Positions 1 to 64,000 of a stretch of 64,000 nucleotides of DNA are shown piece by piece. How positions within the stretch are numbered: the first letter of the stretch is position 1; each line of letters opens with the position of its first letter. This stretch comes from Hyphomicrobium sp. CS1BSMeth3. GTDB taxonomy: Bacteria > Pseudomonadota > Alphaproteobacteria > Rhizobiales > Hyphomicrobiaceae. Made by a program: the position numbers and the translations under genes. The stretch is taken from assembly GCF_900117415.1 (NCBI RefSeq), contig NZ_FPEI01000006.1, positions 2,046,001-2,110,000 of the forward strand, read 5' to 3'. The notes beneath the pieces are model-generated. The model was not told the origin of the DNA, ran no database searches, and worked only from the letters and a program-made list of their open reading frames with translations.

Positions 1-153
1 GACAGCCTCGTCGAGGCATCCGCGGGGCGCTGCAGGATCGTGGCGCGCCTGCCCGGCAGAGCCGCAAGCAGTATCGGCGAGGACATCTCGCTCGCCTGGG
101 ACAGCTCGGAAACTCACTGGTTTGATCTGTCATCCGGTGGTCGCACATCGTAG
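1..153 (+). CDS. ugpC: C-terminal end of an ABC transporter ATP-binding protein (UgpC/MsmK-like), truncated by the window edge
   Basis: An open frame enters from the left edge in frame 1 and stops at TAG 151-153, giving 50 residues. It has the look of the C-terminal TOBE/MOE domain of sugar-type ABC ATPases, with a strand-like stretch ISLAWDSSETHWFD close to the end, which matches the usual last strand of UgpC/MalK-like proteins. The next gene 46 bp downstream is the cognate-type substrate-binding protein, so this is most likely the ATPase of the same importer. No Walker motif is visible here because the nucleotide-binding domain lies outside the window. The gene name is inferred from the neighbours. 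Confidence 0.6.
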   Translation, partial: DSLVEASAGRCRIVARLPGRAASSIGEDISLAWDSSETHWFDLSSGGRTS

Positions 154-199
154 GCTACACGACGCACCGGCCATAATCCGTCAGACAGGAGGTGTCGAT

Positions 200-1501
200 A
201 TGCGGAGACGTCAGTTCATCAAGGGGTCGGCGCTCGCAGCGGGAAGCTTTCTCGCCATGCCAGCGATCCTGCGGGCTCAGACCGCAGTGGAGTTCTCGTT
301 CTTCTTCCCGGTTGCCGTCGGCGGCCCGATTACGAAGCTGATCGACAAGTTCGCGCAGGACTTCGAGGCGGAGAACGCCGGCATCAAGGTCAAGCCGATC
401 TACGCCGGCACCTACCAGGAGACGATCGTCAAGGCGCTGACCGCGCACAAGGCCGGCACGCCGCCCGCGACGTCGGTCCTCCTCTCGACCGATATGTTCA
501 CGATGATCGACGAAGGCGCCGTCGTCGCCATCGACGAGTTCGTCAAGACGGACGACGACAAGAAGTGGCTCGCAAGCTTCTTCCCGGCCTTCATGCTCAA
601 CAGCCAGACGGGCGGCAAGACCTGGGGCATTCCCTTCCAGCGCTCGACGGTCGTCCTCTACTGGAACAAGGAGCTCTTCAAGGAAGCCGGCCTCGATCCA
701 GAGAAGGCGCCCTCAAACTGGAATGAGCAGGTCGAGTTCGCTCAGAAGCTCACCAAGCGCGATGCCTCGGGCAATGTTACGCAGTGGGGCCTTCAGGTGC
801 CGTCCTCCGGCTTTCCCTATTGGCTCTTCCAGGGCTTCTCGACGCAGGCCGGCGCGATCCTCGCCAATCAGGAAGGCAACAAGACGAACTACGACGCGCC
901 CGAGGTGATCGAAGCCCTGCAATACTGGGTGGATCTCTCGCAGAAGCACAAGGTGCATCCGACGGGCGTCGTCGAATGGGGCACGACACCGCGCGCCTTC
1001 TTCGATCGCAAGTGCGCGATGATGTGGACCACGACCGGCAACCTCACGAACGTGCGCAACAACGCCAAGTTCCCGTTCGGCGTGGCGATGCTGCCGGCCG
1101 GCAAGCGCCGCGGCAGCCCGACGGGCGGCGGCAACTTCTACATCTCCAGCAAGGTTCCGCGGGAGCAGCAGGAAGCCGCCTTCAAGTTCGCACGCTGGAT
1201 CACGAGCTCGGAGCGTGCAGCTCAGTGGTGCGTCGACACGGGCTACGTCGCCGTGCGTCCGGACTCGTTCGATACGCCCGTGCTGAAGAGCTACACGGAC
1301 GGCTTCCCGCAGGCGCTCGTCGCACGCGACCAGCTTCCGCACGCCGTGGCCGAGCTCTCCACGTACGACAATCAGCGCGTCACCAAGGCCCTCAATGACG
1401 GCCTGCAGGCCGCGCTGACCGGCACCAAGCAGCCGGCGCAGGCTCTCAAGGACGCCCAGACCGAGGCCGATCGTCTTCTAAAGCCCTATCAGCGCGGCTA
1501 A
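200..1501 (+). CDS. ugpB: Extracellular sugar / glycerol-3-phosphate ABC substrate-binding protein, UgpB-like
   Basis: A 433-residue periplasmic solute-binding protein of the UgpB/MalE cluster. I chose ATG 200 because a strong AGGAGG-type ribosome site lies at 187-193 and the protein then opens with a Tat-type leader (MRRRQFIKGS, Ala-rich core, cleavage near AQT at residues 26-28); an upstream ATG at 122 would bury it. The body carries family landmarks: DFEAEN near residue 55, WGIPFQRSTVVLYWNKELFKEAGLDP near 140-165, and FFDRKCAMMWTTTGNLTNVR near 265-285. These resemble UgpB, which binds sn-glycerol-3-phosphate and its phosphodiesters. The ligand is inferred; other sugars are possible. Two permease genes follow after a gap holding a strong hairpin. 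Confidence 0.72.
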   Translation: MRRRQFIKGSALAAGSFLAMPAILRAQTAVEFSFFFPVAVGGPITKLIDKFAQDFEAENAGIKVKPIYAGTYQETIVKALTAHKAGTPPATSVLLSTDMFTMIDEGAVVAIDEFVKTDDDKKWLASFFPAFMLNSQTGGKTWGIPFQRSTVVLYWNKELFKEAGLDPEKAPSNWNEQVEFAQKLTKRDASGNVTQWGLQVPSSGFPYWLFQGFSTQAGAILANQEGNKTNYDAPEVIEALQYWVDLSQKHKVHPTGVVEWGTTPRAFFDRKCAMMWTTTGNLTNVRNNAKFPFGVAMLPAGKRRGSPTGGGNFYISSKVPREQQEAAFKFARWITSSERAAQWCVDTGYVAVRPDSFDTPVLKSYTDGFPQALVARDQLPHAVAELSTYDNQRVTKALNDGLQAALTGTKQPAQALKDAQTEADRLLKPYQRG

Positions 1502-1519
1502 GATCACGCGACTTCCAGC

Positions 1520-1544
1520 GGGGCCGCGCCCGATGCGCGGCCCC
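1520..1544 (+). terminator. GC-rich hairpin between ugpB-like and ugpA-like genes
   Basis: A perfect 10-bp stem (GGGGCCGCGC at 1520-1529, GCGCGGCCCC at 1535-1544) with a 5-nt loop starts 18 bp after the binding-protein stop codon. It is followed by GACCTTTGTTT, only weakly U-rich. In ABC operons such hairpins after the binding-protein gene usually act as partial terminators or protect the upstream mRNA so that the binding protein is made in excess. That role is inferred here. Confidence 0.6.
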
Positions 1545-1572
1545 GACCTTTGTTTGAGAACTTCGGGGCCTG

Positions 1573-2454
1573 ATGGGCGATCAACGCATACGGGGCTGGA
1601 TCAACGCCTGGCTGCTCCTGCTGCCGGCCATGGCGCTCCTGGCTCTGTTCACGCACTGGCCAGCCGTCGCGACCATCATCGACAGCTTCTTTTCCACGCC
1701 TCGCGCGCGACGCCCTTCGGTCTTCGTCGGTCCCGACAACTACCAGCAGATGCTGGCCGATCCGATCTTCTGGCAGGCGCTGACGAACAATTTCTGGTTT
1801 GCCATCGGCACGATCCCTGCGTCGATCGCGCTCGCGCTGCTCATGGCTGTCTGGGTGAACGATCGCTTCCCTGGCCGCACGTTCGTGCGCATGGCGTTCT
1901 TCACCCCGACCGTGCTGCCCATGATCGCGGTCGCGAATATCTGGCTCTTCTTCTACACGCCCGAGCTCGGCCTGCTCGAGCAGATCAGGAGCGCGCTCGG
2001 CGGACGCGCGCACAACTGGCTCGGCTCGCGGGACACCGCTCTCGCCGCGGTCACGATCGTTGCCGTGTGGAAGGAGGCCGGGTTCTTCATGATCTTCTAT
2101 CTGGCGGCCCTGCAGGCCATTCCGCCCAATCTGGCGGAGGCGGCATCGCTGGAAGGAGCTTCGCGCTGGTACTTCTTCCGCCGCGTGCAGTTTCCGCTTC
2201 TGATGCCGACCACACTGTTCGTGCTCGTCAACGCCGTGATCAACGCCTTCCGCATGGTCGATCACATCTTCGTCCTCACGCGCGGCGGCCCCGACAACGC
2301 AACGACGCTGCTGCTGTTTCACATCTACACGGTCGGCTTCGGCTTTTGGGATACCGGCTACGCGGCCGCCCTGACCGTCGTGCTCCTGCTCGCGCTTGCC
2401 GCACTCGCGCTCATACAGTACGGCGTGCTCGAGCGCCGCATCCACTATCGCTGA
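1573..2454 (+). CDS. ugpA: ABC transporter permease, UgpA/MalF type
   Basis: A 293-residue inner-membrane permease with about six hydrophobic helices. The EAA loop that contacts the ATPase is visible around residues 185-210 (LAEAASLEGASRWYFFRRVQFPLL). The binding-protein-dependent transport domain spans most of the protein. ATG 1573 gives a short polar N-terminus (MGDQRIRGWINAW) followed directly by the first helix, as in UgpA. It partners with the permease gene 13 bp downstream and with the upstream binding protein and ATPase. No individual residue tells the substrate. Confidence 0.75.
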   Translation: MGDQRIRGWINAWLLLLPAMALLALFTHWPAVATIIDSFFSTPRARRPSVFVGPDNYQQMLADPIFWQALTNNFWFAIGTIPASIALALLMAVWVNDRFPGRTFVRMAFFTPTVLPMIAVANIWLFFYTPELGLLEQIRSALGGRAHNWLGSRDTALAAVTIVAVWKEAGFFMIFYLAALQAIPPNLAEAASLEGASRWYFFRRVQFPLLMPTTLFVLVNAVINAFRMVDHIFVLTRGGPDNATTLLLFHIYTVGFGFWDTGYAAALTVVLLLALAALALIQYGVLERRIHYR

Positions 2455-2467
2455 TTGGGCTGGGCCG

Positions 2468-3328
2468 ATGACAACGACACGAGCCAGCAGATTCGAGCAG
2501 CGGGAGGACCAGTATCAGCCGCGCGGCCGCGGCCTCATGCTCGAAACCATCGCTGCATGGTCGCTCGCGCTCATCTGGATCGCGCCGCTGCTCTATGCCG
2601 TCTGGGCGGCTTTTCACCCGCCTGAGTTCTCGACGCGCTTTGCGCCGCTCGCGCCGCTGACACTCGACAATTTCGTGCGCGCCTGGGATGCGGCGCCGTT
2701 CGCCCGCTACTTCCTGAATACCATTCTGCTGGTCACGCTCGTGCTCGCCAGCCAGCTCGTGCTGTGCACACTCGCCGCCTTCGCCTTCGCGCGCTACGAG
2801 TTTCCCGGGCGCGGCATCGTCTTTGCGCTCGTCCTCGCCCAGCTCATGATCATGCCGGATGTGCTTCTGGTCGAGAACTATCGCACCATGAGCAATCTCG
2901 GCCTCGTCGATTCCATTCCGGCGATCGCGCTGCCCTACGTCGCCTCGGCCTTCGGCATCTTCCTGCTCCGACAGACCTTCAAGCAGGTTCCGCGCGAGCT
3001 CGATGACGCGGCACGCGTCGAAGGGGCTAGTGGTCTGCAGACGCTGCTCAAGGTCTATGTGCCGCTCGGTAAGCCGGTCTATCTGGCCTACGGGCTCGTC
3101 TCGGTCAGCTATCACTGGAACAACTTCCTGTGGCCGCTGATCATTACGAGCTCAGTCGAGGCGCGGCCGCTTACGGTCGGCCTCCAGGTATTTTCCTCGA
3201 CCGATCAGGGCATCGACTGGGCGGTGATTTGTGCGGCGACGCTCATGACGTCCGCGCCGCTCATGCTCGGATTTCTGCTTTTCCAGCGCCAGTTCGTGCA
3301 GAGCTTCATGCGCGCCGGCGTCAAATAA
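2468..3328 (+). CDS. ugpE: ABC transporter permease, UgpE/MalG type
   Basis: A 286-residue second permease of the same importer. The reading frame is open from 2396, but ATG 2468 lies after the stop of the preceding permease and gives a normal MalG-type N-terminus (polar 25 residues, then a helix with LIWIAPLLYAVWAAF). The EAA motif is seen as ELDDAARVEGASGLQTLLKVYVPL. Six membrane segments are predicted by hydrophobicity. It is the last gene of the ugp-like unit and is followed by a hairpin and a convergent ppk2 gene. Confidence 0.75.
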   Translation: MTTTRASRFEQREDQYQPRGRGLMLETIAAWSLALIWIAPLLYAVWAAFHPPEFSTRFAPLAPLTLDNFVRAWDAAPFARYFLNTILLVTLVLASQLVLCTLAAFAFARYEFPGRGIVFALVLAQLMIMPDVLLVENYRTMSNLGLVDSIPAIALPYVASAFGIFLLRQTFKQVPRELDDAARVEGASGLQTLLKVYVPLGKPVYLAYGLVSVSYHWNNFLWPLIITSSVEARPLTVGLQVFSSTDQGIDWAVICAATLMTSAPLMLGFLLFQRQFVQSFMRAGVK

Positions 3329-3331
3329 GAA

Positions 3332-3359
3332 GAGTGCGCGCCCTTGAGAGCACGCGCTC
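3332..3359. terminator. Imperfect hairpin between convergent ugpE-like and ppk2 genes
   Basis: Arms GAGTGCGCGC (3332-3341) and GCACGCGCTC (3350-3359) pair over 10 positions with one mismatch and one G-T pair around an 8-nt loop. It lies 4 bp after the ugpE-like stop and 37 bp beyond the ppk2 stop, as expected for a shared terminator. There is no clear U-run on either side, so this is tentative. Confidence 0.4.
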
Positions 3360-3396
3360 ATTGCGCTTGTTCTTCAGCAATGCCGCTCAGGTATCG

Positions 3397-4323
3397 TCAG
3401 TACCGTTCCGGGACGTGCAGCTCCTTCGGAATGACCTTAGGCGCGAAGTCCGGGCGATGAATGCGCTCCGGTAGTGACACAGGCGGTCGACGCACTTCCT
3501 CGTACGGCACCTGCGACAGCAAATGCGATATGCAGTTGAGACGGGCCCGCTTCTTGTCGACGGCCTCGACGATCCACCACGGCGCCTCGTTGATGTGGGT
3601 GCGCTCCAGCATTTCCTCTTTGGCCTTGGTGTAATCCTCCCACCGCTGCCGCGACTCGAGATCCATCGGCGAGAGCTTCCACTGCTTGATTGGATCCACG
3701 TTGCGCACGTGGAAGCGCAGATGCTGCTCCTCGTCGGTGATCGAGAACCAGTATTTGATCAGGATCGTGCCCGAACGCACCAGCATCCGTTCGAACTCGG
3801 GAACGGAGCGGAAGAACTCCTCGACATCATCCTCCGAGCAGAAACCCATGACGCGCTCGACGCCCGCGCGATTGTACCAAGAGCGGTCGAACAGCACGAT
3901 CTCGCCGCCCGCCGGAAGATGCGAGACGTAACGCTGGAAGTACCATTGCGTCCGCTCGCGCTCGCTTGGCGCCGGCAGCGCGGCGACGCGGCAGACGCGC
4001 GGATTGAGCCGCTGGGTGATGCGCTTGATGGCACCGCCCTTGCCGGCAGCGTCACGCCCCTCGAACAGAACTACGACCTTGAGCTTCTGGTGCGCGATCC
4101 AGTCCTGGAGCTTCACCAGCTCGCTCTGCAAGCGGAACAGCTCGCGAAAGTAGATCTTGCGGTCGATCTGCCCATCGACATCGGTCTCGACAGTATCGGA
4201 CAGCAGCTTGTCCAGCCGATCGTCGTCGAGCTCCATCTCCAGCTCCTCGTCGAAGCTATCGATCGCCTCGGCTTCGATCCTCTGCCTGAACGAGGCTTCT
4301 CCTGAACGATCGCTGCTCATCAT
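3397..4323 (-). CDS. ppk2: Polyphosphate kinase 2 (class I-like)
   Basis: A 308-residue cytosolic PPK2, which uses polyphosphate to phosphorylate nucleoside diphosphates (or the reverse). The Walker A sequence GRDAAGKGG lies at residues 89-97 and the Walker B/lid region FDRSWYNRAGVERVMGF near 150. Single-domain length and motif spelling fit class I enzymes, which act mainly on NDPs; class assignment from motifs alone is not decisive. The first ~50 residues are very acidic (EELEMELDDD), as in other family members. Start may be ATG 4323 or the next codon, 4320. It is divergent from pstB, with a possible Pho box in the shared promoter region, which ties it to phosphate homeostasis. Confidence 0.92.
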   Translation of the reverse strand: MMSSDRSGEASFRQRIEAEAIDSFDEELEMELDDDRLDKLLSDTVETDVDGQIDRKIYFRELFRLQSELVKLQDWIAHQKLKVVVLFEGRDAAGKGGAIKRITQRLNPRVCRVAALPAPSERERTQWYFQRYVSHLPAGGEIVLFDRSWYNRAGVERVMGFCSEDDVEEFFRSVPEFERMLVRSGTILIKYWFSITDEEQHLRFHVRNVDPIKQWKLSPMDLESRQRWEDYTKAKEEMLERTHINEAPWWIVEAVDKKRARLNCISHLLSQVPYEEVRRPPVSLPERIHRPDFAPKVIPKELHVPERY

Positions 4324-4494
4324 TCCTCCGATCTAGGCTGCTTGACCACGCTCGCGCTCAACATGTCCGAAGGTTTGCTACAGTTTCATGACGAGAAGAC
4401 GTGTGCGCGAAATTCAAGATCACCGTGGACGTCGACACAACGGAACATGCGCCTCTGAGACCAGCTCGCAACGCTCCGCTGCTCATCTCCTTCC

Positions 4495-4512
4495 TTGTCA
4501 CGTCCTCGTCAC
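4495..4512 (+). promoter_or_regulatory. Candidate Pho box (PhoB site) in the ppk2-pstB divergent region
   Basis: Two direct repeats, TTGTCAC (4495-4501) and TCGTCAC (4506-4512), are spaced 11 bp start to start, the spacing of the classical Pho box (two CTGTCAT-like halves with a 4-bp spacer). They match the consensus half-sites at 6/7 and 5/7 positions if the last base may be T or C. The site is 83 bp before the pstB start. The rest of the 271-bp divergent region shows no gene. Confidence 0.4.
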
Positions 4513-4594
4513 AGTTTGCGAACCGTCAAGGCGTGTGACAGAAACAACCGCTGTTCTGGCGGCATCCAACCTCTCGCGCTCGGGAGATGCCGCT

Positions 4595-5428
4595 ATGCTG
4601 GCTCAGAACACTTCGGACTTCGTTGACTTCAAGATCCACCTTGGCAAGCGACCGCATCACGACCTCAACAACGGCGTCAAGATCGACATCAAAAGCCTGA
4701 ACTTCTGGTACGATACCAAGCAGGCCCTCTTCGACATCAACCTGAAGTTCCATTGTCGCGAAGTGACGGCGCTCATCGGTCCATCGGGCTGCGGCAAGAC
4801 GACCCTTCTGCGCTGTCTCAACCGCAGCCACGACCTCACTGCCGGCGCCCGCTTGAACGGGTCCATTCTCCTCGACGGCGTCGACATCAACGACCCGCGC
4901 CTGGATCCGCCCCTCATCCGGCGCCGCTTCGGCTGGGTTGCACAGAAGCCCAATCCGTTCCCGTTCTCGGTCTATTTCAACGTCGCCTATGGGCCGCGGC
5001 TGCACGGGCTCGTGTCGACGCGCGCCGAGACCGATGCGCTCGTCGAGGATTGCCTGCGGCGCGGCGGTCTGTGGGACGAGGTCAAGGACCGCCTCCGGGA
5101 GGCCGGCACTGATCTCTCCGGCGGCCAGCAGCAGCGGCTTTGCGTGGCGCGCGCGCTCGCCTACGATCCGGAGGTCCTGCTCATGGACGAGCCGGCATCG
5201 GCGCTCGATCCTATCGCCACTGCAAAGCTCGAGCAGCTCATCCATGAGCTGCGCGAGCGCTATACGATCGTCATCATCACGCACAACATGCAGCAGGCAG
5301 CGCGCGTCGCGCAGCGGGTCGCGGTCTTCCATCTTGGACGCCTCGTCGAGCAAGGCGACACGTCCGAGGTCTTCGTCAATCCGCAGCATGAGATCACGCA
5401 GGCCTACATCACCGGAAGATTCGGTTGA
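4595..5428 (+). CDS. pstB: Phosphate import ATP-binding protein PstB (without pstSCA nearby)
   Basis: A 277-residue ABC ATPase with all PstB hallmarks: Walker [10 protein letters not shown] at residues 62-70 followed by LLRCLNR, the PstB-specific Q-loop QKPNPFP, signature [16 protein letters not shown], Walker [13 protein letters not shown] and switch His in [14 protein letters not shown] 4595 was chosen over the in-frame ATG at 4388 because the extension has no PstB-like sequence. The normal partners pstS, pstC, pstA and phoU are absent. Instead a DUF47/PhoU-like protein and a short PPDK follow on the same strand, so this ATPase either serves permeases encoded elsewhere or acts in a regulatory complex. 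That second idea is inference. Confidence 0.88.
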
Positions 5429-5528
5429 TGAACTATACGAGGCGGCCGGTCGCGAGGACCGTGTCATGCCGCCGTCACGGCCCAGACGCTTTGGTCGAAG
5501 TGTCCGCCATGCTCTCGAGAGATGCCGC

Positions 5529-7454
5529 ATGACTTCCAAACAAGCCATTGTGACGGAGCTCGGCGGCGACGATATTCTTGCGCCCGACAGGATCGCCAAG
5601 TCGCTCGTCGCCAATGACCAGGTCAAGTACTACTTCGCGCTCCTGCAGGCAGCGCGGGACCACGCAGACCATCCGAATGTCGCGCACGCTGACCTCAAAG
5701 TCGAGCGGCTGGCGTGCCGCCTCGGCGACGAGTGGCTCGATGACGTCGTGCCAGCCACGCGCAAAGACCGCGCCGGATGCTACCGCATTCCGCATGGACC
5801 GGAGATCCTGCGCCGTATCCGCGAGCGCATCGGCGGCATGCTGGATTGCCTGGCAAACGAGCAGCGCTCATCCTTCGAGTCACGCCTCGGAAAGCTCGAG
5901 CTGCCATCACCCGAGCACGGCTCGATCCCCGGAGCGTTGATCGCCGCCATCACGTCGGGCAACCGCAGGGACGGCGACAGTCTACATATCGTCGTCATGG
6001 ACGCGCATCGGGCGATCAATCGCCTGCAAACGGAGATCGCCGTCGAGACGATCGCCGGAGCGCAGGTCCATGGGCTCTCGGAGCGGAGCCGGGCGCGCGT
6101 CGAAGCCTTCATGCGCGGGCTCAACCGCACGGCCATCCTCAAGTTCGACCACCCGGGGCTCGGCACGACCGCGACGGAGCACGATGGTCTGCTGCTGATC
6201 CAGAACGATATCGGCACGACCGACGCCCATGTTCTTGTCGTGCGCGTCGAGGATCTGGCAGTTACCATCACTTACACCGACATCCATCGCCCGCGCCTCA
6301 AGTTCTTCAAGAGCCTGTTCGAGAAGTTCGACGTCACATGGGCCGGCACGGAGGAGCGCCATAGCGACAGCCTCGCAACCGGCCAGTACATGCTGGCGAC
6401 AGGTCGCTATACGGCCGAGAAAGAGGATGATCTTCGCGCGTTTCTCGCCCATCTCGGCTCGCGCATCGTCTTCCTGATCGACTGGAACCGGATGCGCAAG
6501 CGGCTCCGCCTCTTCGTCAGCAAGGACGAGGCCATTGCCGTGCTCAAGTGGGCGGCCGACCATGACTACGGCCACCGCGCTCTTCTCGAGATCGGCGGCG
6601 AGCGGGTTCTTGCCGATGCGGTGGAATACGCGGCGGGCGCACAACTCAGATACGGCCAGCGCCTCGACGAGCTGATCAGCGAAGAGCGCGCCGCCACCTT
6701 CCTCAAGGACGCGCTCCAGCTTGCATCCATCGGGCTTCAGCAGCGCCGCTCGCGCCGAAACATCCAAGACGAGATCAAAGCCCGTCTGCGCAGCTCATTC
6801 GAGAATGAGAGGCTCCGCATCTTCGATATCGCCGCCGATCACGCGGCGATCGGCCACGATCTCGCCGCGGCGCTCGTCGAAGCCCTCGTCCGCACCGGCA
6901 ATGCGCAAGGTCGGGCGTGGATTTCGAAGCTCGCCACGCGCGCCGTCGGCTGGGAGAAGGACGCCGACCAATTGCTCAACGAGGCGCGGGACGACATCAA
7001 GCGGTTTGCACGCCCGCGATCACTTCTGGAGTTTCTCGAATTTTCGGACGACGCCGTCGATGAGCTGGAGGAGGCCGCGGCGCTGGTCGACCTTGCGCAA
7101 TTGACGAGCCCACCACCTCCCGCGATTTCCAGGTTGCGGCACCTCGCCGAACTGGCCCTGCAATCCGCGCAGGAGCTCATCAAGTGCGTCGAGTGCGCCT
7201 CGACCATTACGCGGTCCGATATCCGCGACGACCTCGATGAATTCATGACGGCGCTCGAAAAGCTCATGGCCATCGAGCACGACGCGGACGACGCGCTGCG
7301 CGCATTCCGACGGTGGTTGCTGGAAGAGCCATGCGATCAGCGCCAGATCATGGTGTTGCGCGAGCTGTCGCAGGCGCTCGAGACCGCGACCGATGCCTAC
7401 ACGCACGCCGGCCAGGCGCTCAGGGCCTATCTCATGGAAGAGGTGATTGCCTGA
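5529..7454 (+). CDS. Large protein with a PhoU/DUF47-like C-terminal helical domain
   Basis: A 641-residue cytosolic protein. The last ~150-200 residues are helical and carry PhoU/DUF47-like acidic clusters (MTALEKLMAIEHDADDALRAF, then LRELSQALETATDAYTHAGQALRAYL). PhoU-type bundles bind metals through such ExxxD motifs and control Pst transport. The first ~430 residues (mixed alpha/beta, for example FLIDWNRMRKRLRLFV and DHPGLGTTATEHDGLLLIQNDIGT) are not a family I can name. ATG 5529 was chosen over 5466; both are possible. The stop overlaps the next gene by one base (TGATG), so this protein and the short PPDK are translationally coupled. Ordinary DUF47 proteins are about 210 residues, so the long N-terminal part is unusual. 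Confidence 0.6.
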   Translation: MTSKQAIVTELGGDDILAPDRIAKSLVANDQVKYYFALLQAARDHADHPNVAHADLKVERLACRLGDEWLDDVVPATRKDRAGCYRIPHGPEILRRIRERIGGMLDCLANEQRSSFESRLGKLELPSPEHGSIPGALIAAITSGNRRDGDSLHIVVMDAHRAINRLQTEIAVETIAGAQVHGLSERSRARVEAFMRGLNRTAILKFDHPGLGTTATEHDGLLLIQNDIGTTDAHVLVVRVEDLAVTITYTDIHRPRLKFFKSLFEKFDVTWAGTEERHSDSLATGQYMLATGRYTAEKEDDLRAFLAHLGSRIVFLIDWNRMRKRLRLFVSKDEAIAVLKWAADHDYGHRALLEIGGERVLADAVEYAAGAQLRYGQRLDELISEERAATFLKDALQLASIGLQQRRSRRNIQDEIKARLRSSFENERLRIFDIAADHAAIGHDLAAALVEALVRTGNAQGRAWISKLATRAVGWEKDADQLLNEARDDIKRFARPRSLLEFLEFSDDAVDELEEAAALVDLAQLTSPPPPAISRLRHLAELALQSAQELIKCVECASTITRSDIRDDLDEFMTALEKLMAIEHDADDALRAFRRWLLEEPCDQRQIMVLRELSQALETATDAYTHAGQALRAYLMEEVIA

Positions 7455-9148
7455 TGTCAAAAGCTCCATTGCCTGAGACATTCGACCATCACGTCTGCCG
7501 AATTCCCTTCGATGGGCCAGGTGAAGCCTTGCCCGCAAAGGACATCGTGGGATCGAAGGCCCACAATCTCATGCGGATGGCGCGGCAAGGCCTGCCCGTG
7601 CCGCCCGGCTTCGTCCTGTCGACGGCCGTTTGCCGCGACTATCTGGAGCACGGCCCGGCCTCACTCGCGAGCCTCGACGCCGTCGTCGGGCGCGAGCTCG
7701 GCCGTCTTGGCACTCTTACCGGCCGCTACTTCGGCGATGCCAGACGGCCATTGCTGGTCTCCGTACGATCAGGGGCGGCCGTGTCCATGCCCGGCATGAT
7801 GGAGACGGTGCTCAATATCGGTCTCTGCGAGACCACGCTGCGCGGATTTCTCCGCACCACGGGCAATCCGCGTCTCGTCCAGGACTGCCGCGTTCGGCTC
7901 GTGCAGCAGTATGGCGAAGTGGTTCACGACATCGCGCCGAACCGCTTTCAGGAAGCGCTTGCCGCTCAGATCTCCGGATCGAGATCCGGCGAGATCGGCG
8001 ATCTCTCCTCTCGGGGACTGCGGCAGCTCGCCGAGATGTTCGAGGACATCTTCGAGGTCGATACGGGCAAGTCCTTTCCTCAGGACCCCGCCACCCAGTT
8101 GCGGGCGGCCATCGAAGCCGTGCTGCAATCCTGGTCGAGCGAGCGGGCCCAGAGCTATCGGCGGCTGAACGACATACCCGAGAGCCTCGGCACCGCGATC
8201 ACCATCCAGGCTATGGCGTTCGGCAACCTCGGGCCTACGTCAGGTGCCGGCGTCGGGTTCACGCGCAATCCGTCGAGCGGCAACAACGAGCTGTACGTGG
8301 ACTACCTGCCGAACGCGCAAGGCGAGGATGTCGTTGCCGGTCGGCGCGCGGCTCTGGGCATCGACGAGCTCGAGCGCCGAACGCCGGACGCCTATCGCGA
8401 GCTTCTCGCGGCCCGGAATCTGCTGGAGCGCGAGTTCCACGACATGATGGATTTCGAGTTTACGGTGGAGGAAGGCCATCTCCTCATGCTCCAGGCGCGG
8501 CCTGGCAAGCGCACGCCACTCGCCGCCCTGCGCATCGCACGGGATCTCGTGCATGACGAGATCGCGTCGCCGCCGGAGGCGTTGGCGATGCTGGAACGCA
8601 TCGATCTCGACAAGATCGAGGAGTTCGAGCTGCGCGCCGACACGAGCCTGTCCCCGATCGCACAGGGCACGCCCGCCGGCATCGGCATCGCGGTCGGCAC
8701 GGTCGTATTCGAGCCGGACAGAGCGGCGCACATCAAGCGCAACGGCGGCGAGGTCATCCTGTTTCGCCAGACGGCCGAGACCAAGGACATCTCCGCACTC
8801 GCAGAAGCCAGCGCACTCGTCACCGCGGAAGGCGCGCGCACCTCTCATGCCGCGGTTGTGGCACGCCAGCTCGGCAAGCCGTGCATCGTCGGTTGTGCCG
8901 GGTTGACGATCGATGCCTCCGGGCGCCACGGTAAGCTCGGCGCGCACACGCTGAATGAAGGCGATGTCATTTCCATCGATGGCACATCCGGAAACATCTA
9001 TCAGGGCCGCATCGAGGTTATCAGCGCGCGCCCCGTAGCCTTGCTCGACGAGGTTCAGAGCTGGCGTGCAGCAGCCTCCGCGCCCGCTGCCACCAAGCGC
9101 AAGCGGAACGGAGCGATCGTTGGCGGACCCGAGCGGCGGCGAAGCTGA
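7454..9148 (+). CDS. Short pyruvate phosphate dikinase-like protein lacking the PEP/pyruvate domain
   Basis: A 564-residue protein with the first two PPDK domains. The nucleotide-binding domain shows VGSKAHNLMRMARQGLPVPPGF, SVRSGAAVSMPGMMETVLNIGL and FTRNPSSGNNELYVDYLPNAQGEDVV, all PPDK-like rather than PEP-synthase-like. The swivelling phosphohistidine domain has TSHAAVVARQLGKPC with the phospho-acceptor His at residue 465 (codon 8846-8848). Full PPDK is near 870-900 residues; the C-terminal TIM barrel that binds PEP/pyruvate is missing and the protein ends in a basic tail. It could therefore phosphorylate itself from ATP and Pi but not make PEP by itself. It overlaps the DUF47-like gene by 1 bp and sits with ppk2 and pstB. 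Confidence 0.8.
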   Translation: MSKAPLPETFDHHVCRIPFDGPGEALPAKDIVGSKAHNLMRMARQGLPVPPGFVLSTAVCRDYLEHGPASLASLDAVVGRELGRLGTLTGRYFGDARRPLLVSVRSGAAVSMPGMMETVLNIGLCETTLRGFLRTTGNPRLVQDCRVRLVQQYGEVVHDIAPNRFQEALAAQISGSRSGEIGDLSSRGLRQLAEMFEDIFEVDTGKSFPQDPATQLRAAIEAVLQSWSSERAQSYRRLNDIPESLGTAITIQAMAFGNLGPTSGAGVGFTRNPSSGNNELYVDYLPNAQGEDVVAGRRAALGIDELERRTPDAYRELLAARNLLEREFHDMMDFEFTVEEGHLLMLQARPGKRTPLAALRIARDLVHDEIASPPEALAMLERIDLDKIEEFELRADTSLSPIAQGTPAGIGIAVGTVVFEPDRAAHIKRNGGEVILFRQTAETKDISALAEASALVTAEGARTSHAAVVARQLGKPCIVGCAGLTIDASGRHGKLGAHTLNEGDVISIDGTSGNIYQGRIEVISARPVALLDEVQSWRAAASAPAATKRKRNGAIVGGPERRRS

Positions 9149-9165
9149 GAAAGGATTTGACCGGG

Positions 9166-9980
9166 TCAGTCGATCAGTTGGCCACTGCCATCGAAAAACG
9201 GGAAAGGTCCTGGCCAGTCGCCCAGAACTGCGGCGTGCGAGATGAGCTGGTTATCCCGCCAGCGGTGCAGCATGTACCCCGGCGGCTCGAGCCGAAAGGC
9301 GCTCGGCCCGTTCTCAGTCAGGTCGAGCGCGACCTGATGCGCGGGACTTGGGCAGATCATGGCCGTGCGCGCGCCGACCTGCGCGAAGGCCGCACGGTGC
9401 ACATGACCGCAGAGAATGGCCTGGATCTGCGGATGACGCGCAACGATGGTGGCGAAGGCCTCCCGACCAATGAGGCCGATGCGATCCATGTGCGCAATGC
9501 CGGTAAGGAACGGCGGGTGGTGCATCAGGATCAGAGTCGGCACGTCCGGCGTCGCGCTCAGCGTCGCTTCGAGCCACGCAAGACGATCGGCGCACAGCTC
9601 GCCGCCACCTTGGCCAGGAACGACCGTATCGAGACCGACAATCCTCAACGGCCCGCGTTGCACGGCAAAGTGCAGGAAGCTGCCAGCGGGAAAATAGTCA
9701 CGATCCGGAAACGCGCGCCGCATGGCATCGCGCTCGTCGTGATTACCGGGAACGGCAATGATCTCCGTCCCCAGGGGCGCCAGAATCTCGCGCAGATGGG
9801 CGTACTCCGCATCATGACCGAGATCGACAAGATCGCCCGTGTGCACGATCAGATCCGGCTTTGGATCGAGCGCCATGAGCTCCGACACACAGGCTCTCAG
9901 CATCGCCGCTGTGTCTATCTGCCGGTAGGCCAACCGACCCGGCAGCTTGATGTGCGTATCCGTGATCTGGGCAATCAGCA

Positions 9981-9984
<4 letters not shown>
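9166..9984 (-). CDS. Metallophosphoesterase, GpdQ / class III cyclic-nucleotide phosphodiesterase family
   Basis: A 272-residue calcineurin-like phosphoesterase. Metal ligands are seen in order: DTH at residues 9-11, GD at 50-51, GNHD at 80-83, MHHPP near 155 and GHVH near 195. The C-terminal part, with GYMLHRW, matches GpdQ (glycerophosphodiesterase) and CpdA/Icc more than other branches. It is the last gene of an ABC importer operon; its ATG overlaps the stop of the ATPase gene by 4 bp. That coupling suggests it hydrolyses the phosphodiester that the importer brings in. A cAMP phosphodiesterase role remains possible because the families share these motifs. Confidence 0.8.
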
Positions 9985-11032
<1,048 letters not shown>

Positions 11033-11033
<1 letters not shown>

Positions 11034-11845
11034 CACTCTTCGTCCTTGATGATGCTGGATTTGACCGGCCGCGGACGGGCTGCACGCTGCATGGCCAGAA
11101 GCAGCGGCACAATCATGATGAAGAAGACCAGCGTATAGGCACTGCCGATCTCGAAGCGCAGTGAGGCATAGGCATCGGCAAGCCCGACCGGGAGAGTCTT
11201 GTTGAGCGGCGTATGGAGCAGCCAGGTCATGTTGAACTCGCCGATCGACAGCGTCAGCACCATCAGCGATCCGGCAACGATGCCGCTGCGGCAGTTGGGA
11301 AGCACGATATCGAAAAAGCGCCGCCGAAAACTCGCACCGAGCGAGGCAGCGCCCTCCTCCAGTGTCTTGAGGTCGATCGCGAGCATCACGGCAAGCACCG
11401 AACGCACCATGAAAGGGAGCGTGAACAGCACGTGGCCGATCAGGATGAACACCCACGATGTGCGCAAGCCGCCAACGCTCCCGTACGTGACGATCAGCGC
11501 CAGTGCCGTGGCGAGGCCCGGGATCGCGACGGGCATCACCAGAAGCTCTTCGAAAAACCGCGTGAGCCTCGATTGCCGCCTGGCGAGAACGTAGGCCGCA
11601 GGAACGCCGAGCAGCAGCGTCACCACGAGACAGGCGAGCGCGAGGCCAACCGACAGCAGCATGGTATCGCGATAGCCATTCCAAACCTCGAGCACCCAGC
11701 GCAGCGTCAGGCCGCTGGAGATGCCCACCTGATAGTTGACCGTGAGGCCTGCCAGGATCGACAGCAGCACCGGCACGATGAGAAAGGCGCATACGACGAG
11801 GGCAAAGGCGAGTTGCACAAAGAAGAGACTGCCGCGCCGGATCAT
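11033..11845 (-). CDS. ABC transporter permease (PotC/PhnV-like)
   Basis: A 270-residue inner-membrane permease with six hydrophobic segments and an EAA loop (LKTLEEGAASLGASFRRRFFDIVLP). It belongs to the branch of separate PotB/PotC-like permeases used for iron, polyamines, phosphonates and hexose phosphates. It lies 13 bp after the other permease and overlaps the ATPase start. The family alone does not give the substrate; the phosphodiesterase at the end of the operon points to an organophosphate. Confidence 0.75.
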
Positions 11846-11858
11846 GCTGCGACCCTCC

Positions 11859-12677
11859 TCAGCCGGCCGCCGCGACGCTGGCCCCGGCCGCCGTCCGCGC
11901 CAGCGCCAACACGAGCCACGTCACTGCCCCGAGCACGAACGAGAGTGCCGCCGCCATGGCAATGTTCGCCTGCAGCGTGAACTCGGTGTAGATCACCATG
12001 GGCAGCACGTTGATGCGCGTGGCGAGTGTGAAAGCCGTGCCGAAGGCGCCCATGGCCGTCGCGAAGCAGATGGCGCCCGCCGAAATCAGTGCGGGCTTGA
12101 GGCCCGGAATGATGACGTCGCGTACGACCTGCCAGGGCGTGGCGCCGAGAGAGCGGGCCGCCTCCTCCAATCGCGGATCGAGCTTCTCCGCCGTCGCCAT
12201 CACGGTCAGGATCGTGCGGGGAATGGAGAAGTAGACGTAGCCCATGAGCAGGCCGGCCATGGAGTAGGCGAACACCACTTTCTCATTGATCAGCGCGAGG
12301 GTCAGGCTGCCGATCAGCCCCTGCCGGCCGGCAAGCACGATCACCATGAAGCCGATCACCACACCCGGAAAGGCGAGCGGCAGCGTCAGCATGGCGACGA
12401 GCGCGGGGCGGCCGGGAAAGTCGTTCCGCTGCAGGAAGACGCCGGCAATACCACTGACGACCAGCGTGATCACGGTCGTCGCGGCAGCGAGCGCCAGCGT
12501 CGAGACGAGCGAGGAGAAATAACCCGCATCGGTCACGATGGCCGCATAGGCGGCAAAGCCCGTCTGACCGCTGCCGCCGACGAGAAGCAGCCGCGCCATC
12601 GGGAGAAGAAAGAACGCCCCAAAGAAAATTCCTGCAGGCAGCAGGAGCGTGAACAGAGTCAGTTGCTCTCGCGACAT
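11859..12677 (-). CDS. ABC transporter permease (PotB/PhnU-like)
   Basis: A 272-residue permease, six hydrophobic segments, with EAA loop KLDPRLEEAARSLGATPWQVVRDVIIPGL. The reading frame is open up to 12740, but the first 21 codons of that version lie inside a repeated palindromic element whose other copy encodes the same peptide at 26270 on the plus strand. I therefore start at ATG 12677 (MSREQLTLF), just outside the repeat. The binding-protein gene is 211 bp upstream with the repeat in between. Substrate unknown; see the phosphodiesterase entry. Confidence 0.75.
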   Translation of the reverse strand: MSREQLTLFTLLLPAGIFFGAFFLLPMARLLLVGGSGQTGFAAYAAIVTDAGYFSSLVSTLALAAATTVITLVVSGIAGVFLQRNDFPGRPALVAMLTLPLAFPGVVIGFMVIVLAGRQGLIGSLTLALINEKVVFAYSMAGLLMGYVYFSIPRTILTVMATAEKLDPRLEEAARSLGATPWQVVRDVIIPGLKPALISAGAICFATAMGAFGTAFTLATRINVLPMVIYTEFTLQANIAMAAALSFVLGAVTWLVLALARTAAGASVAAAG

Positions 12678-12700
12678 CTCAAGTCCAAGACGAGGCGGTC

Positions 12701-12867
12701 CTAGTGTGATGATCAAGAAATTCGCCATCTCTCGCGGCACGGTATGGAGCGAATTTCTCGATCTGAATCACACTAGCAAGATTAGGATTCTAGTGTCCCT
12801 TTTGATTCCGAAGTTCGCTCGGGGCACCAGCATCAAGATTGGGCGAACTTCGGAATCGGGACACTAG
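12701..12867. repeat. Composite palindromic repeat, copy 1 (modules B then A)
   Basis: A 167-bp element made of two imperfect palindromes. Module B (12701-12776, 76 bp) starts CTAGTGTGAT and ends ATCACACTAG. Module A (12790-12867, 78 bp) starts CTAGTGTCCC and ends GGGACACTAG. A 13-bp spacer separates them. Each module can fold into a long hairpin, with arms such as GAAATTCGC in B and GATTCCGAAGTTCGC in A. The same unit, with the same module lengths and spacer length, occurs inverted at 26143-26309. Module B differs from its partner at 3 of 76 positions and module A at about 10 of 78. Here it sits between the binding-protein and permease genes of an ABC operon. No coding function is visible. 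Confidence 0.88.
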
Positions 12868-12888
12868 CCGCCTCGCCTGCTGTCTGGC

Positions 12889-13914
12889 TCAGTTCACTTC
12901 GTTCCGATAGCGCTCGATGATGGCCTTCTGCGCTGCGGCCAGCTTCTTGAGATCGACCGGCTTGGCGCGCGCGTAGTCGGCATCGGGCAGGAACTTGGTC
13001 TTGGCCTCGGCCGAGAGCTTGTCGGCGAAGACGGGGCGCAGATAGGCATTGCCCCACATAACCTGGCTCGCGTCGGACAGCACGTAGTCGAGCACCTTCT
13101 TGCCGTTGTCGGCATTCGGGCCGCCCTTCACGAGGCCCATCACATACGGAAAGACGACCGTACCCTCTTTGGGGATGACGAAGCGCACCGGCGCCTTGTC
13201 GGTGTACTGCCCGCGATAGGCATTGAAGTCGTAGTCGAGCAGGATGGGGATCTCGCCCGAGATGACGCGCGCGTAGGACGTCTGCTTGGGCACGATCGGC
13301 TGGTTCTTCGCCAGCTCCTTGAAGAATTTGATGGCGGGGTCGAGATTGTCGTAGCTGCCGCCGAGCGCGAGGTTGATGGCCATGACGCCGAGCTGGCCGA
13401 CAGCAGCCGAGGTCGGATCGAGATAGCCGACGAGGCCCTTGTATTCGGGCTTCAGCAGATCCGCCCAGCTCTGCGGCACCGGCACCTTACCGAGCGCTGA
13501 GGTGTTGATGAAGAGGCCGAGTGTGCCCGAGTGGATCGTGAACCAATGGCCGTCCGGGTCCTTGAGATCGGCGGGGATCTTGTCCCAGCCCGCCGGCTTG
13601 TAAGGAGCCAGAACGCCGGCGTTCATGGCCGGATCGGCAGCGATGCCGCCGAGATAGACGACATCGGCAACGGGGCTTGCCTTCTCGGCGATCAGCGCAG
13701 CCGTGGCCTGGCCCGAGTTCTTATTGTCGGCCGGCACGTCGATGCCGAGCGTCGACTTGATGGCCTTGAGCTGCGAGCCCCAATCCGCCCACTCCGGCGG
13801 GCAGTTGTAGCAAATGGCACGAGCCTGAGCGTCGGCGTGTCGCGGGCTCATCGTCAGGCCGCCAGCAAGCGCGGTCAGCGCCAAAGCCGTCAAGGCAATG
13901 CGTGTCTTCATCAT
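12889..13914 (-). CDS. ABC transporter substrate-binding protein (AfuA/PotD-like family)
   Basis: A 341-residue periplasmic binding protein. A Sec-type signal peptide (MMKTRIALTALALTALAGG, cleavage near ADA-QA at residue 29-30) precedes a mature part starting with a distinctive AICYNCPPEWADWG, which has two nearby Cys. Family landmarks include SPVADVVYLGG, TIHSGTLGLFINTSAL and VISGEIPILLDYDFNAY. It is the first gene of the operon that runs through two permeases and an ATPase to a phosphodiesterase. AfuA-type relatives bind hexose phosphates, which would suit the phosphodiesterase and the candidate Pho box upstream, but ligand is not shown by the sequence. Confidence 0.75.
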   Translation of the reverse strand: MMKTRIALTALALTALAGGLTMSPRHADAQARAICYNCPPEWADWGSQLKAIKSTLGIDVPADNKNSGQATAALIAEKASPVADVVYLGGIAADPAMNAGVLAPYKPAGWDKIPADLKDPDGHWFTIHSGTLGLFINTSALGKVPVPQSWADLLKPEYKGLVGYLDPTSAAVGQLGVMAINLALGGSYDNLDPAIKFFKELAKNQPIVPKQTSYARVISGEIPILLDYDFNAYRGQYTDKAPVRFVIPKEGTVVFPYVMGLVKGGPNADNGKKVLDYVLSDASQVMWGNAYLRPVFADKLSAEAKTKFLPDADYARAKPVDLKKLAAAQKAIIERYRNEVN

Positions 13915-14016
13915 CAGTCCCTCTGTCGCTCACGAAGGAACGGAGGGCCCCAGTCGGCGGCGCAATGCTGCCGCCAGACGTTATCCCTCCGCCGCAGCAA
14001 CCGCTAAAAGCAGTCC

Positions 14017-14034
14017 ACGTCAGTGATGTGACAG
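14017..14034 (-). promoter_or_regulatory. Candidate Pho box upstream of the Afu-like ABC operon
   Basis: Read on the minus strand, CTGTCAC (14034-14028), a 4-bp spacer and CTGACGT (14023-14017) form two half-sites in the classical Pho-box arrangement; the first is a full match if the last base may be T or C and the second matches at 5 of 7 positions. It ends about 103 bp before the binding-protein start at 13914, in a 181-bp gap without genes. Confidence 0.4.
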
Positions 14035-14095
14035 ATGCTGATGTAGGGGCGTGCCGCTGGCCAAAATCACCGCTGCACGCGCAATAGAGCAGAGC

Positions 14096-15826
14096 TCAAG
14101 AAGTGCTTTGGCTCGCGGCTGCGCTCACGCGAAGCGCCTCGCCTGCCGGGATTATCGGCGCACGCCAGGAATCTCGCATGGCTTCCCCGGCAGCGGCTGT
14201 GTCGATCGGTGCGAAGCTTCCCGCCTGCGCCATGCTCCAGGCGATGCGCATGCGCTCATCCGAGATGCTGCCGGAGAGCAGTTCGCCTGGTGCCAGGACC
14301 TTGTAGAGATCGGCGAGCGTAACGATGGAGTCGGCAGCAACACGCCGCATGAAATGGTGCGGACTGAGCTCGCGGGGTGTCTCGAGGCCCGCAGCAGCTA
14401 CCAACTCGCCCAGGGCTTTGACCGTCTCTCTATGGAAGTTTGCCACCCGGACCGACTTGTCGGACACGACGACGGCGCGCTGACGCGTGCGATCCTGGCT
14501 GGTGACGCCGGTCGGACACTCGCCCGTATGGCACTGCTGCGCCTGAATGCAGCCAACGGCGAACATGAAGCCGCGCGCCACGTTGCACCAGTCGGCGCCC
14601 AGCGCCATCACGCGCGCCATGTCGAAGCCCGAGATTATCTTGCCCGATGCGCCGATCTTGATGCGATCGCGAAGTCCCGCGCCGATCAGCGTCGAGTGCA
14701 CGAAAGTGAGGCCGTCGCGCAGCGGCATCCCGAGATGATCCATGAACTCGAGCGGCGCAGCGCCCGTGCCGCCCTCGGTGCCATCGACGACGATGAAGTC
14801 CGGCGTGATGCCCGTCTCCAGCATCGCCTTCACGATGGCCATGAATTCCCACGGATGGCCGATGCACAGCTTGAAGCCGGCCGGCTTGCCACCGGACAGG
14901 CGCCGCATCTCGGCAATGAAGTGCATCATCTCGATCGGCGTGGAAAATGCTGAATGCTTGGCCGGCGAGATGCAGTCCTCGCCAAGCGGAATGCCGCGAA
15001 TGCGCGCGATCTCGGCCGTGACCTTGGCAGCCGGCAGCACACCGCCGTGCCCGGGCTTGGCGCCCTGGCTGAGCTTCAGCTCGACCATCTTGATCTGCGG
15101 ATTGGCCGCGACCTCGGCGAACTTATCGGGCGCGAAGGTGCCGTCCGCATTGCGGCAGCCGAAATAGCCCGAGCCCAGCTCCCAGATGATATCGCCGCCA
15201 TGCTCGGCGTGATACGGCGTGTAGCCGCCCTCACCGGTGTCATGGGCGAAGCCGCCCATCTTGGCGCCCTTGTTGAGCGAGCGCACGGCGTTGGCCGACA
15301 GCGATCCGTAGCTCATTGCCGATATGTTGAGGACCGACGCCAGATAGGGCTGAGTGCAGTCGGCGCCGCCGATTTTGACGCGAAACGGCTCGTGCGCGAC
15401 CTCTTTGGGTGCAATCGAGTGATGCAGCCACTCGTAGTGCGACTGATAGACGTCGTAGGTCGTGCCGAAAGGACGCTTGTCCAGGGCACCCTTGGCGCGC
15501 TGATAGACGATAGCGCGCTTGTCCCGCGGAAACGGCATCCCGTCCTTGTCATCCTCGAAGAAGTACTGGCGCATCTCGGGCCGGATCTTCTCGAAGAGAA
15601 AGCGCAGATGCGCGGTGATGGGATAGTTGCGCAGGATGGCGTGGCGCGGCTGGAAGAGATCGCGCAGGCCGACTGCCGAGAAGAAGCCGAAGAAGACGAG
15701 CGGCACGGCCAGCAGGTGCAGATTGTGGGGCCAAAGCCAGCTCAGCGCCGCGCTGATGGCGAAACCAATGAGCGCCGTGCTCAGGAGCATGTACCGCAGC
15801 TTCAGCGGCACCAGCAGGAGCCACAT
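14096..15826 (-). CDS. FMN-binding glutamate synthase family protein, membrane anchored
   Basis: A 576-residue protein. Two hydrophobic helices at residues ~5-50 are followed by the FMN-binding barrel of glutamate synthase: NISAMSYGSLSANAVRSLNKGAKMGGF, a long GEGGYTPYH loop, VELKLSQGAKPGHGG, and DGTEGGTGAAPLEFMDHLG. Three Cys in CIQAQQCHTGECPTGVTSQD resemble the 3Fe-4S site of GltB. The amidotransferase domain and the GXGXG domain of full GltB are absent. Start ATG 15826 is preceded by a strong GGGAGGGG site, better than the upstream start at 15901. The family probably oxidises or reduces an unknown amino-acid-like substrate; its reaction is not established. Confidence 0.85.
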   Translation of the reverse strand: MWLLLVPLKLRYMLLSTALIGFAISAALSWLWPHNLHLLAVPLVFFGFFSAVGLRDLFQPRHAILRNYPITAHLRFLFEKIRPEMRQYFFEDDKDGMPFPRDKRAIVYQRAKGALDKRPFGTTYDVYQSHYEWLHHSIAPKEVAHEPFRVKIGGADCTQPYLASVLNISAMSYGSLSANAVRSLNKGAKMGGFAHDTGEGGYTPYHAEHGGDIIWELGSGYFGCRNADGTFAPDKFAEVAANPQIKMVELKLSQGAKPGHGGVLPAAKVTAEIARIRGIPLGEDCISPAKHSAFSTPIEMMHFIAEMRRLSGGKPAGFKLCIGHPWEFMAIVKAMLETGITPDFIVVDGTEGGTGAAPLEFMDHLGMPLRDGLTFVHSTLIGAGLRDRIKIGASGKIISGFDMARVMALGADWCNVARGFMFAVGCIQAQQCHTGECPTGVTSQDRTRQRAVVVSDKSVRVANFHRETVKALGELVAAAGLETPRELSPHHFMRRVAADSIVTLADLYKVLAPGELLSGSISDERMRIAWSMAQAGSFAPIDTAAAGEAMRDSWRAPIIPAGEALRVSAAASQSTS

Positions 15827-15957
15827 GAGTCCCCTCCCCCACTTTATGGAATGCAGCCGTGATTGCCAGCCGGCGGCATTGACACAATTGCCGGGTCTCA
15901 TACAGCGCAGAGCGTATCAAATTTGTGAACGACCGTGCCGTAGGCCGGGGACGGCCA

Positions 15958-16515
15958 TCACTGGGCCGTGGGCGTGACCATGCTCTCGGACTTTGGCCGC
16001 GAGTCGAGATAGCCCTGCTGAAATAGGCACATACGCGTGACGTCTCGGTATTGCCCGTTGATGAAGAACTCCTGCCGCAGCACGCCTTCGACCTGAAAAC
16101 CGAGCGTCTCGTAGATTTGGATGGCCTTCTTATTGTCCTTGTCGACCACGAGATAGACTTTGTGAAGGTTCAGCACGCCGAAGCCATAGTCCATCGCCAA
16201 TCTCGCCGCGCGCTTTGCGAGGCCCCTGCCCTGATGGTCGGGGGCAATGACGATTTGGAACTCCGCGCGCCGATGGACATGATCGATCTCGACGAGCTCG
16301 ACGAGGCCCGCATTCTTCCCATCGCAGACCACCACGAAGCGGCGTTCGGTCTGGTCGTGGACATGCTCGTCGTAGAGGGCCGTCAGCTCGACGAAAGTCT
16401 CGTAGGGCTCTTCGAACCAATAGCGCATCACGCTGGCGTTATTGTCCAGCTGATGCACGAAATTCAGATCCTCGCGCTCGAGCGGGCGCAAGACGACTTT
16501 TTGTTCTGACGCCAT
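15958..16515 (-). CDS. speG: Spermidine N1-acetyltransferase
   Basis: A 185-residue GNAT acetyltransferase that acetylates spermidine/spermine with acetyl-CoA. Recognisable SpeG blocks run end to end: [31 protein letters not shown] near the N-terminus, [31 protein letters not shown], the acetyl-CoA loop [20 protein letters not shown], and [10 protein letters not shown]-like [15 protein letters not shown]. Even the C-terminal PTAQ is shared with the enterobacterial enzyme as I remember it, which is surprisingly close for an alphaproteobacterial gene. The acidic residues that bind polyamine at the dodecamer interface (YWFEEPYE) are present. It stands alone, with the glutamate-synthase-like gene 131 bp downstream on the same strand. 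Confidence 0.93.
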
Positions 16516-16854
16516 GAGCGTTTCCTATGATGTGATCGTGATCCTGCAATGACGCGCAGCGCGGGCCGATCGTCGACATCCGAAGAATCCGCAAGGCCGC
16601 GATCGATTTCATGGATCAAGCGTTTGTCCAGCCCGAGTTCGGGAAAGGACCGCTCAGCCTCGCCTGCAACCATGGCCTGAGACAGTATCGGCCTCTGAGT
16701 TGCAATCCAGCCGTGCTTGGCTAGCCGGGGCGCAGCGTAGGCCAGAGCCGGGGCTCACGGCAAGTGCGCTTCCGATAGCACAACGGCAGATGGCTCAAAT
16801 GCATCCGCGCGGGGCATGGGCAGCCCGGCGCGTTGGCGGAGAAGATGGACGGTT
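16516..16854. other. Intergenic region between speG and the aldehyde dehydrogenase gene
   Basis: Together with the palindrome next to it, this makes a 450-bp divergent gap. Short open frames here have no family resemblance and no convincing ribosome sites. It should hold the promoters of both genes, but I cannot assign clear -35/-10 elements. Confidence 0.5.
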
Positions 16855-16876
16855 GCTATATTCGGCGTAATATAGC
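16855..16876. promoter_or_regulatory. Palindromic operator-like site upstream of the aldehyde dehydrogenase gene
   Basis: Perfect 8-bp inverted repeats GCTATATT (16855-16862) and AATATAGC (16869-16876) with a 6-bp centre. It is AT-rich in a GC-rich stretch and lies 89 bp before the start codon, a typical place for a regulator site. No regulator gene is adjacent. Confidence 0.45.
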
Positions 16877-16965
16877 GGTCGGTCCTGGGCGGGGTGGGGC
16901 CCCTCAAGGAATGCTGCCACTGGTCGCCCAAACTCAACTCACATAGCAGACGGAGGAAAGTATCA

Positions 16966-18396
16966 ATGCAACACGTACGCCAGCACTATGTGAACGGCGC
17001 CTGGGTCGACCCTCTCCAGCCGAAACTGCTCGATGTGGTCGATCCCTCGACCGAGCAGGCGTTCACCCAGATTGCGGTCGGCGGCCCCGCCGATGTGGAT
17101 CGCGCCGTTGCTGCCGCGCGTGCGGCCTTCCCGTCTTTTGCCACCACCACGCGCAAGCAGCGTCTCGATCTCCTGCGCGCCATTCTCGATGCCTACAGCA
17201 AGCGTCGCGATGAGCTGGCGGGCGTGCTGTCCCAGGAAATGGGAGCCCCCCGCAAGTTCGCCTTCGAGCGCCAGACCATGACAGGCGTCAATCATCTCCT
17301 GCGGATGATCCAGGTCCTGGAAGAATACAAGTTCGAGGAGCTGCAAGGCACGACGCTCATCGCCCGCGAGCCCGTCGGCGTCGTCGGCTTCATCACGCCC
17401 TGGAACTGGCCGATCAACCAGATCGTCTGCAAGGTCGCGCCGGCCATCGCCGCCGGTTGCACCATGATTCTGAAGCCGAGCGAGGTGGCGCCGCTCAATG
17501 CCGTCATCTGGTCCGAGGTGATGCATGAGGCCCGCGTTCCCGCAGGCGTCTATAACATGCTGCAAGGCGAGGGTGGCGTCGTCGGCGCTGCCATGTCGGC
17601 ACACCCCGATATCGACATGATGTCGTTCACGGGCTCGACGCGCGCGGGCATCCTGGTGGCCCAGGCTGCAGCAACCACCGTCAAGCGCGTTGCGCAGGAG
17701 CTTGGCGGCAAATCCGCGAACATTCTTCTGCCCGACGTCGACTTCAATACGGCGGTGACGAAGGGCGTGCTCGGCATGATGGGTAACAGCGGGCAGTCGT
17801 GCAATGCGCCGACCCGCATGTTCGTCCCCGCCGATCGGCACGAAGAGGTGAAGGCGATCGCCAAGGCGGCGGCCGAAACCGTCATCGTCGGGCCTGTGAG
17901 CGACGAGCGCACCACTATCGGTCCCGTCGTCAACGAGACCCAGTTCAACAAGATCCAGCGTCTGATCGAGGCTGGCATCAAGGAAGGCGCGGAGCTCGTG
18001 ACTGGCGGCCCGGGCCGCCCCGAGAACTGCAACCGCGGCTACTTCGTGCGGCCGACCGTCTTCGCGAACGTGCGCAACGACATGACGATCGCCCGCGAGG
18101 AGATCTTCGGACCGGTGTTGTCGATCCTGCCCTACAAAGACGAGGCGGAAGCCGTCAAGCTGGCGAACGACACGGTCTACGGTCTTGCTGCCTACGTGCA
18201 GTCCTCGAATATCGATCATGCGCGCAAGGTCGCCGCGCAGATGCGCGCCGGCAACGTCCACTTGAACTATCCCATGCAGGACACTGCGGCACCGTTCGGC
18301 GGCTACAAGCAGTCGGGCAATGGCCGCGAGTACGGCAAGTGGGCGCTCGACGAGTTCTGCGAGATCAAGGCCGTCATTGGCTATCAGGCCGCCTGA
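16966..18396 (+). CDS. NAD(P)-dependent aldehyde dehydrogenase
   Basis: A 476-residue aldehyde dehydrogenase superfamily enzyme that oxidises aldehydes to acids. The coenzyme-site PWNWP lies at residues 145-149 with Asn147 as oxyanion residue, the catalytic base Glu245 is in QELGGKS, and the nucleophile Cys279 is in GNSGQSCNAPTR. The conserved C-terminal motif appears as PFGGYKQSGNGREYG. ATG 16966 has a clear GGAGG site. The spelling GQSCNAPTR is that of the branch that includes uncharacterised AldA-like enzymes. Closeness to speG hints at polyamine-derived aldehydes but the genes are divergent, so substrate is unknown. Confidence 0.9.
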   Translation: MQHVRQHYVNGAWVDPLQPKLLDVVDPSTEQAFTQIAVGGPADVDRAVAAARAAFPSFATTTRKQRLDLLRAILDAYSKRRDELAGVLSQEMGAPRKFAFERQTMTGVNHLLRMIQVLEEYKFEELQGTTLIAREPVGVVGFITPWNWPINQIVCKVAPAIAAGCTMILKPSEVAPLNAVIWSEVMHEARVPAGVYNMLQGEGGVVGAAMSAHPDIDMMSFTGSTRAGILVAQAAATTVKRVAQELGGKSANILLPDVDFNTAVTKGVLGMMGNSGQSCNAPTRMFVPADRHEEVKAIAKAAAETVIVGPVSDERTTIGPVVNETQFNKIQRLIEAGIKEGAELVTGGPGRPENCNRGYFVRPTVFANVRNDMTIAREEIFGPVLSILPYKDEAEAVKLANDTVYGLAAYVQSSNIDHARKVAAQMRAGNVHLNYPMQDTAAPFGGYKQSGNGREYGKWALDEFCEIKAVIGYQAA

Positions 18397-18416
18397 TCCG
18401 ACTGACGATCAGTACA

Positions 18417-18446
18417 CCGATGCGGCTTGCTTGCGGGCCGCATCGG
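18417..18446 (+). terminator. Strong hairpin after the aldehyde dehydrogenase gene
   Basis: A perfect 10-bp stem (CCGATGCGGC 18417-18426, GCCGCATCGG 18437-18446) with a 10-nt loop starts 21 bp after the stop codon. A short G+U tract (GTTCGTC) follows instead of a full U-run. Confidence 0.6.
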
Positions 18447-18753
18447 GTTCGTCTGCCGAGCTCGACAGAATGCGCCGCGTGCCAATGTCCGAGTAGAAGC
18501 CGCGGGGCTCCGAGAATTTCCGTCAGCCTGCAGAGCAGAACAGCCTTCGAGCGGCAGAGCGAAGACCTCCCCTTGTAAAATTCGCCGAAGTCTGGCTCCT
18601 TCCACACTTGGGCGTTCGGTCCGGCCCGAAACGCTCTTCGACGGCTCTGGTTTTTCGAGCCCTGGGGAACACGAGCGGCTATGACTGTCGTCAGTGACAT
18701 AAGACCGTCGCGAATCTCGGCGACACTACACGGTTAGGCCGCATCGAGATCAC
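18447..18753. other. Intergenic region before the STAS gene
   Basis: About 300 bp without a supported gene. A 108-codon minus-strand frame here has no ribosome site or recognisable family and runs across the hairpin and into the 3' end of the dehydrogenase gene, so I do not call it. The right end must hold the promoter of the STAS/RsbW pair. A GGAAC near 18666 recalls the -35 of EcfG promoters, but no proper CGTT is found at the right distance. Confidence 0.5.
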
Positions 18754-19104
18754 ATGGGGATGGATATGCGTTTGGAACAGACGTCACTGCCGGACAATAT
18801 TTTGCTGGTGAAGCTTATAGGGCCGCTCGACATCGCAGGTGCCGGCGAAGTCGACATGCCATTCAGTGTGCTCTCCGGCAAGCACGACAAGGTCATTGTC
18901 GATCTCGCGGGCGTAACCTTCCTCGCGTCGATCGGCATACGCGTCCTCGTGAAGGCGGCGCGAGCCGTCAACGGCAGAAAAGGCCGGTTCGTTGTTTTCG
19001 GTCCGACAGAGGATGCGCGCAAGGTTTTGCGCTCGACTGGCATCGACACCATGATTCCGGTCGTAGCGGATCAGACAGCCGCAATCAGCGAGTGCGCTAA
19101 ATGA
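18754..19104 (+). CDS. STAS-domain anti-sigma factor antagonist (RsbV/SpoIIAA-like)
   Basis: A 116-residue single STAS domain. The phosphorylatable Ser59 is in VTFLASIGIRVLV, the usual position for antagonists that are switched off by phosphorylation and back on by a PP2C phosphatase. The gene overlaps the next one by 4 bp (ATGA), and the next gene encodes the expected RsbW-like kinase. A CHASE2-PP2C phosphatase is encoded convergently just downstream, so the three make a complete partner-switching set. The final target (sigma factor or other) is not in view. Confidence 0.87.
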   Translation: MGMDMRLEQTSLPDNILLVKLIGPLDIAGAGEVDMPFSVLSGKHDKVIVDLAGVTFLASIGIRVLVKAARAVNGRKGRFVVFGPTEDARKVLRSTGIDTMIPVVADQTAAISECAK

Positions 19105-19511
19105 GCTTGGCGGGTTGGATCCGCCTGTCTCCTACAGCCGCCGAAGTTTCGCGGTTCAATGATTGGTTCGATCGCAGATGTGCCGCTAGCGACATCGAGA
19201 AGTCGCTGGCGGCTGATATGAAGCTCTGCATCAATGAAGTTCTGGCGAACTTCATCAGCTACGGCTTCAAGAACACAGCCAATCCATCGATTGTCGTCAA
19301 TGTATGGCTGCGCCCGGGCCGCGCAGTCGCGCGAATATTCGACAACGGCACCTACTTCGATTTCAGAAAGTGGGAGCGACCTGCCGACCGTGACCTGCCG
19401 ACGGCCGAGCCAGGCGGGTACGGCATTGCGCTTATAAAGGAGCGCGCCAGCCGGATTTGCTATGGCCGGTTCTGCGGCGTCAACCGGCTCAAAATCATCT
19501 GCGAAGCCTGA
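19101..19511 (+). CDS. RsbW-like anti-sigma factor / serine kinase (HATPase_c_2)
   Basis: A 136-residue GHKL-fold ATPase. The N box is CINEVLANFISYGF (with the Glu and Asn needed for Mg-ATP), the G1 region is IFDNGTYFDF, and the G2 region is GGYGIALIKERASRI. It should phosphorylate the STAS protein encoded in front of it, and bind an effector when the STAS protein is phosphorylated. The 4-bp overlap with the STAS gene implies coupled synthesis. No sigma factor gene is adjacent, so the effector may be encoded elsewhere or may not be a sigma factor. Confidence 0.85.
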   Translation: MSLAGWIRLSPTAAEVSRFNDWFDRRCAASDIEKSLAADMKLCINEVLANFISYGFKNTANPSIVVNVWLRPGRAVARIFDNGTYFDFRKWERPADRDLPTAEPGGYGIALIKERASRICYGRFCGVNRLKIICEA

Positions 19512-19554
19512 AGCAGCGGGCTCAAAATTCCCCTCGCCCCGATGACCCGACGCT

Positions 19555-21651
19555 TCAGCCCCTGAAGCACAATGCGACGCAGGTGATATCGTCGGACTGT
19601 TCGGTTCCAGCCGAGAAGCGCGCAACCTCACCCGTGAGCGCTTCGACAATCCCCGCGGCGCTCGTGTGCGGCCGGCGTGCCAAGACATCCAAGATGCGGT
19701 CGCTACCGAAGATGCGACCATCCATATCGAAGGCCTCGGTGATCCCGTCCGACAGCAGCAGGATAGCGTCACCGGCCGCGAGATCGCGCGACGCCGTCGG
19801 ATATTCCGCCACGTCGATGAGACCGATGGCCGGTCCCATGTATCCCAGGCGCTCGAGCGAACCAGAAGCGGTGAGCAGCACGGCGTCGTCGTGACCGCCG
19901 CTCGAGAATGTCAGAACGCCGGTCGCGAGATCGAGCACGACGTAGAAGATCGTAACGAACATGCCCTCGGGATTGTCCCGCGCCAGGATAGCGTTCACCT
20001 TGGACAGCACCACGCCGGGCTCTTCATGCTCGAAGGCGACCGTGCGCAGGACCGTTCGCGAGACGCTCATGAACAGAGCGGCGGGCACGCCTTTGCCCGA
20101 GACATCTCCGACCGCAACCCCGACCTTCGTGTCACCGATCAGGAAGTAGTCGTAGAAGTCTCCCCCGACAGCCCGAGCAGGCTTCATGATCGCGGAGATA
20201 TCGAACTTGCTGGCGGACGGCCCAGCGAGATCCTCTTTCGGCAGAAAAGTGCGCTGGATCTGAGCTGCGGCTTCCATCTCGCGCGCAATGCGCTGCAGTT
20301 CTTTCCGCCCGCGATTGCGCTCGCGTTCGGCCTCGTAATAGAGGTATCCGCTGCCGATGACATAGACGACAGAGCTCGTCATGATCGGATACACAGCATC
20401 AAGCAGCACGCCCTGCGAGAACAGCCACAAGCTCCCGAGCGACAATAAGAGAACGCTGGCAAAGCCGACGGCCGCCGAGACGCGGGCACCCCAAAGGTAG
20501 GCCAATAGGGCCAGGCCCAGCGACGAGACGACCGCGAGAACGATCTCTATTCCCACTGCGTAGTCAGGCCGGACAAGCAGGCGCCCGGAGAGCAGTTGCT
20601 CGAGTGCCTGCGCATTGATCTCGACGCCGGCAATCACCGGGTCCAGGGGCGTGGCGCGGAGATCGAGCAATCCCGGCGCGCTCGTGCCGACCACGGCGAT
20701 CCGCCCATCGAGACTGCCTTTCGGCACTCTGCCCGCAAGCACATCGCCGGCCGAAATCGAGCGTGCGGGATCATGCCGAGAGAACCAGAGCCACACCTGG
20801 CCGTCCCGATCCGTCGGAACGATGGTCTTGCCGATAGCGACCGTGGTGATCCCGCGATCTCCCACGAACCCGCCGTCGCCGGCTGAGCGGACGCCCAATG
20901 TTTTTGTGCCATTGAAGACGCGAAACGCGTCCGCGACGAGAGAGGGATAGAGTTGCCCGGATATGCCGACGACGAGCGGAATGCGTCGCAGGATCTGGTC
21001 GTGATCCGGAAACCAGTTCAAGACGCCAATGCCCGCCGCGCCCTTCTCGAGCACGGCGAGATTGCCGGAGACACCGGCAAAGCTCGGCACCAAGCCGACG
21101 ACGTTCTCGCCAACGGTTGCGAAGGATGCCTTAGGCCCAGGCGGAGCTTCGCCTACGTGCGATGTGCCGATGACGCCAAGCACCGTCGGATGTGCGGCAA
21201 TGGCTTTGCTGAAGATATCGTCGGGTGCTTCCTTCTCAGCCAGCGCGCTCAGAAAGGGCGCCAGTTCGGGTGCTTCCCGCAATGCTTTCGGAATGTGATC
21301 GAGAGGTCCAGGCGTTGCGCCCGGAAAAACGATATCGAACACCACAACGCGCACGCCTGCAGATGCGAGGCGCTCCGAGAGCTGAGCGAGAAGTTCCCGG
21401 CGCCAAGGCCAAGGCCCGAACTCCTTCATCGATCGCTCGTCGATATCGATGACGCGAACCGGATAGCTCGGGTCGATCGCACGCGGCAGGGTTTGTTGAA
21501 GAATGTCGAAGCCGAGGAGCCGCAGGCGCGTCATGAAGCCCGGATCGGCTTGCCGCACTGCAGCACACGCCGCTATGGCCGCTACGATGATCAACCAGTA
21601 AGTGGCGCTCACGCTCAGTCGGCGCGCGCCGGGTCGTCCTCCATGTAGCAT
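19555..21651 (-). CDS. CHASE2 sensor with PP2C (SpoIIE-like) serine phosphatase
   Basis: A 698-residue membrane protein. A first helix near residues 13-32 is followed by a periplasmic CHASE2 domain (about 36-360, with VRVIDIDERSMKEFGPWPWRRELLAQL and a VVGTSAPGLLDLRATPL block), three more helices to ~450, a linker with EMEAAAQIQRTFLPK, and a PP2C domain from ~480. Metal-binding Asp residues appear in VGGDFYDY, AVGDVSGKG, LLLSDGITEA and SDDITCVAL. It probably dephosphorylates the STAS protein in response to an envelope signal. It converges on the STAS/RsbW pair with 43 bp between stops, and the FecR-domain gene is divergent 85 bp away. Confidence 0.88.
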   Translation of the reverse strand: MLHGGRPGARRLSVSATYWLIIVAAIAACAAVRQADPGFMTRLRLLGFDILQQTLPRAIDPSYPVRVIDIDERSMKEFGPWPWRRELLAQLSERLASAGVRVVVFDIVFPGATPGPLDHIPKALREAPELAPFLSALAEKEAPDDIFSKAIAAHPTVLGVIGTSHVGEAPPGPKASFATVGENVVGLVPSFAGVSGNLAVLEKGAAGIGVLNWFPDHDQILRRIPLVVGISGQLYPSLVADAFRVFNGTKTLGVRSAGDGGFVGDRGITTVAIGKTIVPTDRDGQVWLWFSRHDPARSISAGDVLAGRVPKGSLDGRIAVVGTSAPGLLDLRATPLDPVIAGVEINAQALEQLLSGRLLVRPDYAVGIEIVLAVVSSLGLALLAYLWGARVSAAVGFASVLLLSLGSLWLFSQGVLLDAVYPIMTSSVVYVIGSGYLYYEAERERNRGRKELQRIAREMEAAAQIQRTFLPKEDLAGPSASKFDISAIMKPARAVGGDFYDYFLIGDTKVGVAVGDVSGKGVPAALFMSVSRTVLRTVAFEHEEPGVVLSKVNAILARDNPEGMFVTIFYVVLDLATGVLTFSSGGHDDAVLLTASGSLERLGYMGPAIGLIDVAEYPTASRDLAAGDAILLLSDGITEAFDMDGRIFGSDRILDVLARRPHTSAAGIVEALTGEVARFSAGTEQSDDITCVALCFRG

Positions 21652-21736
21652 GCGTTCAGGACACCCGTAGAAAAGCCCCAGCCTGCATGGTACATCTTCC
21701 GCTTCTGTTCGGGAACTCGGCTTCGGATCATCCTTT

Positions 21737-22540
21737 ATGGACTGTATTGGTAGGCCCGGCGCGTGCGGTCATGCGCGGCGCATCATACTCACGGCTGTAC
21801 TCTCGGGAATATTTGGGTCGGCGGCATTGGCGCAGACGCCTGCGCAAGAGGTTGGCACCGCGATCGTCATCAAGCGGCAGGTCCTGGCAACGCTCGGCGA
21901 TGACAAGCGCGACCTGCGCGAAGGGGGCCGAGTTCATCGGAACGAGCTTCTGGAGACGGGCGACCAGGCCCAGGCCGAGCTCAGGCTGGACGACCAGACG
22001 AAGCTTGCCCTCGGGCCGAATGCCGGCTTGAAGCTCGACGAGTTCGTCATTGGCAAATCGGGTGGCGTGACGACGATCGGCGTCAATTTCGTCAAGGGCA
22101 CGTTCCGGTTCATCACCGGCTCCCAGAAGAAGGATGCCTACAAAATCCAGACCCCTTCCGCGACCATCGGCGTGCGGGGGACGGTCTTCGACGTATATGT
22201 GGACGGGAGCGGGGATACGCTCGTCCTCCTGCATCATGGTGCGGTCGATATCTGCACCAGGAACAGCACGTGCCGGCGGCACAATTCAGTAGGGCGCATC
22301 ATCCACGCCACGATGGCGGGCGCTCTCTCCAATCCGATAAAGTTCTCGCAAGGCTTGATCCCCGGTGTTCTAGGGGTCGGCGCTGCATTCCCCTTCGTTG
22401 GAAAAGCACTGCGCATCGACCCCGTGAGAAGGCTGAGAACCTCAGCCATCGTCGAGCGCCCCATCAGCAAAACCGGCAAGGCCGTGACCAAAGGCACACG
22501 CGATATCGGTCGCACGTTCCGCAAGGTCATACCCTTCTGA
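21737..22540 (+). CDS. Exported FecR-domain protein
   Basis: A 267-residue protein with an N-terminal signal or anchor segment (residues ~15-33, ending AALAQ) and a FecR domain: GDQAQAELRLDDQTKLALGPNAGLKLDEFVI, then TPSATIGVRGTVFDVYVDGSGDTLVLLHHGAVDIC. Such proteins without a sigma/anti-sigma pair often neighbour CHASE2 receptors, and here the CHASE2-PP2C gene is divergent. A likely role is a periplasmic ligand or partner for CHASE2; this is inferred from repeated co-occurrence known to me, not from a motif. Two Cys (DICTRNSTC) could form a disulfide. Confidence 0.75.
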   Translation: MDCIGRPGACGHARRIILTAVLSGIFGSAALAQTPAQEVGTAIVIKRQVLATLGDDKRDLREGGRVHRNELLETGDQAQAELRLDDQTKLALGPNAGLKLDEFVIGKSGGVTTIGVNFVKGTFRFITGSQKKDAYKIQTPSATIGVRGTVFDVYVDGSGDTLVLLHHGAVDICTRNSTCRRHNSVGRIIHATMAGALSNPIKFSQGLIPGVLGVGAAFPFVGKALRIDPVRRLRTSAIVERPISKTGKAVTKGTRDIGRTFRKVIPF

Positions 22541-22562
22541 CGCAATGCAGAATGCGGGCTTG

Positions 22563-22579
22563 GGTCGCGCTTCGCGACC
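22563..22579 (+). terminator. Small hairpin after the FecR-domain gene
   Basis: Perfect 7-bp stem GGTCGCG / CGCGACC with a 3-nt loop, 23 bp after the stop. There is no U-run. Confidence 0.35.
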
Positions 22580-22623
22580 ACCTCCGATTTCACCAAATAG
22601 GTTGGACAAAAAACATTCAAGAG

Positions 22624-22652
22624 GCGCCCGGCGGTCTTCGCACTCCGGGCGC
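22624..22652 (+). terminator. Leader hairpin before the permease-ATPase-like fusion gene
   Basis: Perfect 8-bp stem GCGCCCGG (22624-22631) and CCGGGCGC (22645-22652), just 24 bp before the proposed start codon and preceded by an A-run at about 22610-22616. It could end a transcript on either strand or regulate the downstream gene from its leader. Confidence 0.4.
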
Positions 22653-22675
22653 TTCAACAGTGAAGTGGGGAGGAA

Positions 22676-24484
22676 GTGGTGGAGCAGGGGGCGAAAGCTT
22701 CGCAGGCGCGGCTCGTACGCCGGGCAGGCGAAGTCTGGTCACATCTGAAGTCACGCGCGCGTGTCGGCAAACCGGAGCCGGCCTCTGAGGCTGACGCCAG
22801 GAAGCCGGCGGCCTTGGTCTATGGTGTCGAGGAACGGCCGCCGACGCAGGTCATCTGGCTCAGTGCGCTGCAGCAAGTGGCCATATCGTCCATCTACATG
22901 ATCTATCCCCTGATCCTGGCGCATCAGGCCGGGCTCGGCACGCACCAGATCATCAACCTCCTGCAGCTCGGCTGCATTGCATTGGGCATAGCCGCTCTGC
23001 TGCAAGCGCTCCCGCGCGGTCCCGTCGGCAGCCGGCTCCTGGCACCCTCGTCTTTCACGGGCATCTACTTCGCCTCGTCTCTGGTCGCCGTCAAAGCCGG
23101 TGGCATGCCCCTGGTGTGGGGCATGACGATTTTCGCAGGGATCATGGAGATTGCCTTCTCGCTTGTGTGGAAGCGGCTGCGCGCACTCGTTCCACCCGAA
23201 ACGGCCGGGCTCGTCGTCTTCTTCATCGGCAGCATCATAGCTCTTGCTGCGTGTCGGATGCTCGCAGACGGGCCGGCTGGCGGCGCCACTTCGGCAGAGT
23301 GGATTATCACCGGGATCATCGTCGCATTGATGGTGACCATCAATGTTTGGAGCAGGAGTGGCGTAGCCATCTACTGCGTCGTGATAGGCATGGTCGCCGG
23401 TTATCTTGCTTCGCTCTGGTCCGGCCTGATCACGCGCGCACACCTGCAACCCCTCCTCGAGCTTCCTTTGATGTCGGTGCCGAACGTTTCCGGAATCTCC
23501 TGGGCATTCGAGTGGTCGATGGTGCTGCCATTTGCGATTACGGCACTTGCGGCAGCCATGAGCGCGACCGCAGTGTTGACGGCCGTACAAAGATTGACGG
23601 ATGCCGACTGGGTTCGCCCGGAAATGTCATCCATTGGCCGGGGTGTCCTCGGCGATGGCATCGCCACGGCATTCTCCGGTCTTCTTGGTGCCTACGGCCT
23701 TACCCTTTCCAATGCCAATGCCGGTGTGATGGCCGCGACGGGGGTCGCCAGTCGACGCATCGCCTTCGCGATTGCCGCGATACTGGCGGTGATCGCGTTG
23801 CAGCCGCGCCTTCTCGGCATTCTGACGCTCATGCCGAAGCCTGTGATGGCGGCCGCCATGCTCTTCACATCGGCCTTCATCATGATCAGCGGCATTCAGA
23901 TCATAACGACGCGGGTTCTGGACAGTCGTCGCACGCTGGTTATCGGCATGGGGATTTCCACGTTCTTCGGCGTCACAGTCTATCCATCCGCCTTTTCCGG
24001 CGCGCCACATTGGGCGCAGCCCATCGTCACCACTCCCCTGGTGCTGGCGACACTCGTTGCGCTCGCCCTGAATCTCGTATTCAGGATCGGCATCAAGAAG
24101 CGCGTGACGATGACGATCGATGCGCAAAGCCCCGCTCTGCGCGATGTCACTGCGTTCATCGAACGGTGCGCGGGCGTATGGGGCGCCAGGCGCGACGTGA
24201 CCAATCGCGTCGAGTTCGCCGTTCAACAGTCCCTCGAGGCAATAATCGCCTACTGCGACGCCAAAGGCCCGATCAAGATCGAGCTGAGCTTCGATGAATT
24301 CGTCATCGGCGCCGACATCACCTATGACGGCAAGTCGATGGAGTTTCCAGCCGAGGCGCCGGGCAAGGAGGAGTTGTTCGAAAGCGAACAGGGCTATCCG
24401 CGCCTCGCCGGCTTCTTGATAAGGCAACATACGGACCGACGCCTGCAGATCAAAGGCGGCGTGCGCCTGCTGTTCGATCACTGA
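22676..24484 (+). CDS. SLC23/NCS2 nucleobase permease fused to a degenerate RsbW-like domain
   Basis: A 602-residue protein. Residues ~1-55 are polar, ~58-465 are an NCS2/SLC23 transporter (about 12-14 helices; starts WLSALQQVAISSIYMIYPL; NAT-like signature N-A-G-V-M-A-A-T-G near 345). Residues 474-602 form a soluble tail that resembles the GHKL fold of RsbW: RVEFAVQQSLEAIIAYC aligns with the N box of the neighbouring RsbW-like protein, and DITYDGKSMEF with G1. The catalytic Glu and the Mg-binding Asn of the N box are replaced (Gln and Ala) and the G2 glycines are mostly lost, so it probably does not hydrolyse ATP. Start is GTG 22676 or GTG 22679, with GGGGAGG just before; the second has better spacing. 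Known members transport purines, pyrimidines or ascorbate; the substrate here is open. Confidence 0.75.
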   Translation: MVEQGAKASQARLVRRAGEVWSHLKSRARVGKPEPASEADARKPAALVYGVEERPPTQVIWLSALQQVAISSIYMIYPLILAHQAGLGTHQIINLLQLGCIALGIAALLQALPRGPVGSRLLAPSSFTGIYFASSLVAVKAGGMPLVWGMTIFAGIMEIAFSLVWKRLRALVPPETAGLVVFFIGSIIALAACRMLADGPAGGATSAEWIITGIIVALMVTINVWSRSGVAIYCVVIGMVAGYLASLWSGLITRAHLQPLLELPLMSVPNVSGISWAFEWSMVLPFAITALAAAMSATAVLTAVQRLTDADWVRPEMSSIGRGVLGDGIATAFSGLLGAYGLTLSNANAGVMAATGVASRRIAFAIAAILAVIALQPRLLGILTLMPKPVMAAAMLFTSAFIMISGIQIITTRVLDSRRTLVIGMGISTFFGVTVYPSAFSGAPHWAQPIVTTPLVLATLVALALNLVFRIGIKKRVTMTIDAQSPALRDVTAFIERCAGVWGARRDVTNRVEFAVQQSLEAIIAYCDAKGPIKIELSFDEFVIGADITYDGKSMEFPAEAPGKEELFESEQGYPRLAGFLIRQHTDRRLQIKGGVRLLFDH

Positions 24485-24741
24485 GGGCACATCTGCAGTT
24501 GCCGGCACCTTTGACCGGTCAGGCTTTCCGCCTTTCGCAAGATCTGTTCGGCGCGAAGCTGTGGCAGCGAATGCGCCGCGGGCGACCGCGTCGCGAGCCC
24601 ACTTTCGCCGCCATTGACACAAGCGATTGATTTTTAAGCGTTTGGCCAACGCATGATCAGCCGCCATCGGTGGTTGAATTTGCGGGCATGGTAGCTTAGG
24701 TGTCGCAGTGGATGTCCGGACAGAAAGGAGCGCCACTCGAC

Positions 24742-25632
24742 ATGGCAGGGAGACTGACGGCTGAACGTCCGAGAAGGCTGTTGCTTGCAACGGATCTCAG
24801 CGCTCGGTCCGATCGGGCACTCGATCGAGCTACGCAGCTCGCCAATCAGTGGGATGCAGAGCTGATCGTCGTCCATGCCTTGGAAGAGCCGCCGGTGAGC
24901 GACGTCGCACCGTCATGGCATCGTCGGGCGGATGTGAGGGCGACGGCGGAGGCGCGGGCACGCCAGGAAATACACGCGACGAACCCGGCTGCTCGCGTGG
25001 TGGTCGAGGCGGGGCAGCCTGGAGAAGTCATTCTCCGCACAGCCGAAGCACAGGGCTGCGATCTGATTGTCGTTGGCATTGCGCGAGACGAGCTTCTCGG
25101 CCGCGTATTTCTCGGCAGCACGGTCGATTGCCTGCTGCAGCGTGCGCACGCTCCAGTGCTCGTGGTTCGCCGGCGCGCGCGCCAGCCTTACAGCTCGATC
25201 GTCGTCGCCACTGATTTCTCCGAGCCCTCCGGTCAAGCACTCGAGACAGCCGCATCGCTGTTTGCGCCGGCGGCGATCAAGCTCTTTCATGCCTATCGCC
25301 CGCCGATGTCCGGGCTCGTAAGCGACCCGGCCGCCTATCGCCAGCAGTTCAAGGAAAGCGTCGCGAAGGAGGCGCAAGAATTTCTTGCGATGCGCAACGT
25401 CTCAGGGGTGACAGGTGTTTCGCGGGAGATCATGCTCGAGTACGGAGATCCGGATCGCGTGCTGCGCGACTATGTCGAAGAGAAGTCGATTGATCTCGTG
25501 GTGGCAGGCACTCATGGGCGAAGCGCCCTCATGGACGTCCTGATCGGCAGCGTTGCCAAGAATCTGGTGACGACATTGCCCTGCGATACACTTCTGGTCC
25601 GCTCTGTGGTTGGCTCGGCATCGGGCGCGTGA
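24742..25632 (+). CDS. Tandem universal stress protein (two UspA domains)
   Basis: A 296-residue cytosolic protein of two UspA folds. The first (residues ~10-145) starts RRLLLATDLSARSDRALD and ends with an ATP-loop-like GRVFLGSTVDCLL. The second (~150-290) starts SIVVATDFSEPSGQALE and has GTHGRSALMDVLIGSVAKNL, the G-2X-G-9X-G(S/T) pattern of ATP-binding members. ATG 24742 has AAAGGAGCG upstream, so I prefer it to the start at 24700. A PtsN-like gene follows after 22 bp, probably in one transcript. Confidence 0.88.
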   Translation: MAGRLTAERPRRLLLATDLSARSDRALDRATQLANQWDAELIVVHALEEPPVSDVAPSWHRRADVRATAEARARQEIHATNPAARVVVEAGQPGEVILRTAEAQGCDLIVVGIARDELLGRVFLGSTVDCLLQRAHAPVLVVRRRARQPYSSIVVATDFSEPSGQALETAASLFAPAAIKLFHAYRPPMSGLVSDPAAYRQQFKESVAKEAQEFLAMRNVSGVTGVSREIMLEYGDPDRVLRDYVEEKSIDLVVAGTHGRSALMDVLIGSVAKNLVTTLPCDTLLVRSVVGSASGA

Positions 25633-25654
25633 ATACTTCGTCCAGGAGGCGAAT

Positions 25655-26146
25655 ATGGCGGAAGCCATAAATCTTGCTAAAATTCTTCGAGATGACGATG
25701 TGCTGCTGGAGTCGTCGATCGATTCCAAGGCGGCGCTCCTCGCCGCTGCCGCAGAGCACCTCGGCCGGACCACCGGCATTGCGAGCGAGAGCATACTGAA
25801 GGCCCTGGCCGATCGCGAGAAGCTCGGCTCGACGGCAATCAGTCGCGGAATCGCCGTCCCACACGCCGGCATTGATGGTCTCGCTGCGCCGGCCGGGGTC
25901 GTCTTCCGGCTCGCTCAGCCGATCGAGTTCGAGGCATCGGACAACAATCCCGTCGATCTCGTGTTCGTCCTGATCTGGCCCAGCGACAAGCGCAGCGGAT
26001 TGCTTGCGACCTTGGGCGGACTGTGCCGGACGCTGCGCGCAGAAACTCTCCTGCAGGAAATCCGAAAGGCTTCCAACAAGGCCGAGATCCGGCAGGTTCT
26101 GGATAAAGCCGCGGCCGAAGCGACACCACGCCCCTCTGAAAGCTAG
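25655..26146 (+). CDS. ptsN: PTS IIA-like nitrogen-regulatory protein (PtsN family)
   Basis: A 163-residue EIIA domain of the PtsN/FruA type. The phosphorylated His70 is in STAISRGIAVPHAGIDGL, and PVDLVFVLIWPSDKRSGLL follows as in other PtsN proteins. ATG 25655 has a clear CAGGAGG site. PtsN proteins of the PTS-Ntr chain control potassium transport and stress responses by their phosphorylation state. Placement between a universal stress protein and the Mrp antiporter fits a role in cation homeostasis. This copy is not beside rpoN, so it may be a second EIIA-Ntr. Its last codons enter the palindromic repeat: the stop TAG is part of the terminal CTAG of the repeat. Confidence 0.82.
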   Translation: MAEAINLAKILRDDDVLLESSIDSKAALLAAAAEHLGRTTGIASESILKALADREKLGSTAISRGIAVPHAGIDGLAAPAGVVFRLAQPIEFEASDNNPVDLVFVLIWPSDKRSGLLATLGGLCRTLRAETLLQEIRKASNKAEIRQVLDKAAAEATPRPSES

Positions 26147-26309
26147 TGTCCCGGTTCCGAAGCTCGCCCCACCTTGATGCTGACGTCCGGAGCGAACATC
26201 GGAATCAAGAGGGACACTAGAAGCAAAATCTTGCTAGTGTGATTCAGATCGAGAAATTCGCTCCATGCCGTGCCGCGAGAGGTGGCGAATTTCTCGATCA
26301 TCACACTAG
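26143..26309. repeat. Composite palindromic repeat, copy 2 (inverted relative to copy 1)
   Basis: Module A (26143-26220, 78 bp), a 13-bp spacer and module B (26234-26309, 76 bp). Both modules start with CTAGTGT and end with ACACTAG. Reverse-complemented, the unit lines up over its whole length with copy 1 at 12701-12867, including the spacer that begins CAAGATT. It supplies the stop codon of ptsN and ends 132 bp before mrpAB, so it could act as a terminator or RNA-processing site between the two operons. The rest of the gap up to 26441 shows no gene; a frame starting inside module B at 26270 is a repeat artefact. Confidence 0.88.
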
Positions 26310-26441
26310 CGGAAGGCGTTTGCAGACGCCTCTACCACGACGCTAAGGTGGAAAGCCTGCACAGCAGGGGTGTTGTCGACAGCCTGCTGTGCAGTCCATC
26401 GGGGATGCCCGCCATCAAACACGAAAGGTTGCCCGGCGAGA

Positions 26442-29360
26442 ATGTCGACCGACGTCGTTCTACTTACCCTCCTGGTCGTGTTGCCATTCGCCGGCAGCAT
26501 AGTGGCGGCCTTTCTCCCAACAAACGCCCGAAATGCCGAAGCGTGGCTGGCGGGCGGCGTCGCGCTCGCGATACTGGCGATTGCTGCCTACTTTTTTCGG
26601 CCGATCGCGCGGGGCGAGATTCCTCGCGTCGAGTTCGAATGGCTGCCTCAGCTCGGGCTGAATTTCATCCTGCGCCTAGACGGCTTTGCCTGGAGCTTCG
26701 TCGGCCTCGTCAGCGCCATCGGCCTCCTCGTCATTCTCTACGCGCGATACTACATGTCGCCGGACGATCCGGTTCCGCGGTTCTTCTCCTTTCTTCTGGG
26801 TTTCATGGGCGCCATGCTCGGCATCGTCGTGTCGGGCAATCTGATCCAGATCGTCTTCTTCTGGGAGCTCACGAGCCTCTATTCGTTCCTCCTCATCTCC
26901 TACTGGCACCAGAATCAGAGTGCGCGCGATGGCGCGCGTATCACGCTGACCGTGACGGCAGCAGGCGGCCTCTGTCTGCTCGCCGGCATGATGTTCCTCG
27001 GCCAGATTGCGGGCAGCTACGACCTCGATGTCGTGCTCCGGTCGGGCGCCAGCGTCACGGCCCATTCGCTCTACCTGCCGACGCTTCTGCTGATCGCCGC
27101 CGGCGTCCTGACGAAGAGCGCGCAGTTTCCCTTTCATTTCTGGCTGCCGCGCGCGATGGCCGCTCCGACGCCGGTCTCGGCGTATCTGCATTCGGCGGCC
27201 ATGGTCAAAGCCGGCGTGTTCCTGCTGGCACGCCTGTGGCCGGCGATGGCCGGGCATGACTACTGGTTCTGGGTTTTCGTGCCGCTCGGCGCTGCGACGC
27301 TGCTGATCGGTGCCTTCCTCGCCCTCTTCCAGCAGGATCTCAAGGGGCTGCTTGCCTATTCGACGATCAGCCATCTGGGGCTCATCACGCTGCTGCTCGG
27401 TCTCGGCAGTCCGCTGGCAGCGGTGGCGGCCATCTTCCACATCATGAACCATGCGACCTTCAAGGCCTCGCTGTTCATGGCCGCCGGCATCATCGACCAT
27501 GAAGCCGGAACACGCGACATCCGCCGGCTGGGCGGCCTCTTTCGTGCCATGCCGATCACCGCCGTTCTGGCGATGGTGGCCGCCTCGGCGATGGCGGGCG
27601 TACCTCTCCTCAACGGCTTTCTGTCAAAGGAGATGTTTTTTGCCGAGACGGTCGAGTCGCATGTCGCCTCGGCGCTCGATGATGCCCTTCCCTTTATCGC
27701 AACGCTCGCCGGCATGTTCAGCGTCGCGTACTCGCTGCGTCTCATCCATCAAGTGTTCTTTGGGCCAGAGGCGACGGATCTGCCGCGCGTCCCCCACGAT
27801 CCCGTACTCTGGATGCTGCTGCCGATCGCCTTTCTCGTCCTTACCTGCATTCTTGTCGGCATCGTGCCGCAGGCCACGGTCGGCGCTTTTCTCAACATCG
27901 CTGTCCGGGCCGTTCTTGGGGATGCGACCCCCTACTACAGTCTCGCGGTGTGGCATGGCTTCACGCCGGCCCTATGGATGAGCTTGCTCGCCCTGGCCGG
28001 CGGCACCACTCTCTATGCGGTCATGCTCAGATACCTCTCGGGCGACGTCGAGGGTGCGCCCATCCTCCGCCGACTGAAGGGACAACGCATCTTCGAGCGC
28101 GCCATCGCGATCGCGTCATGGCGCGGCGCGAAGTCGCTCGTGCAATCATTGAGCTCGACCCGTCTTCAGCCGCAGCTCGTGCTGCTCCTCTGCGTCACGA
28201 TCCTCGCGGCGGTCTGGCCGCTGTACAAGGGCGGGATCGACATTCACGTCCCGAAGCTCCATGAGATCGATACGACCTTTCTGCTCGTCTGGATCGTCGG
28301 CTGCGTCTGTGCCCTGGGCGCGGCACAGCAGGCGAAATTCCATCGTCTGGCTGCCGTGATCCTGATGGGCGGCGCGGGGCTTTCGACCTGCGTGACATTC
28401 GCCTGGGCTTCCGCGCCGGACCTGGCGATGACCCAATTGCTCGTCGAGATCGTCACCACCGTGCTGCTGCTGCTCGGCCTCAGATGGCTCCCAAAACGGC
28501 GGGAGGAAACAAGCCGGCCCGCAAACCTATTCATTCGCGCGAGACGCTTCCGCGATCTCGCGATCGCGTTCATCGGCGGCGCTGGTCTTGCGTCGCTGTC
28601 CTACGCCGTGATGACGCGACCACAGACCTTTACCATCGCCACCAACTTCCTCGAGAAGGCCTACACCGAAGGAGGAGGGCGCAATGTCGTCAATGTCATT
28701 CTCGTCGACTTCAGAGGCTTCGATACGCTCGGCGAGATCGCAGTGCTCGGTATCGTCGCCATCACCGTGTACGCGCTCCTTCGCCGCTTTCGCCCCGCGC
28801 GCGACAGCGTTGCAGTGCCTGAGCAGAAGCAATTCCAGGACCACTTTGATGCCGAGCACGATGCATTGAGCAAGGATACCATCTCGGCCCACTATATGAT
28901 CGTGCCCGGCCTCATCATGCGGCTTCTGTTTCCCGTCGTATCGATGATGGCTGTGTTTCTCTTCATGCGCGGCCATGATCTGCCGGGCGGCGGATTCGTT
29001 GCCGGCTTGACATTCGCGATCGCCTTCATTCTCCAATACATCGCCGGCGGTGCGCGGTGGGTCGAAGCGCGCCTGACGGTTCTGCCGGTGCGCTGGATCG
29101 GGTTCGGTCTGCTTGCGGCCGGCGGTACGGGCGTCGGCGCGGCCTTCTTCGGCAAGCCGTTCCTTACGTCATCCTTCCAGTACGTGGATATTCCGGTTCT
29201 GGGCCGCCTCCCCATGGCGTCCGCGCTTCTGTTCGACCTCGGCGTCTTCGCTCTTGTTCTCGGAGCAACTGTCCTGATGCTCATCGCCCTCGCGCATCAG
29301 TCGATCCGTGTCAGCCGCGCAAGCAGCAAAGCCGTCCAACCCGCGGAGGGAGCCGTCTGA
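26442..29360 (+). CDS. mrpA: Mrp-type cation/proton antiporter, fused subunits A and B
   Basis: A 972-residue inner-membrane protein. Residues ~1-760 are MrpA/NuoL-like: a proton-translocating core with HFWLPRAMAAPTPVSAYLHSAAMVKAGVFLLARL and TISHLGLITLLLG. From about residue 820, after AEHDALSKDTISAHYMIVPGLIMR, comes an MnhB/MrpB domain (FLFMRGHDLPGGGFVAG). Fusion of A and B (PhaAB) is the group 2 Mrp arrangement of alphaproteobacteria. The complex exchanges protons for Na+ or K+ and supports pH and salt tolerance. ATG 26442 excludes an N-terminal extension from 26370. The stop overlaps the mrpC start (TGATG). Confidence 0.93.
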   Translation: MSTDVVLLTLLVVLPFAGSIVAAFLPTNARNAEAWLAGGVALAILAIAAYFFRPIARGEIPRVEFEWLPQLGLNFILRLDGFAWSFVGLVSAIGLLVILYARYYMSPDDPVPRFFSFLLGFMGAMLGIVVSGNLIQIVFFWELTSLYSFLLISYWHQNQSARDGARITLTVTAAGGLCLLAGMMFLGQIAGSYDLDVVLRSGASVTAHSLYLPTLLLIAAGVLTKSAQFPFHFWLPRAMAAPTPVSAYLHSAAMVKAGVFLLARLWPAMAGHDYWFWVFVPLGAATLLIGAFLALFQQDLKGLLAYSTISHLGLITLLLGLGSPLAAVAAIFHIMNHATFKASLFMAAGIIDHEAGTRDIRRLGGLFRAMPITAVLAMVAASAMAGVPLLNGFLSKEMFFAETVESHVASALDDALPFIATLAGMFSVAYSLRLIHQVFFGPEATDLPRVPHDPVLWMLLPIAFLVLTCILVGIVPQATVGAFLNIAVRAVLGDATPYYSLAVWHGFTPALWMSLLALAGGTTLYAVMLRYLSGDVEGAPILRRLKGQRIFERAIAIASWRGAKSLVQSLSSTRLQPQLVLLLCVTILAAVWPLYKGGIDIHVPKLHEIDTTFLLVWIVGCVCALGAAQQAKFHRLAAVILMGGAGLSTCVTFAWASAPDLAMTQLLVEIVTTVLLLLGLRWLPKRREETSRPANLFIRARRFRDLAIAFIGGAGLASLSYAVMTRPQTFTIATNFLEKAYTEGGGRNVVNVILVDFRGFDTLGEIAVLGIVAITVYALLRRFRPARDSVAVPEQKQFQDHFDAEHDALSKDTISAHYMIVPGLIMRLLFPVVSMMAVFLFMRGHDLPGGGFVAGLTFAIAFILQYIAGGARWVEARLTVLPVRWIGFGLLAAGGTGVGAAFFGKPFLTSSFQYVDIPVLGRLPMASALLFDLGVFALVLGATVLMLIALAHQSIRVSRASSKAVQPAEGAV

Positions 29361-29704
29361 TGGAGCTCGTTATCTCCATAACCATCGGCGTCCTGGCAGG
29401 GTCAGGAATATGGCTCCTTCTGCGTCCGCGGACCTTTCAAGTAATCATCGGACTGTCGCTCCTGTCTTACGCGGTCAATCTCTTCATCTTCGGCATGGGG
29501 CGCCTCCGCGTCGGCGCGCCGCCGGTTCTCGACTCGTCGGTGCCCGGCACTCTTGCGCACTACGCAGACCCATTGCCCCAGGCGCTCGTGCTCACCGCCA
29601 TTGTCATCAGCTTCGCGATGACAGCGCTGTTTCTGGTTGTCCTGCTTGCCGCACGAGGGCTGTCGGGCAGCGATCACGTCGATAGCGTGGAGCGGAGCCA
29701 GTGA
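29360..29704 (+). CDS. mrpC: Mrp antiporter subunit C (NuoK-like)
   Basis: A 114-residue three-helix membrane subunit similar to NuoK. The helix with LSYAVNLFIFGMGRL carries the family signature, and DPLPQALVLTAIVISFAMTA is typical of MrpC. It starts at ATG 29360, overlapping the mrpAB stop by one base, and ends in a 4-bp overlap with mrpD, so translation is coupled. Confidence 0.92.
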   Translation: MELVISITIGVLAGSGIWLLLRPRTFQVIIGLSLLSYAVNLFIFGMGRLRVGAPPVLDSSVPGTLAHYADPLPQALVLTAIVISFAMTALFLVVLLAARGLSGSDHVDSVERSQ

Positions 29705-31335
29705 CCTTCGCGGATCAGCTAATCATTGCGCCGATCCTCATTCCGCTCCTCGCCGGCGGGCTGATGCTGCTGCTCGATGGCCGACGCCGAGAGGCTATTG
29801 CCGCAATCGGCATTCTCTCCACGCTGGCGCTCCTGGCGGTGGCCATAGTGCTCCTCGTGACGAGCATGGAGGAGGATCCAGCCCGAACGCTCAGGGTCTA
29901 CCTTCTCGGAAACTGGTCGGCGAGCTTCGGCATTGTTCTGGTCGTCGACCGGCTCGCGGCCCTGATGCTGCTGCTCACAGCAACACTCGGGTGCGCCGCG
30001 CTGCTCTTTGCCCTGGCCTCGTGGCATCGCGCGGGCAGCTACTTCCATCCACTCTTCCAGTTCCTGCTCATGGGATTGAACGGCGCCTTCCTGACCGGCG
30101 ACTTGTTCAATCTCTTCGTCTTCTTCGAGGTCCTGCTCGCGGCATCGTACGGGTTGGCTCTGCACGGCTCGGGGCGCGCACGCGTCAGTGCAAGCCTCCA
30201 CTACATCGTGATCAATCTCGCAGCGTCGACGCTCATTCTCATCGGCGTCAGCCTGATCTATGGCACAGCCGGCACGCTCAACATGGCCGCACTAGGCGAG
30301 CGCATCCCGGTTCTCGATCCCTCGGAGCGGCGCCTGTTCGATATCGGGACCTCCATCCTCGGGATCGCCTTCCTCGTGAAGGCTGCAGCCTGGCCCCTCG
30401 GCTTCTGGCTGCCGACGCTCTATGCGGCCGCGAGTGCGCCGGTGGCGGCGCTCTTCGCAATCATGACCAAGGTCGGCTTCTACGTCATTCTCCGGCTGGG
30501 ATCGATCACGACCGAAGCCTCCGGCGGAGAGACGATGCTCTTTGCCGAAGGCTGGCTGTTCACGATCGGCATCGCGACCATGTGCTTTGCTGCAATCGGC
30601 ATGCTCTCGTCGCAGGATATGGGCCGTCTCGCCGGCTACAACGTGCTCGTCTCCTCCGGGACGATGCTGGCCGCCATCGGTTTAGGCGGCACAGGCATGA
30701 CGAGTGCGGCGCTGTTCTATCTTGTGAGCTCCACGCTGACGGTCGCTGCCTTCTTCCTGCTGGTCGAGCTCGTTGAGCGCGGCCGGACCCCCGCCGACGA
30801 CGTCCTGGCCGTGACGCTGGAGGCCTATGGTGCGGAGGAGGAAGAAGTCGACGAGGAGAACGAGGTCGGCATCGCCATTCCCGCGATCATGGCCGTGCTC
30901 GGCGTCGCGTTTCTCGCTTGCGCGCTGCTGCTCGCCGGCCTGCCGCCGCTTTCGGGCTTCATCGCGAAATTCGCCCTTATCAGCAATCTCCTCGAGCAGC
31001 ATTGGCTTGGCGGCGGCGGCATTGTCTCCGTGCAGGGCTGGATACTGCTCTTCGTGATACTGATCTCCGGCCTCGCGACGGTTGTCGCCGTGACGCGTGC
31101 CGGAATGCGGTCGTTTTGGACATTCACCGAGCGCGAGCTGCCGACTATCCGCGGCGTGGAGCTCGGCGCCGTTGCCCTGCTCCTCTTTCTTTGTGTCGCC
31201 CTCACGGTGCAGGCTGGTCCTGTCATGCGGTTCATGCAGGTGACTGCCCATGGACTGGAGCTCGGGCGCCCCTACATCGGTGCCGTGCAGTCGCAGCCGG
31301 GAAATGGGCTTAGGCAAAAGGAGCGCACGCCATGA
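29701..31335 (+). CDS. mrpD: Mrp antiporter subunit D (NuoM/N-like)
   Basis: A 544-residue proton-channel subunit with about 14 helices. It starts at GTG 29701, overlapping the mrpC stop (GTGA). Key stretches are GDLFNLFVFFEVLLAASYGL, with the conserved Glu, and LVKAAAWPLGFWLPTLYAAASAPVAALFAIMTKVG, with the conserved Lys residues. A very acidic loop, AEEEEVDEENEVG, lies between helices near residue 378-390; similar acidic loops occur in other alphaproteobacterial MrpD as I recall. Overlaps mrpE by 4 bp. Confidence 0.93.
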   Translation: MTFADQLIIAPILIPLLAGGLMLLLDGRRREAIAAIGILSTLALLAVAIVLLVTSMEEDPARTLRVYLLGNWSASFGIVLVVDRLAALMLLLTATLGCAALLFALASWHRAGSYFHPLFQFLLMGLNGAFLTGDLFNLFVFFEVLLAASYGLALHGSGRARVSASLHYIVINLAASTLILIGVSLIYGTAGTLNMAALGERIPVLDPSERRLFDIGTSILGIAFLVKAAAWPLGFWLPTLYAAASAPVAALFAIMTKVGFYVILRLGSITTEASGGETMLFAEGWLFTIGIATMCFAAIGMLSSQDMGRLAGYNVLVSSGTMLAAIGLGGTGMTSAALFYLVSSTLTVAAFFLLVELVERGRTPADDVLAVTLEAYGAEEEEVDEENEVGIAIPAIMAVLGVAFLACALLLAGLPPLSGFIAKFALISNLLEQHWLGGGGIVSVQGWILLFVILISGLATVVAVTRAGMRSFWTFTERELPTIRGVELGAVALLLFLCVALTVQAGPVMRFMQVTAHGLELGRPYIGAVQSQPGNGLRQKERTP

Positions 31336-31817
31336 GGCGGTGGCTGCCATTTCCCGTCATCTCCGCCATGCTGCTGGGCACTTGGCTGCTGCTCAACGAG
31401 AGCCTCTCCACTGGGCAGCTCCTGCTCGGCGGCATCCTTGCGGTCGCCGGGTCATGGATCCTCGTGCGCCTGGAAGCCCCATCGCTGCTCTTCAGGCGGC
31501 TTCGGGTCATTCTCCGACTGGGCCTCGAGGTCATCGTGGATATGGCGCGCTCGAATTACCGCGTCGCGCGCTTGATCATTAGGGACAAGCCCGATCGGAC
31601 GCCCGGCTTCGTCCGGATTCAATTGAAGGTGCGCTCTCATTACAGCCTGGCCCTTCTTGCGTGCATCGTAACCGCGACGCCGGGAACGAGCTGGGTGGCC
31701 TATGAGCCGGCCAACAATGTGCTGATCATCCATGTCCTCGACCTCGTCGATGACGATGACTGGGGCGAGATCATCAGGGTCCGCTACGAGGGCCTGTTGA
31801 AGGAGATCTTCGAATGA
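31332..31817 (+). CDS. mrpE: Mrp antiporter subunit E
   Basis: A 161-residue MrpE: two or three N-terminal helices (LPFPVISAMLLGTWLLLNESLS) then a soluble domain with VRSHYSLALLACIVTATPGTSWVAYEPANNVLIIHVLDL, the family signature TPGT. It overlaps both neighbours by 4 bp, as in other mrp operons. Confidence 0.92.
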   Translation: MRRWLPFPVISAMLLGTWLLLNESLSTGQLLLGGILAVAGSWILVRLEAPSLLFRRLRVILRLGLEVIVDMARSNYRVARLIIRDKPDRTPGFVRIQLKVRSHYSLALLACIVTATPGTSWVAYEPANNVLIIHVLDLVDDDDWGEIIRVRYEGLLKEIFE

Positions 31818-32095
31818 GCGGGCAGATTCTGGCCACCGCATTGACGATATCCAAGATCTTTCTCACGCTGGCAATGGCGGCCGCGGCCTCCCGCATCCTG
31901 CGAGGACCACGAGCACAAGATCGTGTGATTGGCATGGACACGCTCTACGTCAATGCCATGCTCCTGCTGCTGGTATTCGGCATCGGCTCGGGGACGACGC
32001 TCTATTTCGAAGTGGCGCTGGCCATCGGTCTGCTGGGCTTCGTTGCGACCGTGGCCATGGCAAAGTTCCTCATGCGCGGCGAGGTCATCGAATGA
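31814..32095 (+). CDS. mrpF: Mrp antiporter subunit F
   Basis: A 93-residue three-helix subunit. RGPRAQDRVIGMDTLYVNAMLL carries the conserved Asp and the RGP-x-x-x-DR-V motif of MrpF. Four-base overlaps with mrpE and mrpG. Confidence 0.92.
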   Translation: MSGQILATALTISKIFLTLAMAAAASRILRGPRAQDRVIGMDTLYVNAMLLLLVFGIGSGTTLYFEVALAIGLLGFVATVAMAKFLMRGEVIE

Positions 32096-32472
32096 GCACG
32101 ATCGAGAACCTGCCGCTGTGGGCCGCCATTCTGATTTCGGCACTGCTCGTCATAGGGTCGAGCCTGGCCCTGATCGGCTCGATTGGCTTGCTGCGCTTCA
32201 AGACCTTTTATGAGCGCGTCCATGCCCCGACGCTCGGGACGACAATGGGATTGTTCACAATCTTGGCCGCGTCGATGCTTTACTTCTCGCTCGCCCAGAC
32301 GCGTCCAGTGGTCCACGAGATCCTGATCGGCATCTTCGTCACGACAACCACGCCCATAACGTTCATGTTTCTGGTCCAGGCGACCCTGTATCGCGATCGC
32401 TTCGAAGGAGGCGATCCGCTGGCCGGCCTCAGCGAGGAGCAGCCGCAAGTCAAAACGCCCAATGATCCGTAA
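32092..32472 (+). CDS. mrpG: Mrp antiporter subunit G
   Basis: A 126-residue last subunit, with the MrpG signature GSIGLLRFKTFYERVHAPTLGTT and a third helix containing TTTTPITFMFL. It closes the six-gene mrpABCDEFG operon and is followed by a hairpin. Confidence 0.92.
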   Translation: MSTIENLPLWAAILISALLVIGSSLALIGSIGLLRFKTFYERVHAPTLGTTMGLFTILAASMLYFSLAQTRPVVHEILIGIFVTTTTPITFMFLVQATLYRDRFEGGDPLAGLSEEQPQVKTPNDP

Positions 32473-32513
32473 AACGCCGACAAGCAGCGGAGAACGGCTA
32501 AAGCAAAGGGCTT

Positions 32514-32554
32514 GACCTCGAGTTCGATCCGAGCCGTGGGTCGCATTCGAGGTC
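32514..32554 (+). terminator. Long hairpin after the mrp operon
   Basis: Arms GACCTCGA (32514-32521) and TCGAGGTC (32547-32554) pair perfectly and the stem continues inward with one mismatch and one wobble to 14 bp. A short CTTTAGG tract follows. It lies 42 bp after mrpG and faces a convergent gene, so it is a good candidate terminator. Confidence 0.5.
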
Positions 32555-32660
32555 CGACGCTTTAGGCCATTGCCCGCTGAAGCTTGCTAAGGCGGCGAGG
32601 CCGTCTCAGATCGCGCGCTCAACTGCGGGGCGCAATCCGAAACGGCCGTGCCGCTTGTTC

Positions 32661-33560
32661 TCAAGTGAACGAGAATGCCGCGATCTTCTTCAGTGCGGCC
32701 TCCGCGCGCTTCAAGTTCTCGGCATTGCCACGCTGCAGCGGCGAGCGGCCAACGCCTGCAGGCTGGCCGATCAGCTCCATGGCATCCTTCAGCGGGCTCG
32801 GGTGGTTGGCGGTGTAGAGCGCCTCGATCAGCGGCAGGATCGTGTAATGCGCCTTGCGCGCCAGCGCGACATTGCCATTCACGGCTGCCTCGAACAGCCC
32901 ACGGTGGAAGGCCGGAACGAGATTCGCCGTCGTGAAAATGCCGCCGGGGCAGCCCAGCAGAAACGAAGGCAGACCCAGATCGTCGTCGCCCGACATGATC
33001 GCAATCCGATCGCCGACAGCGCTGATCTTGGAGGAGATCACGGCCAGATCCCGCTCGCATTCCTTGAGCGCAACGATGTTGGGGATCGTGGCGAGCTTCT
33101 CCAGGATCGCGACATCTAGCGTTACGCCGGTCCGGCCCGCGTTGTTGTAGGCGACGATGGGAATGGAGGCGGTGTCGGCCACGCGCGCGTAGTGCTCCTG
33201 AATGCCGGCGGCACTCGGCTTGATGTAGTAGGCCGGAAGAACCAGTGCGGCACTGGCGCCTGCGCTGGCCGCGTGGCGCACGGTCTCTTGCACTTCCTTC
33301 GTTCCAGGCGCCAGCGCTCCGACGATGATCGGAATGCGGTTGGCCGTCTGATCGATGGCGACTTCGACAGCGCGGCGACGCTCCGCCGGCGTGAGACTGA
33401 CGAACTCGCCGCTGCCGCCGATGACAAGCAGGCCTGCAGCGCCTTCGGCGATTTGGAAGTCGATCAGCCTGCGAAAGGCCCGCTCATCGAAATCATCCGC
33501 CGCAGTGAAGGGCGTGACAATGGCCGTGTAGATCCCACGCGGCGTGAATTCCTTTGGCAT
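32661..33560 (-). CDS. Dihydrodipicolinate synthase (DapA) family lyase
   Basis: A 299-residue class I aldolase-fold enzyme. The Schiff-base Lys166 is in NIVALKECERD and the catalytic Tyr138 in IVAYNNAGRTGV; the substrate loop GGSGEF at 48-53 replaces the GTTGE of true DapA, which argues for another oxo-acid lyase. I start at ATG 33560 (MPKEFTPRGIYTAIVTPF) because the longer frame has a long non-family extension. It is divergent from a TRAP importer with a shared palindrome, so it probably acts on the imported compound or its product. The exact reaction is unknown. Confidence 0.85.
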   Translation of the reverse strand: MPKEFTPRGIYTAIVTPFTAADDFDERAFRRLIDFQIAEGAAGLLVIGGSGEFVSLTPAERRRAVEVAIDQTANRIPIIVGALAPGTKEVQETVRHAASAGASAALVLPAYYIKPSAAGIQEHYARVADTASIPIVAYNNAGRTGVTLDVAILEKLATIPNIVALKECERDLAVISSKISAVGDRIAIMSGDDDLGLPSFLLGCPGGIFTTANLVPAFHRGLFEAAVNGNVALARKAHYTILPLIEALYTANHPSPLKDAMELIGQPAGVGRSPLQRGNAENLKRAEAALKKIAAFSFT

Positions 33561-33705
33561 GCTGTCTCTCGACTCCGGTTCCGGTTTGAAGATCGGCATC
33601 GCCGCCGGCGACAAAAGTGGCCGCGCAGTTTCCATGCGCAAGGTGACTTATCTTTCGTCATTCCCTGACGCATCGCGCGTCGTTCGCCTCTTGCGATGCT
33701 CAATG

Positions 33706-33719
33706 TATTATATATAATA
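33706..33719. promoter_or_regulatory. Palindromic operator candidate in the lyase/TRAP divergent promoter
   Basis: A perfect 14-bp palindrome with core ATTATATATAAT (33707-33718), 29 bp before the dctP start. The same 12-bp core is at the centre of a longer palindrome before the Ldh2-family gene. Extreme AT-richness in a GC-rich genome and presence at both promoters of the island point to the GntR-family regulator encoded between them. Confidence 0.65.
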
Positions 33720-33747
33720 TGTCGAATGCGCGTCAACGGAGGCGGAT

Positions 33748-34731
33748 ATGGACAGACGGACACTCATTATCGCTGGGGCAGTTCTCATGCTGGGCGGCAT
33801 ACCGGCCCATGCTGGACAGACTTGGGACATGGCTGTCGCCTATCCGCCCGGCAACTATCACGCCAAGAGCGCCGAGCGCTTCGCGACCGAGGTCGCCGCT
33901 GCCACCAAGGGCGAAGTGACCATCAAGGTGCAGGCCGGAGGGGCGCTCGGGTTCAAGGGACCGGAGATGCTTGCTGCCGTCCGCGATGGACTGGTGCCTG
34001 TCGGCACCATGCTCCTCAATCAGCAAGTCGGCGTAGAGCCGCTGCTCGGCATTGCATCGCTGCCCTATCTCGTCTCCAGCCCTTCGGAGATGCGCACCAT
34101 CACGGATCTAGCCCGCCCGGCGTATGATCGCATCGCTCAGAAGCACAATCAGAAGATCCTCTACATGGTGCCCTGGCCGGGCCAGAACATCTTCGCCAAG
34201 ACAGAGGTGAAGGCGCCGGAGGGCTTCCGCAGCTTGAAGATCCGCACGGTCGACCGCAACGGCAGCGACTTCTTCCGCGAGCTCGGCGCGTCGCCCGCTC
34301 AGATGCCGTGGGGTGAGGTCGTGCCCGCGCTCGCGACCGGCGTCATCAACAGCGTCACGACGTCGAGCTCTTCGGGCGTCGACGGCCAATTCTGGGACTT
34401 CACCAGCTTCTGCCACCTGGTGAACTGGCAGTCGAACTTCGACATGGTGACGGTCAATCTCGCCGCCTGGAAGAAGCTGACGCCGGATCAGCAGAAGGCA
34501 ATCGAGGATGTCGCGAAGCGGCTCGAGCCTGAATTCTGGAAGGCCGCGGAGCAGGAAGATGCCGACAAGCTGAAGCTCTTGTCCGACAAGGGCGTGAAGA
34601 TGGTGCAGTCTAACGATACCCTGCGCACCTTCATGATCGCCAAGGCAACGCCGAAGTGGGATGCATTCATCGCCCAGGTTCCAGCCGCGAAAGAGATCAT
34701 CGAGAAGTATCGCGCCGCGGTCAAGAAGTGA
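33748..34731 (+). CDS. dctP: TRAP transporter solute-binding protein (DctP family)
   Basis: A 327-residue periplasmic protein with a signal peptide (MDRRTLIIAGAVLMLGG, cleavage near AHA-GQ, residue 22-23). The family Arg that binds the ligand carboxylate lies in FRSLKIRTVDRNGSDFF, and the conserved MPWGEVVPALATGVINSVTTSSSS follows. DctP proteins mostly bind carboxylates, so a carboxylate such as an oxo- or amino-acid derivative is the likely ligand. First gene of the TRAP operon with dctQ and dctM. Confidence 0.88.
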   Translation: MDRRTLIIAGAVLMLGGIPAHAGQTWDMAVAYPPGNYHAKSAERFATEVAAATKGEVTIKVQAGGALGFKGPEMLAAVRDGLVPVGTMLLNQQVGVEPLLGIASLPYLVSSPSEMRTITDLARPAYDRIAQKHNQKILYMVPWPGQNIFAKTEVKAPEGFRSLKIRTVDRNGSDFFRELGASPAQMPWGEVVPALATGVINSVTTSSSSGVDGQFWDFTSFCHLVNWQSNFDMVTVNLAAWKKLTPDQQKAIEDVAKRLEPEFWKAAEQEDADKLKLLSDKGVKMVQSNDTLRTFMIAKATPKWDAFIAQVPAAKEIIEKYRAAVKK

Positions 34732-34763
34732 GCGTGCACGGCAGGCGGCAGGAGGCATCGGAC

Positions 34764-35372
34764 ATGCGTCAGGAGCAGGCTGGAGAACGCGTCGAGTCTG
34801 ACGGCGGGCCCCGGCGCAGTCCTCTCGCCCTCGCGCTGGACGCCATCGACGCTTTGACGCGACTTGATGGCTGGCTCGGCGCCCTGTGCCTTGCCTCGTT
34901 GACTGCATTCATGATCGCTGGAATGGCGACGCGGATCCTGTCGACATTCGTGCCATGGTTGCCGCCTGATCTCCCGATCGCATGGGAATACAGCTCGTAC
35001 CTGATGGCCGCCACATTCACTTTCGGGGCAGCCATGACGCTGCGCAGTGGCGGCCATATTCGCGTGCGCATTCTTCTGTCGCGGCTGTCGCCGGGCGCGC
35101 GGCGCGCGGTGGAAGTGCTGGTTTCTCTGATCGCCGTAGCGTTTTGCGCTTTCTTCACCTGGGCGCTTCTGCATTTCACGCTGACGTCCTACGCCCTCGA
35201 CGAACGCTCCATCGCCAGCGACACGCCCGTGTGGATTCCGCAAGCGGTGGTCACATTCGGCGTGTTGCTCATGAGCCTGCAATTCCTGGCTCGAGCTGTG
35301 CGCGCCCTCGCCAACCTGCCGCTCGAGGCACCTGCCTTCGAGAGCAAGGACGAGACCATTCGCGGGTCGTGA
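34764..35372 (+). CDS. dctQ: TRAP transporter small membrane subunit (DctQ family)
   Basis: A 202-residue protein with four hydrophobic helices (e.g. LCLASLTAFMIAGMATRIL, WEYSSYLMAATFTFGAAMTLRSGGHIRV). The WEY-x-x-Y-L and GGHIRV stretches are DctQ landmarks. ATG 34764 has an AGGAGG site; the frame is open further upstream inside the end of dctP. A polar N-terminal ~30 residues precede the first helix. Confidence 0.85.
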   Translation: MRQEQAGERVESDGGPRRSPLALALDAIDALTRLDGWLGALCLASLTAFMIAGMATRILSTFVPWLPPDLPIAWEYSSYLMAATFTFGAAMTLRSGGHIRVRILLSRLSPGARRAVEVLVSLIAVAFCAFFTWALLHFTLTSYALDERSIASDTPVWIPQAVVTFGVLLMSLQFLARAVRALANLPLEAPAFESKDETIRGS

Positions 35373-35402
35373 CGCGTCGCTTCACTTCGCTAAGGAGACT
35401 TC

Positions 35403-36701
35403 ATGCTGCCTGTTGTCGGCTCGCTGTTCGCAATTCTCTTCGGCTCGCTTGCCATCGGCGTTTGGGTCGGACTGGCGCTGGCGTTGACCGGCACCCTTCT
35501 CCTCTTCATCTTCCGCGACCTGCCCGTTGACAAGCTGGTGGCGCAGTACACCTGGAACATCCTGACGACGCAGGAACTGCTTGCACTGCCGCTCTTCATC
35601 CTGATGGGCGAGGTGCTGTTCCGAACGCGCCTGTCGCGCTCTCTGTTCAATGGCCTCGCACCATGGGCGGGCTTGCTGCCGGGGCGGCTGCTGCACGTCA
35701 ACGTTATCGGGTGCTCGATCTTCGCGGCGATCTCGGGATCCTCCGCCGCCACGACGCAGGTCGTCGGCCGCGTAGCGCTCACGGAGCTGCTCAAGCGCGG
35801 CTATGACAAGAGAATTGCCATCGGCAGCCTCGCCGGTGCGGGCACGCTGGGATTCCTGATCCCGCCGTCGAGCATCATGATCGTGTATGGCGTGCTCGCG
35901 CAGGTTTCCATCCTCAAGCTGTTCGCGGCCGGCATCATTCCCGGTCTGCTGCTGGCGGCCTGCTTCATGATCTGGGTGATGATCCACTCGACGATCCGCA
36001 AGGACTTCATACCGGAGGCCGAGCGCGCGTTGGGCGACGTCACATGGCGCGAGCGCTTTCTGGCGCTCAAGGATCTGGCCCCGGCGTGCCTGCTGATCCT
36101 GTGCGTGCTCGGCACGATGTACGGCGGCCTTGCCACACCGTCCGAAGCGGCCGCGATCGGTGTTGTAGGCGCTCTCGCAATCTCGGCCCTGCAGGGCGAG
36201 CTTACGCGCGACGCACTCCACAAGATCGCCATCGGAGCCGTGCTCACGTGCGCCATGATCGCCCTGATCGTGTTGGGCGCATCCATCCTCGGCAGTGCCG
36301 CCGCATTCCTCGGGATCCCGCGCGCGATCGCCAATTTCGTTCAATCGCTGAACCTTTCCCCCTTCGCGCTCATCCTCGTTCTGGTCGTCTTCTACCTGGT
36401 GCTCGGCTGCTTCCTCGAAGGCTTTTCCATGATCGTGATGACGCTGCCGGTGGCGTTGCCGATCGTGACGGCGGCCGGCTTCGATCCGATCTGGTTCGGC
36501 ATTTTTATCGTGCTCGTGGTGGAGATGGCCCAGATCCATCCCCCGGTCGGCTTCAACCTGTTCGTGATCCAGGGGCTGACGGACGAAAGCCTCGGGTTCA
36601 TAACCCTGGCCACGTTCCCCTATCTTGTGATCATGATCCTGTTCACGCTTGCCATGGCACTATTCCCGGACGTAGTTCTCTGGCTGCCGAGGAATTTGTA
36701 G
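35403..36701 (+). CDS. dctM: TRAP transporter large permease subunit (DctM family)
   Basis: A 432-residue membrane protein with 11-12 helices and the DctM pattern: LPLFILMGEVLFRTRLSRSLFNGLAPW, SGSSAATTQVVG, GAGTLGFLIPPSSIMIVYGVL, and EMAQIHPPVGFNLFVIQGL near the C-terminus. It imports solute with Na+ together with DctQ and DctP. A GntR-family regulator gene follows by 12 bp. Confidence 0.92.
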   Translation: MLPVVGSLFAILFGSLAIGVWVGLALALTGTLLLFIFRDLPVDKLVAQYTWNILTTQELLALPLFILMGEVLFRTRLSRSLFNGLAPWAGLLPGRLLHVNVIGCSIFAAISGSSAATTQVVGRVALTELLKRGYDKRIAIGSLAGAGTLGFLIPPSSIMIVYGVLAQVSILKLFAAGIIPGLLLAACFMIWVMIHSTIRKDFIPEAERALGDVTWRERFLALKDLAPACLLILCVLGTMYGGLATPSEAAAIGVVGALAISALQGELTRDALHKIAIGAVLTCAMIALIVLGASILGSAAAFLGIPRAIANFVQSLNLSPFALILVLVVFYLVLGCFLEGFSMIVMTLPVALPIVTAAGFDPIWFGIFIVLVVEMAQIHPPVGFNLFVIQGLTDESLGFITLATFPYLVIMILFTLAMALFPDVVLWLPRNL

Positions 36702-36713
36702 GATGATGCGTGT

Positions 36714-37433
36714 GTGGTGCCGGGCGGACCTGGCCAAGAGGACTTTTCCGTAACGGACAGGCTCTACGCGGTGGACAACGCAAAGTTTTTCACGAAACGG
36801 GAATTCGCCGCCGAGGCGATACGCAATGCCATTCAGAACGGCTTTTATCAGCCGGGCGAGGTCGTGAGCCAGCGGCGGATCAGTGAGGACCTCAATCTCA
36901 GCGTCACGCCGATCCGCGAAGCCATCATCCAGCTTGCCGGGACAGGGCTGATCGAGCGCCATTCCCATCACAGCATCAAGGTCAAGGATGTCGATGCGGA
37001 GCGGCTCTCGGACATCTATCACGTCCGCCTGTTGCTCGAGCTGGACGCAATTCGATTGGCCTTCCGCAATATCAAGAAGCCGACCATCGCCGAGCTCAAG
37101 CTCGTCAATGCCAATCTCAAACAGCTCATCAAGAGCACCGAGCTCGAGACGATCAACTCCCTCGATCGGCAGTTCCACTACATCGTCTTCTCACAGGCGC
37201 AGAACGAGGCGCTGATCTCTTGCATAGAGTACGTGAAATCCTCGTTCTCCTTTTATGCCTTGTGGAGCAGGCCGCAGCGGCTCGCGGTTTCGGTCGCCGA
37301 GCACGCCCAATTCATCGCGCGGCTGGAGGAAGGCGACCTGAAAGGCTGCATCGAGGCGCATCGCAAGCATCTCGAGAGCGGACTTAAGGCAGCGCTTGAC
37401 ACGTTGCCGACCGCAAAGCGCGAGATCTCGTAG
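36714..37433 (+). CDS. GntR-family transcriptional regulator (FCD domain)
   Basis: A 239-residue regulator. The winged helix (residues ~25-90) contains GEVVSQRRISEDLNLSVTPIREAIIQLAGTGLIE, and the FCD-type ligand domain has DRQFHYIVFSQAQNEAL and EHAQFIARLEEGDLKGCIEAHRKHLESG with the metal-binding His residues. It starts at GTG 36714; a later start is possible. It lies between the TRAP genes and the Ldh2-family gene, both preceded by the same AT-rich palindrome, and is its likely binder. The ligand would be the imported compound. Confidence 0.87.
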   Translation: MVPGGPGQEDFSVTDRLYAVDNAKFFTKREFAAEAIRNAIQNGFYQPGEVVSQRRISEDLNLSVTPIREAIIQLAGTGLIERHSHHSIKVKDVDAERLSDIYHVRLLLELDAIRLAFRNIKKPTIAELKLVNANLKQLIKSTELETINSLDRQFHYIVFSQAQNEALISCIEYVKSSFSFYALWSRPQRLAVSVAEHAQFIARLEEGDLKGCIEAHRKHLESGLKAALDTLPTAKREIS

Positions 37434-37530
37434 TACCGCGCGCCGCGCTGAACCTTCCCGTTCTTTCGCCCATTCGCGCCGCTCGAACGCACCAAAGCGT
37501 CGCGGCTCTTTCGGAATGTTTGCGCTCCGC

Positions 37531-37558
37531 ATCGATGCATTATATATAATGTATCGAT
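37531..37558. promoter_or_regulatory. Palindromic operator candidate before the Ldh2-family gene
   Basis: A 28-bp palindrome with left arm ATCGATGCATTATA and right arm TATAATGTATCGAT; only one pair (position 7 from each end) fails. The central ATTATATATAAT at 37539-37550 is identical to the site at 33707-33718. It starts 80 bp before the next gene, consistent with repressor overlap of the promoter. Confidence 0.7.
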
Positions 37559-37637
37559 CTGCTCGCGCTTCCTCCCGGCACTTCAGTGGGAGCATCCGCG
37601 AGCAAGCTACGGCAAGAGAACACCGCAGAGGCAGGAC

Positions 37638-38648
37638 ATGAAAGTCGCCGCGACACGCGTTGAGGAGTTCTGCAAGAACGTCCTGTTGAAGCTCGGAACG
37701 CCAGCAGACGACGCTGGTATCGTCGCCGCGCATCTTGTCGATGCCGACTTGCGCGGTGTTCGCTCTCACGGCCTTCTTCGCATGATCAGGTACGTCGATC
37801 AGATCGACTCCGGCTACATCGACAACAAGGCCAAGGTGAGCTGCGCGCAGGTGGCGCCGAACCTGCTGCGCATGGACGCCAACAAGAACTTCGGGATTGT
37901 CGGTTTCGATCGACTTCTGCCCGACCTCGCGGTCCTGGCCCGGCGCGTGGGCATCGCCGGGGCCGCCATCGTCAATTGCGCGCATACGGGCCGCATTGGT
38001 GCCTATAGCGAGAAGCTGGCGCGCGAGTTCATGTGGGGCTTTGTCTTTGGCGGTGGTGGCAACAAGAAGCTCAAGGAGGTCGCGCCTTTCGGCGGCCGCA
38101 AGGGCGTGTTCGACACGAACCCCTATGCCTTCAGCCTGCCGCTCGACGGGGCGCGCGCGACCACCAGCGACTTCGCCACATCGGCGACGGCGCAGGGCAA
38201 GCTGCTCGTGTTCCGCACCAACAACGATCCGGTTCCTGACGGCTGGATCATCGACAAGCATGGTCGTCCCACGACCAATGCGCACGATTTTTATGACGGT
38301 GGCGCCATGCTTCCCTCTGCCGGGGCAAAGGGCTATGGCATGGGCTTCATCGCCGAGCTGTTCGGTGATGCGGTGCTCGGCACGCCGCACGAACTCAACT
38401 GGTTCATGGTCGCCGTGGATCTCAAGAGCTTCATCGATCCGGCCGGCTACTTCGAGGCCGCAGGGCGACTGCGGCAGGAGATCGAGGATTGCCCTCCCGC
38501 GGAGGGTTTTGCAAAGGTGATGTGGCCGGGCCAGCCTGAGCTGGAAAAGATGTCCCGCCAGACAACTGACGGCATCGACTATTCCGAGAGCGAATTGCGC
38601 AGTTTGTCGGGTCTGGAAGCGCGCTTCTCCGTAAGGCTTGTCGGTTGA
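37638..38648 (+). CDS. Malate/L-lactate dehydrogenase family (Ldh2) oxidoreductase
   Basis: A 336-residue NAD(P)-dependent enzyme. The family motif DLRGVRSHGLLRM lies near residues 37-50 and the catalytic His in NCAHTGRIGAYSE near 113-125; TNPYAFSLPLDG and AKGYGMGFIAELFGDAVLG complete the pattern. The family reduces 2-oxo acids or cyclic imines (malate, sulfolactate, ureidoglycolate, piperideine-2-carboxylate). With a DapA-family lyase in the same regulon the substrate is probably an oxo-acid or an imine acid; this is inference. The next gene starts one base after its stop. Confidence 0.87.
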   Translation: MKVAATRVEEFCKNVLLKLGTPADDAGIVAAHLVDADLRGVRSHGLLRMIRYVDQIDSGYIDNKAKVSCAQVAPNLLRMDANKNFGIVGFDRLLPDLAVLARRVGIAGAAIVNCAHTGRIGAYSEKLAREFMWGFVFGGGGNKKLKEVAPFGGRKGVFDTNPYAFSLPLDGARATTSDFATSATAQGKLLVFRTNNDPVPDGWIIDKHGRPTTNAHDFYDGGAMLPSAGAKGYGMGFIAELFGDAVLGTPHELNWFMVAVDLKSFIDPAGYFEAAGRLRQEIEDCPPAEGFAKVMWPGQPELEKMSRQTTDGIDYSESELRSLSGLEARFSVRLVG

Positions 38649-38649
38649 A

Positions 38650-40770
38650 ATGAGCAGCAAATTCTCTCTCGCGGTCGACATCGGCGGCACTTTCACCGAT
38701 TTCGTCCTGCTCGATCATCAGCGTCAGGTCGTGCTGACCGACAAGGTTCTGACGACGCCGCACTCTCCCGAGCGCGCCATCCTGCAAGGGATCGACAAGC
38801 TTTCGCAGCGGCTCGCGCTCGATCTGCGATCCGCCGATCTCTTCCTGCACGCGACCACGATCATCACCAATGCGGTCATCGAGCGCAAAGGCAGCGACTT
38901 CATCCTGCTGCATACCGCAGGCTTTCGGGATGTCCTCGAGATCGGGCGCGAGCACCGCTATAACCTGACCGACCTCAAGCTGCGTTTTCCGGATCCCGTC
39001 GGTCGGCGTGATCTTCGCCTCGCCGTAGACGAGCGCGTGTCGGCCACGGGCGAGGCCGTGCGGGCGCCCGACAAGGCGTCGCTCATGGCGCAACTCGGTG
39101 CGCTCGCCGAGCGTCACGGTGTGCGCAGCTTCGCGGTGTGCTTCCTGCACGCGTACCGCAACCCCGCCAATGAGGAGATGGTCCGCGACTGGATCCGGGA
39201 GGCGTTTCCCGATGCCTACGTCTCCTGCTCGGCAGCCGTCGCCCCGACCCAGCGCGAGTACGAACGCTGGACCACCTGCACGATCAACGCCTACACCATG
39301 CCGCTGCTGGCGGACTATGTCGCCCGCCTGAGGCAGGCGCTCGCGGCAGCGGGCTTCGCGGGGCGCTCGCTGATGATGACTTCGTCAGGCCTGCCGATGG
39401 AGTTCGATCGCTGTGTCGGCTACCCCATTCGCATGATCGAGTCCGGACCAGCCGCCGGCGTGCTGGCCGCACAGGAGATCGCGGGCCGCATCGATCTACC
39501 ACAGCCGGCCGGCGGCGCCGCCTCGGCGCATCTTTCCAACGTCCTCGCCTTCGACATGGGGGGCACTACGGCCAAAGGGGCCTTCCTGAGCCAGGGCGCG
39601 TTCCACGTTCAGCGATCGCTCGAGGTCGCTCGCGTCGGAACCTTCCAACCCGGAAGCGGACTTCCTCTCATGATCCCCGCTATCGATCTCATCGAGATCG
39701 GCGCCGGCGGGGGCAGCATCGCCACCATCGACGAGCGCGGCACGATTGCCGTCGGCCCATCGAGCGCGGGCGCTGATCCGGGGCCTGCCTGCTATGGCCG
39801 CGGCGGCACGGCGGCGACGCTGACCGATGCCAACGTCGCGCTCGGCTATCTGAGCGAGGAGAACTTCGCAAACAGCGGCATCGCCGTGCAGCGCAGCCGA
39901 GCCGAAGCTGCCATCCAGTCGTTGGCGAATCGCCTTGGCACCTCGCTCGAGCGCGCCGCGCGCGGTATCCGCGAGACGGTCAATGAGAACGTTGCGCGGG
40001 CCTTCCGAGTGCACGCGGGCGAGCTCGGCATCGATTACCGGCGCTACGCGCTGGTCTGCACAGGTGGCTCTGCGCCCCTCCATGCGGCCGAGATCGCGCG
40101 CACGTTGAGCATCAAGACCGTGGCCTTTCCGTTCGGCGCGGGCGTCTCTTCCGCATTCGGACTGTTCGTCGGTCGCGAGGGGCTCACGCTGCAGAAGACC
40201 AACGCACTTCCCCTCGACACATTGCCGGAAGGTCGGGTCGGCGCGGAGGTTCGCGCGCTGATCGAGGGCGATGCCAACGCACGGGCGCTCGCAGCCGCAG
40301 GAGCCGACGTCGTTCTGACGCTCGGGATGCGCTATGTCGGTCAGGGCTACGAGATCGACGTCGGCATCGACGATATCGCCACCTGCAGCGCAGCTTCCAT
40401 TCGCGAGGCCTTCCATCGCGCCTATCGCGCTGTGTTCGGGGTGATCTTCCCGGACTACGTCATCGAGATCTTCAATTGGACTGTGCAGATCATGGTGCGC
40501 GACAAGCTCTGTGATCTCTCCCGCTTCCGCTATGCCAATGCGGGGACAGGCACTCGCAAGACCAAAGCGCTGCGGCGCGTCCTCGACACCGGCACCGGAG
40601 AGCCCGCCGAGCTCGCCGTGTACGATCGCTACGCCCTGCGCCCGGGCGATACGATCGAGGGCGGTGCGCTGATCGAGGAAAACGACACTACGATCTACCT
40701 GCCACGCTTCGCTCGCGGCACGGTCACCGAGAGCTTCGACATCGTCGCCGACATCCAGTCCCGCCGCTGA
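38650..40770 (+). CDS. hyuA: Hydantoinase/oxoprolinase subunit A family protein
   Basis: A 706-residue ASKHA-fold ATP-dependent amidohydrolase subunit. The N-terminal phosphate loop is AVDIGGTFTDFVLLD, a second is AFDMGGTTAKGAFLSQG near residue 300, and SSAGADPGPACYGRGG and VCTGGSAPLHAAEIA follow. HyuA/HyuB pairs cleave hydantoins, N-methylhydantoins or 5-oxoproline with ATP, and a side branch carboxylates ketones. I start at ATG 38650 rather than 38638. It is paired with hyuB 11 bp downstream. Confidence 0.9.
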   Translation: MSSKFSLAVDIGGTFTDFVLLDHQRQVVLTDKVLTTPHSPERAILQGIDKLSQRLALDLRSADLFLHATTIITNAVIERKGSDFILLHTAGFRDVLEIGREHRYNLTDLKLRFPDPVGRRDLRLAVDERVSATGEAVRAPDKASLMAQLGALAERHGVRSFAVCFLHAYRNPANEEMVRDWIREAFPDAYVSCSAAVAPTQREYERWTTCTINAYTMPLLADYVARLRQALAAAGFAGRSLMMTSSGLPMEFDRCVGYPIRMIESGPAAGVLAAQEIAGRIDLPQPAGGAASAHLSNVLAFDMGGTTAKGAFLSQGAFHVQRSLEVARVGTFQPGSGLPLMIPAIDLIEIGAGGGSIATIDERGTIAVGPSSAGADPGPACYGRGGTAATLTDANVALGYLSEENFANSGIAVQRSRAEAAIQSLANRLGTSLERAARGIRETVNENVARAFRVHAGELGIDYRRYALVCTGGSAPLHAAEIARTLSIKTVAFPFGAGVSSAFGLFVGREGLTLQKTNALPLDTLPEGRVGAEVRALIEGDANARALAAAGADVVLTLGMRYVGQGYEIDVGIDDIATCSAASIREAFHRAYRAVFGVIFPDYVIEIFNWTVQIMVRDKLCDLSRFRYANAGTGTRKTKALRRVLDTGTGEPAELAVYDRYALRPGDTIEGGALIEENDTTIYLPRFARGTVTESFDIVADIQSRR

Positions 40771-40781
40771 GGCCATACCGA

Positions 40782-42461
40782 ATGCAAGAAAAGCTCGATT
40801 CGATCGACGCAGGGATCATCTGGTCGCGGTTCGTCTCCATCGCCGACGAGATGGTCTCCGCGCTCGTGCGCACCTCGTTCTCCACCATGGTGCGCGAGAG
40901 CGGCGACTACTCCTGCATGCTGTTCGACGCGAAGGGCCGGTTCCTTTCGCAAGGAACGGCGAGCGTGCCCTCGTTCACGGGCACCGGGCCGGCGACACTT
41001 TCCGGAATGCTGGCGCATATTCCAGCCGACACGCTGGCCGACGGTGACGTGCTCCTCACCAACGACCCGTGGATCGGCACTGGCCACGTCTACGACGTCA
41101 ACATCGTCAAGCCGATTTTCCGCAATGGCCGCCTCGTTGCCTATGCGCTGTCGGTGTCGCATCTGGCCGACATCGGCGGCATCGGCTACGGCACGGGCGC
41201 GCGGGACAACTACGAGGAGGGCATTTGCATTCCGCCCGTGAAGTTGTTCGTACGCGGAGAGCCGAACAAGTTCGTGTTCGACCTCATTGAGGCGAACGTG
41301 CGCTTCCGGGATCTGGTCATCGGCGACATCTACTCCAACGTCGCAGCATGCAACGTCGCGGCAGCAGCCATCGACGATCTGCTTGCCGAATACGGACTGG
41401 CCGACACGGTGGCGGCGGCTGACGCGATCTTCGAACTGACGCACCACGCCATCTGCGATGTGCTGCGCACGCTGCCCCGCGGCGAATTTGCCGGATCGCT
41501 GTCGGTCGAGGGCGTCGAGGACGACGCGCTCATCAACCTCGCCGTCCGCATTTCCGTTTCACCGGAAGGCTTCGCGTTCGACTTCCGCGGCACGTCGCCC
41601 GTGGTCAATCGCGGCATCAATGTGCCGCTCTGCTACACGCGCGCGTACTGCTACTTCACCTTCAAGACCATTGTCGCGTCGAACATCCCCAACAATCAGG
41701 CCGTGCTCGACTTCGTCACCATCGCAGCGCCTGACAACTGCATCCTCAACGCGAAGCGTCCCTACGCCACGGGCGGCCGTCACATCCTCGGCCACTACGT
41801 GGCACCGCTCGTGTTCGGCGCGCTCGCGGATGCCGTCCCGATGCAGGTTCAGGCCGACAGCGGCATGATCTGCCAGATCAACTTCCGCGGCCGCTCCCCC
41901 CAGGGGCGCGACTATTCCTACATCCTGTTTACCTCGGGCGGATATGGCGCGTTTGCCGATCTCGACGGGCGTCCGGTGCTGCCCGGGCCGTCGAACATGA
42001 TCGGCATTCCCGTGGAAATCTGGGAGGAGAACACAGGCATCTCGTTCCTGCGCAAGGAATGGCGCATCGACAGCAGCGGTGCAGGTGCCTTCCAGGGTGG
42101 TGCGGGGCAGGTGGTCGAGCTACGCAACGATACCGGTGCACCGGTTGACGCTGCCTTCTTCGCCTCGCGGACCAGTCGTGCCGCGCGCGGCTTTGCAGGC
42201 GGGATCGACGGGGCCCTGCGCGTGCTGTCGCTCGACGGAGGTGCCGTCGCGCCGAAGTCCCGCCGCGACGTGGCGCCCGGATCGGTCATCGTGCTGGAGG
42301 AGGCCGGCGGCGGCGGGTTCGGTCCTCCCGAGCGCCGCGCTCTGGACCGGATACGCGCTGACCTGGACAGCGGCCTCACGTCGCTCGAGTATGTGCGCAA
42401 CCACTATCCCGAGCAGGCACGCGTCCTCGAAGCGGAAGCGTCGGCGGTCGATCGCCGCTGA
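40782..42461 (+). CDS. hyuB: Hydantoinase/oxoprolinase subunit B family protein
   Basis: A 559-residue partner of HyuA. The N-terminal DEMVSALVRTSFSTMVRESGDYSCMLFDAKG and DVLLTNDPWIGTGHVYDVNIVKPIF are strong family signatures; AGGGGFGPPERR closes the domain as usual. The exact substrate of the pair is not visible. Presence behind a TRAP importer, a DapA-family lyase and an Ldh2-family reductase suggests degradation of a cyclic amide or lactam such as 5-oxoproline or a hydantoin. Confidence 0.9.
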   Translation: MQEKLDSIDAGIIWSRFVSIADEMVSALVRTSFSTMVRESGDYSCMLFDAKGRFLSQGTASVPSFTGTGPATLSGMLAHIPADTLADGDVLLTNDPWIGTGHVYDVNIVKPIFRNGRLVAYALSVSHLADIGGIGYGTGARDNYEEGICIPPVKLFVRGEPNKFVFDLIEANVRFRDLVIGDIYSNVAACNVAAAAIDDLLAEYGLADTVAAADAIFELTHHAICDVLRTLPRGEFAGSLSVEGVEDDALINLAVRISVSPEGFAFDFRGTSPVVNRGINVPLCYTRAYCYFTFKTIVASNIPNNQAVLDFVTIAAPDNCILNAKRPYATGGRHILGHYVAPLVFGALADAVPMQVQADSGMICQINFRGRSPQGRDYSYILFTSGGYGAFADLDGRPVLPGPSNMIGIPVEIWEENTGISFLRKEWRIDSSGAGAFQGGAGQVVELRNDTGAPVDAAFFASRTSRAARGFAGGIDGALRVLSLDGGAVAPKSRRDVAPGSVIVLEEAGGGGFGPPERRALDRIRADLDSGLTSLEYVRNHYPEQARVLEAEASAVDRR

Positions 42462-42473
42462 GCGCCGCGCTCA
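42459..42473. terminator. Short hairpin at the end of hyuB
   Basis: TGAGCG and CGCTCA pair perfectly over 6 bp around a 3-nt loop; the stem includes the hyuB stop codon. It lies between convergent hyuB and the DoxX gene. No U-run, so weak. Confidence 0.3.
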
Positions 42474-42500
42474 CCATCATGCGCGTCGCGATCGGCCGGG

Positions 42501-42896
42501 CTAGATGGGATCGCGCGCAACGGGAAACAGTGCGCGAAGGCGCGGGTCGCGAAGCCACAGCCCGCCCCACATGAAAAGCCCGAGATAGAGGCTAAACAGG
42601 ATGTGGCTGAAGAGCGGGTTGCCCGCCCGGATCTGGGTCGCCATGGCCCCGCCGAGGAGGCCCATCATCAGCACGGCGCCGAACGCGCTTGTGCGCGGGA
42701 TCAGGTACAGCACGAGACAGGCCAGCTCGATAAGGCCGATCATGAACGCATAGCCCGGAGGCCAGCCAAGCGCGGCCATCGTCTCCTCCGCCACCGGCAG
42801 GTGAAGGAGCTTGGGCGCGATCGAGGCACCAAGCAGGAACAGCGCGAAAAGCCCCGTAAGAGTGCGACCGGTCCAAAGCATCGCAGGCGTGTTCAT
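42501..42896 (-). CDS. DoxX-like four-helix membrane protein
   Basis: A 131-residue inner-membrane protein with four hydrophobic helices. The first helix (GRTLTGLFALFLLGASIAPKLLHLP) and GWPPGYAFMIGLIELACLVLYLIPRTSAFGAVLMMGLLGGAMATQ fit the DoxX_2 family, which has no settled function. It is single and divergent from the pilus operon. Confidence 0.75.
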   Translation of the reverse strand: MNTPAMLWTGRTLTGLFALFLLGASIAPKLLHLPVAEETMAALGWPPGYAFMIGLIELACLVLYLIPRTSAFGAVLMMGLLGGAMATQIRAGNPLFSHILFSLYLGLFMWGGLWLRDPRLRALFPVARDPI

Positions 42897-43225
42897 GCTC
42901 GTCTCCTTGCGTGATCATGATCATCTCTGCCCCCAAGGACGTCACGGATCCTGCCTTTCCGACGTCCCGGCAATTTTTTTCCGCGTCTTCATCACGCGAC
43001 GCCCATCGCCTGAACCTGCCGTCGGATCGAACGAAGCGCGCGGGCCAAAATACACACCGAGGGATTGATTAAAATCAGCATACGCAATCTCTGGTTGTCT
43101 CGCTGACCGAATCGAGTTCTAATTCCTTACGTCGCGCGAGGCATAGCGCCTGCGCGCGAGGCGGATCGGAAGCCTCTACGGCTTCGGTTGGCCGAAAATC
43201 ATCCTCCAAAGCAGGGAACTCTCTC
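42897..43225. other. Intergenic region before the chaperone-usher operon
   Basis: A 329-bp divergent gap without a supported gene. It is locally AT-rich near 43060-43080, with a small palindrome TGATTAAAATCA at 43066-43077 and a T-run near 42970-42980, and so probably holds the pilus promoter. No known regulator box stands out. Confidence 0.45.
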
Positions 43226-43720
43226 ATGAAACAAATGCTGAGAGCGGTGGCGCTTGTCTCGCCTCTTCTCATAGCAGGCTCAGTGCAGGCGGCTCAGACG
43301 CTGCCGGCTGACCTCGGCGTCTCCATAGAAATCATCGAAGCCTGCACGGTGAGCAACATCGTGCCCATCTCGTTCGGCACGCAGGGAACCCTGGCGGCGA
43401 TCGTGGACTCGACGGGATCGGTCGACGTGACCTGCCCTGATGAGGTTGCGTACTCCATCGCGCTCGACGCGGGCGGCGGGAGCGGGGCCACGGTGACGAC
43501 ACGCAAGATGACCGGCCCCGAAGACGCGACGATCGACTACACGCTCTATCAGAGTTCCGAGCACTCGACAGTGTGGGGCGATGAGTCCGGTGTGAACCGG
43601 AAAACGGCCACCGGCAGCGGTATCGCGCAGACGCACACCATTTACGGCCGCGTTCCCGTCCAGACGACGCCGGCAACAGGCACCTACAGCGATACCGTGA
43701 CGATCATCGTCCACTACTAA
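43226..43720 (+). CDS. Spore coat U (SCPU) domain pilin, CsuA/B-like major subunit
   Basis: A 164-residue exported subunit: signal peptide (residues 1-23, ending VQAA), a mature strand LGVSIEII that can serve as donor strand, a disulfide pair (ACTVSN, VTCPD), and the SCPU C-terminal TPATGTYSDTVTIIVHY. SCPU proteins build archaic chaperone-usher pili such as Csu of Acinetobacter. First gene of a four-gene operon in Csu-like order. Confidence 0.85.
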   Translation: MKQMLRAVALVSPLLIAGSVQAAQTLPADLGVSIEIIEACTVSNIVPISFGTQGTLAAIVDSTGSVDVTCPDEVAYSIALDAGGGSGATVTTRKMTGPEDATIDYTLYQSSEHSTVWGDESGVNRKTATGSGIAQTHTIYGRVPVQTTPATGTYSDTVTIIVHY

Positions 43721-43745
43721 ATCTCTAGTCAGCGGAAAGAACGGC

Positions 43746-44462
43746 ATGCAAGCGACGTTCAAAAGCGTGGTCGCACTCGTGTTGCTGTCAGCGTCATCGG
43801 CGGCGGAGGCGGCATCGCTCCGCGTCTCGCCTGTGACGCTTGACCTAAGCATGCCGCGCAGCTCCGCCACACTGACTCTACGGAACGATGCGAGCCAACC
43901 GCTCGGCGTGCAGATTCGTGTCTTCCGATGGACGCAGAATGGCGGAGCTGACGAATACGAGCCGACGACGGCCGTGGTGGCCAGTCCACCATCAACACGC
44001 CTCGCACCAAATAGAGACTATACGGTGCGTGTGGTGCGGACCTCCAAGGCTCCGATCGCGAGCGAAGAAAGCTACCGCATCATCATCGACGAGATCCCCA
44101 CCAGGCGCGTGCAGCGCTCAGGCACAATCAATCTCGTCGTCCGCCACTCCATTCCGATCTTCTTCCGCAACCCGCAAGCCGACACACCGAAGGTGTCGTG
44201 GAGACTTGCTCAGGCAGGCGGCAAGCTCAAACTGGTCGCCCAGAATACCGGCGGCACGCGGCTCAAGCTCGCTGACCTGGTCCTCGAGCAAGGCAATTCG
44301 CGGCTCTTCGCCAGGGATGGGCTGGTTGGCTATGTGCTCGCCGGCTCGACAGTGGAGTGGCCAGTCGTTCTGCGCCAGCGCCCTACGGCTGCCGCGGTCA
44401 CGCTCAGAGCTAAGACACAGCTCGGCGCGATTCATGAAAACGTGCTTGCTATCAATCGCTGA
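43746..44462 (+). CDS. Periplasmic pilus chaperone (archaic, CsuC-like)
   Basis: A 238-residue PapD-fold chaperone with signal peptide (ending AEAA, residue ~20). The first domain has LRVSPVTLDLSMPRSSATLTLRNDASQPLGVQIRVFRW and a Pro/Arg cluster, and SYRIIIDEIPTRR is the typical end of the G1 region. It holds SCPU subunits and hands them to the usher. The usher start codon is 29 bp before its stop. Confidence 0.87.
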   Translation: MQATFKSVVALVLLSASSAAEAASLRVSPVTLDLSMPRSSATLTLRNDASQPLGVQIRVFRWTQNGGADEYEPTTAVVASPPSTRLAPNRDYTVRVVRTSKAPIASEESYRIIIDEIPTRRVQRSGTINLVVRHSIPIFFRNPQADTPKVSWRLAQAGGKLKLVAQNTGGTRLKLADLVLEQGNSRLFARDGLVGYVLAGSTVEWPVVLRQRPTAAAVTLRAKTQLGAIHENVLAINR

Positions 44463-46857
44463 GCGGCTGGTCGTCGTCGCCCTCGCAGTGTTTGCCGTGT
44501 CAGTCGCGGCGAACGCGCAGTCAATGAGGTCCATTCCTCGCCCCGACCCAGTTCTGAGCGCGACCGACGAACGCAATCTCTTTCTCGAAGTCGTTATCAA
44601 CGACTTTCCGACAGGCGTGCTTGCAGAGTTCTCCGAGCATCCTGAGCTGGGTTTGACCACAACACCCGAGGAACTCGCCGCTTCCGGCTTGAAGCTGGCG
44701 GAGCAGGCCAGGATCGGCGACAACCGGATCGCGCTCCGGCGTCTTCCCGGCGTTTCATACCGAGTAGCTGAGAGCGAGCAGAGGCTCTACATCATCGCTC
44801 CCGACGAAACCCGGATCCGCCGCACGCTCGATGCGCGCGCGTCTCGAAGGAATAGAGAACATACCGGGCCTCAAGCGGACTACGGCGCGGTCCTGAACTA
44901 CTCGCTGTTCGGTGCAACTGGTGCGCTGAGCAACCGCGACTTCGGCCGTCTCGATACGTTCTCCGGCTCCTTCGACCTGCGCGCATTCGGCCCGTTCGGA
45001 ACACTCAGTCACTCTCTCGTCGCTGGACGGACCTCCTACGACTGGATGGATGACATCGTTCGCCTGAGAACGGCATGGACCTACTCCGATCCCATGCACA
45101 TGCTGACCTATCGGGCCGGCGATCTGGTCAGCGGCGGTCTCACCTGGACGAGGCCCGTCAATCTCGGCGGCGTGCAGGTGCAGCGAAACTTCGGTCTTCG
45201 CAGCGACCTCGTGACAAAGCCGCTGCCCTCATTCGCGGGCTCCGCAGCCGTCCCGACGACCGTTGAAGTCTACTCTCAGAATACCCGCGTGTGGTCGAGC
45301 AAAGTCGCGCCAGGCCCCTTCGAGGTCTTCAACCTGCCTGTCATCGGCACGTCGGGCGAAGCACGCGTGGTCCTCCTGGATAGTCAGGGGCGAGAGATCG
45401 AAACGGTGCTCCCCTTCTACAACGCCGACATTCTTCTCCGTGAGGGCCTGTTCGACTTCTCGATCGAAGCCGGATTTCCGAGGCGCAGCATCGGCGTCCT
45501 ATCCGACGACTATGATGACAATGCCTTTGCCATTCTGAGCGCCCGCTACGGGCTCTCGAACGAGCTCACTCTCGAGGGGCACCTCGAGGCAGGTTCCCAA
45601 CTCGTCAATGGCGGCATGGGAGCTGCGTTCCTGCTCGGCCGCTATGGGACCGCCTCTCTCTCCCTGTCGGGGAGCGCGCACGACGACCGCGCAGGTGCCC
45701 AGGCCGGCGCTGCCGTCACATTGCGCTGGCAGAACTGGTCGCTCTACGGGCGCGTCCAGCGGACGTTCGGCGATTACGACGATGTCGCCAGCGTATCTGC
45801 ACGAAAGGCGTGGGACAGCCGCCACCGCGACTTCATATCGTCTGCCGTGCCCCGCGCCATCGATCAGCTCTCGCTTGGCATCCCGGTGCCGTTCGAGCGC
45901 GCGCATCTGCGCGCAGCATACTCCCGTGTGGCGCGCGACCTCGAGGACGACACCGAAGTCCTCAGCATCAACTACAGCCAGGAGATATGGGACCGCACGA
46001 CGTTTCGCGCGACAATGTTCCAGAACCTCAGAGGTGAAAGAGGTCTCGGTCTCTATGCGGGACTGACCATATCGTTCGGAAACGGCATCTCGGCATCTGC
46101 TGGCTACGATCATCGATCTGATGGCGGGCGGGCGATGATCGACGTGATGAAATCCGAGAGACCGGACGTCGGCAATGTCAGTTGGCGCGCCCGCGTGATC
46201 GAGAGCGACAATCCTCTGCGCTCGGTTTCTGGCGCATACCGCTCGGCCCACGCGCGATTTGAGACCACGGTCACGCAATACGACGACGCGGTTCGCGCCA
46301 CCGCTTCGGTCGATGGCGCCGTTGTCTTCGCGGGAGGCGGTGTCTTCACCGCAAACAGAATTCACGACGCATTCGCGGTCGTGGACGTCGGATCTCCGGA
46401 CGTCGAGGTTCGGTATCAGAACCGGCCCGTTGGCATGACCGATCGATGGGGCCGGATCCTTGTGCCGAACCTGCAGGCATTCGAGCCCAACGAGATCTCG
46501 ATCGATCCCTCCAATCTTCCGGTCGACGCGGTCGTGCCAACAACCAAGGAGGTGGTCGTGCCTGCGGGCGGTTCGGGCGTCGTCGTGGGCTTCGGTGTAT
46601 CTCAGGACGCTAACACTGCGCTCGTCGCGTTCGTCGATCCTCGCGGCGTGCCAATCAAACCCGGCGCGTCGGTCCAGATCGCCGGCCTGCAGGAAGAATT
46701 CATCGTTGGCTATGACGGCGAGGCATTCCTGAGCAATCTGAAAGCGCAAAATAGAGTGACGATCGAGCAGGCAGGCGGCGGGACTTGCGCAGCCGAATTT
46801 TCCTACGAGGTCGCCCGCGGCACCCAGGTCAAAATCAATGGGGTCGTATGCCAATGA
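44434..46857 (+). CDS. Outer-membrane usher (archaic, CsuD-like)
   Basis: An 807-residue usher that assembles the pilus and forms the outer-membrane pore. Signal peptide residues 1-29 (ERLVVVALAVFAVSVAANAQ). The N-terminal domain begins with FLEVVINDFPTG; the pore region has RTSYDWMDDIVRLRTAWTYSDP and PSFAGSAAVPTTVEVYSQNTRVWSSKVAPGPFEVFNLP, strong usher signatures; the plug/C-terminal region has VPNLQAFEPNEISIDPSNLPVDA. ATG 44434 is chosen because a signal peptide follows at once; the frame is open far upstream inside the chaperone gene. The stop overlaps the tip gene by 4 bp. Confidence 0.9.
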   Translation: MKTCLLSIAERLVVVALAVFAVSVAANAQSMRSIPRPDPVLSATDERNLFLEVVINDFPTGVLAEFSEHPELGLTTTPEELAASGLKLAEQARIGDNRIALRRLPGVSYRVAESEQRLYIIAPDETRIRRTLDARASRRNREHTGPQADYGAVLNYSLFGATGALSNRDFGRLDTFSGSFDLRAFGPFGTLSHSLVAGRTSYDWMDDIVRLRTAWTYSDPMHMLTYRAGDLVSGGLTWTRPVNLGGVQVQRNFGLRSDLVTKPLPSFAGSAAVPTTVEVYSQNTRVWSSKVAPGPFEVFNLPVIGTSGEARVVLLDSQGREIETVLPFYNADILLREGLFDFSIEAGFPRRSIGVLSDDYDDNAFAILSARYGLSNELTLEGHLEAGSQLVNGGMGAAFLLGRYGTASLSLSGSAHDDRAGAQAGAAVTLRWQNWSLYGRVQRTFGDYDDVASVSARKAWDSRHRDFISSAVPRAIDQLSLGIPVPFERAHLRAAYSRVARDLEDDTEVLSINYSQEIWDRTTFRATMFQNLRGERGLGLYAGLTISFGNGISASAGYDHRSDGGRAMIDVMKSERPDVGNVSWRARVIESDNPLRSVSGAYRSAHARFETTVTQYDDAVRATASVDGAVVFAGGGVFTANRIHDAFAVVDVGSPDVEVRYQNRPVGMTDRWGRILVPNLQAFEPNEISIDPSNLPVDAVVPTTKEVVVPAGGSGVVVGFGVSQDANTALVAFVDPRGVPIKPGASVQIAGLQEEFIVGYDGEAFLSNLKAQNRVTIEQAGGGTCAAEFSYEVARGTQVKINGVVCQ

Positions 46858-47804
46858 ACATGACACGCTTCGCCGCTATGGCGCTCCTTACCATCGCCAT
46901 CGTGGTCTGCGGAACCGGGCAATCGTCCGCTCAGAGTTGTGGCGTCACCATCAGCAACATGAACTTCGGCCCAAACATCGACACGCTGTCCAGCAGTCCG
47001 GTCGATACCACTGCAGAGCTCCAATTCAGTTGCAGCGGTTGGCCCGCCTCGGAACGGATCCTGATCTGCGTGCATCTTGGTGAGGGAAGTGTCGCCTCCG
47101 GCGGCGGGGCCCGACGCATGGAAGGCGGCGGCAATCATCTTCTCTATCAGCTTTACCAGAACCCTGAGCGCTCGATCGTCTGGGGTAGCGCGAACATGGC
47201 GGCATCGATCGCCGCAACCGCTGAAGGCACTGGCGCTGTCTCGGGCACGCGCATGATCTACGGCCGTGTTCCCGGCGGCCAGTCCACAGCCGCAGCAACC
47301 ACGTATTCGTCGACGTTCTCCGGCGCTGACGTCGAAATCCTCTACCGCGCCGAGCCCGTGGGCAACGATTGCGCAACTGGCTCGGGCTCATCAGGAGGAG
47401 CCGCAAACTTTGACGTTGAGGCTACGGTCGCCCAGAACTGCATAGTGAGCACCGCGCCTGTCAATTTCGGCTCGCACGGCGCCTTGAATGCCAACATCGA
47501 CGCAACTGGCACTGTGTACGTCACCTGCACCCTGGCGACGAACTATGCGATCAGGCTCGACGGAGGAGGTGCCGCCGCTGCACCAACAGCGCGGCGAATG
47601 GCCAAAGGATCCGACAGCATCACCTATGGCCTCTACAGGAATATCGCACGCGATCAACCGTGGGGAGATGCCGAGGAAACGCGCGCTCACGGCACGGGAA
47701 GCGGCAGCGTTCAATCGCATACGGTCTACGGAAGAGTTGCACCACAAACGACGCCGCCGACAGGTGTCTACACCGACACCGTCGTCGTCATCGTGGACTA
47801 TTGA
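46854..47804 (+). CDS. Two-domain SCPU protein, CsuE-like pilus tip adhesin
   Basis: A 316-residue exported protein with signal peptide (cleavage near SSA-QS, residue 24-25). It has two SCPU units: residues ~26-165 starting CGVTISNMNFGPNID, and ~180-316 starting FDVEATVAQNCIVSTAPVNFGSHG and ending PPTGVYTDTVVVIVDY. The first domain lacks a donor strand before its first Cys, which fits a tip protein, and the second looks like an ordinary pilin. This is the CsuE plan: an adhesive domain joined to a pilin domain. ATG 46854 overlaps the usher stop; ATG 46848 is an alternative. Confidence 0.82.
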   Translation: MNMTRFAAMALLTIAIVVCGTGQSSAQSCGVTISNMNFGPNIDTLSSSPVDTTAELQFSCSGWPASERILICVHLGEGSVASGGGARRMEGGGNHLLYQLYQNPERSIVWGSANMAASIAATAEGTGAVSGTRMIYGRVPGGQSTAAATTYSSTFSGADVEILYRAEPVGNDCATGSGSSGGAANFDVEATVAQNCIVSTAPVNFGSHGALNANIDATGTVYVTCTLATNYAIRLDGGGAAAAPTARRMAKGSDSITYGLYRNIARDQPWGDAEETRAHGTGSGSVQSHTVYGRVAPQTTPPTGVYTDTVVVIVDY

Positions 47805-47859
47805 AGTCGAACACGGAAAGCGGCGCCGTCGCGCGAGATCCGAATAACCTTTTCGAACC

Positions 47860-49422
47860 TCACACGCGCTTGACGAGGCCGTCAGGCGAAGCCTGGTAAC
47901 CGGTCAAAGTCCGTTCCGCAAAGCGCAGACGCCAGGACAGCATGGCTTGTGCGTAGCGCAGAACCTCGGATGCTCGACTTGGATCGGCCGCAAGAGACGT
48001 GAATTGGCCCGGATCCTGAACCAGGTCGAAGTAGAGGCTCGGCAGTTTGGTGAAGTGAACGTACTTGCCGGCCTCGTCCTCGACGACAGCGAGGCTCGCC
48101 TCGTCGAGATCGACGCCCAGCACTTCCTCCGGCCGCGACGCGCTCATGAATACATTGCGATAGTCGTACTCGTAGTACACATGGCGCCGCCAGTCAGGCG
48201 GTGCGGCGCCCTCGCGCACGAACGGCAGGAGCGAACGGCCGTCGACCGTGCGCGGCGTCTCCAGACCGAGCCAATTCAGTATCGTCGGCATGATGTCGAT
48301 GGACTCGGTAAAAGAGTCCACGACGGTGCCACGCGTTGCATCCGCGCTCGCATCAGGGTCGCGGACGATGAGCGGGATATGGAAGCTCTCGTCGAAGTAG
48401 CCGACTTTGCCGAGAATGTAGTGGTCGCCGAGCTGCTCGCCATGATCGCTCGTCAGGATGATGAGCGTATCGTCCCACTGCCCGCTATCGCGGAGGAACT
48501 GGAGCACGCGGCCGATCTCGGCGTCGCACTCGGAAATCAGGCCGTAGTACGTCGCGCGCATCTGACGGACTTCGGCCACGCTCATCGAGCTTGCAAGCCC
48601 TTTGCCGTTCTCGAAGAACCGCCGCTTGTCGATCGAATCCAGGAAGAATCTGAGCAGAGGGTGCTGGCGCGCTTCCTCCTCGGGCGTCGATGCGCGCACG
48701 GGCGCCGGCGCATCTTCGATCGAGTACATGTCATGGTAGGGCGCAGGAGCCGCGAACGGCGGATGCGGGCGATAGTAGCCGAGATGCAGAAACCAAGGAC
48801 GCTTCGCAGCGCCCAGCAGATAGATGAGCGCCCGCTCGGTGAACCAGCGCGTATCCGAAAGGTGCGCAGGAATGCGCGACGGCTTGCGCGTGGCGCCCAG
48901 CTCCTCCTCGGTCACGCCTTCGGGAAGCCAGATGTCGCCCCGGTTCTCGGGAAGCTTGTAGCCCTGGCTCGCCACCCAGGCGAAGTAGCCTTCCATGCGC
49001 GGCTCGAAGGCGCCGACCGGCCGCCATCCATGCATAAGATCACCGAGAACGGTGAAGGCCGGATCCATGGCCGGCCATTCGCGCGGATCGGGCGTGGTCG
49101 TCGTGTAGCCGACAATGGCGGGATCCCAGCCGCCCTTTCGGACTTCCATCGCCAGATTGGTGTGGCGCGCGTCGAGCGGGATGGTGTTCTGCACGGCGCG
49201 GTGGTTCATCGCGTACATGCCGGTCAGGAGCGATGCGCGCGCCGGCCCGCACGGCGAGGTGACCGTGTAGTGCCGCCGGAACGTCACGCTCTCGGCCACC
49301 AGCGCATCGATGTTGGGCGTGCGGATCGACTTGTGCCCGGCGGCCTTCAGCGTGTCGCCGCGCCACTGGTCGACGACGATGAGAAGGACATTCTTGCGCT
49401 TGGGATCGGCAATCGTTGGCAT
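47860..49422 (-). CDS. Phosphonate monoester hydrolase / sulfatase-family hydrolase
   Basis: A 520-residue alkaline-phosphatase-superfamily enzyme. Cys58 in TVTSPCGPARASLLTGMY is the formylglycine precursor (C-x-P/A-x-R). The metal-site residues appear in VVDQWRGD (N-terminus) and TSDHGEQLGDHYILGK. NHRAVQNTIPLDARHTNLA, PVGAFEPRMEGYFAWVASQGYKLPENRGDIWLPEG and HLGYYRPHPPF match, as I remember it, the rhizobial/Burkholderia phosphonate monoester hydrolases, which cleave phosphonate monoesters, phosphodiesters and sulfate esters. ATG 49422 drops an unrelated 19-codon extension. No signal peptide, so it acts in the cytosol on material brought by the upstream importer. Confidence 0.87.
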   Translation of the reverse strand: MPTIADPKRKNVLLIVVDQWRGDTLKAAGHKSIRTPNIDALVAESVTFRRHYTVTSPCGPARASLLTGMYAMNHRAVQNTIPLDARHTNLAMEVRKGGWDPAIVGYTTTTPDPREWPAMDPAFTVLGDLMHGWRPVGAFEPRMEGYFAWVASQGYKLPENRGDIWLPEGVTEEELGATRKPSRIPAHLSDTRWFTERALIYLLGAAKRPWFLHLGYYRPHPPFAAPAPYHDMYSIEDAPAPVRASTPEEEARQHPLLRFFLDSIDKRRFFENGKGLASSMSVAEVRQMRATYYGLISECDAEIGRVLQFLRDSGQWDDTLIILTSDHGEQLGDHYILGKVGYFDESFHIPLIVRDPDASADATRGTVVDSFTESIDIMPTILNWLGLETPRTVDGRSLLPFVREGAAPPDWRRHVYYEYDYRNVFMSASRPEEVLGVDLDEASLAVVEDEAGKYVHFTKLPSLYFDLVQDPGQFTSLAADPSRASEVLRYAQAMLSWRLRFAERTLTGYQASPDGLVKRV

Positions 49423-49493
49423 GGAGAGCGGTTCCAGTGGCTGGAGAGCAAGGCCGCGGCCGGGATGGTCCCCGGCCACGGCCTCTCAGATCG

Positions 49494-51140
49494 TCACTTA
49501 TTAACTTTCAGATTGTGAGCGCGAAAGTCCATAGCCAGCGTCGGCGAGTACTTCCACTCTAGATCCTTCCGCTTGCCGTAGAAAAGCACCGTGCGGTGGA
49601 GGACCGTATAGCCCGGATCATCGCGCTCGATGATCTCGAGCATGCGCCGGAACATGGCCGGACGCTTGGTCTGATCGGTCGACGTCTCGAGCTCGGCGCA
49701 CAGCTTGTTGAACTCGTCGTTCGCCCACTCGCCGACCTGCTGCTGCTGCCCACGCGGGCAATGCTGGGTTACCATCGACGACACGGGATCGTTGAAGGCC
49801 GCCGAGTTCGACCAGTCGCGAACGGCACGCGGGTTATCCTTGGCGAAGATCTGCTGCCAGTTCTCCTTCATCTCGATCCGAACGTTCGCCCCCACGGCAC
49901 GCCACATTTCCTGCAGGATCTGAGCCGTCGGCACCTGGTTCGCATAGTAGTTGTTGAGGACGCGGAAGGGGATCGGCTCGCCGTTGTAGCCGGCTTCCTT
50001 CAGCAGCTTCTTGGCGAGATCCGGATTGTACTCCGGGGCCTGCCAGTCCTTGACGAACATGGGGCCGTAGTATTCCCACTGCAGGCCCTGCGGGATCGAC
50101 GTCCGCCCCGACCAGAGCGTATCGACGATCAGCTTCCGGTCGATGGCCAGAGTGAGAGCGCGGCGGATGCGCGGGTCCTGAAGTTGCGGATGGTTCTTGT
50201 CGAACACCACGATGCGGTGATTGAGGACGGGACCGCCCACGACTTCGTGCTTCTGGCTCGCCTCGATGGTCTTGATCTGATCGGGCGGGATGTCGGTGAC
50301 GAAGTCGTACTGACCCGAGATCAGGCCGTTGACGCGCCCGGCAACCTCGGGAACCACAATGAAGCGAACCTCGCGCACGCTCGGCTTGCCGCCCCAGTAG
50401 TCGTCATGGGCCGTGAGGACGAGGACGTTGTCGGGCTTGAACTCCTTGACCTTGAAGGGGCCGGTCGCGACAGGCGCGGACGCGAAGGTCTTCCAGTCGG
50501 GAGCCGCGAGAAACGCCTTCTTCGAGACGACGTTCATGCCAGTGCGGGTCAAGCGCCCCTCGAGCGTGACGTCGGGCGTCTTGTTGTGAAAGCGCACGGT
50601 ATGGCTATCGACGATCTCGATGCGCTCGAAGTCGGGCAGGAGGCGGCGCGCCACGGCGTGCACCTCGGGCGGCGCTGCAGTCGACTGGCCGGCCGTCTGG
50701 GAGAAAAGCACCTGCCCCGTCTTGGCGGCTTCACCGGGCTTCGCAAATCCCCACATCCGCTCCGGGCCGAAGGAGAACACGACGTCCTCGGCGGTCATCT
50801 CCTCGCCGTTGTGGAACTTGACGCCCTTCCTCAGCTTGAACTCGATCGTCTTGTCGTCGATGCGCGTCCAGCTCTCGGCGAGAGCGGGCTGCTGCGAGAG
50901 ATCACCCTGGCGATCCACCTGGATGAGCGTATCGAAGATGCTCGCAAAGATGCGCGATCCGACATTGGATTGCTCGCGCAGCGTATCGAGAACGCCCGCA
51001 TTGACGATCTGCTGCACCGCGACGGTGATGACCGGGCGGTCATCGGCGCGCGCCGACGGCGCAATCGCGCTTAAGCCTGCTGCAACGACCGCGATGGCGG
51101 CGCTCGATCTCGCGCAATGGAAAAGGCTGCGTCTGCCCAT
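49494..51140 (-). CDS. Dpp/Opp-type ABC substrate-binding protein (SBP_bac_5)
   Basis: A 548-residue periplasmic protein with signal peptide (MGRRSLFHCARSSAAIAVVAAG, cleavage after ARA, residue ~32). The family signature is seen as ESWTRIDDKTIEFKLRKGVKFHNGEEMTAEDVVFSF, and DPRIRRALTLAIDRKLIVDTLW and APEYNPDLAKKLLKEAGY follow. Family ligands include peptides, glycosides, opines and nickel. The adjacent hydrolase gene suggests a phosphonate ester, phosphodiester or sulfate ester, but no ligand motif proves it. Confidence 0.88.
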   Translation of the reverse strand: MGRRSLFHCARSSAAIAVVAAGLSAIAPSARADDRPVITVAVQQIVNAGVLDTLREQSNVGSRIFASIFDTLIQVDRQGDLSQQPALAESWTRIDDKTIEFKLRKGVKFHNGEEMTAEDVVFSFGPERMWGFAKPGEAAKTGQVLFSQTAGQSTAAPPEVHAVARRLLPDFERIEIVDSHTVRFHNKTPDVTLEGRLTRTGMNVVSKKAFLAAPDWKTFASAPVATGPFKVKEFKPDNVLVLTAHDDYWGGKPSVREVRFIVVPEVAGRVNGLISGQYDFVTDIPPDQIKTIEASQKHEVVGGPVLNHRIVVFDKNHPQLQDPRIRRALTLAIDRKLIVDTLWSGRTSIPQGLQWEYYGPMFVKDWQAPEYNPDLAKKLLKEAGYNGEPIPFRVLNNYYANQVPTAQILQEMWRAVGANVRIEMKENWQQIFAKDNPRAVRDWSNSAAFNDPVSSMVTQHCPRGQQQQVGEWANDEFNKLCAELETSTDQTKRPAMFRRMLEIIERDDPGYTVLHRTVLFYGKRKDLEWKYSPTLAMDFRAHNLKVNK

Positions 51141-51237
51141 CTCTCTTCCTTTCTGGCTTCAATACTCGGGGGCGGCATAGGGACGAACCATCTCAGCGTT
51201 GTGACGCTGTGCATTGCGAGCGGCGCTGGGGGTGCCT

Positions 51238-52152
51238 TCAGCGCAGCGTGGGGTCGAGGCGATCGCGCAGCCAGTCACCAAGGATGGATACGGAGAGTGT
51301 GGTCACGATGATCACGACGGCAGGGGCGAGCAGTATCCAGGCCGCGGTCTGCATGTACTCGCGGCCATATCCGACCATGTTGCCGAGGGAAGTGAGCGGC
51401 GGCTGCACCCCCAGGCCAAGAAAGGAGAGACCGGACTCAAGGAGGATCACCTCGGGGAAGTTCAGCGTCATCGAGACGATCAGCGTCGCGGCGATGTTCG
51501 GAAGGATATGCCGCCCGTAGATCCGCCATGGACCGGCGCCGAGATCGCGCACGGCAGACGCGTAGCCCTGCTCGTTGGCCGAGATGGCAAGACCGCGCGA
51601 GATGCGCGCGATACGCTCCCAGCCGTGCAAGCCCATCAGGAGCACGAACAGCATGAGGGAATTGCCGAAGAAGGCCAGCACCGCAAGCGCGATGATCAGG
51701 AACGGCATGGAAGCCTGCAGATCGATCAGCACCTGCACGAGCTGCTCGACGATGCCTCTGAAGTGCGCTGCGGCGAACCCGAGGAGCACACCGACGACGG
51801 CGGCGATCAGCGTCGAGGCCAGCGCGATCAGCAGCGACACGCGGATCGACTCGATGAGCCGCGAGAGGACATCGCGACCGAGCTCATCGGAGCCGAGGAT
51901 GTGCCGCCAGCTCCCGCCCATGAAGACGGGCGGCTGTAGCCGGCCGCGCAGGTCGAGCGCCTTGAAGTCATACGGCCGGATGTAGTCGGCAGCGAGGGCG
52001 ATGATGAGCATCAGAGTGAGCCAAGCGATAGCCATCAGAACCATCGGCGGCCACGCGTCGAAGAACCGGCGAACAGCCGAGCGTCGATGCGTGATGCTTT
52101 CCGGAAGAGGTCGCGGTTCGGCATCGCGCCGCTGCTGCAGGTCGCTCGGCAT
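51238..52152 (-). CDS. ABC transporter permease (DppC/OppC-like)
   Basis: A 304-residue permease with the DppC leader (polar 35 residues then FDAWPPMVLMAIAWLTLM) and the characteristic HILGSDELGRDVLSRLIESIRVSL. The EAA-type loop is AVRDLGAGPWRIYGRHILPNI, and LLESGLSFLGLGVQPPLTSLGNM is typical of the C-terminal half. 11 bp after the DppB-like gene. Confidence 0.9.
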   Translation of the reverse strand: MPSDLQQRRDAEPRPLPESITHRRSAVRRFFDAWPPMVLMAIAWLTLMLIIALAADYIRPYDFKALDLRGRLQPPVFMGGSWRHILGSDELGRDVLSRLIESIRVSLLIALASTLIAAVVGVLLGFAAAHFRGIVEQLVQVLIDLQASMPFLIIALAVLAFFGNSLMLFVLLMGLHGWERIARISRGLAISANEQGYASAVRDLGAGPWRIYGRHILPNIAATLIVSMTLNFPEVILLESGLSFLGLGVQPPLTSLGNMVGYGREYMQTAAWILLAPAVVIIVTTLSVSILGDWLRDRLDPTLR

Positions 52153-52163
52153 CGTTCCCCTCC

Positions 52164-53099
52164 TCAGGTCTTCCTGCTGCCGCTGCGGCCGCGCAGCCGC
52201 GGGTCGATCAGGCCATATGCGATGTCGACGAGAAGGTTCGACGTGACCATGCAGACCGCCACAAGCAGCAGAATGGCCTGAACGATCATGAGGTCGCGGT
52301 TAGCAACGGCGGATATCAGCAGGCGCCCCACACCCGGCCACGAAAACACGCTTTCGACGACGACGGCGCCAGCAATGAGCGAGCCAACCATCAAGCCGAC
52401 GACCGTGAGCGTCGGAATGGCGGCGTTCGGCAGCGCATGACGCCGCACGGCTTTGGGCCAAGGCACGCCCTTGGCGCGCGCGGTGCGAATGTAAGGCTGG
52501 CCCAGAACCTCCAGCATGGCGGAACGCGTGTAGCGGGCGATGATCGCCGCGCCCGCCGTGCCGAGCGTGACGATCGGGAGAATGGCATGGCGCCATGTGT
52601 CCTGGCCGCCGGAGGGCAATACGCCGAGGTTCACGGCAAAGACCAGGATCAGAATGAGGCCGAGCACGAAGCTCGGCACGGTGTAGCCGGCGACCGAGAT
52701 CATCATGACCAGACGATCGAGGAACGAGTTACGATGGAGGGCCGCGTAGATGCCAGCCGGAATTCCGATGCCGATCTTCAGGAGGAACGCGGGCACGGTC
52801 AGCGCGAGCGTGAGCGGAATGCGCTCGACGACGACATCCCAGGCATCTCGGCCATCGCGCAGGGATTGACCAAAGTTGCCCTGCAGCAGGTTCCCCAGAT
52901 AGCCGATGTACTGCTGCCAGACGGACGCATCGAGGCCGTACCGCTCGCGAAATGCTTCGATCGCCTCTGGCGGCGCATCGACGGACATGATGAGCAGTGC
53001 CGGATCCCCAGTCGCGGCCAGGATCGTGAACGAGAAGGTCAGCACGAGAGAGATCGTGAAGATCGCGCGCCCGACACGCGTCGCGATATAGGCCAGCAT
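52164..53099 (-). CDS. ABC transporter permease (DppB/OppB-like)
   Basis: A 311-residue permease with about six helices and landmarks FRERYGLDASVWQQYIGYLGNLLQGNFGQSLRDGRDAWDVVVERIPLTL and RYTRSAMLEVLGQPYIRTARAKGVPWPKAVRRHALPNA (the EAA-type loop). ETVFSWPGVGRLL-like VESVFSWPGVGRLLISAVANRD closes the signature. Confidence 0.9.
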   Translation of the reverse strand: MLAYIATRVGRAIFTISLVLTFSFTILAATGDPALLIMSVDAPPEAIEAFRERYGLDASVWQQYIGYLGNLLQGNFGQSLRDGRDAWDVVVERIPLTLALTVPAFLLKIGIGIPAGIYAALHRNSFLDRLVMMISVAGYTVPSFVLGLILILVFAVNLGVLPSGGQDTWRHAILPIVTLGTAGAAIIARYTRSAMLEVLGQPYIRTARAKGVPWPKAVRRHALPNAAIPTLTVVGLMVGSLIAGAVVVESVFSWPGVGRLLISAVANRDLMIVQAILLLVAVCMVTSNLLVDIAYGLIDPRLRGRSGSRKT

Positions 53100-53119
53100 G
53101 AGCGCGTCTTCCTCTGAGT

Positions 53120-54121
53120 TTATGCGGCGCCGCGCGCCGATGTGATGCTCACTCCCGCGCGATGACAGGCGACGTGACGTTGCTCGCCGAACGGGCGCAG
53201 CTCCGGCGCCTCGCTGCGGCAGCGGTCGGTCGCGAGCGGGCAGCGCGGGTGAAACGCACAGCCCTTGGGAATATCCACGGGACTTGGCGGATCGCCTTCG
53301 AGCACGATGCGTTCCTTGCCGCGCGCGCGGGGGCTCGGCACGGCCGATATCAAAGCCTGCGAATAAGGATGCGCCGGCGCGCGCATGATTGCCTCGGGCC
53401 GACCGCTCTCCACAATCCGGCCGAGGTACATGACGGCGACGCGGTGGCTGACGTGCCGCACGACCTTCAGGTCATGACTGATGAAGAGATAGGCGACACC
53501 GAGCTGCTCCTGGAGATCCTTCAGGAGATTGATGACTTGAGCCTGGATGGACACATCGAGCGCCGAAATGGGCTCATCGCACACGAGAAGACTTGGCCTC
53601 AGCATCAAGGCGCGCGCGAGAACGACGCGCTGGCGCTGACCGCCGGACAGCTCATGAGGATAGCGATCGACGCTCGTGCGCGGGAGGCCCACGGCATCGA
53701 ATAGCGCGAGCATCCGATCGCGACGCTCGGCCTTCGTCCCCTCGCCAAATATGTCCAGCGGCTCCATGGCCTGGGCCCCGACCGGCAGACGGCGGTCGAG
53801 GGCGCCGAGCGGATCCTGGTAGACCATCTGCATGCGCCGGCGCTGCTCGCGCCATGCGCGCTTGCTGTCGGCGGCCACGGGCTTGCCTTCGAAAACGACC
53901 TTGCCCGATGTCGCTGGAATGAGACCGAGGACCAGCTTCGCGGTCGTGGACTTTCCGCAGCCCGACTCGCCGACGAGCCCGAGCGTCTCGCCCGGACGGA
54001 TATCGAAGGAAACACCGTCGACGGCCTTGAGCTCGGCTGTCGGCGAGAACCACCCGCCCGTGGTCTTGACCTTGTAGGTTCGGCGCAGCTCGCTCACCGA
54101 GATCAGCGGCGCGCTCGTCAT
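53120..54121 (-). CDS. ABC transporter ATP-binding protein (DppF/OppF-like)
   Basis: A 333-residue ATPase. Walker A is GESGCGKSTTAKLVLGLI, signature LSGGQRQRVVLARALM, Walker B LLVCDEPISALDVSIQAQ, and the C-terminal oligopeptide-transporter Cys region GCAFHPRCPLATDRCRSEAPEL is present. ATG 54121 overlaps the DppD-like stop by 4 bp; the longer frame to 54271 lies inside that gene. Confidence 0.9.
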   Translation of the reverse strand: MTSAPLISVSELRRTYKVKTTGGWFSPTAELKAVDGVSFDIRPGETLGLVGESGCGKSTTAKLVLGLIPATSGKVVFEGKPVAADSKRAWREQRRRMQMVYQDPLGALDRRLPVGAQAMEPLDIFGEGTKAERRDRMLALFDAVGLPRTSVDRYPHELSGGQRQRVVLARALMLRPSLLVCDEPISALDVSIQAQVINLLKDLQEQLGVAYLFISHDLKVVRHVSHRVAVMYLGRIVESGRPEAIMRAPAHPYSQALISAVPSPRARGKERIVLEGDPPSPVDIPKGCAFHPRCPLATDRCRSEAPELRPFGEQRHVACHRAGVSITSARGAA

Positions 54122-55122
54122 GCCAATTCCAAAGAGCGGAGAGCCTCGGGCTTGGCTGTATGGATCAAGGCGCAGGCCGCGGCATGATCTTGCGCGATCG
54201 CGCGCATAGTAGGCACAGTCTCGTCGCAGACATTCGCATTGGCTTGCGCACACCGCGGCGCGAACGGACATCCCGGCGGCAATTTGTGAGGTTCCGGGAC
54301 CTGCCCCGGTATGGCGACCAGACGCTCGAGGGCGCCGTCGATCTCGGGGAGAGCAGCGAGCAGCCCGCGCGTGTAGGGATGGCGGGGCGCATCGAAAATA
54401 CGGCTGACCGGCGCCGTTTCAACGGGCCGCCCCGCATACATGACCACTACTCGATCCGCGAGCTCCGCAACGATCCCGAGGTCATGGCTGATGATCACCA
54501 GCCCCATCCCGGTCTCGCGGCGCATCTCCTTGAGCACTTCGAGGATCTGAGCCTGGATGGTGACATCGAGAGCGGTCGTCGGCTCATCGGCAATGAGGAG
54601 ATCCGGCTCGCCGGCGAGCGCCATGGCGATCATCACCCGCTGGTTCATCCCGCCGGAAAGCTCGTGCGGATACTCCGAAAGCCGCTGCGCGGCGGCCGCG
54701 ATCTGCACACGCTCGAGGAGACGCCGTGCTTCGGCGCTCGCTGAGCGCGCGCTCATGCCGCGATGGAGCACGAGGCTCTCGACCAACTGCCGGCCGATGC
54801 GGTGGACGGGATTGAGAGAGGACGTGGGATCCTGGAAAATCATGGCGACGCGCTTGCCGCGGATCGCGGCCATTTCGCGCTCACCGAGGCCGAGGATCTC
54901 ACGCCCATCGAGCCGCACGCTGCCGGCTACGCGGGCGCGCGGGCCGAGCAATCCCAAAGCGCCGAGCCACGTGATGCTTTTGCCTGATCCCGACTCGCCG
55001 ACGATGCCGACCGCTTCGCCCTTCTCGATCTGGAGGTCGAACCCATGAAGGGCTCGCACGTTGGATTGGCCAGTATCGAAGTCAATGGTCAGCCCATTGA
55101 TGCGAACGAGCGGTTCCCGCAT
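54118..55122 (-). CDS. ABC transporter ATP-binding protein (DppD/OppD-like)
   Basis: A 334-residue ATPase and first gene of the operon. Walker A GESGSGKSITWLGALGLL, Q-loop IFQDPTSSLNPV, signature LSGGMNQRVMIAMALA, Walker B LLIADEPTTALDVTIQAQ, and a C-terminal Cys motif GCPFAPRCAQANANVC. ATG 55122 has GAGGAG about 10 bp upstream; the extension to 55224 is not family-like. Confidence 0.9.
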   Translation of the reverse strand: MREPLVRINGLTIDFDTGQSNVRALHGFDLQIEKGEAVGIVGESGSGKSITWLGALGLLGPRARVAGSVRLDGREILGLGEREMAAIRGKRVAMIFQDPTSSLNPVHRIGRQLVESLVLHRGMSARSASAEARRLLERVQIAAAAQRLSEYPHELSGGMNQRVMIAMALAGEPDLLIADEPTTALDVTIQAQILEVLKEMRRETGMGLVIISHDLGIVAELADRVVVMYAGRPVETAPVSRIFDAPRHPYTRGLLAALPEIDGALERLVAIPGQVPEPHKLPPGCPFAPRCAQANANVCDETVPTMRAIAQDHAAACALIHTAKPEALRSLELA

Positions 55123-55185
55123 GCCGCCGTACTCCTCAATGTCTCGGACGTTGAGCCGTGTTTGGTGAGCGCGTAACGACCCTGT

Positions 55186-55203
55186 GCGACATACGGATGA
55201 CGG
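55186..55203 (-). promoter_or_regulatory. Weak candidate Pho box upstream of the Dpp-like/PMH operon
   Basis: On the minus strand CCGTCAT (55203-55197), a 4-bp spacer and ATGTCGC (55192-55186) match the two Pho half-sites at 6/7 and 5/7 positions. It lies 64 bp before the first start codon. With two variable half-sites in GC-rich DNA, chance is a real possibility. Confidence 0.25.
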
Positions 55204-55339
55204 TTCAGTGGTCCGGCACGCCATGGCGGCGCTGCGTCCGCGCCCCCGCGCGACGCCATAGAAGAGCGCAGGAAAAGCACCGGCGTTCCGGTGTCACAAA
55301 TCCGAAGTAACGCCCGATTACTGTTCCACAATTTCTAGA

Positions 55340-56287
55340 GTGGCCTTAGTCAATGGATCGGGTTGTGTGGAACGTTCGGGCGTATCGGTCGTGCAGAGCG
55401 CACTAGCTGCCGCCCGAGTCGGAGTCTTGAAGACCTGCCTCGGGCTCTCGGCCGTTCTTGTGCCCGTGGTCCCCGCCGAAGCGCGACAGCTCGCGCAGAA
55501 TTCCCGTGCTTTTGCCTCTCCCGCGCTCCCGTCCGCTACCTTGGCTCGCGAAAAAGCGTGCGATGAGCCGCGCGTGCAGTTGATGCCCGAGCGGGGCGGG
55601 CGCACACGCATTGCCATCGACACGGCCTGCCGCGCCCAGCAATTCGTCGTGCTCGAATACGCCGGCGCCGTCTTCATCAGATTGCTCGATGTCAACGGCA
55701 GCGATCTGTTCGTGCTCGATTGCTTCGCCGGCGAGGTGGAAACCATCGCCATCAAGTTCGAGGACAATACAAAGATCGTGCGGCAGCCCGTCGCCGCAGA
55801 CATGCGCGATGTCTCCAAGGTCGCGATCGTGTGGAGCGACGGGGTGGATCTGGATCTGCACGCCTTCGAATACGCAGCTGAATTCGGCGGCGCCGGCCAC
55901 GTCTGGTCGGGGGAGCCCGGCACACAGGAAGAGGCGAGCGCACGTGCTTTGCGTGACGGGCGCGGGCAGGGCTTCATCAGCACCAGCGGCGCAGGCGGCG
56001 AGATTGGCATGAATTTCGAAGTCTACACGTTCATGCATCGGCCCGGACAGACGGCCGGAGCCGTCAAGCTCGCCGTCGACTACAAGACGAGGGGCAGCCG
56101 CCCCGCCGACAAATTCTGCGGCACGGGGACGTTGGCGGAAGTTCGCTTCAAGGCCTACGTCATGGAGCGGGGCAGACCGGCACGCCAACTCGATCTCGCA
56201 TTCTCCGCCGTGCCGTGCGGCGCGGACCTCAGCGCGAGAGCGCGTTTCAATTCCAGACTCATTCCTGACCTGGCCATCCGAGGATGA
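55340..56287 (+). CDS. Exported protein of unknown function
   Basis: A 315-residue protein I do not recognise. The N-terminus (from GTG 55340, or a later GTG) contains a hydrophobic stretch VGVLKTCLGLSAVLVPVVPAEA with signal-peptide shape and cleavage near residue 48. The mature part looks all-beta; DVSKVAIVWSDGVDLDLHAFEY recalls the dLDLh motif of YfaP/DUF2135-like domains, a faint resemblance only. Four Cys (ACDEP, DTACRA, DKFCGT, AVPCGA) may form disulfides. Its stop overlaps the start of the PstS-like/OmpA gene by 4 bp, so both proteins are made together and may act together in the envelope. Confidence 0.65.
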   Translation: MALVNGSGCVERSGVSVVQSALAAARVGVLKTCLGLSAVLVPVVPAEARQLAQNSRAFASPALPSATLAREKACDEPRVQLMPERGGRTRIAIDTACRAQQFVVLEYAGAVFIRLLDVNGSDLFVLDCFAGEVETIAIKFEDNTKIVRQPVAADMRDVSKVAIVWSDGVDLDLHAFEYAAEFGGAGHVWSGEPGTQEEASARALRDGRGQGFISTSGAGGEIGMNFEVYTFMHRPGQTAGAVKLAVDYKTRGSRPADKFCGTGTLAEVRFKAYVMERGRPARQLDLAFSAVPCGADLSARARFNSRLIPDLAIRG

Positions 56288-57702
56288 GAGGCATGTATGG
56301 ACGCGTGCTCAAAGCGACGCTGCTGAGCCTGTGCCTCGGCTTGGTGACGAGCAAGAACTTGTGCGCACAGGATACGGCGCGCTTCGGCATTTATGGCTCA
56401 AATACGATCGGGGCCCGGCTCATGCCGAACCTGGTCGAAGCCTATGCCGCGTCAGCCGGCGCAAGCACGGCGCGGTCGGCCAGCAACGATCCAGAGCAGG
56501 TCGAGCTCAATCTCACCAACCGGACGGGCGCACCTCTCGCCCAGGTCGACATCCGGTCACATGGCTCGGGCACCGGCATCCCGGCTCTCATTGACGGCAA
56601 GGCGTCCATAGCCATGCTGTCCCGCCCGATATCGGAAAAGGAAACGCTGGCTCTCCAGCAGGCCGGCTTGCCGGATCTGCGCAGCGCGGAGTATGCGCAC
56701 GTCCTAGCCATGGACGGAATCCTCGTCTTCGTCTCTCCCAAGAACCCTTTGTCGACGCTGTCGCTCGATGAAATTGCGGGCATCTTTGCCGGGACGATCC
56801 GCGATTGGGCGGCGGTAGGGGGCGTCCCTGGCTCCATCAACGTTTATGCGAGGGACAACAAGTCCGGCACCTTCGATACGTTCAACTCGCTGGTGCTCAG
56901 AACCCGCAACCTCGCCCTGCGCAAGGACGCAAAACAATTCGAGTCCAGCGAGGAGCTGTCCGACGAAGTCGCCCGCGATCCGAACGGTATTGGGTTCTCG
57001 GGGTTCGCCTACCTGCGCAGCGCCAAAGCCCTCGACATCGCCACGGAGTGCGGCATCACGAGCAAGCCGACGACCTTCAACGTGAAATCGGAGGAGTATC
57101 CGCTCTCGCGCCGGCTGTTCCTTTACACCAAGCCGCTGGCAAACGGCACGGTGCCGGCCAACGTCCTGCGCTACGCGCTATCGATGGACGCTCGCCCGAG
57201 CATCCTCGCTGCCGGTTACATCGACCAGGAATTCGAGTGGCTCGACAAGGGCGAACATATGCTGCGCTTCGCCAAATCCTTGGCGCTGAGCGATCCGGAC
57301 ATCGACGCCGCCCTTCTGAAGCAACTGGCGGGCGACCTCCAGGCCTACTCGCGCATGTCGACGACGTTCCGCTTCGATTCGAATTCCGCAACACTCGACA
57401 ACAAGTCCATCGCCGACGTGCAAAGACTGGCGCGCTTCGTGAGATTCCTGGTCGAGACGAGGCAAAGCAGGACGATCATTCTCGCCGGCTTCACGGACTC
57501 GGTCGGCGATTTTGCCAGCAACGCCACGCTCTCGCTGACCCGGGCCGAGCAGGTCAAGGCAGCGGTCATCAAAGCCGCAGGAGTGGCCGTCCCGGCCGAG
57601 ACGATCATCACGCGCGGCTACAGCAAGCTCCTGCCGACCGCGTGCAATTCCTCCGATGCGGGACGCCACAGCAATCGCCGCGTCGAGAGCTGGTTCAGGT
57701 AG
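56284..57702 (+). CDS. PstS-like phosphate-binding domain fused to an OmpA peptidoglycan-binding domain
   Basis: A 472-residue exported protein. Signal peptide residues 1-28 (LKATLLSLCLGLVTSKNLCAQ). Residues ~32-340 are a PBP-like (PstS-type) fold: GSNTIGARLMPNLVEAY, SHGSGTGIPALIDGKASIAMLSRPIS, IAGIFAGTIRDWAAVGG, DNKSGTFDTFNSLVL and DPNGIGFSGFAYL. Residues ~355-472 are an OmpA C-terminal domain: TTFRFDSNSATLD, AGFTDSVGDFASNATLSLTRAEQVK, SNRRVE. The fusion would hold a phosphate-type binding domain at the cell wall. No pst permease is near, so it may sense or buffer its ligand rather than feed an importer. Confidence 0.85.
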   Translation: MRGMYGRVLKATLLSLCLGLVTSKNLCAQDTARFGIYGSNTIGARLMPNLVEAYAASAGASTARSASNDPEQVELNLTNRTGAPLAQVDIRSHGSGTGIPALIDGKASIAMLSRPISEKETLALQQAGLPDLRSAEYAHVLAMDGILVFVSPKNPLSTLSLDEIAGIFAGTIRDWAAVGGVPGSINVYARDNKSGTFDTFNSLVLRTRNLALRKDAKQFESSEELSDEVARDPNGIGFSGFAYLRSAKALDIATECGITSKPTTFNVKSEEYPLSRRLFLYTKPLANGTVPANVLRYALSMDARPSILAAGYIDQEFEWLDKGEHMLRFAKSLALSDPDIDAALLKQLAGDLQAYSRMSTTFRFDSNSATLDNKSIADVQRLARFVRFLVETRQSRTIILAGFTDSVGDFASNATLSLTRAEQVKAAVIKAAGVAVPAETIITRGYSKLLPTACNSSDAGRHSNRRVESWFR

Positions 57703-57871
57703 CGCCGGACCTCAGTCAGGTTCGGGGCGATCGCGCCGCATCTGTTCCTCATGACCAGATAGCCAGCCCGCAACAATAGAGCGCGGCCGCTTCGGTTGGG
57801 AGCCGGCGCGGCAAGATCGCTCCGAACGACGTGCGGGCGCATTCCTTGATCCTGCGCAATCTCAGCAGTCA

Positions 57872-59269
57872 TTGGACTTGGCATTCTTCAAATCGATCGG
57901 AACCGCAAGCCAAGCCCGTGACATCGTGAAAAATATCAAGCTGACGTTCATCGCGCTCCTCCTCGCGCTTACGGTTCTGTGGTTGCTGGCGGATACGGTC
58001 GCGCCTCAACCGTTCACCTACTTCTCGTTTCGAGCCGTCGTGGTGCAGTACACGGGCATCATCGCGATCGTCGCCATGAGCATCGCGCTGCTGCTCGCTC
58101 TTCGCCCGAGATGGATCGAGCCCAAGCTCGATGGGCTCGACAAGATGTACCGGTTGCACAAGTGGCTGGGCGTCACCGCGCTCGTCTTCGGCGTGATCCA
58201 CTGGTGGTGGGCGCAAGGGACGAAGTGGATGGTCGGCTGGGGCTGGCTCGCAAGGCCGGAGCGCGGCCCACCGGCTGGGGCGATGCCAACCCTGGGTCCT
58301 GTCGAGAGCTGGTTGCGCGCACAGCGGGGCCTGGCTGAGTCTCTCGGCGAGTGGGCGTTCTATGCGGCAGTGGTGCTGATCGCTCTGGCCCTGTGGAAGC
58401 GGTTTCCGTACCACCTGTTTGCCAAAACCCATAAATGGCTGGCGGCGACGTATCTCGTTTTCGTCTACCACGCCGCCGTCCTTGTGAAGTTCGAATACTG
58501 GGCGGAGCCGATCGGCTGGGCGATCGCCGCCTTTCTGCTCGCCGGCACAGTGGCGGCACTAGCGTCCCTGCTCGGTCTCATAGGCTTTGGACGCAAGACG
58601 GACGGGGAAGTCGAAACGATCATCCACTATCCGGGCTTGCGCGTGCTCGAGACATCCGTTCGGCTGCTCGATGGATCATGGTCCGGTCATGCGCCCGGTC
58701 AGTTTGCGTTCGTCACGTCCAGGAAGGATGAGAGCGCGCATCCTTACACCATCGCGTCCGCTTGGAATCCTAGCGAACGGCGCATCGTCTTCATCACCAA
58801 GGAGCTTGGCGATCACACCAGCCGGCTGAAGGACTACGTGAAAGCTGGCCTGCCCGTGACGGTGGAAGGCCCCTATGGCTGTTTCAATTTTCGCGGTGAG
58901 CATCCTCTGCAGATCTGGATCGGAGCCGGTATCGGCATCACGCCTTTCATCGCCCGCATGAAGCATCTGGCCCGCGCACCACGGGCGCAGAAGGTCGTTC
59001 TGTTCCATCCAACGGCCGATTTCCAGCAGGATGCCATCGACAAGCTCACGGTCGATGCAAAGGCCGCAAACGTGGAGCTGCACGTCCTCGTCGATGCGAA
59101 AAACGGACTGCTGAGCGGCGAGCGCATCCGAGCAGCCGTGCCGGACTGGCACTCGGCGAGCATCTGGTTCTGCGGTCCGCCCAGATTCGGCGAAGCTCTG
59201 CGCCAGGATTTTGCCAGGCATGGCTTCTCGGCCGCCGATTTTCATCAGGAGCTGTTTGAAATGCGCTGA
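57872..59269 (+). CDS. Ferric-reductase-like transmembrane protein with FAD/NAD(P) reductase domain
   Basis: A 465-residue membrane oxidoreductase. Residues ~25-250 have six helices with haem-ligand His in KMYRLHKWLGVTALVFGVIHWWW and KTHKWLAATYLVFVYHAAVL. Residues ~255-465 form a ferredoxin-reductase-like unit: FAD site SAHPYTIAS, NAD(P) site WIGAGIGITPFIARM, and IWFCGPPRFGEAL. It should move electrons from NAD(P)H across the membrane, to ferric chelates or another acceptor. The frame begins with TTG 57872; a GTG at 57927 in frame is another option, so the start is uncertain. Confidence 0.82.
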   Translation: MDLAFFKSIGTASQARDIVKNIKLTFIALLLALTVLWLLADTVAPQPFTYFSFRAVVVQYTGIIAIVAMSIALLLALRPRWIEPKLDGLDKMYRLHKWLGVTALVFGVIHWWWAQGTKWMVGWGWLARPERGPPAGAMPTLGPVESWLRAQRGLAESLGEWAFYAAVVLIALALWKRFPYHLFAKTHKWLAATYLVFVYHAAVLVKFEYWAEPIGWAIAAFLLAGTVAALASLLGLIGFGRKTDGEVETIIHYPGLRVLETSVRLLDGSWSGHAPGQFAFVTSRKDESAHPYTIASAWNPSERRIVFITKELGDHTSRLKDYVKAGLPVTVEGPYGCFNFRGEHPLQIWIGAGIGITPFIARMKHLARAPRAQKVVLFHPTADFQQDAIDKLTVDAKAANVELHVLVDAKNGLLSGERIRAAVPDWHSASIWFCGPPRFGEALRQDFARHGFSAADFHQELFEMR

Positions 59270-59389
59270 ACTCGCTGACGGCCGCACAGCCGAACGCTGT
59301 CAGAACCGACCCGACTTTATAGTCCGGCGATGTATCCAGGCCCGGGTTGGCACGCCGAGCAGCGGACTTTCGTTCCGCGTATCGAGGTG

Positions 59390-61024
59390 CTAGCGCGGAG
59401 GCTCAGCATCTTCCCCAAGCAGGAAGGCGGTCACCTCATCGGAGAACTGCTTGCGTCTGCCATTGATGATGACGCTCGCGGGATCGTCGGGATCCCGGTG
59501 TGCGGTCGGCATCCCGTGGCTGACGAGAGCGTCGGCGCAGGCCAACCAGTCGCCACCCTCGACCGGCTGGTTGAGCGAGGCCCAGCTCAAGGTGCCGCAC
59601 GCATTGTCTCCGAAGCCATGCTCCTCAGTCCACGACGCACCGTGCTCGAGCAGGAAGCGCGCGAGCGCGCCATCGCCGCGAAACACCGCATGGTTCAAGG
59701 CGCTGGCACTCCAATCGCCACCACGAACAGCAACAGGCCAGCCGAGCTCGATCATCACCCGGACCGGCTCGGCGCAACCGGCGGCCGCCAACTCGGGAAG
59801 GAGCTGCAGTTGCGCCTCATTCAGCGCCAGTGGAAGATCGGGCCGCCGCGCCTTGATATGTCGGGCCGCGTCGGCATCGCCGCGCGCGCACGCGGCCACG
59901 AAAAGATCTTCATCCGACACGTCCTCCATCGCACCTGCGTTGTGCAGAACATCGGCAACGTCCGACAACCCGTAACGCAGAGCTTGCGTATACGCGCTGA
60001 CACCGTCCCGAGTTTTGACTGACGGATCCACGCCGGCCGCGAGCAATGCCTCGATGTGTGCCGGCGATCGTCGCCGCCTGATCGCCCACAGAAGCAGCCG
60101 CCCTTCGCTCAGCTCCCTGGCACCACGTGCGTGCGACAGCAGCAGTCGGAACGTGTCGATGTCATCGAGGTCCAGGGCGCGCAAGAGCGCGTTTGTGCCG
60201 CTGACGATCGCGCCAGCCTCCAGGAGGAGGCGCGTACAGGCCGGCGCTTCCAGCGAATGATAAAGCGACTCCCCGTCGTTTGGATCGGCACCCGCCGCGA
60301 GCAGGACACGGGTCAGATCCGGATCGTGGTTCTGTCCAGCCGCACCGTAAAGTGCTGTGAGCTTGTGGTCTTGCGACGGCGCATTCAGCGACGCAGGCGA
60401 CCAACGGCTACCCACGGCCTGATTGGGATCTGCACCCTTCTCGAGCAGCAAGTCGATGGTCTCATGCAATCGATCCCTGTATTCCGCCCGGCGCAGCAGG
60501 CTCGAATGCGTCGCGGCAACAAGAGGCGGCAGATTGAGCGGGCCCCCCGGCCGATTGATCCACGACGGGTCCACATCGATCTGGCGCCGGACCACGGCGA
60601 CATCTCCGGCAGTACACGCGAGCCATGGATTCTGCGCGATGAGGCTCGGATTGTCGGCAAGCAGTCGAGCCGCGGCACTCGGCCGAGCGCGGTTCGTGCC
60701 GCCCGTGATGTCGCCGGCATAAACCAAGCGCGCGAACACAGCCTCGAGCACCGCTGGCTCGGATGCTTGGAGGCGGGTCGCGTCGACGAAGCTGCTGAGA
60801 TCGACCCAGGAAGCAAATCCGTATTCGCGCGCAATGCACGACTGCGCATCATGCAGCCGCAAACGCAATTGCGCGATCGCCTGATCATCGCGGCCAACTG
60901 CTGCCGGCAACGATTTGCGGAAGCGTTCCGTAGCTTCTGGATTGCCGCGCCTATATTCGGCCAGCAACTCTTTCGCCTGGCGCTTCAACTGATCGATGTC
61001 GGGCCGGCGGGGAAGCGACTTCAT
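59390..61024 (-). CDS. Ankyrin-repeat protein
   Basis: A 544-residue protein. The N-terminal ~80 residues (LPRRPDIDQLKRQAKELLAEYRRGNPEATERF, then AREYGFASWVDLSSFV) are a segment seen at the front of many proteobacterial ankyrin proteins. Repeats follow: PLVAATHSSLL, ETIDLLLEKGADPNQAVG, LTRVLLAAGADPNDGESLYHSLEAP, HIEALLAAGVDPSVKTRDGVSAYTQALRYGLSDVADVLHNAGA. No signal peptide, so probably cytosolic; partner unknown. ATG 61024 has a GGAGG site, and the frame upstream to 61237 is not family-like. Confidence 0.85.
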   Translation of the reverse strand: MKSLPRRPDIDQLKRQAKELLAEYRRGNPEATERFRKSLPAAVGRDDQAIAQLRLRLHDAQSCIAREYGFASWVDLSSFVDATRLQASEPAVLEAVFARLVYAGDITGGTNRARPSAAARLLADNPSLIAQNPWLACTAGDVAVVRRQIDVDPSWINRPGGPLNLPPLVAATHSSLLRRAEYRDRLHETIDLLLEKGADPNQAVGSRWSPASLNAPSQDHKLTALYGAAGQNHDPDLTRVLLAAGADPNDGESLYHSLEAPACTRLLLEAGAIVSGTNALLRALDLDDIDTFRLLLSHARGARELSEGRLLLWAIRRRRSPAHIEALLAAGVDPSVKTRDGVSAYTQALRYGLSDVADVLHNAGAMEDVSDEDLFVAACARGDADAARHIKARRPDLPLALNEAQLQLLPELAAAGCAEPVRVMIELGWPVAVRGGDWSASALNHAVFRGDGALARFLLEHGASWTEEHGFGDNACGTLSWASLNQPVEGGDWLACADALVSHGMPTAHRDPDDPASVIINGRRKQFSDEVTAFLLGEDAEPPR

Positions 61025-61268
61025 GAGAACCTCCGTGCATCTGACGCCGACGACCCGCAATACGGCTGCACAAAGGTTGGAATTTGTCAGCTTTTCGCTG
61101 CAAGTGGGCTCTGCCCTTCCCGCGGGTCCGGAAGCGGCTTGCACCGCTACCAGCAGGCTATGAGAGTGATCCCGCGCTGTCAAATATTGCGGAAGCTCGC
61201 CATCAAAGCCGTCGCGCTCCACTGTCGCGCCGACCACAGAAGCTGGATCGCAAGCTGGATGCCGGTCC

Positions 61269-61964
61269 CTAGGCGAGCTTCGCTGATGTCAGCGCTTCGA
61301 AGTCTGACATCCAAGTACGAATACCCCGGCTGGTTGCCTGATAGGTAGCCGCTCCTGCAGCCTCACCGATCGCCGTATGCAGCCCCGCATAGGGCGCACC
61401 GTCGATGCCCGGTGGCGCAACGATGACCACGCAATCGGTTCCGGTTCCTGTTACGGCGACGCCTCCCCGCCGCGCACCAGAGTCGAGGACAGCCGCCGTC
61501 CGCGCCTGCACGACAATCGAGAGCGTCTCCAGCATGGCCGCTTCCGATAGCGGCAAGGACAGATGAAGCATCGTATTTATTGTCCCAGGGAGCCGCACAG
61601 GCTCAGCACATCTCCCGCCGACACGCTCACCATTCGAAAGCCCGACCGTCGTCAGGCACGTAGCTACTACTCCTTCGATGAGCGACTGCTCAATTTGATG
61701 ACGACGCACGTCGCGCGAAGTCATGAGGGCGAGCGCGTCCGTGAGATCGTACTCCCCAATGCGGCGCTTCACGTATGCGATGGGATCTACTCCCTCGGGC
61801 AAATCGCAATTGCGCACCTGGAGCCAAGCCACATCGCGCGCTTTCTGAAAGCCCGGTCGCGTTATGGACCAGCTCAGCATCTGCTGTGGCTCGCTAAACG
61901 ATGCCACCAATAGCGGAGGCTTGCATGTAAGTCGGAAAGGAAGTGCCACCTCGAAGTGATCCAA
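61269..61964 (-). CDS. cbiZ: Adenosylcobinamide amidohydrolase (CbiZ family)
   Basis: A 231-residue protein matching CbiZ: DALALMTSRDVRRHQIEQSLIEGVVATCLTTVGLSN, NTMLHLSLPLSEAAMLETLSIVVQARTAAVLD, and VTGTGTDCVVIVAPPG with YAGLHTAIGEAAGAATYQAT at the end. CbiZ cleaves the side chain of adenosylcobinamide so that salvaged corrinoids can re-enter synthesis as cobyric acid. The frame starts with TTG 61964; no ATG is near, so the start is uncertain. It is divergent from a riboswitch-btuB unit, a typical cobalamin-salvage arrangement. Confidence 0.83.
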   Translation of the reverse strand: MDHFEVALPFRLTCKPPLLVASFSEPQQMLSWSITRPGFQKARDVAWLQVRNCDLPEGVDPIAYVKRRIGEYDLTDALALMTSRDVRRHQIEQSLIEGVVATCLTTVGLSNGERVGGRCAEPVRLPGTINTMLHLSLPLSEAAMLETLSIVVQARTAAVLDSGARRGGVAVTGTGTDCVVIVAPPGIDGAPYAGLHTAIGEAAGAATYQATSRGIRTWMSDFEALTSAKLA

Positions 61965-62317
61965 CGCCGCGATGATCTTTGTTCTCTACAGGCTTGTGCC
62001 TAGCACTCGTAGTCTCTGGCAATCCGAGCCAAAACTCAGAGCACCATCATCGTGAGCACGCCGCGAAGCAAGCCCATTGCGATCTCCTGTGCAGGCGCCG
62101 AGGCGCGGCTCGGCACTCCGTGTGCGCGAGCTTGTCGCCTGCGCTCAAAAATTGGCTGGAGCGGTGGTTTCGGGATGGCGGGGAGCTGACAGGGACTGCC
62201 TCCCCCGATACCTCTTCGTCTTGAGGCATGTGACTATTTTGTATCTCGGCGTAGACCCCGATGAAGGCTGAGTGCTTTCAGGTTGACAGTGGGCGTGACT
62301 TGAGGCGCATTGGTGAA
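61965..62317. other. Intergenic region between cbiZ and the cobalamin riboswitch
   Basis: About 350 bp holding the divergent promoters. Small frames on both strands (62047-62229 minus, 61979-62224 plus) have no family or ribosome site and I do not call them. A GGCATGTGACT at 62224-62234 repeats an arm of the riboswitch stem 120 bp downstream; meaning unclear. Confidence 0.45.
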
Positions 62318-62515
62318 CGTGACGGTGAAGTCACATGCGCGTAAGGCATGTGACTGACAGGGAACACGGTGAGACGCCTGCAACGTCGAAACCGAGGCTG
62401 CGCCCGCAACTGTAAGCGGCGAGTTGACTCCAAAGATGCCACTGATCGTTGGCAACAATGATCGGGAAGGCTGGAGAGCAACGCTAGAGCCGCGAGCCAG
62501 GAGACCGACCGGCAC
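62318..62515 (+). ncRNA. Cobalamin (adenosylcobalamin-type) riboswitch
   Basis: The main conserved pieces of the family are in order: a stem AGTCACATGC/GCATGTGACT (62329-62338, 62346-62355), GGGAACACGGTGAGAC, CCCGCAACTGTAAGCGGC (62403-62420), GCCACTG (62438-62444) with GGGAAGGC (62464-62471), and the B12 box GCCAGGAGACC (62496-62506). It lies before a BtuB-like receptor gene in the same direction. Binding of cobalamin should lower expression of the receptor. Confidence 0.93.
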
Positions 62516-62673
62516 GAGTCGCCCATCCTCCGTGCGGGCCGCGCGGTGGAACGGTTACCCGTAGTGGCGACTGATGTGCAACCGATTGGGAGCGACGTCA
62601 GCAATGCCCGGGGTCTTCATCTCACTCTGACATGTTGAGATCCTTCTGCTCGTAAGAGCGAGCCCGCATAGAA

Positions 62674-62709
62674 GGCGTGCCCTTAGCGCGCCCGAGCGGT
62701 CGCCTTTTT
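62674..62709 (+). terminator. Candidate expression-platform hairpin of the riboswitch
   Basis: GGCGTGC (62674-62680) and GCGCGCC (62686-62692) form a 7-bp stem with one G-U pair; alternatively AAGGCG (62672-62677) pairs with CGCCTT (62701-62706). A run of five T follows at 62705-62709. The two exclusive folds would suit a switch that ends transcription before btuB. The stretch 62516-62670 between aptamer and hairpin shows only minor inverted repeats. Confidence 0.4.
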
Positions 62710-62778
62710 GCTGCAGGAGATTCTGGGCCTATGAGCGCCGTTGCTTCCGTCATCATTGGCGACGGGGGTAGGGGGAAA

Positions 62779-64000
62779 ATGAGAGGCAAGTATCGTGTCT
62801 GCGCTGCTGCGCGGGCGTCTAGCGTATCAGTTGTTGCTCTTGCGGTGGCCTGCGCGTTTTTGCCAGCATCTTCGGCCAACGCCCAAGATGTCACTCCCCT
62901 CGAAGGGATCGTGATCTACTCGGCTAACCGGACGCCTACCGACGCGGCCAAGGTCGGCTCATCGGTCGAGGTGATTACCGAAGAAGAGATCAAGGCGCGA
63001 GCACAGACCTACGTTAAGGACTACATCGAGACGCTGCCCGGCGTAAATTTCTCGCAGGCCGGCGGTCCCGGTGGGACTTCCACAATCAGCCTTCGCGGGA
63101 CCACGGGCGGCTATGTCAAGGTCCTGGTCGACGGCATCGATATCAGCGACCCATCGAACACCGTGACTGCTGCACACTTCGAGCATCTGCTCGTTGGGGA
63201 CGTCGCGCGCATCGAGGTCCTGAAGGGCTCACAAAGCGGCCTCTATGGCGGCGACGCCGTCGGCGGTGTCATCACCATTGAGACGAAAGCTGCACGCAAG
63301 CTCGGCTTCTCGCAGAGTGGTGGCGCAGAGTATGGCGCTTACAATACATGGCGCGGCGCCTATACCGCCGGTTACTTGGCTGCCGATGGCAGCAACATAT
63401 CACTCACGGTGCAGGGGGTGAGTACGGACGGCTTTTCGTCCGCAGCCGTAGGCCGGGAGGACGACGGCTACAAGAACCTGACATTCTCCGGTCGCGGCGA
63501 GTACTACTTGTCGCCGAGCGCCAAAATTTTCTTCGCGGCTCGCTCCATGCGCGCGCGATACGAATACGACGGCTTCCTATCTGTACCACCCTACACGTTT
63601 GGCGATGCAAATAACTACGGGACGGTCACCCAGCACGCTGGGCGCGTTGGCACCGAGTTCAAACTGCTCGACGGCGCCTTCACCAACACACTGGCCATTC
63701 AGGGCATGCGCATCGAGCGGGATAGGTATGAATGGGATGCGTTTGCTGGAGGTTTCTCGCATGGTTGGTTCGAGGGGGATCGGGTCAAGGGCGAGTACAA
63801 GGGTGTTCTGCGCTTCAACGAATCCCTCTCGCTCCTCGCGGGCGCTGACTGGGAGCGGACGGGTGCGAGGACCGAGAACACGGCGGGCCGGAACACAGCC
63901 GATGTGAGTGGCGTGTATGCCCAGCTCATGCTCGAGCCGATCGCGGGTCTCGTTCTCACGGCCGGTGGGCGCATCGACGAGCACAGTGCTTTCGGAAACT
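62779..64000 (+). CDS. btuB: TonB-dependent vitamin B12 receptor (BtuB-like), truncated by the window edge
   Basis: An open frame of 407 codons runs off the right edge. From ATG 62779 (after GGGGGAAA) the product has a signal peptide of about 36 residues (SVVALAVACAFLPASSANAQ). A TonB-box-like PLEGIVIYSANRTP follows, then a plug domain: VEVITEEEIKARAQTYVKDYIETLPGVNFSQ, ISLRGTTGGYVKVLVDGIDISDPS, VARIEVLKGSQSGLYGGDAVGGVITIETK. Then beta-barrel strands begin. An in-frame ATG at 62731 with CAGGAGA before it is an alternative start but would put extra charged residues before the signal. The riboswitch and cbiZ support cobalamin as the ligand. The outer-membrane barrel is incomplete here. Confidence 0.9.
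   Translation, partial: MRGKYRVCAAARASSVSVVALAVACAFLPASSANAQDVTPLEGIVIYSANRTPTDAAKVGSSVEVITEEEIKARAQTYVKDYIETLPGVNFSQAGGPGGTSTISLRGTTGGYVKVLVDGIDISDPSNTVTAAHFEHLLVGDVARIEVLKGSQSGLYGGDAVGGVITIETKAARKLGFSQSGGAEYGAYNTWRGAYTAGYLAADGSNISLTVQGVSTDGFSSAAVGREDDGYKNLTFSGRGEYYLSPSAKIFFAARSMRARYEYDGFLSVPPYTFGDANNYGTVTQHAGRVGTEFKLLDGAFTNTLAIQGMRIERDRYEWDAFAGGFSHGWFEGDRVKGEYKGVLRFNESLSLLAGADWERTGARTENTAGRNTADVSGVYAQLMLEPIAGLVLTAGGRIDEHSAFGN

Follow-up and report, generated by a model that had tools for sequence, protein, structure and literature searches.

We found in the window (the whole 64,000-nucleotide stretch of DNA that was analyzed) a gene that codes for an SLC23/NCS2 membrane protein with a degenerate RsbW-like tail (Table 1). 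It is one member of a hitherto undescribed family in which SLC23-type membrane proteins end in a pseudo-RsbW tail, and a search of the literature found no description of this family or of this pairing. The SLC23/NCS2 core proposed for this gene in a first-pass annotation is confirmed by a PF00860 score of 140.7 bits (cut-off, 27), while the protein stays below the curated NCBIfam cut-offs for ncs2 (155.3 of 291.8 bits) and pbuX (195.9 of 414.15 bits). The GTG start is putative, since homologs begin at about residue 42.

Table 1. Features of the fusion gene and of its neighborhood in the window
Feature	Position	Strand	Basis or remark
Free-standing STAS protein, 116 aa	18754..19104	+	Conserved phospho-Ser position, Ser59
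RsbW-type kinase, 136 aa, HATPase_c_2	19101..19511	+	N-box E46/N50 intact
CHASE2 sensor + SpoIIE-type PP2C phosphatase, 698 aa	19555..21651	-	
Protein with a FecR domain, 267 aa, located between the phosphatase and the fusion	21737..22540	+	Candidate neighbor only, relation to the system unproven
Fusion: NCS2/SLC23-type membrane domain + pseudo-RsbW tail	22676..24484	+	602 aa, GTG start
Xan_ur_permease (PF00860) region, residues 62-435	22859..23980	+	Pfam match, E = 7e-41
Ser296, aligned with UraA Glu241 (TM8)	23561..23563	+	Alignment
Ala347, aligned with UraA Glu290 (TM10)	23714..23716	+	Alignment
Pseudo-RsbW domain (GHKL/Bergerat fold) at the C terminus, residues 470-602, predicted	24083..24481	+	AlphaFold2, pLDDT 91.0, pTM 0.85
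N-box remnant, from Gln518 (in place of the catalytic Glu) to Ala522 (in place of the Mg-binding Asn)	24227..24241	+	

The tail comprises 129 residues (474 to 602; positions 24095 to 24481) and had been aligned by eye with the RsbW-type kinase encoded about 3.6 kb upstream, the start of which does precede that of the fusion by 3,575 bp. Searches of Pfam and NCBIfam with the tail gave no match, HATPase_c_2 included, a PDB sequence search returned only insignificant matches (best E value 0.1, none of them GHKL), and BLASTP against the window RsbW (19101-19511) found nothing meaningful (E = 4.6). At E ≤ 10, PF13581 (HATPase_c_2) matched 8 of 36 single tails, the best at 9.8e-5 and the window tail not among them; an RsbW-type HMM had no matches to 63 NCS2 sequences at the same threshold, and a PDB sequence search with the tail profile did not find GHKL proteins. 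Single-sequence tools alone would have led to the dismissal of the alignment made by eye.

Profile comparison bears that alignment out. With hhalign, 36 aligned tails (the window, L004-L007, and 31 of 33 other fusions, L018 and L020 being omitted by eye as near copies) matched 25 RsbW-type sequences with a probability of 96.8 and an E value of 2.3e-10 over 124 columns. The score was 61.8, versus 24.0 for the best of 40 column-shuffled controls; reversal controls were run too. The RsbW set consisted of the window RsbW and the 24 strongest loci (L071-L075 were omitted as weak), taken as the best among the matches listed, so that weaker RsbW matches may be missing. The window's own subclade (five tails) alone still reached 92% against RsbW (E = 6.8e-7), and the homology spans 118 to 124 columns. 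Structure prediction of residues 470 to 602 gave a confident model, and 21 of its first 23 matches in the PDB were SpoIIAB, RsbV/RsbW, SigF/anti-SigF, or Rv1364c chains, the remaining two being the response regulator LvrC; the predicted fold is of the GHKL type. Beyond the fusions, the tail profile matched at least six RsbW-type loci (E = 2.8e-5 to 8.7e-4), two of which are strong PF13581 matches, and the other four were checked separately; the fusion and tail-profile tallies from the genome searches are lower bounds. A weak tail match inside a PAS/GGDEF frame (L045) was discarded as spurious, and a covalent STAS tail as in SulP was rejected, since two tail profiles gave only 0.3% and 0.1% against the STAS profile with hhalign. 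The profile homology and the predicted fold support the identification of the tail as a degenerate RsbW-like GHKL domain.

Judging from the residues counted in the 36 tails, the ATP site is dismantled across the family. The N-box Asn occurs in none of the tails versus 25 of 25 RsbW-type sequences, the G1 Asp in none versus 22 of 25, and the three G2 glycines in 2, 4, and 1 of the 36 versus 25 of 25 each. The first-pass annotation had reported the loss of both the catalytic Glu and the Mg-binding Asn of the N box; the Asn is gone from all 36 tails and the Glu has become Gln518 in the window, but the family retains Glu in 22 tails (Gln in 13). Legionella tails, as doubtful members, lie outside these counts but inside both sets of 45 used below. 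They matched the 36-tail alignment at 53.4% and RsbW at 6.7% with hhalign, and the tail HMM did not recover them (L008-L010) at 1e-4.

Of the 68 PF00860 matches, 53 had their tails measured. Forty-five tail-bearing sequences, including one whose tail is cut by a contig end (G456:C115:244), group in one supported clade, separate from the UraA/XanQ/PbuX-type symporters, and the tail has conserved residues of its own across that clade. According to PMC5539350, Glu241 (TM8) and Glu290 (TM10) of UraA bind the substrate, and the rule for the class is Glu or Asp in TM8 and Glu or Gln in TM10. The TM10 Glu/Gln is absent from all 45 tail-bearing sequences and present in all 12 canonical tail-less ones, a set that omits one fragment and two tail-less sequences nested in the fusion clade. 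The nested ones also lack the TM10 Glu (Gly in N_L008_8631 and Ser in N_G233_C1_136846), and three sequences with a second type of tail have Thr, Asp, and Ser there. At the TM8 position no more than 16 of the 45 tail-bearing sequences keep an acid, which is Asp, and 18 have Arg or Lys. Since the TM10 residue is gone in all of them, "nucleobase permease" is doubtful, and the "nucleobase-type" label of the first-pass annotation is not supported in that form. Members of the family are probably annotated as "xanthine/uracil permease", to go by their HMM matches, though the nucleobase-binding residues are gone.

If the protein were simply a nucleobase permease whose C-terminal extension arose by chance and has no regulatory meaning, this would fit a PF00860 score well above the cut-off and the presence of purL immediately before the fusion in three relatives (L004, L005, and L006). 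We consider it very improbable, given the lost nucleobase-binding residues and the NCBIfam cut-offs for pbuX and ncs2 that are not reached; a chance extension was rejected because the tail, with its own conserved residues, is kept in 45 sequences of one clade.

Upstream of the fusion lies a partner-switching module (18754-21651) that unites a STAS protein with a phosphorylatable Ser, an intact RsbW, and a PP2C phosphatase, the STAS and RsbW genes overlapping by 4 bases. A stretch of 5,731 bp holds the sole NCS2 match and the sole free-standing STAS of the genome, as well as its only RsbW above 45 bits (among the matches listed) and its only SpoIIE match above 100 bits.

The pairing of fusion and STAS/RsbW/PP2C genes recurs in other genomes. 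Of 45 fusions, 13 have a free-standing STAS gene no more than 6 kb away, where chance would give 0.31; among 16 tail-less NCS2 paralogs none has one (Fisher, 0.014). "Free-standing" means here an open frame of less than 300 aa; G219:C10, in which the STAS frame runs on for six codons past the match, with an ATG immediately ahead of the latter, was admitted by hand. One of four NCS2 genes with the second type of tail is near a STAS gene, which brings all 20 controls together to 1/20 (Fisher, 0.047). In the four stretches examined around hold-out fusions no STAS gene was found; pooled, the count is 13/49 versus 0/16 (Fisher, 0.027). The 45 fusions counted for linkage and the 45 sequences of the tree and residue counts are different sets, the former taking in fragments by position. 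The linkage count covered 66 of the 68 PF00860 matches and left out the second piece of one gene (G168:C5) and a contig-end fragment (G456:C29:38-397), which is the end of a gene begun at G456:C115:2481 and has a tail of the second type; a weak STAS match (E = 1.3e-4) and a SpoIIE match lie about 140 bp and 950 bp beyond it.

The 13 linked fusions represent 12 loci, two G646 fusions sharing one STAS gene (only the nearer was labeled on the tree), and the linked label changes six times along the tree. Because five of the linked genomes belong to one genus, the linkage arose independently fewer than 13 times, and the Poisson figure calculated for it is too small; our confidence in the readings given below derives mainly from the linkage expectation of 0.31. 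Two arrangements are operon-like, fusion-STAS-RsbW in G177 and receiver-PP2C, RsbW, STAS, and fusion in G570, and in three loci (L085, L096, and L121) a STAS gene alone adjoins the fusion. The phosphorylatable Ser position is present in all 12 neighboring STAS proteins that were aligned, and five of the six neighboring phosphatases examined have input domains of their own (CHASE2, HAMP, or receiver).

The first-pass annotation had taken fusions without nearby partner-switching genes to count against the pairing. This applies in part: 32 of the 45 fusions have no free-standing STAS gene within 6 kb, and none was found near the four hold-outs, while the other 13 do have one. Two genomes that are 98 and 96% complete (G396 and G556) contain fusions and no free-standing STAS, RsbW above 45 bits, or SpoIIE match, and three Legionella genomes have no SpoIIE match and no RsbW above 45 bits. 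The tail might be a dimerization or stability module or bind a partner other than STAS, the linkage reflecting the clustering of signaling genes in some lineages. The genomes without the whole STAS/RsbW/PP2C set and the relatives placed directly after purL agree with this explanation, and UraA is reported to have been crystallized as a dimer (PMC5539350). We find it rather improbable, as it leaves aside the excess of linked fusions over expectation, the absence of linkage in tail-less paralogs, the scatter of the linkage over the tree, and the loci where STAS is the only neighbor.

That the tail docks a STAS protein and thereby couples the membrane protein to the partner switch has, in our estimate from gene order and sequence, an even chance of being right. 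The tail would bind STAS in one phosphorylation state, most likely the dephosphorylated one, and compete with the genuine RsbW kinase for this protein. How much dephosphorylated STAS is available would be set by a PP2C phosphatase that has a sensor of its own (CHASE2 in the window). In this scheme the membrane protein would be a partner within the switch, and STAS docked on the tail might gate the membrane domain. As five of the six phosphatases have input domains of their own, the fusion is at least as likely to be an output as a sensor, and we lean modestly toward the output direction over the close alternative, in which ligand binding would alter the amount of STAS held at the membrane. Docking of STAS and an output role of the membrane protein, taken jointly, are on the unlikely side. 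The loss of the TM10 residue is no less compatible with a sensor than with a transporter that is gated.

The original proposal, a transceptor in which a nontransporting membrane domain senses a ligand and the tail holds or releases STAS or a sigma factor, seems to us rather unlikely. It draws on the same linkage evidence as STAS docking; the TM10 residue missing from all 45 sequences and the basic residue at TM8 in 18 are consistent with a lost ordinary transport site, and a precedent for a transporter joined to a kinase is found in CbrA (PMC13022988). However, phosphatases that already have sensory or receiver domains do not need a further input. In addition, SLC4 and SLC26 transporters, which share the fold, function without that carboxylate. 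The first-pass interpretation as a whole is partly supported. Returning to STAS docking, it is possible, though somewhat short of even, that an SLC23-fold protein gained an RsbW domain, lost kinase activity and the nucleobase site, and turned into a dock at the membrane that trades a phosphorylatable STAS protein with the true RsbW. An arm of the switch would then be transport or the sensing of a ligand instead of a sigma factor.

The best known targets of partner switches are sigma factors, together with some others. If a transporter-like protein does act as a partner, partner switching would gain a direct membrane arm, and an importer-like protein with STAS-linked relatives suggests an undescribed link between transport and signaling. 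Such a system would likewise be convenient for studying how cytoplasmic regulatory domains control the SLC4/23/26 fold, STAS being here a separate protein whose phosphorylation state the experimenter can choose.

Compared with known systems, the fusions share the PF00860 membrane domain with UraA, XanQ, and PbuX but form a separate clade without the TM10 Glu/Gln and with only a minority of TM8 acids. CbrA/CrbS transceptors, which are SLC5-STAC-histidine kinase proteins (PMC13022988 and PMC9100948), likewise join a transporter fold to a kinase-type signaling domain; they differ in their transporter family, and the GHKL domain of the fusion would be a pseudoenzyme, with no histidine-kinase phosphoacceptor domain found in the protein. 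The tail resembles RsbW/SpoIIAB in its predicted Bergerat fold, its profile homology, and the STAS and PP2C neighbors of some members, and differs in lacking the ATP motifs (36 tails counted), in its fusion to a membrane protein, and in having no known sigma target. The UraA-type membrane fold is common to SLC4, SLC23, and SLC26, according to PMC5539350, and SLC26/SulP proteins also combine it with one half of a STAS/RsbW pair in the cytoplasm. There the STAS domain is covalent, whereas here the RsbW-like half is the covalent one and STAS is made separately; the fusion may tentatively be seen as the mirror image of SLC26/SulP, with STAS in trans and its binding partner in cis.

The open reading frame that the first-pass annotation read as a permease fused to an RsbW-like domain is confirmed, as is the STAS/RsbW/PP2C set beside it, all three genes of which lie upstream of the fusion. 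The set and the fusion occupy 5,731 bp that hold the sole NCS2 match and the sole free-standing STAS gene of the genome, together with its RsbW (the only match above 45 bits) and SpoIIE (the only match above 100 bits) genes. The phosphatase gene adjoins that of the FecR-domain protein (19555-22540), and another CHASE2 protein, a cyclase, is encoded near a fusion in locus L093. Beyond the PtsN-like EIIA gene, genes resembling those of a multi-subunit antiporter follow, as judged by eye.

Features of the window and of related loci (L-numbers) and genomes (G-numbers)
Location	Feature	Strand	Remarks
Window 18754-19104	STAS protein		overlaps RsbW gene
Window 19101-19511	RsbW-type protein		
Window 19555-21651	CHASE2-PP2C phosphatase	-	convergent; input domain CHASE2
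Window 21737-22540	FecR-domain protein		between phosphatase and fusion
Window 22676-24484	Fusion	+	602 aa
Fusion residues 62-435	Xan_ur_permease (Pfam PF00860)	+	E 7e-41
Window 24700-26146	Double universal-stress-protein gene and PtsN-like EIIA gene		directly 3' of fusion
L004:10049-13528	Two fusion genes in tandem		after purL
L008:8631-10001 with 9998-11689	Tail-less and tail-bearing pair		both without TM10 Glu
L092:12152-13483 with 9360-11054	Tail-less and tail-bearing pair		both without TM10 Glu
L079:4040-5188; L082:14244-15395	RsbW kinase behind amino-acid ABC-permease-like membrane domain		
L093:2397-4649	CHASE2-cyclase protein		near fusion
L078:10886-12475; L076:6949-8565	Homologous Na/Pi-cotransporter-like proteins		beside fusion and partner-switching genes
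L111, L117, L119, L147	Second-type NCS2 proteins		
G177, G570	Neighbouring phosphatase		input domain receiver
L079, L084	Neighbouring phosphatase		input domain HAMP
L076	Neighbouring phosphatase		no input domain

Pfam and NCBIfam scans of the window tail gave no match, no GHKL match was found for it among PDB sequences, and BLASTP did not align it with the window RsbW-type protein. PF13581 left 28 of 36 single tails, the window tail among them, without a match at E<=10, and an RsbW HMM search did not find the fusions. The likeness to the RsbW-like kinase, first drawn by eye, emerged at the profile level: with hhalign, 36 aligned tails matched 25 RsbW-type rows colinearly over 124 columns (probability 96.8, E 2.3e-10), scoring 61.8 against 24.0 (probability 16%) for the best of 40 column-shuffled profiles and with a reversed-profile control of 0.5%. 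The five tails of the window sub-clade alone reached 92% (E 6.8e-7), and tail profiles gave 0.1-0.3% with a STAS profile. An AlphaFold2 model of the tail from eight rows (pLDDT 91.0, pTM 0.85) had 20 Foldseek matches in the PDB at E <= 0.001 (best E 5.1e-6). Among its first 23 matches, 21 were chains of SpoIIAB, RsbV/RsbW, SigF/anti-SigF and Rv1364c entries, the comparison that the annotation had proposed as a check, and two were the response regulator LvrC; the top TM-score by target, 0.83, came from one chain of the RsbV/RsbW entry 6m36. Conversely, the tail HMM reached RsbW-type proteins in at least six loci (E 2.8e-5 to 8.7e-4). Two of these are strong PF13581 matches; the other four (L140, L144, L145 and L146) are much closer to the RsbW profile than to that of the tail, and STAS and PP2C adjoin three of them.

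Motif residues, read off by aligning the tails to the RsbW-type rows, differ sharply between the groups. The N-box Asn is present in 25/25 RsbW-type rows vs 0/36 tails, the G1 Asp in 22/25 vs 0/36 (tails have Tyr, His, Trp or Phe), and the three G2 glycines in 25/25 each vs 2, 4 and 1 of the 36 tails. The annotated loss of both N-box residues thus stands for Asn throughout; for Glu it is right in the window (Gln518) but not in the family, where 22 tails have Glu and 13 Gln. Residues conserved among the tails themselves include W502, R511, D540-E541, G552 and D587. By homology and predicted fold, the tail is an RsbW-like domain lacking the ATP motifs of RsbW.

The membrane domain has diverged as well. 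In UraA, according to PMC5539350, Glu241 (TM8) and Glu290 (TM10) are essential for function and hydrogen-bond to uracil. The 12 canonical tail-less rows carry Glu (11) or Gln (1) at the TM10 site, where each of the 45 tail-bearing rows shows Ala, Ser, Gly, Pro, Thr or Val; at TM8, the former have Asp (7) or Glu (5), the latter Asp (16), Arg (13), Lys (5), Gly (4), Asn (3), Ser (3) or Thr (1). The window residues are Ser296 and Ala347. Judged from these positions the nucleobase site is lost, contrary to the "nucleobase-type" label, and the family name is therefore no guide to the substrate, if any.

The window fusion has relatives in seven loci, all with a tail: four at 53-57% identity, in MAGs labelled Xanthobacteraceae (two), Hyphomicrobiales and Acetobacteraceae, and three at 28% in Legionella. 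These relatives point to Alphaproteobacteria for the window genome and the other G genomes. Counting the window genome, a five-tail profile matched at least 14/397 genomes of the order, 10/385 of the class and 4/398 of the phylum, the last set including one spurious match (L045). Since 33 of its 34 matches outside the window genome lie in frames also matching PF00860, this profile revealed no relative of the tail that stands alone. In the 53 of 68 PF00860 matches whose ends were measured, the protein extends either 0-56 or 166-195 aa further, the single intermediate (81 aa) being cut by a contig end. In a tree of 62 permease cores, the 45 tail-bearing rows form one clade (support 100/99) that also includes two tail-less rows, each encoded near a tail-bearing gene (the two overlap in L008 and lie 1.1 kb apart in L092), so a single origin of the fusion, followed by two losses of the tail, is probable. 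The paired proteins could form hetero-oligomers. The sister group (97/80) carries a second tail type in three rows, also RsbW-like (hhalign 95.2%, E 2.8e-8), and keeps the TM8 Glu in 3/3 aligned rows; its fourth gene, L147, split over two contigs of G456, has beside it a SpoIIE match and a weak match to STAS.

STAS, NCS2 and SpoIIE families were located in 30 fusion genomes. A free-standing STAS gene lies within 6 kb of 13/45 fusions (expectation 0.31), at no more than 350 bp in 10 of the 13. These represent 12 loci and eight genera, counting G1177 as its own genus, with five genomes from one genus; on the tree the linked state requires six changes. The Poisson tail, 2.9e-17, is too small because kinship is ignored. 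Among controls, 0/16 tail-less and 1/4 second-type genes (by a weak STAS match) are so placed (Fisher 0.014 vs tail-less alone, 0.047 vs both), and 11 regions around tail-less NCS2 genes contained no STAS, RsbW or PP2C. RsbW and PP2C are also close in 9 of the 12 linked loci, the window included, and STAS stands alone in three (L085, L096, L121). On one strand, G177 has the order fusion-STAS-RsbW, and G570 hybrid kinase, receiver-PP2C, RsbW, STAS, fusion. The Ser that, by comparison with SpoIIAA/RsbV, we take to be phosphorylated is conserved in each of the 12 STAS neighbours aligned. The genomes of the two Na/Pi-cotransporter-like proteins belong to different families.

Fusions away from such genes, which the first-pass annotation took to count against its reading, do occur. 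Four found later (G544, G517, G511, G639) have no STAS, RsbW or PP2C within about 10 kb on each side (5 kb on one side in G511, where the contig ends), bringing the linked share to 13/49, and in G396 and G556 none was found anywhere at the thresholds used. The Legionella fusion genomes have no SpoIIE and no RsbW above 45 bits; each has a single free-standing STAS, 98 aa long, which may be MlaB. Either many tails therefore have a different partner or one encoded far away, or the linkage is confined to some sub-lineages. The fusion directly follows purL in L004, L005 and L006; a scan of L006 alone showed BolA-like and Grx4-type glutaredoxin genes after it.

An RsbW-like domain on a membrane protein is thus recurrently encoded with STAS, the protein that RsbW binds. 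The tail would dock the STAS protein and may compete with RsbW for it. We prefer the membrane protein as an output of the switch, since five of the six neighbouring phosphatases examined have input domains of their own and, in two g100-genus loci, an ABC-permease-like domain is attached to the kinase itself. The opposite direction, with the membrane protein as sensor, stays alive because the nucleobase site is lost. The kinase-permease protein matches HATPase_c_2 at residues 251-371 (E 3.3e-15) and its membrane part HEQRo_perm_3TM at E 1.3e-3 (L079) and 4.3e-4 (L082), below the cut-off; apparently, an ABC importer serves as the scaffold of this kinase. In L079 the kinase is preceded by an SBP_bac_3 protein whose C-terminus is permease-like, and RsbW is at the same place in G228, G319 and G433.

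Full-text literature searches, in which subscription journals are thinly covered, returned no NCS2/Xan_ur_permease and RsbW-like fusion in titles or abstract openings, and the word "permease" is absent from a review of STAS proteins (PMC8256260). Within the literature so covered, the nearest relatives in kind are SLC26/SulP and the CbrA/CrbS transceptors.
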